29,718 bases of DNA from a virus. Position 1 is the stretch's first letter. Each line of letters opens with the position of its first letter. This document shows positions 1 to 29,718 of the stretch, in pieces. The stretch lies in the IMG/VR virus record IMGVR_UViG_3300038954_000411, positions 1-29,718 of that record. One strand, given 5' to 3'. A program made the position numbers and the translations under genes. Under the pieces are notes generated by a model that saw nothing but the letters and a program-made list of their open reading frames with translations, searched no databases and was not told where the DNA came from.

Positions 1-43
1 GCTGCTAAAACAGACAGTGCAGTAGTTACCAGAGGAGATCTAA

Positions 44-238
44 ATGTCAGACAATCGCGTCTTTAAGTACCATGATCAAACGTGGGAGGGTCCGGGCGAG
101 GAATACACCAACGAAGACGTCCGGCGACACCTGCAGACCTACTTCCCGGAACTCGCCCAGGCCGATATCCAGGAGAAAACCCTGGACGACGGAACCGTAG
201 AAGTCACCTTCGTCAAGCGCGCCGGCACCAAAGGTTAA
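44..238 (+). CDS. PRTRC system protein C, ubiquitin-like modifier
   Basis: A 64-residue protein that resembles PRTRC protein C, a family with a predicted ubiquitin-like beta-grasp fold. The start VFKYHDQTW, the central block YFPELAQADI and the ending VTFVKRAGTKG match my recollection of the family. The chain ends exactly on a glycine, as needed for C-terminal adenylation by an E1. An AGAGGAG ribosome binding site at 31-37 precedes the ATG. It is the first gene visible in an operon that also encodes E1-like, E2-like and JAMM-protease proteins, so its inferred role is the conjugated or carrier polypeptide. Conjugation to a target is inferred, not shown. The operon promoter must lie upstream of the window. 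Confidence 0.85.
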   Translation: MSDNRVFKYHDQTWEGPGEEYTNEDVRRHLQTYFPELAQADIQEKTLDDGTVEVTFVKRAGTKG

Positions 239-241
239 GCG

Positions 242-487
242 ATGAACGCCCGCGACGTCACCCGCCGCCTGGCCGCCCTGGAGCCGCTGGAACTCGACGC
301 CATCGCCCTACTCATCGAACTCGAAGCGCGCGACGAGATCACCAGCGAAACCATAGACGAACTACAACCACGCATCCAGGAGGCCACGGCGGCCCTGGGT
401 GATCACATTGACGCAGTCAGAGAGGTCGTAAAACGATGTCAGAAACTGCAACCCATACCATCCAGGCGCATCCCCCCGTGCTTCTAA
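242..487 (+). CDS. Small helical acidic protein in PRTRC operon, unknown
   Basis: An 81-residue predicted protein, largely helical and acidic (runs such as ALEPLELDAIALLIELEARD), starting three bases after the stop of protein C. The C-terminus overlaps the next gene by about 52 bases in another frame, so the last 17 or so residues may be constrained by that gene and the protein could be real only in its N-terminal two thirds. An AAAGG at about 228-232 is a weak ribosome binding site. I do not recognise the family and no catalytic motif is visible. Position suggests a partner of the ubiquitin-like pathway, but that is only an inference. Confidence 0.6.
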   Translation: MNARDVTRRLAALEPLELDAIALLIELEARDEITSETIDELQPRIQEATAALGDHIDAVREVVKRCQKLQPIPSRRIPPCF

Positions 488-1278
488 CTCGCGCTCGCGC
501 TGCCTTATCACGGTACGCCTTGCCGCGCTATTGCGATATCTACGCCTATCTATCCAACCTCAGAGCCATCAGCAAGATGCGCAAACTATGGCGCGATCTA
601 TTTGACCAGTCACCGCCTTCAACAACCTGCGCTCTGGACCTGTCAAATGCCCTGGCTAATATGATCGACCAACGGCTTTTCCCGATCAGATTTGAGATCC
701 TGAATGATGCCGTTTACGCCGGTCACACCATTGATGAGATCCTCAATTACGACGTGCCGTACGACTCCCAAGGCCTGGCCTGGGAATGCCTGGAACTATG
801 CGACCTGGGCACGTCCTTTCGGCCGATGGTCGCCGTGGTGGCTCCACACGTTATGGACGGCTATCCCAGATACACACCCTATGCCAGCCAGATCCGACAC
901 TACTGGCAAGAGCACGGCTACGACGCTCCCCCCACGCTCGAATGGCCCGCTGACGCCTGCGCTCCCAGCCTGCTACAGAACCTTCCCGAACCGTTCGACG
1001 GCCTGGCCACAGCCTGGAAAATCACGATGAAGGGCAACAACAACGTTTTTCTGGACGCCCCAAACCCCTACTGGCGATTCGAGTACAACATAAAATGGTA
1101 CACCTGGACCACTGCAGACCTGACCGCTCTGGCCCAGCAATACAACCAGGCCGAGCAAAGCCTGGTGCAAATGGAACGCTATATCAACTGGTTTAAGGAT
1201 CACCACCAGACCGCCGCCGAGACCGTACTGGATACCTTGATCAACCTGGAAGATGACTACCAGGAGATGAAACGATGA
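436..1278 (+). CDS. PRTRC protein F-position protein, unknown fold
   Basis: A 280-residue soluble protein with no signal peptide or membrane segment. It is rich in aromatic residues and has blocks such as GLAWECLELCDLG and WRFEYNIKWYTWTTADL, ending in a long helix (LTALAQQYNQAEQSLVQMER onward). In PRTRC loci a protein called F lies between C and B, and this gene occupies that slot. I cannot confirm F-family membership from motifs alone. An AGAGG about 10 bases before the ATG is a plausible ribosome binding site. Its stop overlaps the start of the B gene in an ATGA, so the two are translationally coupled. Alternative: an unrelated insertion in the cassette. Confidence 0.7.
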   Translation: MSETATHTIQAHPPVLLTRARAALSRYALPRYCDIYAYLSNLRAISKMRKLWRDLFDQSPPSTTCALDLSNALANMIDQRLFPIRFEILNDAVYAGHTIDEILNYDVPYDSQGLAWECLELCDLGTSFRPMVAVVAPHVMDGYPRYTPYASQIRHYWQEHGYDAPPTLEWPADACAPSLLQNLPEPFDGLATAWKITMKGNNNVFLDAPNPYWRFEYNIKWYTWTTADLTALAQQYNQAEQSLVQMERYINWFKDHHQTAAETVLDTLINLEDDYQEMKR

Positions 1279-1991
1279 CAATTAGACCCGACGAATCGCA
1301 AAACGCATTAGAACTCGCCACACGTGGCCTGGGCGACATAACCCAAGAGGAACCGCGCCAAAAACTCCAGATGCGCATCTCGCTCTATGACGAAACTATT
1401 ATCCTCACCCGATACGACGATGGGGCGCCTATCTCCACCTACGAGATCGCACCCGATGACCTGGCCTCGGCTTTCAGCGACGTGCCCCTAGCAACAGACC
1501 TTTTACCGCCTCAATGCCTTCATTACAGCCGCTCTGGAGGCCAGGAGGCCCTCGTCGTCTACCTCCCGACTCAAACCCGCTCGCTGACGTACAAAACCGC
1601 TCAGGGCCAGTCGGAGACGATGACCATCCCCACGCCAGATCTCGTGTTCGCTGGCCGCGGTTCCAGATACCGCATCTTCGCCGTCAAGCAACGCCCCCAC
1701 CCGGGCAACGACCGCGAGCGGCTCTTCGCCGCTCCGTTCCCCAACGTCCACAGCGACGGTCGTATCTGCGCCGGCAACGTCACCTTTCCCGTCTGTAGCG
1801 CCCAGACCATCCACCAGGCCGCTCGACGCTTCTTCAACTCCCAATTCAATGGCGACCTGAGCAACGACAAATCATCCCGCTTTGAAAACGTCATTGCTCT
1901 CTGGCGCTACCTGCAGGACCAGGACATTTACCCCAATGACGACCTGGTTCGTACCCGCTACACGTTCGACGATCTGACCCAGGAGAAATAA
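1275..1991 (+). CDS. PRTRC system protein B, E2-like conjugating enzyme
   Basis: A 238-residue protein assigned to PRTRC B, a family predicted to adopt the E2 (UBC-like) fold. The diagnostic block is FPNVHSDGRICAGNV at about residues 155-169. It mirrors the E2 active-site signature (HPN, then G-x-[IV]-C), with Cys165 as the candidate catalytic cysteine. A second conserved-looking block, RFENVIALWRYL, follows near the C-terminus. The gene starts inside the stop of the preceding gene (ATGA) and ends two bases before protein A. Expected role: accept the ubiquitin-like protein C as a thioester from the ThiF protein encoded downstream. The substrate is unknown. Confidence 0.85.
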   Translation: MTIRPDESQNALELATRGLGDITQEEPRQKLQMRISLYDETIILTRYDDGAPISTYEIAPDDLASAFSDVPLATDLLPPQCLHYSRSGGQEALVVYLPTQTRSLTYKTAQGQSETMTIPTPDLVFAGRGSRYRIFAVKQRPHPGNDRERLFAAPFPNVHSDGRICAGNVTFPVCSAQTIHQAARRFFNSQFNGDLSNDKSSRFENVIALWRYLQDQDIYPNDDLVRTRYTFDDLTQEK

Positions 1992-1993
1992 CG

Positions 1994-2629
1994 ATGCTGC
2001 CGAACTCACTTCAACCCGCCGACTACATCATCTGGCGCAACGGTCAAAGATTGGAAATGCCCACCGGCAAGGCCTTCATCTACCTGCTCGCTGGTAATGG
2101 CGTCTTCAAACTGGCCGAATCAGCCAATATCCGCGCGCTGATTCCTCTGGTCCGCGTCAATATTGCCGGGTTGCCCGATCTGCGTCCTGACGTTCAATCC
2201 AAAAAAGGTAAAATCCCGGCTCGCCTCCTCTCTCAGATTATCCGCGACGCTCGCCAGCAGGCTCCCCACGAGGCGATGTACCACCTATGCTTCCAACGCG
2301 GCGTCATTCGTGCCTATCGCCCCCCACAACTGGCCGACGCCGCTCACATCGACTATGCCGGAGGCGACAATACCGCCATTCTCTGCGACCTCCACTCGCA
2401 CTGCACGATGCACGCCTTCTTCTCCGGCACCGACAATGGCGACGAGCAAGGCTTCCGCTTCTACGTTGTCATCGGCCAGATTTTCCGTAACCCTCAGATT
2501 CGCGTGAGAATCGGAGTCTACGGCGATCACTACCCCGTCCCCGCCACCACGCTCTTTGAATCACTTCCGCACCCCGTCAAGGATTGCTACCTCAAGCCCA
2601 CCCCACGGGAGAAAAAGCAATGCAAATAA
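1994..2629 (+). CDS. PRTRC system protein A, JAB/JAMM metalloprotease
   Basis: A 211-residue protein with a JAMM-type zinc-binding signature: H134-S-H136, then S144 and D147 in DLHSHCTMHAFFSGTDNGDE. This is the H-x-H...S-x-x-D arrangement of deubiquitinase-like peptidases. An upstream acidic residue (for example E93) could complete the site. The family in this context is PRTRC protein A, which would process or remove the ubiquitin-like protein C. An AGGAG at about 1984 precedes the ATG. The 3' end overlaps the true start of the ThiF gene by ten bases. All the visible catalytic residues are intact, so there is no sign of decay. Confidence 0.87.
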   Translation: MLPNSLQPADYIIWRNGQRLEMPTGKAFIYLLAGNGVFKLAESANIRALIPLVRVNIAGLPDLRPDVQSKKGKIPARLLSQIIRDARQQAPHEAMYHLCFQRGVIRAYRPPQLADAAHIDYAGGDNTAILCDLHSHCTMHAFFSGTDNGDEQGFRFYVVIGQIFRNPQIRVRIGVYGDHYPVPATTLFESLPHPVKDCYLKPTPREKKQCK

Positions 2630-3420
2630 CCGAACGCTACCCCATCCAGATTGGCGACCCCAACCGCATCTACCTCATCCTCGTCGGCTGCGGCGGCACC
2701 GGATCATTCCTGGCCCTGCACCTCGCCCGGCTTGCCTATCACGCCCGCCAGCGCAGCGTGCGCCCGCTATCCCTTATCTTCATCGACCCCGATGTCGTCG
2801 AGTCCAAGAATCTTGGTCGCCAGAATTTTTGCCCTGCCGAGATCGGCAAAAATAAGGCACGCACACTGGCCAGGCGCTACAACCTCGCCTTCGGACTCGA
2901 CATCCGCGCACACGCCACGCCATTCCATTCCAGAATAGTGCGCGGTAACATCTACCAAACGTTCAGATTAGTCATCGGCGCCGTCGACAACGCCGCTGCT
3001 CGCCAGGCCATTCAGGATTACGTCACCAGCAACCGACAAACCTGGTGGCTAGACTGCGGCAATCACGAACACGCTGGCCAGGTCGTCATTGGCAACCAGG
3101 AAAACCTCGACGCCCCCAACATCGACCCGCTCGGCCTCTGCGCCGGCCTCCCACTCCCCACCCACCACCATCCCGATCTCCTGGAGCCTGACCCAGAGCC
3201 GGATCGTGACGCACATACAGAATCCTGTGCCGATCTCGCTCTACGCGACGCTCAGAGCCTGATGATCAACCAGGCCATCGCCGCCTACGCCGCGCAATAC
3301 GTCTATCGACTCGTGCTCACCCAGGACCTGGACACCTACGCCACTTACATCGACCTGGAAACGGGTAACGCACAATCAAAACCCATCACGAAAGGACAGA
3401 AAGGACAACCCAATGCCTAA
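2620..3420 (+). CDS. PRTRC system ThiF family protein, E1-like
   Basis: A 266-residue E1-like adenylyltransferase. The Rossmann nucleotide-binding loop is LILVGCGGTGSF (about residues 19-30), followed by the metal/ATP region IDPDVVESKNLGRQNF (55-70) with the Arg of the E1 family. A candidate catalytic cysteine is Cys146 in WWLDCGNHEHAGQVVIG. I chose ATG 2620 over an in-frame ATG at 2584 because a GGGAG lies eight bases upstream and the protein then begins near the usual family start. Predicted reaction: ATP-dependent adenylation of the C-terminal glycine of protein C, then thioester transfer to protein B. It overlaps both neighbours slightly, as expected for one transcript. Confidence 0.92.
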   Translation: MQITERYPIQIGDPNRIYLILVGCGGTGSFLALHLARLAYHARQRSVRPLSLIFIDPDVVESKNLGRQNFCPAEIGKNKARTLARRYNLAFGLDIRAHATPFHSRIVRGNIYQTFRLVIGAVDNAAARQAIQDYVTSNRQTWWLDCGNHEHAGQVVIGNQENLDAPNIDPLGLCAGLPLPTHHHPDLLEPDPEPDRDAHTESCADLALRDAQSLMINQAIAAYAAQYVYRLVLTQDLDTYATYIDLETGNAQSKPITKGQKGQPNA

Positions 3421-3607
3421 ACAGAAGAATCGTACACAACACATCACCGTTAGCGACGATCTGACCGTCTCGCTCTGGTCGGGCGTGGGGCTCTGCATCC
3501 ACAGCCAATCTAGACCTCAATACCCTACACCAGTCACTGACGAAGAACTACCGGACCTGATCGACGCCCTGCAGCAATACCAAGACCAGAAAAAACGCGG
3601 GAGATAG
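3413..3607 (+). CDS. Small PRTRC-operon terminal protein, unknown
   Basis: A 64-residue basic protein, start ATG overlapping the ThiF stop by eight bases, with an AGGACA stretch as weak ribosome binding site. It has a short beta-like N-terminal half (ITVSDDLTVSLWSGVGLCI) and a helical end (PDLIDALQQYQDQKKRGR). I do not recognise it. As the last gene before the terminator it is co-expressed with the E1/E2/JAMM set and may be a small accessory subunit. Translation is plausible but not proven. Confidence 0.55.
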   Translation: MPKQKNRTQHITVSDDLTVSLWSGVGLCIHSQSRPQYPTPVTDEELPDLIDALQQYQDQKKRGR

Positions 3608-3689
3608 CACATACAAGAGAGAGGTTATCCGCTCACTGTAGGTCATATTATTGAGTAATACGGCCTGTAAGCAGTATTACCAAATAACA

Positions 3690-3719
3690 CACCCCCGAGA
3701 CATTTAGGTCTCGGGGGTG
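3690..3719. terminator. Bidirectional terminator between PRTRC and phage late operons
   Basis: A perfect 12-bp stem (CACCCCCGAGAC with GTCTCGGGGGTG) and a six-base loop ATTTAG, between two convergent operons. The downstream T-run is weak on either strand (GATGGTTTGTACT on plus, TTATTTGG on minus), but stem stability and location support termination in both directions. An additional weaker inverted repeat GTAATAC/GTATTAC lies at 3655-3680. The rest of 3608-3739 holds no gene. Confidence 0.8.
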
Positions 3720-3739
3720 ATGGTTTGTACTATTGACAG

Positions 3740-4561
3740 TTATTCATTTAAGATAAGGGGGAGATAAATATCATACGTGATGCTGGGCAATCCGATACCT
3801 GCACCTGGCGTTGGATCGCAATTGATGCACGGTGTCGCCGTTGCAAAATCGGCGTCATACACCGATAGTCCCGCCGGCGTATACCACGGCGTATACGTGG
3901 GGGCCGGCGTCGCTGTGCTCAACGGTGACGTTGGCGAATCAAACACCAGCAACTTCCCATCCGTGGACAATCCGCCAAGCAATATACTAAACAGCGATAC
4001 AACCAACAATATAACCCCTGCGATCTGCTCGAAACATCCTGATTGATTTTTGTGCTGTAGCAATTCATAATCCAGTGCATCAGCCCGCCCCTGAGCCCCT
4101 AACCACCCCGCTATTGCCGCAGCCACCTTAGCTAACATTAAAGACCGCGAGACTGGCATCCCTAAAGCCAAAAAATGCCTTAAAACGCGCCCCAGCACGT
4201 CAGCCGCACTATACCCTGCTATACCCCCGTAATTCTCGCCAGAACCGCCTATAATGGCCCTGGCCCCTGCTTTAAATAACGCATCAACCATCTCGTTGTT
4301 TTCCAGACCGTAGCAGGTTCCTAGAAAAACCACACCATTGTGTAAAGGTAATCGGGTCACGTCCTTTGCGGTGAGCACTACGTTGCCGTTGTCATCCAGC
4401 CAGGCCTTTCCATCTGCTGATGGATGCAAGAATACCATCAGTAGATCATACGGCGTCTGGAAATCCGCATCGGAAAAACTGGTAATAACTTGTGCTTCAT
4501 CGCCAGCGATCATCCTCGCTCTTTCTTTGAACCTGTCCAACGTAATGACCAGTGTTTTCAT
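3740..4561 (-). CDS. Membrane-anchored caspase/CHAT-like (clan CD) protein
   Basis: A 273-residue protein. Residues 1-150 resemble a caspase/CHAT domain: a strand ending FLHPSADG with His46, then VVFLGTCYG with Cys83, then ALFKAGARAIIGGSGENYGG, the typical segment after the catalytic cysteine. A single membrane helix follows at about 180-197 (IAGVILLVVSLFSILLGGL), then an extracellular Pro/Thr-rich tail ending IYLPLILNE. That ending is like the terminal motif of many Chloroflexota exported proteins. I chose ATG 4561, with GGGGG at 4567-4571, over ATG 4582, which has no ribosome binding site. It has its own candidate promoter motif at 4581-4602. It is the last gene of the phage late strand, after the DGR. 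Role unknown: effector, superinfection or surface function. Confidence 0.6.
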   Translation of the reverse strand: MKTLVITLDRFKERARMIAGDEAQVITSFSDADFQTPYDLLMVFLHPSADGKAWLDDNGNVVLTAKDVTRLPLHNGVVFLGTCYGLENNEMVDALFKAGARAIIGGSGENYGGIAGYSAADVLGRVLRHFLALGMPVSRSLMLAKVAAAIAGWLGAQGRADALDYELLQHKNQSGCFEQIAGVILLVVSLFSILLGGLSTDGKLLVFDSPTSPLSTATPAPTYTPWYTPAGLSVYDADFATATPCINCDPTPGAGIGLPSITYDIYLPLILNE

Positions 4562-4580
4562 AAGAGCCCCCACAGCGTGC

Positions 4581-4602
4581 ATAACATCAATTATGTGCGC
4601 TA
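4581..4602 (-). promoter_or_regulatory. Phage-specific promoter-like motif, copy 1
   Basis: Minus strand TAGCGCA-CATAAT-N5-TTAT, the same as copies 2 and 3 at 12033 and 23848 with identical internal spacing. CATAAT (4590-4595) could serve as a -10 element, and TAGCGCA takes the place of a -35 since no TTGACA-like box lies 16-18 bases upstream. It overlaps the stop codon of the 165-residue protein and lies 19 bases before the start of the CHAT-like gene, with GGGGG in between. Confidence 0.6.
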
Positions 4603-5097
4603 GACCTCAACCCTCGCCCACCAACCCACCGCATCGCCGACGAGCGCAACCTGCACCACATCCCCAACCTCCGCCGCATCCGCCACGGCCTGCGGACTGG
4701 CGCGATTGCTACTGATGTCCTGGCTGGTCGAGGTAATTTTCTCGCCGTTGATGTACCAGTAGATCGTAGTTTCGCCCTCGCCGAAATTCTCGGTCGGCGC
4801 AGAAAACCACACGCCATCAGCATCGCTGCCTAACCCGGTCGGTGCATCGGGACGCGAGGTGTGCTGCGGGAAACTGGCCCCGCGCACGTCAATCGTCTCC
4901 AAGCCACCCGCCGCCTTACGGTCGATGATATACTTCAGAAGCATCTCCTCTGTCATCTCGGCCTGGCTACCGGCGTCATTCAACGCCGTTAGGAACTCAA
5001 CCATCTCCAGACCCTGCGGAGCGAGGCTCTCAATCAGCGCATCATACCCCGCGTCTTCATAGCGCGACACCCAATCTGTTGATAATATCCTAGGCAT
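4600..5097 (-). CDS. Small phage protein translationally linked to DGR RT, unknown
   Basis: A 165-residue protein. The N-terminal 65 residues look helical and acidic (GLEMVEFLTALNDAG, EEMLLKYIIDRKAAGG). The C-terminal part looks like a beta-sandwich (IYWYINGEKI, VVQVALVGDAVGWWARVEV), a style common in small virion or fibre-associated phage proteins. Its ATG immediately follows the RT stop, and its strong AAGGAGG sits inside the RT coding end, so it should be translated together with the reverse transcriptase. I do not recognise a family. It might be an additional DGR accessory, a tail accessory or part of the adjacent CHAT module. Confidence 0.7.
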   Translation of the reverse strand: MPRILSTDWVSRYEDAGYDALIESLAPQGLEMVEFLTALNDAGSQAEMTEEMLLKYIIDRKAAGGLETIDVRGASFPQHTSRPDAPTGLGSDADGVWFSAPTENFGEGETTIYWYINGEKITSTSQDISSNRASPQAVADAAEVGDVVQVALVGDAVGWWARVEV

Positions 5098-6120
5098 TTA
5101 GTCCCTCCTTAATCTGAAATTAGAAAACAACTTTCGTCGCAGATTATAAGTATTTGCGTGCATAGCGTGCCCAACCCAACTCTGGATTGATGCATCGATC
5201 TCCTCAAGCGAGATTTCGCCCCTCGCATATTTCTCTTCGAATTCCCTCAAGTTTCGCTTCATTCGCTTTACACTGCGCTTCCTCAAGAGCCGATGTGTAC
5301 GCCAAATACGATAGCCGAGAAAATCAACACCGCGCTTCTCCGGGAAAATTGCAGTACGATTATTTAGCCAAAGATTCAGTCGTTCATCCAGATAATGCTC
5401 TATCTGGTAGCGCCAGCGCCTCAACTTCTTTTTAGTATGGTGCAATACAATGAAATCATCCATATATCGCAGGTAATAATGGACGCGCAATTGATGCTTC
5501 ACATACTGATCTAGTTCATTGAGGTAAATGTTGGCAAAGAGCTGTGATGTTAGATTGCCTATCGGTATCCCTATGCCATTACTGCCGGCGCTATAGATGA
5601 TGTCCCTCAAAAGAGCCATCGTACGCCGACAGCGAATTTTACGCTTTAATATATCGATCAAAACAGCGTGATCGATTGATGCAAAATAGCTCTTAATATC
5701 TGCCTTCAAAACATAAACCTGCCCGTGGTTCCTGTGTATTTCACGAAGCCAGCGCGTAATTTGATCAGCACCGGCGTGTGTCCCCTTCCCTTCTCGGCAA
5801 GCATAGCTGTGATAGATGAATCCGCGGTCAAACATTGGCTCTAGAATATTATGTATCGCGTGATGAACAATGCGATCCCGGAATGGTAGCGCGGCCACCT
5901 CGCGCTTTTTAGGTTCATACACTGTAAAGTAGTGGTACTCCCCTGTCGTGTATGTTCCCCCTTGCAACTCTCGATACAGGCCCAGTAGATTATCTTCAAG
6001 ACCCATAGTGAATTTCAGCACCTCGGCCTGATACCGCTTCCCTCGTCGCGCCTTGACATAAGCACGGTACAAATTATCGAAGGCGTATATGAGGGGATAG
6101 AGGTTTTTATAAGTTTTCAT
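5098..6120 (-). CDS. DGR reverse transcriptase
   Basis: A 340-residue reverse transcriptase of the diversity-generating retroelement type. Visible motifs: LPFRDRIVHHAI (motif 1 area), YVLKADIKSYFASID with catalytic D141, the DGR-typical GIPIGNLTSQ at 184-193, YMDD at 219-222, and GVDFLGYRIW near the thumb. Length is normal for DGR enzymes and there is no maturase or endonuclease domain. It would copy the TR RNA encoded just upstream (6293-6411) into adenine-mutagenised cDNA together with Avd. No clear Shine-Dalgarno precedes the ATG; instead a 10-bp hairpin (6132-6175) ends 11 bases before it. All catalytic residues are present, so the element looks active. Confidence 0.96.
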   Translation of the reverse strand: MKTYKNLYPLIYAFDNLYRAYVKARRGKRYQAEVLKFTMGLEDNLLGLYRELQGGTYTTGEYHYFTVYEPKKREVAALPFRDRIVHHAIHNILEPMFDRGFIYHSYACREGKGTHAGADQITRWLREIHRNHGQVYVLKADIKSYFASIDHAVLIDILKRKIRCRRTMALLRDIIYSAGSNGIGIPIGNLTSQLFANIYLNELDQYVKHQLRVHYYLRYMDDFIVLHHTKKKLRRWRYQIEHYLDERLNLWLNNRTAIFPEKRGVDFLGYRIWRTHRLLRKRSVKRMKRNLREFEEKYARGEISLEEIDASIQSWVGHAMHANTYNLRRKLFSNFRLRRD

Positions 6121-6131
6121 TTTTTTCGGGT

Positions 6132-6175
6132 GATGGGGCTGAACGTTCGATTAGATCTACTAATACAGCCCCATC
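6132..6175 (-). other. RNA hairpin upstream of RT start
   Basis: A perfect 10-bp inverted repeat (GATGGGGCTG / CAGCCCCATC) enclosing 24 bases, in the transcribed spacer between TR and the RT gene. Its 3' side ends 11 bases before the RT ATG, in place of a normal ribosome binding site. It may mark the 3' end of the TR RNA, protect it, or control RT translation. Confidence 0.6.
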
Positions 6176-6188
6176 TATTTATGTTTTT

Positions 6189-6215
6189 CACTAGCCGGGA
6201 AAACCGGATGTAGTG
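6189..6215 (-). other. Second spacer hairpin in TR RNA
   Basis: An interrupted stem in the TR-RT spacer: CACTA (6189-6193) with TAGTG (6211-6215), and an inner CCGG/CCGG (6195-6198, 6204-6207). In known DGRs the spacer between TR and RT is needed for cDNA priming, so a structured RNA here is expected. The fold itself is my reading of the repeats. Confidence 0.4.
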
Positions 6216-6292
6216 AGGATTGCAACCCCAAGTCTCTCCAGGCACTGTCCAGCAGATCACTCTGATGGATCGGGCCAATATAATCCTAGCTT

Positions 6293-6411
6293 CTTGCAGG
6301 CGCGGAAACCCTTGTTCACGTTGCGATTCGACGGCGCGTTGTTGAGGTTCAGTGCGAACACACCTGCGCGAACACCGTTGTTCCAGTTGCCGCCGCGGAT
6401 AGCCGCGCGTT
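6293..6411 (-). repeat. DGR template repeat (TR)
   Basis: A 119-base template between avd and the RT gene, matching 6842-6960 in the target gene without gaps. There are 19 differences, and each falls on an adenine of the transcribed (minus) TR strand. The TR has about 27 such adenines, so roughly 70 per cent are altered in VR, and none of the other 92 positions differ. Read in the target frame it gives an Asn-rich sequence (RGGNWNNGVRAG, then ALNLNNAPSNRNVNK), the typical AAY-codon design of DGR templates. The transcribed RNA is the substrate for the reverse transcriptase. Confidence 0.96.
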
Positions 6412-6423
6412 ACGATTGCAACC

Positions 6424-6774
6424 CTATCGCTTATGCTTTTCGGCCTGCTGCTTACGCCAGCCTCCAAGCAATCGACCAATTTCTTTCATCTGCATTGCCA
6501 TCTGTCCATAGTGCCGATGCGAGAGCAAGTTGAGGTCGTGTGCAACGCGAATGAGCAACTTTGTCATATCGAGCTGGATATCTAGCTCGTACAACGTCCT
6601 ACGCTTATCTCGTTGTAAATTTGCTTTGGCAACCAATTTCGCTGCATCTAAAAGTGAGTTTTCTATCTGTTGTGCCAGCACAAACCGCTGATTCTTTGGA
6701 AATCGATTGATTATTGGAAAGGCGTAGGTGATCAAATCATAGAGCTTTTGGTAAATTATTAGTTTATCGAGCAT
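6424..6774 (-). CDS. avd: DGR accessory variability determinant (Avd)
   Basis: A 116-residue, basic, all-helical protein of the Avd / four-helix-bundle type. It has amphipathic helices such as LIIYQKLYDLITYAFPIINRF and ELDIQLDMTKLLIRVAHDL and a basic C-terminus (GGWRKQQAEKHKR). In characterised DGRs Avd forms a pentameric barrel that binds the reverse transcriptase and TR RNA and is needed for mutagenic homing. It lies between the target gene and TR, the usual order. The start has only a weak ribosome binding site (TAAG), and its stop borders the 5' end of TR, within an 11-base direct repeat that also occurs beyond TR. Confidence 0.93.
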   Translation of the reverse strand: MLDKLIIYQKLYDLITYAFPIINRFPKNQRFVLAQQIENSLLDAAKLVAKANLQRDKRRTLYELDIQLDMTKLLIRVAHDLNLLSHRHYGQMAMQMKEIGRLLGGWRKQQAEKHKR

Positions 6775-6784
6775 TTTCTTAATT

Positions 6785-6838
6785 AGATTATAGATTTGCA
6801 GATAACAGATTTACAGGTGGACAGATAGCAGATTATAG
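6785..6838 (-). repeat. Short direct repeats between VR and avd
   Basis: Two copies of CAGATARCAGATT on the plus strand (6799-6811 and 6822-6834, one mismatch) and two exact copies of AGATTATAG (6785-6793 and 6830-6838), filling the gap after the target gene stop. This AT-rich segment lies directly past the VR 3' end, where other DGRs carry a hairpin that improves homing. No GC-rich hairpin is seen here. Confidence 0.5.
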
Positions 6839-8227
6839 AGACTTGCAGGCGCGGAAACCCCTGGACACGAAGCGATCCGACGGCGCGCTGCCGAGGACCA
6901 GTGCGAACACACCCGCGCGAACACCGCCGAACCAGCCGCCGCCGCGGATAGCCGCGCGTAGCGCCGTGGGATTGAACCAATATCCATCCTGCCCATACGA
7001 AGTTGATCCGGTGCCGTCGCTGGTGGCCGGAATTGCCAACGGGCCGAGATTGGCGTCGCTGCGCAGCGTGAGGATGCGATTTCCGCTCGACATCCCGGCG
7101 GTGACGTCAGTCTCCACCAATTCCAAAATCTCGTACGGCCCAGACGCTGGCGTGTCAGCGCCATCGACACTCAGTACGTTCGCAGTATTGGAGTCGATGT
7201 AGTACAGGTTACCACCCGCATCATAGAGAAAATTGCCCGCGAACTCGTCGGTTATCCAATCCTTGTTGCTATCCGTCAGTGAGCCCGCCGCCGTGCCGGT
7301 GCTCTCGCCAAACGGAGAGCCACGCAACGACAAATCATCGTTGGCGTGGATGAGTACGTAGCCATCCTCGCCTGCGCCGGTGATTTCGTGTGGCGTAGTA
7401 CTATCATCGTCCAAATTCTCCGGCAAGAGGAATAGGCCACTTACCCACTCCCAGATATTGCCATTGAGGTCGGCGACACCATCGCCGCGCCAATTGTGAC
7501 TCCACGTCACCGGTCCGCTGCCAGTCAGCGCCGAGTCGTGCGCCCCCCGATCCGCCAGCGCCCAGTCGCGGATGCCTAGTTCGTCGGGATATTCGGCGTC
7601 ACTCGGCGGATTTGTGTCGCCGTTCGGCCCGCGCGGCTGGGTGCCTAGCTCCGCCGCCTCAAACGCCAGCCGCGCCCACACTCGCGCTGGCGTGAGAAAC
7701 CAGCCTGGACCAGCGTTGCACGCGGCCTTCCGCGCCTCCAGGTACGTGATCTCTCGCCACGGGCTGACGCCGGGCTTGCTATCTACTCTAAAGGTCCCAA
7801 CTGGCGCGCCGTCGCCCACGTTAGGATTGTCGTCCCACGGCGTCGCGGCCATCTGGCTGCCAGAAAATTTCTGAATCACGCAGCCGTCATAACCGTAGGA
7901 ATTGAGCGTAGTTGGCGGCAAATAGACACAATGCCCGCCATGAGTATCTTCATAATTCATAAATGTCGCCTCGGCGGCTTCCAGGCGCTCCGTCAGGTCG
8001 TCGAAATCCCCTTTTACGTCGCTTCCTGCCGGATCACCCTCCACGGCATCCCCGTCCGCGTTCCACACGGCGAGATCGCCATCGTCGCCTGCCGTGCCGG
8101 ATACCAGGTCGTCGTCCGCGCCGGTGCGGTCGCTGATCGCTGAGTCCAGCTCGCTCAATGGCGAGTTGAGAACATCGGCATCCAGCAAATCTCCGTCAGA
8201 GTGTGGTGTGTGATGATTAGTTGTCAT
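6833..8227 (-). CDS. DGR target: tail receptor-binding protein with C-type lectin (FGE-like) fold
   Basis: A 464-residue protein. Residues 1-90 are polar and acidic with a short coil (LTERLEAAEA), probably the attachment to the tail. Residues 95-464 resemble the formylglycine-generating-enzyme version of the C-type lectin fold used by many DGR targets, including DLNGNIWEW at 253-261 and the ending GFRACKSL. Residues 423-462 are the variable region (plus coordinates 6842-6960). Codons that are Asn or Lys in the template have become Gly, Phe, Val, Ser, Asp or Arg at about ten sites, while scaffold residues such as RAGVFAL and AP are kept. ATG overlaps the stop of the upstream propeller gene (ATGA), with GAGGGGG as ribosome binding site. 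Predicted role: switchable host-surface binding. Confidence 0.92.
   Translation of the reverse strand: MTTNHHTPHSDGDLLDADVLNSPLSELDSAISDRTGADDDLVSGTAGDDGDLAVWNADGDAVEGDPAGSDVKGDFDDLTERLEAAEATFMNYEDTHGGHCVYLPPTTLNSYGYDGCVIQKFSGSQMAATPWDDNPNVGDGAPVGTFRVDSKPGVSPWREITYLEARKAACNAGPGWFLTPARVWARLAFEAAELGTQPRGPNGDTNPPSDAEYPDELGIRDWALADRGAHDSALTGSGPVTWSHNWRGDGVADLNGNIWEWVSGLFLLPENLDDDSTTPHEITGAGEDGYVLIHANDDLSLRGSPFGESTGTAAGSLTDSNKDWITDEFAGNFLYDAGGNLYYIDSNTANVLSVDGADTPASGPYEILELVETDVTAGMSSGNRILTLRSDANLGPLAIPATSDGTGSTSYGQDGYWFNPTALRAAIRGGGWFGGVRAGVFALVLGSAPSDRFVSRGFRACKSL
6842..6960 (-). repeat. DGR variable repeat (VR)
   Basis: The 3' end of the target gene, aligned ungapped with TR at an offset of 549. 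All 19 substitutions are at TR adenines, and one of them is synonymous (a GCA to GCG Ala codon). The 3'-most 19 bases (6842-6860, up to the last codons before the stop) are identical to TR and are the likely initiation-of-homing region. The substitutions show that mutagenic homing has happened at least once in this lineage. Confidence 0.95.
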
Positions 8228-9900
8228 AAATCCCCCTCGTTAAATCCGAGTAATCTTCCTTTTCCTATTTTCAAGCCAAGTCCCATTTCGATATGCATAC
8301 CCATCCTGAGCGGCACTCCGATGCCGCCCAAGTCATCCAGCGTCAATGCCCGGAACGCCGGTTTGGCATCGGCCCCGGTGCTCGGGCCGGCCAGTACGTG
8401 GTTGGCGGCCTGAGTATCCAGGTCAAGCGCCTGTGTGGAAAGATCGAGGATCGCCTGGATCTCCGCGTTGTCTAACGTGACAGCGTCGTGAAACTCATCA
8501 TCGATCCCCGCCAGGTGCGCCGCGAGATCGTCTACATCATCCACCTCGGCCGGCGATGCATCCGGCGTGTACGTGCTCGGCTCCCAGGTGATATCTAGTT
8601 TATCAGGATCAATGATATCGTCTTGCGGGATTCCACTCTGCACTTGCCAATTGCTTCCATCGTCCCGCGCATAGTTACCATCATTCGCAGGTCCTGGCAA
8701 ATGTCGTTTTAGACCGTTATATGCAATATCACTCGCGTGTTTGTCAGCGTGGTTAATATCCCAGGCGGCGCGGTCACCTGCCTGAGGCGTTCCACGATCA
8801 GCGCCAGCATAATCTGGCATTTCTACTGCGTGTGTGCGCACGATGCCCGACTCATTGACAGCCTGAATCCCCATCCTTGCCAGTCCACCGCAATCGTATG
8901 GAATGCTATCGGTATATGGTGCTGCATCCGGCGATGATCCAGCAATACCAACCGGTGCCGTATCATCTTCACCGTACAACGCGCCAATAACGTGGGGTTG
9001 TCCTGTTCCGTCTAATGTTAGCCCGATCAGCATCTGATCGGTATCGTCACCACTCCAGGGCGCTATTAAGGTTGGAGTGTAATCAATAGCCCCGGATGAC
9101 GTGAATGTAGACCATCCATCGTACGTACTTCGCAATTGACCATCCACCATAGACCGCTGATGATTGGCGTCGCTCGGATCGAACCACATCCGGCCATATC
9201 TCGCCGAGGGTATGCTTGTACCTAGATACGATATACCAGATGGTGTGATCTCAGCGAATTCTTCATCGTTCCACCGATTGATGTAGCCTGTTGCGGTCAG
9301 TGGATTGACGGAGACCCATCCTAGCGCATTAATCCCATCGGTTGTGTATGAGTACCAGGTTGTCCCCGCATCATCACTGACCTTAAATGTTCGCGATCCG
9401 CCGGCACCGCTGCTTACCGGCAGATATAACGTATCCCCTACGGCTCGAATGGAGCCGCAACCATATGTATACCATCTATTGGTATACGCAGCATTTGTCG
9501 CTGTCCAGGTATCCCCGTGATCATCCGAATACGCTACCCAGTACCCTTTGCCTCCTGTTGTTTCAAATGCCACCCACAGGCGGCTGCTCAATTTATCCAC
9601 ACAAAACCCGTGGATGTTATTTACGGTGCCATAATCTGTCAGATCATCACATTGATCGATGGTCAATATACTCTCCCACGCACCCTCCACGCGCCTGTAC
9701 AGCGTTCGAGAGCCATCCAGGAGCACGTACTGATAATCGTTCGGTTCCTGGCTGCACAACCAGAACTCCAAACAATCGGTAGTCGGAAGACCCTCATTAA
9801 CCTCCGTCCAGGTTGGCTGCGTTTCTGGACCGTCGAAATCATTGGTGTAATATACACCGTTTGATTGGGTAGCAACGTAAATGCGCTTAGGCCACGTCAT
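8224..9900 (-). CDS. Tail protein with Asp-box beta-propeller N-terminus
   Basis: A 558-residue protein. The N-terminal 250-300 residues carry sialidase/BNR-like repeats: RIYVATQSNGVYYTNDF and two Asp boxes, SDDHGDTWTA and SDDAGTTWYS, with W-rich strands between. This predicts a beta-propeller, though no sialidase catalytic set is evident. The C-terminal part has fibre-like features: NHADKHASDIAYNGL, DDDIIDPDKL-like spacers, and an ending GMHIEMGLGLKIGKG. It follows the hub/beta-helix gene with a TAATG overlap and is coupled to the DGR target by ATGA. Likely function: a distal tail fibre or adaptor supporting or accompanying the diversified lectin. Host glycan binding is possible. Confidence 0.75.
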   Translation of the reverse strand: MTWPKRIYVATQSNGVYYTNDFDGPETQPTWTEVNEGLPTTDCLEFWLCSQEPNDYQYVLLDGSRTLYRRVEGAWESILTIDQCDDLTDYGTVNNIHGFCVDKLSSRLWVAFETTGGKGYWVAYSDDHGDTWTATNAAYTNRWYTYGCGSIRAVGDTLYLPVSSGAGGSRTFKVSDDAGTTWYSYTTDGINALGWVSVNPLTATGYINRWNDEEFAEITPSGISYLGTSIPSARYGRMWFDPSDANHQRSMVDGQLRSTYDGWSTFTSSGAIDYTPTLIAPWSGDDTDQMLIGLTLDGTGQPHVIGALYGEDDTAPVGIAGSSPDAAPYTDSIPYDCGGLARMGIQAVNESGIVRTHAVEMPDYAGADRGTPQAGDRAAWDINHADKHASDIAYNGLKRHLPGPANDGNYARDDGSNWQVQSGIPQDDIIDPDKLDITWEPSTYTPDASPAEVDDVDDLAAHLAGIDDEFHDAVTLDNAEIQAILDLSTQALDLDTQAANHVLAGPSTGADAKPAFRALTLDDLGGIGVPLRMGMHIEMGLGLKIGKGRLLGFNEGDL

Positions 9901-12023
9901 TATTCCACCCCCACCGGAGCAGTAGAACCGGTTGCACGTCCGCCTGTTACGTTGATCTCAGCCAACATTGCATAGTATGCATAACCATTGCCGCTACCGG
10001 ACTGGGCATTAACCACGCAATCATTGACGTAAATACTCACCTCGTCAGTATCCGAATCTGCATAGATTCCATACGCATCCCCGGTGCCATCTTGTTGCAC
10101 GTCAACCGTGCAACCGCTGACCCGTGCTACGCCGTTGCCCGGGCCAATAATGCCTCGGAGGTCATTGCTATCATTGGCCGTTCGCTCAACCGTGCAGCAC
10201 TCCAGCGTCGTTTCGGCGCTTAATGTGATCTCTCCGGTAAGCCGACTTGCCCAGCGACTGATTCCAATGTAATGCACGCCGGCAGCTAATGTGTGATCAT
10301 CGCCAATCGTCACCGGCGGTATCCACACCACATCACCGGTATCTGCCGCTGCACTCGCGTTATCCAATCCCGATGCGCTCGCAGCATACAATCCGCGTAA
10401 ATCACTGCCTGCATCAAATAGATAGATATACTTCTGGCGCGTCAGATAGGTCGCGGCTGGTATCCCCCCCAATGCCTCGGAATCATCAACCACACCGTTG
10501 GCGTTGCTGTCGTAGATGCTTTTGAGCATATCGCCGCTGGCGCCTCCAGCGATGGCCGCTGTTGCCTTGGCATCCGTCGTCGCCAGGCTATCCGTCGTTA
10601 CCATATTTTGCTGTGTGCGTCGCTGCTCCAGCTCGGCTAGCAATACCTCCAGCCGGTCCGTTCGACTGCGAGGCGTCAGGCGCACCTCGCGCTCGGATAT
10701 GCGTACGCGTGTAACCTGAACATCAATATCACGATATGGCACCACGTCGCGCAGCGTCACAATATCCCCCGCGCGAATGAAAAAACCGGGCCAAATAGAC
10801 CCATCTGGCCGTTTCACGTGAGCGCCGGCTTCTAACCTCATCGCCGGCACCGGCCAGGCATTATCAGCCAGAAAAATCTGTGCCAGCGTCCGAGCTTCTG
10901 CCTGTGTTGTCTTTGGCACGTCCAGCGTCCGCTCTCGTCGCCCATATTTCTCTATCGAATTATCATTTGTGTACCAATCAGAAACCCATCCGTTCGGCAG
11001 TCGTGCCCGAACGGCGTTGAACACGTCCTCGCGATCCCATTCTAGCTCAATCCGATCCAGGAAATCGGGCGTAATCATCCAGTCTGGATCATCTGACCAG
11101 GCGCCAAAGACAACCTGTCTATCGTAGATCGAAAAAACGAATGGCTCCGAGCCGTTGCCTAATGCCGACATATCGTGTAACGCCGTCAGTGACGTGTTCA
11201 TCCCCCCCTGGTACACGGCTCGTGAAACCTCCTGGTCTGTTGCTGATATATATTTTCGCTCCAGATCTAGATTGCTGTTATCTAGAATCGACTCGACGAT
11301 ATCGCTCGTCGTGACCGGATACAGCGTGCGCACCACGACATTGGTTAATATCGCCGTCGCTTCTCCCGTCCCCGCACCATTTTTGGTCAGCACCCACGTC
11401 ATCTCGCTGGCGTCGCTAACCGTAATTGCGACATCAGTCTCTGTATCAGATGTTGTCGACCACACGGTCGACCCATCGGCTTGTAACGCCACCACCCAGG
11501 AACCGCTGGAGATCGTCACTTCCACGTGTGCCTCGATACGCACGATCCCCGCCCCCAGCTCAGCATTGCTCTCTGGATACGTACACGCCACCGCATCACC
11601 ATCAATATATTCTACTGTTGATGCTGCGCTGCAATATACGCGATTATTATTATCTGCTGATAGACCATCAGTCGTCTCGTCATCTGGCGCCCAAAGCCGA
11701 TATCGCGGATCGCTAAATACTCGCCACAATTCCTCATCGGCCAGATGCTGTACCTGCCCGATCGCTTCCACGCGCATTTGCAACCCGCGCAACCGCAGCC
11801 GCGCTAAATCCCCGCGCCACAATGTCTGGCCTGCGCCCCAGGCCTCCAGTTTTCCCCCGGCCCACCCGCCCACCAATCGCCAAAGATCGCGTTTGGGCGC
11901 ATTCATTTCTAACCGCGCTTCCCACCAGCCCCCTGGAATCTGCGATTCCAGCCGATAGGATGCCACGCGTTCGGTGATATCGATCCGTCCTGTCAAATCG
12001 GTGTCGAGGATAAATTGAATCAT
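9900..12023 (-). CDS. Tail hub / minor tail protein with C-terminal beta-helix
   Basis: A 707-residue structural protein. Residues 1-130 look like a tail hub domain (ITERVASYRLESQIPG, WEARLEMNAPKRDLW). About 160-235 looks like a jelly-roll insertion, and 240-460 like the second hub half (SDIVESILDNSNLDLERKYI, DREDVFNAVRARLPNGW). After a linker, residues from about 540 contain short beta repeats resembling a right-handed beta-helix (TTLECCTVERTANDSNDLRG, RVSGCTVDVQQDG), a fold used for tailspikes. The ATG has no ribosome binding site but lies nine bases after the copy-2 promoter-like motif, which would give a very short leader. Position after the Dit-like gene fits siphovirus tail-tip order. 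Confidence 0.75.
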   Translation of the reverse strand: MIQFILDTDLTGRIDITERVASYRLESQIPGGWWEARLEMNAPKRDLWRLVGGWAGGKLEAWGAGQTLWRGDLARLRLRGLQMRVEAIGQVQHLADEELWRVFSDPRYRLWAPDDETTDGLSADNNNRVYCSAASTVEYIDGDAVACTYPESNAELGAGIVRIEAHVEVTISSGSWVVALQADGSTVWSTTSDTETDVAITVSDASEMTWVLTKNGAGTGEATAILTNVVVRTLYPVTTSDIVESILDNSNLDLERKYISATDQEVSRAVYQGGMNTSLTALHDMSALGNGSEPFVFSIYDRQVVFGAWSDDPDWMITPDFLDRIELEWDREDVFNAVRARLPNGWVSDWYTNDNSIEKYGRRERTLDVPKTTQAEARTLAQIFLADNAWPVPAMRLEAGAHVKRPDGSIWPGFFIRAGDIVTLRDVVPYRDIDVQVTRVRISEREVRLTPRSRTDRLEVLLAELEQRRTQQNMVTTDSLATTDAKATAAIAGGASGDMLKSIYDSNANGVVDDSEALGGIPAATYLTRQKYIYLFDAGSDLRGLYAASASGLDNASAAADTGDVVWIPPVTIGDDHTLAAGVHYIGISRWASRLTGEITLSAETTLECCTVERTANDSNDLRGIIGPGNGVARVSGCTVDVQQDGTGDAYGIYADSDTDEVSIYVNDCVVNAQSGSGNGYAYYAMLAEINVTGGRATGSTAPVGVE

Positions 12024-12032
12024 ACTGCGTGA

Positions 12033-12054
12033 ATAACCCGCATTATATGCGCTA
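12033..12054 (-). promoter_or_regulatory. Phage-specific promoter-like motif, copy 2
   Basis: Minus strand TAGCGCA-TATAAT-N5-TTAT in the 66-base gap before the hub gene. Here the hexamer is a perfect TATAAT (12042-12047). A start site six to eight bases downstream would leave a leader of about 12 bases before ATG 12023, consistent with the missing ribosome binding site. A TATTTCC palindrome sits about 20 bases upstream. Confidence 0.62.
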
Positions 12055-12073
12055 TCTAATCGATTTAATTGAG

Positions 12074-12089
12074 TATTTCCCAGGAAATA
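12074..12089. promoter_or_regulatory. TATTTCC-CA-GGAAATA palindrome, operator-like
   Basis: A perfect 7-bp-arm palindrome with a two-base centre, in the gap between the Dit-like and hub genes and just upstream of promoter motif copy 2. The reverse complement of the whole 16-mer recurs exactly at 28363-28378, and a close relative lies at 17934-17949. Candidate binding site of a phage dimeric repressor. Confidence 0.5.
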
Positions 12090-13421
12090 TCACGGAATCA
12101 TTGCGTATCGTGGCCTGGCACGGATGTGCAGTCGAGCCGTTCGCAGCGCCTCTGCGCCACCGCCGTAAAGCGCCAGTACCAGCATCTGCTCGTTGGGGGG
12201 TGTAGGGCCAGGTAATGCCTGCGGCAACATATCATCCGGCCAGAGATGAATTCGTCGGCCCCAGCCGTTGACAATTGGCATTCGTTCATCACCATATCGA
12301 TACACCAGCTCATCGCGAATACCATTATCCTCGATGCACGTACCTGGGAGCGCGTTGTACCCCTGGAATTCGAGAATGCGATACTGTTGCATCGGCACAA
12401 ACATTAAAAAATCCAGGTTTCTATTCGCGCTACCCTCCAGCCAGACGCTCATATCGTAGCGCGTGGGATGAGTATAGCCGCCCGGCGGCAACATAACAGC
12501 ACCTAGATCTGTCCAGCCGTGCTGACCGTCGACGCTCTCCAGCGTCTGCATTCGGCTGACCTCGTATCCCACCGAAAGCTCCCAGGTTCCCGATAATTCG
12601 CCAAAGGCTAGCGCGCGATACATCCCTACAAAATCCACCAGCGATGTATGCGCTACGTCCCAATGGAATCGATTGGACCTTCCATATGCATTGTTGCTAT
12701 ATTCGGTGCCAGATACCACGTGAGCACTATCAGCCTCTTCACCCTCCAGCGTGAGTATCGCGGGACGATCAGACCAACCCAACGCGACCTTGCCCAATCG
12801 TCCCTCGCTATATGTGTTACGAACGACAATCATCGCTGGAGTTGGAACATCACCCTCCGGTGCATCTACTAGCACCCAGTTGTTATGCCCCTCCTCATCG
12901 TCATCGTGATTGTAAATATCACACGTATTAGCAAATGACCAACCAGTAGACGTGTTGGCCACCTGACAGACAGTTTCCTCCCCGTGCCAATACGGCGCTC
13001 GCTGAATCGTCACCTCTAGCGTTTTACCTGAACTACTGTCAAAATCAATTTTTCCGCCATACAGATCGGCCTCATACCACTCGCCCGCTTCGTGTCGATC
13101 ATCATCGCGTACCTGTATCACTGTACGCATATCCTGCCGGAAACCCTCGGACCAATGTCGCGCTCTGGTTAGCGCGGCATTCAGCGTGCGTAGATAACCT
13201 GGCGCATCGCATCGCGCTGAAAGCACTAACGTCTCCTCGACGTTCTCTACACGATGCCCGACGGGTCGAGACCCAATTCCTGTTCCACGAGTCCAATCTA
13301 CATCCTCTGGTGGCGCTTGCGGTACATACTCCAGGATGTCCAGTGGAGGAGATATATTCGTAGTCGTAATCTCTTCGGACTCAGTTGTCCATTCAATTCG
13401 CGCCAGCCGGAATTGTAACAT
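12090..13421 (-). CDS. Distal tail protein-like (Dit-type)
   Basis: A 443-residue tail protein positioned after the tape measure. Its N-terminal 150 residues have the pattern of distal-tail proteins: an early beta domain (LQFRLARIEWTTESEEI), a helix used for ring packing (LRTLNAALTRARHWSEGF), then strands leading to KIDFDSSSGKTLEVTIQRAP. Residues 180-443 look like galactose-binding/jelly-roll modules (SFANTCDIYNHDDDEEGHNN, LSGTWELSVGYEVSR), perhaps a carbohydrate-binding insertion. It starts with a TAATG overlap on the tape-measure stop. Alternative: a minor tail protein unrelated to Dit. No catalytic motif is visible. Confidence 0.7.
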   Translation of the reverse strand: MLQFRLARIEWTTESEEITTTNISPPLDILEYVPQAPPEDVDWTRGTGIGSRPVGHRVENVEETLVLSARCDAPGYLRTLNAALTRARHWSEGFRQDMRTVIQVRDDDRHEAGEWYEADLYGGKIDFDSSSGKTLEVTIQRAPYWHGEETVCQVANTSTGWSFANTCDIYNHDDDEEGHNNWVLVDAPEGDVPTPAMIVVRNTYSEGRLGKVALGWSDRPAILTLEGEEADSAHVVSGTEYSNNAYGRSNRFHWDVAHTSLVDFVGMYRALAFGELSGTWELSVGYEVSRMQTLESVDGQHGWTDLGAVMLPPGGYTHPTRYDMSVWLEGSANRNLDFLMFVPMQQYRILEFQGYNALPGTCIEDNGIRDELVYRYGDERMPIVNGWGRRIHLWPDDMLPQALPGPTPPNEQMLVLALYGGGAEALRTARLHIRARPRYAMIP

Positions 13422-15484
13422 TACATCATCCCCCGAGACCGCAGCTCGGAGTTTAAACGTCGCCCGACCACTTCGCTCACGCGGTCTGCGACGTATTCAA
13501 TATCCATCTGATCATTCACCGCAAATGGTCCTACCTGGCCAATTTGGATCATCACCTCACCGCCACGCTCGCGAGCGATCATCGCCCGCGACTGTGTATT
13601 GCTGTAAACCCGAGACCCGGCTGGTAACCGCAACAATTCCGGACCACGTTCACCTACCCAGCTCCACCCCGACGTTGATACCATTCCGCCCACCTGATAC
13701 CCAGGCTCTTCTCCACCGGGACCACCACCCCCATTATCGTCATCCCCGCCGTTCCCTCCATCTCCACTGCTACCATCAGCGATCACCTCAATACGATAAG
13801 GAGAATTTTGTACCAGACTGCGCAAATTTTGCTCTGTAGCACCTAAACTGTCGGAAAATCCCAGCATCTGCCCCGAGGCTGTGCTCGCGTCGCTCCCCAG
13901 CCCCTGGACCGGCCTGCGCAAATTATGCATCTCATTCGCAACATTCGTCGGTACATCGTCGAATGCGCGATATAGATCGTGGATCTTAACGGTTCCATCC
14001 TCCGCGTCCTCAATGAGGTACCCCAGGGCCTCATCAACATCTTCGAGCGGAATTTTATTGCTCTCAATCGCCGCTGCCAGATCAGGCAAGGTGCTGGCCA
14101 GTGCGATTGATTTTTCGTCCATTATCCCATATGCCGTTCCAATTTCAGTGACCGCCTTGGAATATGCCTGTGCCCCCATTTTCTTCGGGTCGAGCATCCC
14201 CATCAGCTTACTCGCAACCTGCTGATCCGTTGCATTTTTCAGGCTGGTCGCCAGATCAGCGGCAGCCCTGGCATGCTCCTGCAACGCTTCAGTTGCCTGT
14301 TTGTGCGGTCCAAAACTGCCGCTGGCCACGCCAGAAGCCGCTCCCATCGCATCGGCCATCGCCTGATAGCGTTGGCCCATTGTCCGAACGACTTGCCGGT
14401 GCGAGACATAATTCTCATTCGCCGTATGCAAAATCCCGGTATGATTTTGTAATTTGGCGCTGAGCGGGTCCATCACTCCGTCAAGCTCACTCATACCGCG
14501 TTGAGCCGCCCAGGCCTGCCGGCTGAGGACGCCCATATTTTCGGCTACGATGGCGTTGCTCTCGGCACTCAACAACGCTGATCGAGCCTCTGCCCTATGG
14601 ACAGATGACAGCTCATTTGCTGCCTCTGCGGCATCCAACACGCCATCCACATATTCCTCGTATGTGATCGCCGTAGACGCCACGTGCTCTTCGTGCTCCT
14701 CCTGTGCTTCATTCAGTCGCTCATTCCAGGTGATCAACAATTCGGCCGTCTCGGCGGCATCGGCTAATACAGGCGTCAACCGCTCGCCTATTTCGACCTT
14801 AATATCTTGCAAGGTGGCTTCTAGCCGCTCAAACGCCAGCTGGTTGTCGTCAACCGCTGGCCCCAATCGCTCCAGGGCTGCACGCCCCTCCTCCATCACG
14901 GCCAGCTTGAACGCCTCATCGTCTCCTACTGCCTTTTTGAGCTCGTTCCAGCGTTCGCGAACCCTCCCGCTCGCAATCCCAAATTGATCCAGCCTGGGTA
15001 TCGACTTATTAGCCAGCATCGCAGCGAAATCATCCATCGCCTGCGCTGCGTCCATTCCCATCGACGCGCCCAGCCGGGTGGCCATCTCGGTAACCGTTGC
15101 CAGCTCCTCAGAGCTGTCTGCCAACCCCATCTGCAAGAGCTTGTTGGCATTCGCCATCATCTCCATTTCGGACATCGCACCGCGCGTGGCGCGTTCCATT
15201 GCCGCCAGATTAGCCTCGGCCTGCGCCGTGCCGCCCGAAATGTTTTCGAACGCCTGTGTCGTTCGTTGTGATTGCGCTCCCAGCTGTGCCAGCTGATATA
15301 CGGCTTTCGCTGTTTCGACTGTAGCAAATGATGCCAGCGCAGCACCAGCAACCTGTAGCGCTCCTCCGAGCTTATCGGATGAGCTCTCAACATTCTGCAT
15401 TCGGCCCTCAACCTGATCGAGGGCCCGGCTGGCGCCTCTATCCTTGCCTTTGAGCAGAATCTCTAATGTCGTTCGCCGAGACAT
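13421..15484 (-). CDS. Tail tape measure protein
   Basis: A 687-residue, mostly helical protein in the tape-measure slot after the frameshifted chaperones. The N-terminus has the usual KGKDRGASRALDQVEGRMQN repeat-like start and a hydrophobic Ala-rich stretch (GGALQVAGAALASFATV). Residues 90-270 are coiled coil (ATVTEMATRLGASMG, AFERLEATLQDIKVEIGER). The C-terminus has a Gly/Asp-rich linker followed by VGGMVSTSGWSWVGERGPEL and LPAGSRVYSN, a common tape-measure end motif. Using the usual 1.5 angstrom per residue rule, this corresponds to a tail of roughly 100 nm. No lytic domain is seen. The ATG lacks a strong ribosome binding site and is separated from the chaperone gene by a terminator-like hairpin. 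Confidence 0.9.
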   Translation of the reverse strand: MSRRTTLEILLKGKDRGASRALDQVEGRMQNVESSSDKLGGALQVAGAALASFATVETAKAVYQLAQLGAQSQRTTQAFENISGGTAQAEANLAAMERATRGAMSEMEMMANANKLLQMGLADSSEELATVTEMATRLGASMGMDAAQAMDDFAAMLANKSIPRLDQFGIASGRVRERWNELKKAVGDDEAFKLAVMEEGRAALERLGPAVDDNQLAFERLEATLQDIKVEIGERLTPVLADAAETAELLITWNERLNEAQEEHEEHVASTAITYEEYVDGVLDAAEAANELSSVHRAEARSALLSAESNAIVAENMGVLSRQAWAAQRGMSELDGVMDPLSAKLQNHTGILHTANENYVSHRQVVRTMGQRYQAMADAMGAASGVASGSFGPHKQATEALQEHARAAADLATSLKNATDQQVASKLMGMLDPKKMGAQAYSKAVTEIGTAYGIMDEKSIALASTLPDLAAAIESNKIPLEDVDEALGYLIEDAEDGTVKIHDLYRAFDDVPTNVANEMHNLRRPVQGLGSDASTASGQMLGFSDSLGATEQNLRSLVQNSPYRIEVIADGSSGDGGNGGDDDNGGGGPGGEEPGYQVGGMVSTSGWSWVGERGPELLRLPAGSRVYSNTQSRAMIARERGGEVMIQIGQVGPFAVNDQMDIEYVADRVSEVVGRRLNSELRSRGMM

Positions 15485-15529
15485 AATTCACAATCCCGCT
15501 TATTACCACTAACCAAAAACTGTAATTCA

Positions 15530-15552
15530 AAAGCACGGGATTCCCGTGCTTT
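15530..15552 (-). terminator. Intrinsic terminator-like hairpin after tail chaperone gene
   Basis: A 10-bp perfect stem (AAAGCACGGG / CCCGTGCTTT) with a three-base loop, followed on the minus strand by TTTTGAATT. It overlaps the stop codon of the frameshift product. It stands inside the late operon, between the chaperones and the tape measure, so it probably acts as a partial terminator or mRNA-processing signal rather than a full stop. Confidence 0.65.
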
Positions 15553-16035
15553 AATCACCAGACAATGTGCTCCTCAAATTCCACAACTGCCACGTTGCAC
15601 TGATCTCGTCGACTGGCGTAGCGTCATACTCCTCATACGTCCAGCCCATTCGCTCGCAAAATAACACTTTCGCCAGCATCGGCGGAGGATTACCCGAGCC
15701 AACAGAGATTACCTGCGCCGCCGCTGCTAGCTCGTTCCGGCCAAAGGGTTCGCCACCGCCTTATCAATCTTCTCCAGCAACATTCTCAACAGATCAAACC
15801 CCAGTTCCTGTACGCCATCTGCATTCGGAGGAATCGGATCGCCGTCGTCGTCAACGAAATTCCAACGTATAATTGCCTCTCCCATCGCCTCATACCGTGT
15901 CTCTGGATCAAACATCCGGTCATATTCTTTCACTGGCATATTGATACGCACCGTCGCTTCCCATCCATCGTACGGCGCATCCATCTCAATATCGGATGTC
16001 CGCACCGGCATCCTGCGTTTTTCAGCCTCAGCCAT
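15551..16035 (-). CDS. Tail assembly chaperone, -1 frameshift fusion (G-T type)
   Basis: The long product of a programmed -1 frameshift. Frame 0 runs from ATG 16035; at the slippery heptamer 15742-15748 the ribosome steps back one base and reads on past the frame-0 stop to TAA 15551-15553, giving about 161 residues. The extension begins GRNELAAAAQ and includes GNPPPMLAKVLFCERMGW, TYEEYDATPVDEI and WQLWNLRSTLSGD, a segment very like the T-domain of tail chaperone fusions in siphoviruses. The long form is expected to bind the tape measure and tail tube during assembly at a low ratio to the short form. The extension has no plausible start of its own near its beginning, which supports frameshifting. 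Confidence 0.85.
15727..16035 (-). CDS. Tail assembly chaperone, short form (G type)
   Basis: A 102-residue acidic protein in the tail-chaperone position between tail tube and tape measure. It has TRYEAMGEAIIRWNFVDDDG and ends KIDKAVANPLAGTS before TAG at 15727-15729. ATG 16035 is chosen: an AGGAGGT lies eight bases upstream. A GTG three bases earlier is also possible. The first codons overlap the stop of the HhH protein gene. The short form is normally made in large excess over the fusion form. Confidence 0.85.
   Translation of the reverse strand: MAEAEKRRMPVRTSDIEMDAPYDGWEATVRINMPVKEYDRMFDPETRYEAMGEAIIRWNFVDDDGDPIPPNADGVQELGFDLLRMLLEKIDKAVANPLAGTS
15742..15748 (-). other. Programmed -1 ribosomal frameshift slippery site
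   Basis: Minus strand C CCT TTG in frame 0, an exact X XXY YYZ heptamer (CCC, TTT, G). It lies 12-18 bases before the frame-0 stop, inside the window where the -1 frame is open: the -1 frame has a TAA just upstream (the GATAAG region), so the shift must occur here or in the next few codons. Confidence 0.85.
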
Positions 16036-16387
16036 CACAATCTACCTCCTCGATTCCTAATAGATCCCTCGCCGCCGCCTGCCATCTCTCGATCATCGAC
16101 GTCGAGACGTTAACCATTGTAAGCTCTATCTCGATCGGGTCAGCGTTTGCCAGGTCAGCGACCGTCATAATATCCATCTGTGCCAAACCACGCTCGCGTT
16201 CCTCCCCAATGCCCGGCACATCCGTCACCGGCGCCATCTCTTGCGCATTATCATCCATTAAACGTACGCACCCAGACAACAACCGCGCCTGATCCGGCGT
16301 CAGCGAGATCACATCGCCCGGACAATATGTCTGTCCAGTCGAAGATTTCCAGATGTTCTTGAGAACACGATACTGTACCTCAACCAT
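16028..16387 (-). CDS. Small tail-region protein with helix-hairpin-helix domain
   Basis: A 119-residue protein. The N-terminal 45 residues look like a small beta barrel (VEVQYRVLKNIWKSS, CPGDVISLTPDQARLL). The C-terminal part is a helix-hairpin-helix unit (DVPGIGEERERGLAQMDI, TVADLANADP) followed by a helix (SMIERWQAAARDLL). Such domains usually bind nucleic acid or act as small packing modules. I chose ATG 16387, with AGGTGG five bases before it, over upstream GTGs. It lies between tail tube and chaperones, a slot that often holds a small neck or tail protein. Function unknown. Confidence 0.7.
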   Translation of the reverse strand: MVEVQYRVLKNIWKSSTGQTYCPGDVISLTPDQARLLSGCVRLMDDNAQEMAPVTDVPGIGEERERGLAQMDIMTVADLANADPIEIELTMVNVSTSMIERWQAAARDLLGIEEVDCDG

Positions 16388-16396
16388 AACCACCAC

Positions 16397-16882
16397 CTAG
16401 CTCACTGTGGCCCGGCTCGCTTTCCACGCCTGGAAGTTGAAATTGATCACGGCCAACCCATCCACTGGGAATTGGAAGTCAAGATCGTTGATTACCACGC
16501 GATCCAGCGTCCACTTCGTTGTCCCGGAACAATTGCCCTCCGGGAAAATGTACATATCACGATCCTCAACGTCCGTGCAGGCATCCGGCGCGTGCTGAGC
16601 ATCATACATACTCCACAGGTAGTCCTCTACCTCGTCAGTGTCGGAATTATAGAAAACCGTCATAGATCCATTGACCCGCGTCTGACCGGTCGGCACCGGC
16701 TCTACGCCATCCTCGTTGTATCCCATCGCTTCTGCCACATTGCCAGCGATGGTAAATGAGAACGAATTGGCCCGACTACGACCATCGGTGTCAGTACCAC
16801 TGATGTCAAATGTCGTCTGCGTGTTGTCCGGATCATCGACCATCTGCACTAACGCGTTTTTGCCGCTTACTCGTTTTCCCAT
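16397..16882 (-). CDS. Major tail tube protein
   Basis: A 161-residue protein in the major-tail-protein position. It starts MGKRVSGKNALVQMVDD and has beta-rich segments (SRANSFSFTIAGNVAEAMGY, VNGSMTVFYNSDTDEVEDYL) and a late strand KWTLDRVVINDLDFQFPVDG, typical of tube proteins built on a beta-sandwich. Its size is in the normal range for siphovirus tube subunits. An AGGAGG six bases before the ATG predicts high expression. The downstream order of chaperones and tape measure supports the call. Confidence 0.82.
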   Translation of the reverse strand: MGKRVSGKNALVQMVDDPDNTQTTFDISGTDTDGRSRANSFSFTIAGNVAEAMGYNEDGVEPVPTGQTRVNGSMTVFYNSDTDEVEDYLWSMYDAQHAPDACTDVEDRDMYIFPEGNCSGTTKWTLDRVVINDLDFQFPVDGLAVINFNFQAWKASRATVS

Positions 16883-16892
16883 CGTAAACCTC

Positions 16893-17360
16893 CTACTTGG
16901 TATGCGTATCTACATACGTACCAATGCCATCACACGTCACCGCGATCTGTACATCAGTTTCGTACGTTAGCTCAAATTCCACGCTCGACCACCTGGTATC
17001 GGCATAGACCATCTGCCCAACAGACCACTCGATCGCCGTCAGATCCCCTAATGCAATGTCACCAGTGACCGCTTTCAACTCGTCGTGTGCCAGAAACAAC
17101 GCCAACCCACGCCGAACCCACGGCCTGGCCGAGCTGATCGCCTCTGGCAACTCTACTCGTGGCCGGACCAGAATTACTACGCGCACGGTCACCGACGCCC
17201 CCCATCCGCCACGATACGCTCGCAACCCGCCAACACCCTCTGTTTCGAGCACCAGCGCAGCCGGATAATCGTTCACCGCTTCCGGCGGTTCGACATACAC
17301 AATCAACGCCTCATCCTGCTGCAGTACGCGCCCCAGCGCCTCGCAGATCAAGTCATCCAT
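16893..17360 (-). CDS. Tail terminator / minor tail-completion-like protein
   Basis: A 155-residue protein between connector and tail tube, the slot of the tail terminator. It begins with a helix (LICEALGRVLQQDEALIVYV) and has a beta sheet (ASVTVRVVILVRPRVELP, WSSVEFELTYETDVQIAV) around a central helix (SARPWVRRGLALFLAHDEL), consistent with the alpha/beta fold of terminator rings. It starts in a TGATG overlap with the connector stop, so the two are coupled. The role is assigned mainly by position and fold style. Confidence 0.65.
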   Translation of the reverse strand: MDDLICEALGRVLQQDEALIVYVEPPEAVNDYPAALVLETEGVGGLRAYRGGWGASVTVRVVILVRPRVELPEAISSARPWVRRGLALFLAHDELKAVTGDIALGDLTAIEWSVGQMVYADTRWSSVEFELTYETDVQIAVTCDGIGTYVDTHTK

Positions 17361-17914
17361 CAGCTGATCCTCAGCACTGGTGAGTGGCGCGTGTAACGCT
17401 CTAATACGCGGCGCACGTCAGCCGGAATCGCTCGCCGATAAACCAACTCTCCTAGCTCCGGGATCGCCGTCGAGTCCTGGTATCCGGCGTCCGCGCGTTT
17501 CAAAACGCGCATCGACCACGTCACTGCCAGATCCCAGATGTCGCTCGGTACACTATTCGAATACCCGAAGGTCCCGGTCACCGTAACCTCATCGCCTGCG
17601 TACCACGGTCCGTCCACCAGCGCCCAGGCCGACAGCGATCGATTGCGGCGTTCGGAATATTCATCCGAGCCCACCACGGATCCATTCCACGTCACCGTCG
17701 AGATGATAACATCGTCAACGGTCACAAAACCATTCCGTTGTGCTTCGAAGACCCGTTCTTCGCTGTCAGTTGATTCAAACGTCCGGCCGGTCTCCTCGTC
17801 AATACGCATGGAAACCGCGTCGATCACCTGCTCAACGTGCGCCTGCCGATCGCGCCATCGTGACATATCGGACCGCAATCGATCTGCGACATCATCAAAC
17901 GTACAATATGACAA
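17360..17914 (-). CDS. Head-tail connector (adaptor) protein
   Basis: A 184-residue protein whose beginning SYCTFDDVADRLRSDMSRW, followed by a helix (VEQVIDAVSMRIDEETGR), is typical of gp6-like adaptor subunits that extend the portal ring. A beta insertion follows (VTVDDVIISTVTWNGSVVG, DEVTVTGTFGYS), then SDIWDLAVTWSMRVLKRAD and a C-terminal helix with arginines. The start is a TTG at 17914 preceded at short distance by GGAGGT. No ATG gives a better match to the family start. A large hairpin (17926-17967) lies directly upstream and could affect translation. Confidence 0.78.
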   Translation of the reverse strand: MSYCTFDDVADRLRSDMSRWRDRQAHVEQVIDAVSMRIDEETGRTFESTDSEERVFEAQRNGFVTVDDVIISTVTWNGSVVGSDEYSERRNRSLSAWALVDGPWYAGDEVTVTGTFGYSNSVPSDIWDLAVTWSMRVLKRADAGYQDSTAIPELGELVYRRAIPADVRRVLERYTRHSPVLRIS

Positions 17915-17925
17915 AGTACCTCCGT

Positions 17926-17967
17926 CGGGCGGATATTTCCCGGGAAATCCCGAGCCATATCCGCCCG
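17926..17967 (-). other. Long inverted repeat with nested TATTTCC palindrome before connector
   Basis: Ten-base arms CGGGCGGATA (17926-17935) and TATCCGCCCG (17958-17967) enclose 22 bases that hold ATTTCC-CG-GGAAAT (17935-17948), the third relative of the phage palindrome. It ends next to the GGAGGT of the TTG-started connector gene. It could be an operator, an RNA structure that limits translation, or both. No T-run follows it, so a simple terminator is unlikely. The remaining bases to 18006 show nothing further. Confidence 0.55.
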
Positions 17968-18006
17968 TCTACAGCACATATAAAGCGTCTTATTACCTCT
18001 GTGACG

Positions 18007-18513
18007 CTAATTGTTCTTCGCTAGCGCCTTTACCGTCACCGTCACACCATTGGAGTTGCTGGCCTCGATCGCTGGACGTATGTACAGTCCGCGCATCGGC
18101 ATCGCTACGAAATCAGTTCCGTCGGCGTTGAGTACAATCTGATAATCAGCCTCCTTCACGCCCGAATTGAGGTAATTGTATGAGGCTGTAATCCAGTTTG
18201 TACCATCGACGCTATACTCTGGCGTTACCGTGATTGTTCCCGTCGACGAAAAATCCGCAGTCACGAACAACTCGACGCTGTTGTAATACCGCAAACGACC
18301 CACGTCACTCGGCTCGAACGTGGTGGTCGTAGTGTAGGCATCATAGAGCGTGTATAGATCAGCCGCCTGTACCGTACCCGCATCTGGATCGGTCGGCCCG
18401 GCCTCAACAACCTGAGCGCCCTCTGTCATCAGCCACGCCGTCAAACCACCCACGGCCCCCAGTACCAGCACCAACGCTACAACAATCCGCGCGATACCAC
18501 CATACTGCTTCAT
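18007..18513 (-). CDS. Signal-anchored protein in capsid cluster, unknown
   Basis: A 168-residue protein. Residues 8-29 form a strong membrane segment (ARIVVALVLVLGAVGGLTAW), followed by a beta-rich domain of about 125 residues (YYNSVELFVTADFSSTGTIT, TVTPEYSVDGTNWITASYN, NSNGVTVTVKALAKN). That domain resembles small beta-sandwiches used as head decorations or surface modules. A predicted signal anchor is unexpected for a virion gene placed between the capsid and connector genes. An AGGAGGT lies seven bases before the ATG, so it should be well translated. It may be a membrane or exported protein made late in infection, or a structural protein with a hydrophobic tail. I do not recognise the family. 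Confidence 0.75.
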   Translation of the reverse strand: MKQYGGIARIVVALVLVLGAVGGLTAWLMTEGAQVVEAGPTDPDAGTVQAADLYTLYDAYTTTTTFEPSDVGRLRYYNSVELFVTADFSSTGTITVTPEYSVDGTNWITASYNYLNSGVKEADYQIVLNADGTDFVAMPMRGLYIRPAIEASNSNGVTVTVKALAKNN

Positions 18514-18549
18514 CCCTTCACCTCCTGATTCTAATTTGCCCGCGACTGC

Positions 18550-19533
18550 CTACGATGGCGCCGCGATATCCGTCAGCTTGAACGCGCCCCGGCGCCCGGG
18601 GAACGGCAGCGTCGCGTAAGTTTTCAAAAAGTACTCGGTGTTGTCGGCTCCAGAGTTGGACGCTTCGACCTCGGTGATCGGCAGGAGCTCGTCCCACCAA
18701 ATGCCCCGCTGTCCCTGTCGTCCAGGAACGGGCGCAGGCAGCCTCTCGGGCACACCAACGATGGTACCCTGGCTCATATTGCGATGCGGGATCACCTCAA
18801 CCGGCACCCCCGTGATCGGATCGATGACATGCGTCACACGGTTGCTGCCGGCCATCATCCCCTGCTCGCCGCGCACCACGGTGATCGAGTGCGCCCCGGC
18901 GTCCAGCACCAGATCGTTGAGCGTGCCAGCCTCTACCGAGCTCATCAACATATAGTTGATCTGATACCCAGCGTCGTTGGCCTCCCTCAGCGCGGTTTTG
19001 ATGTCATCCATCACCAGATTGCCGCCAATGGACGTTACATAGGCGCTATTGTCAGCCGTGATCTGCGTGATCAATCCCTCGAACGAGTTGCTAGTGCCGT
19101 CGGCGTTGATGATTGCGTTCTCGATCTGTTTCTTCAGGCTGATGATCGCGTTCTGGCGTTCGGTTGTCTGCGCATCCTCGAACGTCGCGCCAGCCGCGCG
19201 GGCGAAGCCCGTCACCCCAAACGTGAACCCCATCAGCTTGTAGCCGGCGCTGCGAGATACATAGCTGCTCTCGGTGTCCTGCGGCGTGCCTCCCTCGGCG
19301 TAAAATACGCTACCGCCGGTGGAGAACCCAGTGACTTCCTTCCACTCCACCGCGCTACCGGACCCCTCCAGGACAACCAGCCGATTGAGAATCGGCGTCT
19401 CGACCGGATGCACGTGCAGCGCCTCCAGCAACAAATTCTCTTTGATAGGAATACCGTCCGTGCTGGCAATCGCCCGCTCCAGGTCGGCAATCTGCCCTTG
19501 CACATCCTTGAAAAGCGTCTTCCACTGTTCCAT
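18550..19533 (-). CDS. Major capsid protein
   Basis: A 327-residue protein following the protease-scaffold gene. It contains segments expected of an HK97-fold capsid: VETPILNRLVVLEGSGSAVE, VEWKEVTGFSTGGSVFYAEG, then LKKQIENAIINADG (spine-helix region), an alpha/beta A-domain with DDIKTALREANDAGYQINYM, and GVPVEVIPHRNMSQGTIVGV near the end. I chose ATG 19533 because AGGAGGT lies six bases upstream; an upstream in-frame ATG lacks one. No long N-terminal delta domain is visible, which fits the separate scaffold region at the C-terminus of the protease protein. Followed at once by the signal-anchored gene. Confidence 0.87.
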   Translation of the reverse strand: MEQWKTLFKDVQGQIADLERAIASTDGIPIKENLLLEALHVHPVETPILNRLVVLEGSGSAVEWKEVTGFSTGGSVFYAEGGTPQDTESSYVSRSAGYKLMGFTFGVTGFARAAGATFEDAQTTERQNAIISLKKQIENAIINADGTSNSFEGLITQITADNSAYVTSIGGNLVMDDIKTALREANDAGYQINYMLMSSVEAGTLNDLVLDAGAHSITVVRGEQGMMAGSNRVTHVIDPITGVPVEVIPHRNMSQGTIVGVPERLPAPVPGRQGQRGIWWDELLPITEVEASNSGADNTEYFLKTYATLPFPGRRGAFKLTDIAAPS

Positions 19534-19570
19534 CTGTGACCTCCTGCGCCACAACGGGCGCCACTAATTA

Positions 19571-21073
19571 CTACAGCGCCCCCTCACGGCGCGCTTTTTC
19601 GTACAGTTTGAGCAACTCATCGACCTCGGGCTCTCCGGCTTTCAAATCCTCCTTCCGGATCGTCCGCTCCAGGTCGCGGATCTGCTCCACGACCGACGGC
19701 TCGCCGTCGCCGGTGCGATTGACGCCGAGCGGGGCCGGTTGCGCTTCGACCTGCGCCACGCGAGCCTCCAGCGAGGCCAACCGCTCTTGCACAGCCTCCA
19801 CGGCCTGCACCGCGCGCTCAAGGCGCTCTACTGCGAAGGGCGGCTCCTCGCTGTCCTGGGGCTCATCGGCATCATCCCCTTCGCCGGGCTCAACGCCTTC
19901 GCGTACTGCCCGCGCCAATCCTTCGAGCTCATCGATCACATCCTCGACGCCTGGCGCCTCGTCGTCGTGGCCCAGCACGTCCCTCCAAATCCGCTCTTGC
20001 AATTCCATCTCGCTACCTCCTGTCTGCTGTTGGGCCCGCTGGACCTCCCAGGGCGCCCGTCGTCCCATCCGGCGGTACAACTCCTCGATGCGTTCCTCTA
20101 CATCGCGGCGCGTTACGTCACTCAGTTCGAAATTATCCAGGCCATCTACGGCCTGGTAGATAGCATCTTGCACCGCCACCAGCTCACCGTAATCGTTGAC
20201 GTCGGCAAATGGCAAGCGATACCCAGACCAATCCTCGGAATTGGACCAATCGCGCAGCAGGAAAGCGCGTCCATACTCGGCCCAATTGACCCGCTCCCGC
20301 TCGCCCTCGGTGGCGCGCTCCTGCAGCCGGGCGATAGCCTGCTCGCGATTCCATTCCTGCGCTACAGGGTATAAATTGATATCGCCGCAGCCTATCCACA
20401 TCTGGGCTCGGGTGATCCTGTTGGGCGCTTGCGCACGCCATAGCGCGATTGTCGCGTTCGGATCGGCCGGCCGGTCGCAAAGCGACACCTCATCAATCTC
20501 ATACTCTGTCACTCGCACCGTCAACGTATCCGCGCCCTCGTCCTCAATCTTCCAGGCCCGTGGATCAGCACCGATGCTAAATCCACGATAAACACCGCTC
20601 TTCACCTTCTTCCAGGCCTCGTCGTCGACGATGTGAGCGCCGATGTAGAGATCGCGGCTGTCCTCGCGTGGCGTGATCTCCCGCGCCACGCCCACCGCCG
20701 ATGGCTGGTGCATCTCGCGGATGTTGCCCCACTGCGCCCACTGCTCGGCGGCGGCTCGCGTGGCGTCAAAATCCAGGATCGTCAGGATGCCAGGAATGTC
20801 CTCGACTGGCTCCTCCGTGGTCACCACGCCATAAACCATCCGCTCCTCATCATCCGTGCGCGTGATTTGCCCGTGCAGCCGCAATCCTCGCTCTTTAAAT
20901 CGCGTCAAATCCATCCGATCTTCCCTCCCAGCGGCCGCGATGCAAGCGAAAATCGCCTCCTCGTCCGTGCCGCCATCCTCGATTACTGCGTTTGCCGCCT
21001 CGACGCAGATCTCAATCTCGTCATCATCCCAGGTCTTGGCCACGTCCGGCGGGTCATCAACAGTCCAGGGCAT
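19571..21073 (-). CDS. Prohead protease fused to scaffold domain
   Basis: A 500-residue fusion. Residues 1-50 are a small helical module (PWTVDDPPDVAKTWDDDEIE, ANAVIEDGGTDEEAIFACIAAAG) often found at the start of phage proteases. Residues 50-215 look like an XkdF-like/HK97-type prohead protease: LHGQITRTDDEERMVYGVV, REMHQPSAVGVAREITPRED with candidate His, and KVKSGVYRGFSIGADP with candidate Ser. A middle module from about 215 to 350 (SGYRLPFADVNDYGELVAVQ) is of unknown role. The last 140 residues are acidic coiled coil (ERLERAVQAVEAVQERLASL), typical of a scaffold or delta domain. It is followed directly by the capsid gene. No separate scaffold gene is present. Confidence 0.82.
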   Translation of the reverse strand: MPWTVDDPPDVAKTWDDDEIEICVEAANAVIEDGGTDEEAIFACIAAAGREDRMDLTRFKERGLRLHGQITRTDDEERMVYGVVTTEEPVEDIPGILTILDFDATRAAAEQWAQWGNIREMHQPSAVGVAREITPREDSRDLYIGAHIVDDEAWKKVKSGVYRGFSIGADPRAWKIEDEGADTLTVRVTEYEIDEVSLCDRPADPNATIALWRAQAPNRITRAQMWIGCGDINLYPVAQEWNREQAIARLQERATEGERERVNWAEYGRAFLLRDWSNSEDWSGYRLPFADVNDYGELVAVQDAIYQAVDGLDNFELSDVTRRDVEERIEELYRRMGRRAPWEVQRAQQQTGGSEMELQERIWRDVLGHDDEAPGVEDVIDELEGLARAVREGVEPGEGDDADEPQDSEEPPFAVERLERAVQAVEAVQERLASLEARVAQVEAQPAPLGVNRTGDGEPSVVEQIRDLERTIRKEDLKAGEPEVDELLKLYEKARREGAL

Positions 21074-21085
21074 AATTACCCCACC

Positions 21086-21430
21086 CTACGGGTGTGGCCA
21101 GCGTACCACCGCCGCCTCCACTCCATCACCGTCGAAATCCACATACACACTGCCGTCGGACTGGTTATAGAGCGATCGGCGAAATGGCCCTATCGTCGCT
21201 ATCTCCCCGTCTCCGATGGTAAACGTCCGCTCGCCAATCACCAGGTCTCCATCTACCTCCGCCGGCGTCTGCACTGTAACCTGAACAGCACCACCAGTAT
21301 CATTACTCAACAGCAACATTTCACGACCGCTGTTTGTAAACGACACGCCATCGACCGCCGTAGTCGCTGTCATCGAAACCGTCTGTCCCGCCGACCCCGT
21401 CTCCTGAGGCGTTAACCCCGCTCTTGCCAT
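21086..21430 (-). CDS. Small beta-rich head-region protein
   Basis: A 114-residue beta-rich protein (GQTVSMTATTAVDGVSFTNS, AVQVTVQTPAEVDG, VIGERTFTIGDGEIATIGPF, GSVYVDFDGDG). Small proteins of this style occur in phage head gene clusters and are usually annotated as hypothetical or decoration proteins. A GGAGG seven bases before the ATG supports the start, and it begins one base from the gp10-like stop. No export signal or catalytic motif. Role inferred from place only. Confidence 0.7.
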   Translation of the reverse strand: MARAGLTPQETGSAGQTVSMTATTAVDGVSFTNSGREMLLLSNDTGGAVQVTVQTPAEVDGDLVIGERTFTIGDGEIATIGPFRRSLYNQSDGSVYVDFDGDGVEAAVVRWPHP

Positions 21431-21431
21431 C

Positions 21432-21827
21432 TCAATCCTCCAGTTCCTGATCTAGCTCATCCTGATAGATGTTTGTAATCGTTCCAGCCTCTTTCTGCGC
21501 CACGCCCTGCACCGTCGGCCAGCGTCCGCGATGGACATCCGCCTGCTCCGTCAGATCCTGCACCTCTGGCGCGTAGGGCATTGTGTTGCCCGCGACGCCG
21601 ACAATATTGCCCGCCAGTCCGCGCACCTCCACAGCCCAGGCCCGGCCCAGCGAACCCGTTCGTCGGTATGTGCTACCCGGCGGTTTCGGCGGATAGGTCG
21701 CCAGGATGGCTCGCACGTGCTCAATTGCTCGCCGTGTGCCCCGACGTAGCACCCGGTCGAGATTGGCGTCAAATCGACGCTGGGCCTCGTCCAGGCCGCG
21801 CACTTCGATCTCGAGTACCTCGCTCAT
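21432..21827 (-). CDS. HK97 gp10-like head/tail completion protein
   Basis: A 131-residue protein that resembles the gp10-like family: EVRGLDEAQRRFDANLDRVL at the start, then KPPGSTYRRTGSLGRAWAVE and VGVAGNTMPYAPEVQDLTEQ, a layout typical of neck and tail completion proteins. ATG 21827 is chosen because it overlaps the portal-MuF stop in an ATGA; the longer in-frame start has no support. In many siphoviruses this gene lies after the connector; here it follows the portal, an unusual but known kind of rearrangement. Confidence 0.8.
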   Translation of the reverse strand: MSEVLEIEVRGLDEAQRRFDANLDRVLRRGTRRAIEHVRAILATYPPKPPGSTYRRTGSLGRAWAVEVRGLAGNIVGVAGNTMPYAPEVQDLTEQADVHRGRWPTVQGVAQKEAGTITNIYQDELDQELED

Positions 21828-23833
21828 ACCTGCACCGCCGTGACCAGCCAACACCGACAGCGCGGATGCATCGGCGGCGCCGGAACCGTCATTCCCACGC
21901 TCTTATCCGCATTGCTGGCGTGGTGCCACGTCTGCGCGTCCAGCTGTGCTCGCTGCCCGTCCATCGGCCCGCACAGTGGGCAAACCAGATCATCCCGCGC
22001 GGTGCGCCAGACCTTGACGAACGTCAGGCCCAGCTCATCCCGCGCCTGTCTCCAGGAAACCAGGTTACCCTCAGCGTAGACCCGCGTGCCCTCAGTGGAA
22101 GCGATCAGTTCCGCCCGCGCCTCATCCTGCAAAATGGCCGCCAGACGGTCCACCAGCGCCGGGAAATCCTCCCGCGCCTCGACCCACGTCCCGATCTCGG
22201 CCCCCACGCGCTTGGCCGTCGTCTCGCTCAGGCCCTGGATCAATTCATAGCCGTATTCCCGCGCCCAGGTCGCCGCGTCCGCGTTCGCCAGGCTCCAATC
22301 CAAGGTGATGTTCATCGCCTCAGCGAAGGCCGCACCCGCGGCATCCACGCCCGATTGCGCCATCTCGACCAAATTGGTCGTCAGCCGTGCCAGCTCATCG
22401 CCGTGCGCCGAGCCGATCTCCTCGGCTAGCTCATCAATCAGGTCATCGTCGATCTCGTCGCCGGTCAGCAACCGCTCTTCTATCGGTTTCAGTAGCGCCC
22501 GCAGGTCGACATCCGCACCGGATTCAATTACGGCCTTGACCGCCTCGTCCTCGATGGCGAGCAGCACATCGTTGTCGTCTGGCCCCAAAGGGTCAATCAC
22601 CACCTCGTCATCGGCCCGCAGTATTTTGCCCGCCAGCTCAGACCGACGCGATTGCGAAAGGCCTAGCCCTGGTCGTTGCGGCGTGTCACCGCCCGGCAGC
22701 GGCTCCAGGCCCAAATCATCTCGCACATCGTTGGGCGTCAGCACGCCAATCGGCACCAACGTGCGTGCATCCTCGCGGATCTCCGCCCGTGCCCGCTCCT
22801 GAAGACCGGGGAACACCAGGCCATAATCGACGTAGTCATAAAGCCCGAAAGTCTGATCGACCGCCTCGACAATCAAGCCTGCCAGCGGTCGCACGCTGCG
22901 CCGCTGCGTGATCACCTCCTGACTATCGCCCGTTGCCCGGTTGACGTCCATTGTAAAGCCGAGCTCCTGCGGCTGTACCTCGAACACCGCGCACACCAGG
23001 CGCACCAGGTACGTGTCGAAATCAATGTCGATCTCTCGCTGTGGAGGGAAAGTCGCGTTCATCTCCGCCGGCCCCCACACGCCCCGATGGGGCTTGTTCT
23101 CGACCATCGCATCCCAGTAATCCTGCCATTCTGAGATTTGCGCCGTGGTCCATCCCGAGGGCACCTCGCCGAAGAAGGCCGGGACATTCGAGGAATCAAT
23201 TTCATCTGCCGCGTAGGTCATTCGCCGTAGCATCGTCAAGGCCGTGTGCAACACCACCTCGGTCGGGCTCAGGCCGTAGAGCGATTGAGGGCGCGGGTTC
23301 ATTGATTCGTAGATCAGCTCCTCCGTCGTCAGGCTGGCCACGGTCACACCGTCGATCTGCTGCTCGTAGGCAGTCGCCGGAGGCTCTGGCAGGATACCCT
23401 GATCGTTGGGGATTTTGGCGATGGTGGCCGCGTCGACCGGCATCAGGCCGTAGAGATCGCCCCCGCGCGTGGGCCAGGGGTAAATGCAGGCTGCATCCAG
23501 CACCAGCACATCCTCCAGTACCTCGGAAATCCACTGACGCCAGGAGTAGCCCGGCATCGGCTCCGCCAGCAAATCCTCTAGCATACGAGCCGTGGTATCA
23601 TCCGGGCCTTCGACCTGATATTGAAGCGCCGTGATGTGGCGCTTCTTGGCATTGATCGCCGCCCGGACCACGGACACCTGCTCCGCCACAGAGCGCAGAA
23701 GCGTCGCATCGGGACGCCCCGACCGCGGCTTCGATAGCAGCGTGCGCTCGTTCTCCTTCTTGCGTGGTTTCGGCATCGCCGGTGGCCCCGCGAATTCGCG
23801 GAAGGCCCGCCGAACGCGATCAAAGAACCTCAT
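21824..23833 (-). CDS. Portal protein fused to MuF-like head morphogenesis domain
   Basis: A 669-residue fusion. Residues 1-400 are a portal: the N-terminal clip and wing (VVRAAINAKKRHITALQYQV), the long stem helix and crown (TYLVRLVCAVFEVQPQELGF, TMDVNRATGDSQEVITQRRS), and LTPNDVRDDLGLEPLPGGD. From about 470 a helical region leads to a MuF-like domain at 540-669 (LIASTEGTRVYAEGN, VWRTARDDLVCPLCGPMDGQ and MHPRCRCWLVTAV) with the zinc-type CxxC and CxC residues kept. The portal forms the packaging vertex; MuF domains help head assembly or are packaged with DNA. Fusion of both functions in one chain is uncommon but known. It starts after promoter-like motif copy 3, with AGAGGAG three bases before ATG. 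Confidence 0.92.
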   Translation of the reverse strand: MRFFDRVRRAFREFAGPPAMPKPRKKENERTLLSKPRSGRPDATLLRSVAEQVSVVRAAINAKKRHITALQYQVEGPDDTTARMLEDLLAEPMPGYSWRQWISEVLEDVLVLDAACIYPWPTRGGDLYGLMPVDAATIAKIPNDQGILPEPPATAYEQQIDGVTVASLTTEELIYESMNPRPQSLYGLSPTEVVLHTALTMLRRMTYAADEIDSSNVPAFFGEVPSGWTTAQISEWQDYWDAMVENKPHRGVWGPAEMNATFPPQREIDIDFDTYLVRLVCAVFEVQPQELGFTMDVNRATGDSQEVITQRRSVRPLAGLIVEAVDQTFGLYDYVDYGLVFPGLQERARAEIREDARTLVPIGVLTPNDVRDDLGLEPLPGGDTPQRPGLGLSQSRRSELAGKILRADDEVVIDPLGPDDNDVLLAIEDEAVKAVIESGADVDLRALLKPIEERLLTGDEIDDDLIDELAEEIGSAHGDELARLTTNLVEMAQSGVDAAGAAFAEAMNITLDWSLANADAATWAREYGYELIQGLSETTAKRVGAEIGTWVEAREDFPALVDRLAAILQDEARAELIASTEGTRVYAEGNLVSWRQARDELGLTFVKVWRTARDDLVCPLCGPMDGQRAQLDAQTWHHASNADKSVGMTVPAPPMHPRCRCWLVTAVQV

Positions 23834-23847
23834 ACGCTCCTCTGGGG

Positions 23848-23869
23848 ATAATAGGCATTATGTGCGCTA
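23848..23869 (-). promoter_or_regulatory. Phage-specific promoter-like motif, copy 3
   Basis: Minus strand TAGCGCA-CATAAT-N5-TTAT, wholly inside the 38-base gap between terL and the portal gene, with CATAAT at 23857-23862. A start site near 23850 would give a leader of about 17 bases that carries the portal AGAGGAG. It would be well placed to drive the head and tail genes independently of the packaging and lysis genes. Confidence 0.62.
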
Positions 23870-23871
23870 AA

Positions 23872-25362
23872 TTACCCACCATCTTTCGCCCTCTTTCGCT
23901 GCTTTTTCATCCATTCCAGGTACTCGCCCGCCGATTGCGGCTCCGCCAGGCGATTGAACGCCCCCGACGAGGCATCCACCTGGTCGTCGTGGGCCGCGTT
24001 CGGGAATCCCGTCAGCTCCTCAATGTAATCGCCGTTCCAGGCCCCACGGACGAGCCGCACATTGCCCGCTTCGCACTGAGCGGCGAAGGGATCGGCCCGC
24101 ACCGCCTTATCTCCTGTGGGCCGCTCTACGTGCACATCGAAGCCCGCCAGGTTGCGCACCGTAGCCTCTGCGCTCTCCTTGCCACTGCTGCCCGGCTCCT
24201 GCTCAACCCAGATCGTCACCCGCCCGTGTCCCTGGCGGTCGAGCTGGGCCGTCTGCCGAATCACTTTCTCGCGGCTCCCCGAACTCCATTGGCCACGCTT
24301 CACATCCTCGACATAGTAAATGCCATCCGACTGGGCCATTAGCACGCCAGCCGTGTAATCGCCATCGCCTTCGGTACCGGCTTTATCCCAATACCGCACA
24401 CGCTTGGCCTCGACCGGTGCCGCATCCACAATCGGCAGCCAGTCCCGCTTGAACCGGTTGCCCCCCGGCCTGGTCGGGCTGGCCTGATACTCGGCCCCCC
24501 AGACCATCACGCCCACGTCCCGGCGGATCTCCTCCAGCGCCGCCTTACTGAAACGCTCCGGACACAGCGGCTCTCCTGGCTCGCGACCTAGCGGATCATC
24601 GTCAACCTTTGGCAACCCGATGCGCTCGTGCTGCTCATCGCGCACTTCAGCGGTCTCAGCCAGCGCGGGCAACCTGATCACCGTCCAATCATCGCCTTGC
24701 TGCTGGATTAGGCGGCCGGCCAAATCATCCTCGTGCCAGCGCGTCATAATCAGCACAATTGCCCCGCCTTCCCAGATGCGGGTGCGGAACGTTGCGCGGT
24801 ACCAGTTCCAGACCGACTCCCGGATCGTCGATGACTGTGCCTGTTTCCAGTTTTCGAACGGGTCATCGATGATGCCGATCTGGGCACCGTGCCCAGTAAC
24901 GGGACCGCCAACGCCGGCCGCCAGCAGGGCGCCGCGTCGACCGGCCAACGACCAGTGATCGACCGCCCGGCTAGAGCGATCCGTGCACACGTCGGGGAAC
25001 AGCCGCTTGAATGTCGGCGATTCCACCAGAGACCGCGCCTCACGTGATTTTGAATAGGCCAGCGACGCCGCGTAGGAGCACAGGATCACCGGGTCATCTG
25101 GTCGCCGTCCTAGCCAGTACGCCGGCAAGCGCACACTCGCCAGCTCGCTCTTACCGTGCTGCGGAGGCGCCCAAATCATCACGCGCGTCAGGTCGCCCGC
25201 CACCACGCGGTCTAGCGTTTCGGCGATCAGCTCGTGGGCTGCCTCGGGCTGGTACTGCGAATATGTGTACGTGGTAAAGTCCAATAGGCTACGTCTCGCC
25301 AGCTCCCTCGCCGCTAGCTCCTGCTCCGGATTGCCCGGCGATAATCTGGCGTAATTCCTCAT
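23872..25362 (-). CDS. terL: Terminase large subunit
   Basis: A 496-residue terminase motor. Walker A is WAPPQHGKSE (about 64-73), the Walker B acidic pair is IGIIDDPF (DD at about 166-167), preceded by GVGGPVTGHGAQ. The coupling motif is IVLIMTRWHEDD. The RNase H-like nuclease has RYWDKAGTEGDGDYTAG (first Asp), VWVEQEPGSSGKESA-like Glu region, and a late HDDQVDASSGAF (Asp). It uses ATP to package the genome and cuts concatemers at the end. The start ATG 25362 lies inside the terS gene (about 74-base overlap), implying coupled translation. A GTG one codon earlier is also possible. Confidence 0.96.
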   Translation of the reverse strand: MRNYARLSPGNPEQELAARELARRSLLDFTTYTYSQYQPEAAHELIAETLDRVVAGDLTRVMIWAPPQHGKSELASVRLPAYWLGRRPDDPVILCSYAASLAYSKSREARSLVESPTFKRLFPDVCTDRSSRAVDHWSLAGRRGALLAAGVGGPVTGHGAQIGIIDDPFENWKQAQSSTIRESVWNWYRATFRTRIWEGGAIVLIMTRWHEDDLAGRLIQQQGDDWTVIRLPALAETAEVRDEQHERIGLPKVDDDPLGREPGEPLCPERFSKAALEEIRRDVGVMVWGAEYQASPTRPGGNRFKRDWLPIVDAAPVEAKRVRYWDKAGTEGDGDYTAGVLMAQSDGIYYVEDVKRGQWSSGSREKVIRQTAQLDRQGHGRVTIWVEQEPGSSGKESAEATVRNLAGFDVHVERPTGDKAVRADPFAAQCEAGNVRLVRGAWNGDYIEELTGFPNAAHDDQVDASSGAFNRLAEPQSAGEYLEWMKKQRKRAKDGG

Positions 25363-25849
25363 CACTCATCGCGCTATAATTAACCGACTGGTCGACCTGC
25401 GCGGCAGGCTTGCTCTTATCAGCCGTCTCAGAGATGCGATCCAAAATACTCTCGGACGCCTTGAGCTGCACCCGCTGGTCATCCGCCCCGACCATCAGCG
25501 TAATAATCCGTTGCGCTGCCTCTGGGGATGCCTCGGCGATGATTCGTTGCGCTTCCGCGATATGCCGGGCGATAGTCGTGTCCTGCCAGTGCTGTGCGCG
25601 CTCCGTCGCCAGGGCGAGGGCGTGCTGAATCTGCGGGTCGCTCTCCCACCCGTCCCGTGAGGGGCGGTCGTACCACGTGGATCGGTTGCAGCAATCCGGT
25701 TCTTTGAACACATCCGACATCGACCGACCCGGCGTGGCCGCAGCCTCGGCCAGCTTGAGCACCGTCGTGCGCTGTTTGCGCGTCAGCCCGCGCAGCGCCT
25801 GCTCGATCTCGTACGTCATCCACTCCGGTATATACTCCACCACAACCAA
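25289..25849 (-). CDS. terS: Terminase small subunit
   Basis: A 186-residue protein directly ahead of terL. The N-terminal domain has a DNA-binding helix-turn-helix style (LRGLTRKQRTTVLKLAEAAA, SMSDVFKEPDCCNRSTWY with a Cys pair), followed by long helices for oligomerisation (LALATERAQHWQDTTIARHI, AEAQRIIAEASPEAAQRI) and an Ala/Gly-rich tail. The start is uncertain: the frame opens at TTG 25849, with GTGs at 25843 and 25840 and an ATG at 25819, none with a convincing ribosome binding site. The family match is by layout and context. Confidence 0.85.
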   Translation of the reverse strand: MVVVEYIPEWMTYEIEQALRGLTRKQRTTVLKLAEAAATPGRSMSDVFKEPDCCNRSTWYDRPSRDGWESDPQIQHALALATERAQHWQDTTIARHIAEAQRIIAEASPEAAQRIITLMVGADDQRVQLKASESILDRISETADKSKPAAQVDQSVNYSAMSDEELRQIIAGQSGAGASGEGAGET

Positions 25850-25936
25850 TCACCCTGTACGCCTCGTGTACGCTCAGAATTTGCCTTCTTGGCGAAAATT
25901 AAAACCTTGGCCATCGCCTTGCTATACGAAAGTTAA

Positions 25937-25964
25937 AAGAATTATTCCCCCGGAAATAATTCTT
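25937..25964 (-). terminator. AT-rich hairpin between lysis block and terS
   Basis: A 10-bp perfect stem (AAGAATTATT / AATAATTCTT) with an eight-base loop, followed by TTTAAC on the minus strand. It covers the stop codon of the 147-residue protein. It may be a weak terminator. Its core (ATTATTCC, CCC, GGAAATAAT) also looks like the phage palindrome with a three-base centre. The rest of the 92-base gap to terS shows no clear promoter. Confidence 0.5.
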
Positions 25965-26385
25965 CCAGCGCGCGAGTTAAAATGCCCACGTCGGACTTCA
26001 TCGTCGCTACCAGTTGATTGAGGCGTACGTCATAAAGCTGTTCAGCTACGTCCTGTAGCTTTTTAGACGTTGCCTGTAGCGACTCCACCGTAGAAGCAAC
26101 CTCCTCCAGCACAATTTCGCGCTCTACGGACCTCTCTACGCTCGAATCATCATTTCCAACGTTAAATTTCGCTAAAAGCTCCTCTACACGCGGCTCTAGG
26201 CGCTCCATCGCCGCTTCAGCATCAGATTTACTATCGAATCCCCACTGCAGGACGTAGATATATTTCTTGTTCGGAGCCTGCTCCTCCCAAAACCCCTGCC
26301 GAATTAATTCTTTTTCTTCACCTTCGGCCTGAACATACCACGTGACAGACTCTCCCTTTTTGGCGCCAGTTCGTCGCACTCTCAT
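25942..26385 (-). CDS. Unknown phage protein with C-terminal coiled coil
   Basis: A 147-residue protein. The first 60 residues look like a small mixed domain (VTWYVQAEGEEKELIRQGFW, KYIYVLQWGFDSKSDAEAAM), and the remainder is charged helix with coiled-coil spacing (EIVLEEVASTVESLQATSKK, QLVATMKSDVGILTRALEEL). No export signal or enzymatic motif. GAGG five bases before ATG supports the start. It lies between the lysin and terS and is co-directional with both; function unknown. Confidence 0.7.
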   Translation of the reverse strand: MRVRRTGAKKGESVTWYVQAEGEEKELIRQGFWEEQAPNKKYIYVLQWGFDSKSDAEAAMERLEPRVEELLAKFNVGNDDSSVERSVEREIVLEEVASTVESLQATSKKLQDVAEQLYDVRLNQLVATMKSDVGILTRALEELFPGE

Positions 26386-26392
26386 CGTAACC

Positions 26393-27004
26393 TCACTTCA
26401 CCTTGAGTAAGCGAGCCCCATAAACCGCTCGCGGTAGGTCCCAGTGCTCCATTGCGTATCGCTCCAGCAATTTCGTCGCCGAACCGTCCCACGGATCAAC
26501 GATCCATAGATCGCGATTATCCGACGCAAAACGCTCCACCACGACAAAATGCTGGTCGTGCGGCGGCTGAACACCGCCTGGTCGAAATTCCACTTCAACG
26601 ATCACCGGCCCATCCCCCAGCTCGTTCCGCAACCGATCCATATCAGCCGGCTTATGACGCCAGTCAAGAAGGCCATCCCAGCGCAAACGTGGATACGCCT
26701 CGGGAATATTGTCCGGTCGACTCAGATATGCCCCGGAGAAACATTGTGCGCGTCCCAACTTCGCTGCAACCTGCCGCGGGTCATCCGTATAACCTGCCAC
26801 GCTGGCAATCATTGCTACGCACGTCACATAACAGCCTGACCGCCCGAATGTAGCGCCACCAGCGTACTCCAAATGCCGCCAGCGTGAATCACGCTGTGAA
26901 TAGAGCGTCATCTCATCGTGATCTTCTAGATGCACGCTCAGACGCTCAATCACAGTTTGTAAATCAAAAATTGATGACCTAATATCCCCGTTCACGCTAC
27001 TCAT
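26393..27004 (-). CDS. C39-like cysteine peptidase, candidate endolysin
   Basis: A 203-residue protein with a papain-like C39-type layout: LYSQRDSRWRHLEYAGG then FGRSGCYVTCVAMIASVAGY with the candidate catalytic Cys, HDQHFVVVERFA with the catalytic His, and LWIVDPWDG with the Asp region. The first 30 residues are a coil (FDLQTVIERLSVHLEDHDEM). The position directly after holin-like and coiled-coil membrane genes suggests it cuts cell-wall peptides at lysis. No signal peptide, so export would need the holin. A strong AAGGAGG precedes the ATG, and the start overlaps the upstream gene by eight bases. Confidence 0.8.
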   Translation of the reverse strand: MSSVNGDIRSSIFDLQTVIERLSVHLEDHDEMTLYSQRDSRWRHLEYAGGATFGRSGCYVTCVAMIASVAGYTDDPRQVAAKLGRAQCFSGAYLSRPDNIPEAYPRLRWDGLLDWRHKPADMDRLRNELGDGPVIVEVEFRPGGVQPPHDQHFVVVERFASDNRDLWIVDPWDGSATKLLERYAMEHWDLPRAVYGARLLKVK

Positions 27005-27362
27005 CCCGCACCTCCTTCAACCGCGTGTTTTCACGCTCCAGCTCGGAAATACGCTTTCGCAATCGATCATTCTCCAGCCGTAGCGATGACACCTCACTGC
27101 GCAATACATCCAGCTCCCGACGCGCTTGAGCCGCCTCCTCGCGTGCGCGAGTATGATCCGCTTCCAGCTCCTCTATTCGCTTGCAAAGTCGCTCATTCTC
27201 CGCCTGTAATGTCGTCAAAGCCCTGGCCAGAGACTCTACGTCGGCCTGCTGTGCTGCAGACTCAGCCTCCTGTACGGCTGCTCTGGATTTTCGCCAGGCG
27301 ACCACCAGGCTGCCGAGACCAGAGATAGCCCCGATTAGCGCAACGAGAGTGTCAGTGTTCAC
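26997..27362 (-). CDS. Membrane-anchored coiled-coil protein, lysis accessory
   Basis: A 121-residue protein. One membrane helix at 5-23 (TLVALIGAISGLGSLVVAW) is followed by a long coiled coil with leucine heptads (ALTTLQAENERLCKRIEELE, SSLRLENDRLRKRISELERE). It starts at GTG 27362 just after the holin-like stop. Such anchored coiled coils in lysis cassettes are often spanin- or holin-like. The outside/inside orientation is not determined here. It overlaps the lysin gene at its 3' end. Confidence 0.7.
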   Translation of the reverse strand: MNTDTLVALIGAISGLGSLVVAWRKSRAAVQEAESAAQQADVESLARALTTLQAENERLCKRIEELEADHTRAREEAAQARRELDVLRSEVSSLRLENDRLRKRISELERENTRLKEVRDE

Positions 27363-27365
27363 TGG

Positions 27366-27806
27366 TTACCCGGTCTTCAGCCCTATTTTGCCTAGATTTT
27401 TTTGGATGCTACCGCCCAGAGCCGCGACTATTGCAGCAAATGCCAGTGATTTCAGAGACTGATCGACAAAACTCCCGAGACCGGGCATTACGTCAAATGC
27501 AACATACAGAACCAGGTAACTAACGATATACGGTGCCACATTCGTCCGGTAAAAATCGCCCACCCTAGCCCAATCGAACTCTCCGCTGCGCACTGCAGCA
27601 GAAAGTCCTAAACCCAGGTCAACGAAAATCATCGATGCAATTACGTGAAACCTGGCATCGACAAAAAAACCAGCAATGGCCTCCATCACATCCTCAACCT
27701 CCGGCAGTGATGACGCCGTCGCCGACGATTTGGCTTCTGTACACCCAACGAGAACAACGCTCAATAACACCAACCCAACAATCAAATGTCCTATAAATTC
27801 TTTCAC
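27366..27806 (-). CDS. Holin-like membrane protein with lipobox
   Basis: A 146-residue protein with three likely membrane regions: an N-terminal helix (GHLIVGLVLLSVVLVGC), a middle stretch (HVIASMIFVDLGLGLSAAV) and YIVSYLVLYVAFDVMPGL, with a further hydrophobic end (SLAFAAIVAALGG). The overall form resembles phage holins of the small-multispan type. The first helix ends LVGC, a lipobox, so the protein could be lipidated. GTG 27806 is chosen because a GGGGG run lies just upstream; a TTG five codons earlier is the only alternative. Placed first in the lysis block after a terminator-like hairpin. Confidence 0.68.
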   Translation of the reverse strand: MKEFIGHLIVGLVLLSVVLVGCTEAKSSATASSLPEVEDVMEAIAGFFVDARFHVIASMIFVDLGLGLSAAVRSGEFDWARVGDFYRTNVAPYIVSYLVLYVAFDVMPGLGSFVDQSLKSLAFAAIVAALGGSIQKNLGKIGLKTG

Positions 27807-27830
27807 TTCAACCCCCTTCAATCTAAAACG

Positions 27831-27878
27831 AAAAAGCGCACCGCCCGGGCCCTCTCAAACCCGAACAGTGCGCTTTTT
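27831..27878. terminator. Bidirectional terminator before lysis genes
   Basis: An 11-bp perfect stem (AAAAAGCGCAC / GTGCGCTTTTT) with a 26-base loop that contains an inner CGGG/CCCG stem. Both strands end the stem in five T residues. It sits between the 68-residue protein gene and the holin-like gene, so leaving the first gene and entering the lysis block needs read-through or another promoter. Confidence 0.8.
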
Positions 27879-27891
27879 ACGCTAACACTGA

Positions 27892-27907
27892 GGCTGGTTA
27901 TCCAGCC
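27892..27907. other. Small hairpin after 68-residue gene
   Basis: GGCTGG/CCAGCC with a TTAT loop, between the 68-residue gene and the terminator. It has no T-run of its own. It may be a 3'-end stabilising hairpin or an operator half. Confidence 0.35.
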
Positions 27908-27949
27908 ATATTATTGGAGCGATATCCTAAGCGACCACGCCCGCGTATG

Positions 27950-28156
27950 CTACCAATGCAAAAGCGCCGGATCCACCTGCTCACGCTCTCGCACCTCAGC
28001 CCTCACACTGGATCCGGCGCAATCGAAAACCACCCTCATCTTCTCGGAGGCATTCAGTTTATCTCGCCGCGCAATCAGCCAGCGCACAATTAGCGCGACC
28101 CTGCCGCGCACTTGCACCTGATGTGGCTGACCATTTACTTGCACATTCACGGACAC
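27950..28156 (-). CDS. Small unknown protein with strong promoter
   Basis: A 68-residue basic protein with a mixed fold: a first strand pair (VNVQVNGQPHQVQVR), a helix (GRVALIVRWLIARRD) and a last strand pair (MRVVFDCAGSSVRAEVRERE). The form would suit a small winged-helix-like DNA-binding protein, but this is not certain. It starts at GTG 28156, five bases after AGGAGG. It has its own near-consensus promoter (28174-28202) and its own terminator, so it is expressed alone and probably in the lysogen. A regulatory function is an inference. Confidence 0.72.
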   Translation of the reverse strand: MSVNVQVNGQPHQVQVRGRVALIVRWLIARRDKLNASEKMRVVFDCAGSSVRAEVREREQVDPALLHW

Positions 28157-28173
28157 TGTTACCTCCTAAAAAA

Positions 28174-28202
28174 AGTATACAACAAAAGCGCTCGTTTGTC
28201 AA
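28174..28202 (-). promoter_or_regulatory. Near-consensus sigma-70 type promoter
   Basis: Minus strand TTGACA (28197-28202), spacer of exactly 17, TATACT (28174-28179). The expected start is near 28167, which places the AGGAGGT of the 68-residue gene (28161-28167) at the first transcribed bases and leaves a leader of only about 11 bases. It is the best-formed promoter in the window. Confidence 0.85.
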
Positions 28203-28263
28203 CTATAGACCAAACGGCTTCCCACACACTCAAGAGGTCATTTTGGAACGTAGACAAACAAAA

Positions 28264-28291
28264 GCCGCCCCGGCTGGGGAACCGGGGCGGC
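28264..28291 (-). terminator. Terminator of the integrase gene
   Basis: A 10-bp perfect GC-rich stem (GCCGCCCCGG / CCGGGGCGGC) with an eight-base loop, followed on the minus strand by TTTTGTTTGTCT. It lies 90 bases after the integrase stop and about 60 bases before the -35 of the next promoter. It should insulate the two units. Confidence 0.82.
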
Positions 28292-28362
28292 GACTACTGG
28301 CGGTGCGGGCGGCGCCAACGTTCAATCAGATTGTAGCAAATCTCCCCCGCGCTGTAAAATCA

Positions 28363-28378
28363 TATTTCCTGGGAAATA
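28363..28378. promoter_or_regulatory. TATTTCC-TG-GGAAATA palindrome, operator-like
   Basis: The exact reverse complement of the 16-mer at 12074-12089, directly after the integrase stop codon. Between it and the terminator (28292-28362) I see nothing else. Candidate site for a phage-encoded repressor. Confidence 0.5.
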
Positions 28379-28379
28379 A

Positions 28380-29390
28380 CTATAAATGCCAATTGGCCAC
28401 CGGTGAAGCGCGGCGGTGCGCATCCTCCATATCCACCTCGGCGATCTCCACATACCGTTTGACCATCTCCAACGATGTATGACCAAGCGCGTGCTGCAGC
28501 TCCAATGTTTTTCCCCCATTCCGCAGAAAATTAATCGCAAACGTATGTCGGAATCGGTGAGCGTGCACATTATCCACGCCGGCTCGCTCCCCGAGGCGCT
28601 GCATCAACTGACTCACTGCACTCTGTGTCAGCGGCCCGCCAGCCCGCGCGCTGGCAAATAACGGCGATTTGCTGATGTAATCATCGCGCTGCATCAGATA
28701 CCGCCAGATCGCCTGTAGCGTCTGCGGAGATATCCTCAGCAGCCGCTCCTTATCGCCCTTGCCCCACACTGAGATCGTCAGGTTATCCTGGTCCAAATCC
28801 CCCACCCGGGCATACCGCTCAGGATACGCCTTAGACTGAAAAATCTCCCCGCTCCGGGCGCCGGTGTCCAACAGCGTGAGCACGATAGCTCTATCACGCA
28901 CCGCAGTAGGGCGGCGATTCCTGCACTCCGCCTTTCCCTCGCGCTTGTAGCGCTCAGTGTATCTACACGCCTCCAGGATTCTCTCCACATCGCTCTTGGA
29001 AAACGCCTTGATCGCTGGCTGCTCCGGCTCCGGCGCCTGCACCGCACGCACCACATGATCATCTACCAATTTCTCGGAGATAGCCCACGTCCACAGCGCA
29101 GAAAGTGCCGTGTGAATGTTCGAGATGCTTTTCTTAGAAAGCGTCCGGGCCGGTTTCGGCGCTATGCTGTCCGGCTCAATCTCCACGTCACTCAGCCACG
29201 CGAGAAAATCGCGAATGTCGTGATGATCAATCTCGTCAATAGCCACACTATCGCCATCACACTCTTTCGCATTCAACCAGTTGCGAAAGTGCCGAAAACT
29301 GTTATTGTAATCGTCAAGTGTCTTTGGACTCAATTGGCGAGCCCGAGCATTGATCAAATACCCTTCAACTGCATCGTTAAAGCTAATCAT
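28380..29390 (-). CDS. Tyrosine recombinase / phage integrase
   Basis: A 336-residue integrase. The SAM-like N-terminal core-binding domain covers about 1-120 (SFNDAVEGYLINARARQLSP, ISNIHTALSALWTWAISEKL). The catalytic domain has R179 in LDTGARSGEI, the beta-hairpin lysine near KGDKERLL, H278-x-x-R281 in HAHRFRHTFAI, H304 in LGHTSLEMV and nucleophile Y313 in VKRYVEIAE, so all the catalytic residues are present. I chose ATG 29390, with GGAGG nine bases upstream, over a longer in-frame start at 29444. It lies about 200 bases from the 3' end of a tRNA gene, which it reads away from. That gap would be the att region. It has its own downstream terminator. Confidence 0.95.
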   Translation of the reverse strand: MISFNDAVEGYLINARARQLSPKTLDDYNNSFRHFRNWLNAKECDGDSVAIDEIDHHDIRDFLAWLSDVEIEPDSIAPKPARTLSKKSISNIHTALSALWTWAISEKLVDDHVVRAVQAPEPEQPAIKAFSKSDVERILEACRYTERYKREGKAECRNRRPTAVRDRAIVLTLLDTGARSGEIFQSKAYPERYARVGDLDQDNLTISVWGKGDKERLLRISPQTLQAIWRYLMQRDDYISKSPLFASARAGGPLTQSAVSQLMQRLGERAGVDNVHAHRFRHTFAINFLRNGGKTLELQHALGHTSLEMVKRYVEIAEVDMEDAHRRASPVANWHL

Positions 29391-29491
29391 ACCGTTTGGC
29401 CTCCGGTAAATCGTAAAAATTTTTAAACCAAACACTGCAAACACAATCTCATTTATGCCCGCAGGAGAACCGATAAAAAATCAAACATCTC

Positions 29492-29584
29492 GACCGGCTG
29501 GTCTTGGGCACTTGAGGGGATTCTGCACCCCTCAACCGAAGACGAAACGGTCTTATCCAAGACCAAACCATTTAGCCGTCGGTC
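29492..29584. other. Nested inverted-repeat structure in putative att region
   Basis: Between the integrase and tRNA. An outer imperfect stem GACC/GGTC and GGCT/AGCC (29492-29499 with 29574-29584) is followed by an 8-bp stem GGTCTTGG (29500-29507) / CCAAGACC (29557-29564). Inside lie a perfect hairpin TTGAGGGG (29512-29519) / CCCCTCAA (29528-29535) and a smaller ACCG/CGGT. This could be a three-way-junction RNA or a set of integrase arm sites. It is not a complete tRNA: it lacks a D-arm and has too few bases between the outer and inner stems. Confidence 0.5.
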
Positions 29585-29592
29585 AAACGTTG

Positions 29593-29665
29593 TGGGCCCA
29601 CTTGGATTCGAACCAAGGACCGACCGGTTATGAGCCGGTTGCTCTGTCCGCTGAGCTATGGGCCC
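29593..29665 (-). tRNA. tRNA with anticodon CAU (elongator Met or Ile2)
   Basis: A 73-base tRNA with full cloverleaf: acceptor GGGCCCA/TGGGCCC with discriminator A, D-stem GCTC/GAGC, anticodon stem ACCGG/CCGGT with loop CTCATAA, a five-base variable region and T-arm CTTGG-TTCGAAT-CCAAG. CCA is not encoded. Not the initiator, because position 1 is paired and the anticodon stem lacks GGG. Met and lysidine-modified Ile2 cannot be told apart by eye. Its 3' end faces the integrase, marking the likely integration site. Confidence 0.92.
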
Positions 29666-29681
29666 CAATCCGTAGAGGAAA

Positions 29682-29718
29682 AGCGGGCGGCGGGAATCGA
29701 ACCCGCAACAGCAGCTTG
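29682..29718 (-). tRNA. tRNA-Gly, 3' part, cut by window end
   Basis: On the minus strand the last bases read as the 3' half of a tRNA: anticodon stem 3' side CAAGCTG, variable region, T-arm GCGGG-TTCGATT-CCCGC, acceptor CGCCCGC and discriminator T. The last anticodon base is C and the sequence looks like bacterial tRNA-Gly. It shows that the chromosome continues with a tRNA cluster to the right. Confidence 0.8.

What the first reader, a model, noticed from the sequence alone, without database searches (positions are those of the whole stretch)
44..3607. PRTRC ubiquitin-like conjugation cassette apparently carried by a prophage
C (ends on Gly), E2-like B with PNVHSDGRIC, JAMM protein A with HSH...SGTD and E1/ThiF are all intact and tightly overlapped. 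They are convergent with the phage late genes across only 130 bases and one shared terminator. The integrase and tRNA are at the far right, so the prophage must extend left at least past this operon unless the cassette is host DNA. PRTRC sets are known mostly from plasmids and other mobile elements. Linkage with a DGR phage suggests a role in lysogen defence or phage-host control.
Basis: partly seen in the sequence, partly recalled or inferred. Interest (0 to 1): 0.75.

Follow-up and report, generated by a model that had tools for sequence, protein, structure and literature searches.

The report
Phage-borne ubiquitin-like conjugation cassette
A virus that inserts itself into bacterial chromosomes, probably those of Chloroflexota, carries a complete miniature ubiquitin system (tag, E1, E2 and tag-removing enzyme); the same gene block sits next to the DNA-partition gene in dozens of other phages, and a related set in a cultured phage was never annotated, so its unknown function can now be tested.

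Summary
Window 44-3607 encodes, in order, a ubiquitin-like protein ending KRAGTKG, an 81-aa partner, an all-helical 280-aa protein, an E2 (PRTRC B-like), a JAMM protease (A-like), an E1 (PRTRC ThiF, above the NCBIfam cut-off) and a 64-aa ORF, convergent with phage late genes over one bidirectional terminator. The cassette is phage DNA. Sister phage G001 has it at 97% nucleotide identity beside different late genes. In all, 54 other IMG/VR records carry it, at least 12 with direct terminal repeats; 38 of 54 records tested hold a portal or terminase gene. A Chloroflexota MAG shows host genes, integrase, ParB, cassette and tail genes in that order. No att copy separates cassette and late genes. 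It lies in the replication/partition module, usually beside ParB. It is a deep-branching variant of PRTRC / Iyer type 6d: C, B and A score below cut-off; E and F were not detected. In most relatives the Ub is made as a precursor extended after GxKG, so the JAMM protein probably matures it. Cultured Burkholderia phage BgVeeders33 carries an unannotated orthodox PRTRC set. The target is unknown; I favour maintenance control over defence. The DGR link is incidental.

The parts
44..238 (+). ubiquitin-like beta-grasp modifier (PRTRC C-like), 64 aa, C-terminus KRAGTKG
   Evidence: Pfam Prok_Ub 1.4e-9, above gathering; TIGR03738 34.6 bits, cut-off 45.95; P35, K58, G61, K63 and G64 invariant in 20 relatives
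242..487 (+). 81-aa helical partner (X81), in frame with the Ub gene behind TAA-GCG; fused to Ub after GxKG in many relatives
   Evidence: iterated HMM finds it in 24 relatives; fusions listed; two-domain model of a fused form with a coil linker
436..1278 (+). all-helical 280-aa protein in the slot of PRTRC F and of the alpha-helical protein of Iyer type 6d
   Evidence: AF2 pLDDT 87, only helices; no PDB fold match; no profile similarity to PRTRC_F; homologue in the same slot in 28 relatives
1275..1991 (+). E2-like conjugating enzyme (PRTRC B-like), active-site C165 in GRICAG
   Evidence: Prok-E2_D 2.6e-29; Cys invariant in 30 of 30
1994..2629 (+). JAMM/JAB protease (PRTRC A-like), E93, H134, H136, S144, D147
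   Evidence: Prok-JAB 1.7e-8; these residues invariant in 21 sequences including orthodox PRTRC A
2620..3420 (+). E1-like adenylating enzyme (PRTRC ThiF), GCGGTG loop, candidate catalytic Cys in ESCA
   Evidence: TIGR03736 164 bits, cut-off 145; motif columns invariant
3413..3607 (+). 64-aa ORF of unknown function, found only here and in G001
   Evidence: 5 synonymous and 4 nonsynonymous codon changes against G001
3690..3719 (.). bidirectional intrinsic terminator shared by the cassette and the convergent late operon
28380..29444 (-). tyrosine integrase of the prophage
   Evidence: Phage_integrase 2.8e-26; 42% to an integrase beside tRNA-Pro in an Anaerolineaceae MAG
29592..29665 (-). tRNA-Met, likely attachment site; host DNA to its right
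   Evidence: the 3' half of a second tRNA-like sequence follows at 29666-29718 (sequence printed)

Best explanation
A complete ubiquitin-like conjugation and deconjugation cycle encoded by a temperate phage. It is a deep-branching PRTRC / Iyer type-6d operon that belongs to the phage's replication and partition module. Proposed cycle: the JAMM protein cuts the Ub precursor after GxKG where an extension exists (already exposed in this phage); the E1 adenylates the C-terminal Gly and loads a cysteine; the E2 receives the Ub as a thioester and transfers it to a target lysine; the JAMM protein also reverses the bond. The helical 280-aa and 81-aa proteins are probably adaptors or target-recognition subunits. 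The likeliest target is the phage's own maintenance machinery, ParB or its complex, so that tagging would set partition against replication in the lysogen or early infection. Shown: gene set, order, conserved catalytic residues, purifying selection, presence in closed phage genomes, linkage to ParB. Inferred: the enzymatic steps, from family knowledge. Conjectured: the target and purpose. The confidence given is for the whole statement; phage-borne and intact alone is about 0.97, an active cycle about 0.8, ParB or maintenance as target about 0.4.
For: Gene set and catalytic residues. dN/dS 0.18 against G001. G001 carries the cassette at 97% nucleotide identity between ParA/FtsK/AAA/ParB genes and phage late genes, with near-exact terminal repeats of about 193 bp. 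Exact 127- or 144-bp terminal repeats in G013, G014, G016, G017, G018, G022, G024, G033, G043, G044 and G053. ParB directly upstream in G010, G011, G013, G014, G016-G020 and three Chloroflexota contigs, mostly within about 40 bp or overlapping. The Ub ends exactly at GxKG-stop in 7 phages and continues by 3 to 114 aa in the rest, where the extension differs between lineages. The orthodox plasmid order in Sphingobium is the same: ParB-E-C-x-B-A-ThiF.
Against: I found no biochemical data for any PRTRC protein, and no solved structure clearly related to C, B or A. ParB is missing from the window itself, which ends 43 bp upstream of the cassette, and was not found next to several distant relatives. 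The downstream E2 histidine of type 6d is Asp here. Linkage to ParB does not prove that ParB is the target. A chimeric assembly at 3608-3739 cannot be excluded from this record alone, though the same convergent layout recurs in L004 and BgVeeders33.
Confidence: 0.45

Rival explanations
1. Superinfection defence: the lysogen uses the cassette as a Bil- or CBASS-like system that tags structural proteins of incoming phages.
For: Bacterial E1-E2-DUB operons with tested function are antiviral, for example CBASS (PMC10097602). The E1 has weak matches to PADLOC E1-E2 and BilD models. Prophages often carry defences.
Against: PADLOC gives no system-level match: Ub, E2 and JAMM do not match Bil or CBASS components. 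The cassette is not in a variable cargo slot; it sits with ParB in phages with unrelated structural modules and on plasmids.
Confidence: 0.3
2. Host takeover or counter-defence: the phage conjugates its Ub to host proteins during infection.
For: The position just before the late or packaging genes in many genomes fits an early gene block. All enzymes are supplied by the phage.
Against: Conservation of orthodox sets on plasmids that have no lytic phase, and linkage to ParB.
Confidence: 0.18
3. The cassette is host DNA flanking a prophage that ends at 3608-3739.
For: The window alone has no phage gene left of the cassette; PRTRC sets are known from plasmids.
Against: No copy of the tRNA-Met 3' end. 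Same cassette inside terminally redundant phage genomes and inside an integrated prophage with host LacI and GH3 genes on the far side of the integrase. Cultured phage BgVeeders33 has the equivalent set.
Confidence: 0.02
4. A sulfur-carrier (ThiS/MoaD-type) system rather than protein conjugation.
For: The E1 also hits ThiF and MoeB models weakly.
Against: A dedicated E2 with an invariant Cys and a JAMM protease are present; the modifier ends GxKG, not the GG of ThiS and MoaD; no sulfur-metabolism genes were recognised nearby.
Confidence: 0.05

Closest known systems
PRTRC cassette (TIGR03734-TIGR03742), mostly proteobacterial plasmids
   Same: order ParB-x-C-x-B-A-ThiF; ThiF above the NCBIfam cut-off; same catalytic residues in JAMM
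   Different: C, B and A below cut-off; E and F not detected; 100/100 split with a branch of 1.91 in the E1 tree; carried by phages
Iyer et al. 2006 type 6d operon (PMC1779556, Table 1)
   Same: Ub-like, JAB, E1, E2 and a rapidly diverging alpha-helical protein; cyanobacterial members exist
   Different: the downstream E2 His is Asp in the window; row 6d lists no phage; ParB linkage and the Ub-81-aa precursor are not mentioned in the passages read
Burkholderia phage BgVeeders33 (OK665841)
   Same: a cultured phage, complete genome, with E-C-F-B-A-ThiF in one operon convergent with its late genes
   Different: it belongs to the orthodox PRTRC branch; no ParB named in the part of its annotation shown; annotated there as hypothetical proteins
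Phage lambda TAPI/TAPK (Ub-like and JAB tail-assembly proteins; Iyer 2006 row 5)
   Same: a phage-borne Ub-like protein and JAB protease
   Different: tail-assembly genes without E1 or E2
Bil and type II CBASS Cap2/Cap3
   Same: E1, E2 and JAMM logic
   Different: no match of Ub, E2 or JAMM in PADLOC; separate E1 and E2 genes; no effector gene seen

Membership tests
PRTRC cassette | ThiF protein (TIGR03736) | tested here: met
   164.2 bits against 144.75
PRTRC cassette | proteins C, B and A above their cut-offs | tested here: not met
   significant but below cut-off: 34.6/45.95, 84.4/131.45, 62/101.8
PRTRC cassette | linked ParB | tested here: inconclusive
   outside the window; ParB upstream in G001 and most close relatives, a ParB family member but under the PRTRC_parB cut-off
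PRTRC cassette | protein F (TIGR03742) | tested here: not met
   no match; the slot holds an unrelated-looking helical family
PRTRC cassette | protein E (TIGR03741) | tested here: inconclusive
   no match in 16 records, but nothing rang in the control genomes of that search; the same model does recognise BgVeeders33
PRTRC cassette | protein D | not tested
   no search with that model
Iyer 2006 type 6d operon | Ub-like protein with C-terminal Gly, JAB, E1 and E2 as separate genes | tested here: met
Iyer 2006 type 6d operon | rapidly diverging alpha-helical protein | tested here: met
Iyer 2006 type 6d operon | conserved His downstream of the E2 Cys | tested here: not met
   FNxD in the window; His or Asp in the clade, THPN or THL in orthodox members
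Bil or CBASS defence system | cognate Ub, E2 and JAMM components | tested here: not met
   only generic E1 matches in PADLOC

The most novel reading that the evidence does not exclude
Temperate phages, several of them in Chloroflexota, run their own complete ubiquitin cycle, made in most of them as a Ub-partner precursor cut by a phage JAMM protease, to tag ParB or its complex and switch between stable prophage partition and lytic replication.
Probability: 0.3. Interest if true: 0.88.

Novelty: new variant of a known kind. Interest (0 to 1): 0.72.

Why it matters
PRTRC operons have been named for years without a function. Finding the set as a conserved module of many phages, with an orthodox set in a cultured Burkholderia phage, gives a system in which the gene block can be deleted and its target found. 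It also widens the range of elements known to encode a full E1-E2-Ub-protease set from plasmids to a large group of temperate phages, and the Ub-partner fusions suggest a maturation step like that of eukaryotic ubiquitin precursors.

Tried and rejected
Extending the window leftwards: the IMG/VR record ends there, so the sister record G001 was used. Att search in the window: nothing of 12 nt or more, best ungapped match 15 of 25. Att search in the Anaerolineaceae contig (L006): no repeat of its tRNA-Pro region. Homology of the helical protein to PRTRC_F by hhalign: none, but the F profile held only two sequences. PDB fold search for the helical protein and for the Ub-81-aa precursor: no significant match; the precursor shows only weak beta-grasp-like hits. 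Solved structures of E2, JAMM and Ub relatives by sequence: none significant. DGR linkage as a general property: not seen in relatives. PRTRC papers: 26 found, 7 of them also mentioning phage; none is about a phage-borne set by its title, and they were not read in full. Very distant E1 hits (L131-L140) were not counted.

Full report
What is there. The record is a 29,718-base linear virus fragment. Its left 3.6 kb hold seven tightly packed plus-strand ORFs: Ub-like (44-238), an 81-aa protein here called X81 (242-487), a 280-aa protein (436-1278), E2 (1275-1991), JAMM (1994-2629), E1 (2620-3420) and a 64-aa ORF (3413-3607). Pfam and NCBIfam identify the Ub, E2, JAMM and E1 proteins. The late genes run on the minus strand and include Avd, reverse transcriptase, tail, tape measure, head, portal, terminase and integrase. 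A 12-pair hairpin at 3690-3719 can stop transcription from both sides.

Is it phage DNA? Yes. The integrase lies beside tRNA-Met, and the bases right of it contain the 3' half of another tRNA-like sequence, so the host is on the right and the prophage extends left. No piece of the tRNA or its flank of 12 nt or more recurs in the window. The IMG/VR record G001 (49,080 bp) carries the block at 96.9% identity over window 52-3632, after which similarity stops. Left of it G001 has ParA, an FtsK-like ATPase, an AAA ATPase and ParB. Right of it are a large serine recombinase and then late genes that resemble those of the window only distantly (tape measure 47%, C39 peptidase 49%). The ends of G001 repeat over about 193 bp with one indel. 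In the Anaerolineae MAG contig of L004 the order is host LacI, glycosidase and kinase genes, a restriction endonuclease, integrase, ParB, cassette, then convergent tail and head genes.

How widespread? A single-sequence search gave 14 viral loci; a profile search gave 54 records with good E1 matches (L084-L130 and seven earlier loci, G001 among them). Portal or large-terminase models hit all 15 records of the first set (window included) and 23 of 39 of the second. These are lower bounds, as only a few models were used. Of the records whose ends I compared, 11 have exact 127- or 144-bp direct terminal repeats, although the tool lists these records as linear. These look like closed genomes without host DNA. 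The gene order Ub, X81, F-slot, E2, JAMM, E1 is kept where the parts were found. ParB lies directly upstream in most close relatives and was not found beside several distant ones.

Ub precursor. The C-terminal motif KxxGxKG is kept almost everywhere. In the window, G001, G010, G022, L123, L126 and L127 the protein stops there. L114 and L089 have 3 and 5 extra residues; the others 32 or more. The extension is often X81, fused in frame, but unrelated sequence in others. X81 stands as its own gene in the window, in frame behind TAA-GCG. A model of a fused form shows a beta-grasp-like domain, a low-confidence coil at the motif and a helical domain (overall pTM only 0.41). That fits cleavage after the last Gly by the JAMM protein, whose catalytic residues are invariant. 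The cleavage is inference, not shown.

Function. The enzymes have every residue needed for conjugation. The E2 Cys is invariant in 30 of 30 sequences, and the E1 nucleotide loop and ESCA cysteine are kept. dN/dS of 0.18 between window and G001 says the set is used. What it tags is not known. The constant place beside ParB, in phages with different head, tail and integration genes and on plasmids, makes the maintenance machinery the best guess. Defence is a serious rival, because bacterial relatives with known function act against phages, but the Ub, E2 and JAMM proteins match no defence model.

Known or new? The closest described kinds are PRTRC (three of four shared models below cut-off, E and F not detected) and type 6d of Iyer et al. 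2006 (PMC1779556), whose table row lists bacteria only. In the E1 tree phage, Chloroflexota and cyanobacterial sequences form one group apart from orthodox PRTRC (some rows have long branches). Among 50,697 phage records E2 relatives appear in two only. One is the cultured Burkholderia phage BgVeeders33, whose E, C, F, B, A and ThiF all pass the cut-offs but are annotated as hypothetical or as a dinucleotide-utilizing enzyme. I therefore call the window's cassette a new variant of a known kind. The literature search covered open-licence papers only, so earlier mention elsewhere is possible.

Noticed in passing
window 6293-6410 and 6842-6959: Template and variable repeat of the DGR: 118 nt, 18 mismatches, all 18 at adenines of the template (11 to G, 6 to T, 1 to C), the signature of an active retroelement.
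   Followed up: yes
window 3740-4582 (-): Late-operon protein without family hits whose sequence recalls a caspase/CHAT-type fold (by eye) and which ends in YLPLILNE, a tail I associate with Chloroflexota surface proteins; a 32% relative lies in G001.
   Followed up: no
L076 (OK665841) 10231-14717: Cultured Burkholderia phage BgVeeders33 has a full PRTRC E-C-F-B-A-ThiF operon that its record annotates mostly as hypothetical proteins.
   Followed up: yes
L008, L009, L016, L020: In Pleurocapsales the JAMM gene was not found and a ParB-like gene lies on the opposite strand between E2 (or the F-slot gene) and E1.
   Followed up: no
A7 (L006, L014, L021 and others); window 242-487: The 81-aa partner ends in Gly-Phe-stop in 10 of 11 fused relatives (Gly in all 11); the window copy ends PPCF.
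   Followed up: no
G013, G014, G016, G017, G018, G022, G033, G043, G053: Records that the tool lists as linear have exact 127-bp direct terminal repeats, so they are probably complete circular assemblies.
   Followed up: partly
window 436-1278 (+): The helical 280-aa protein folds with high confidence (pLDDT 87) but matches no solved structure: possibly a new fold.
   Followed up: partly
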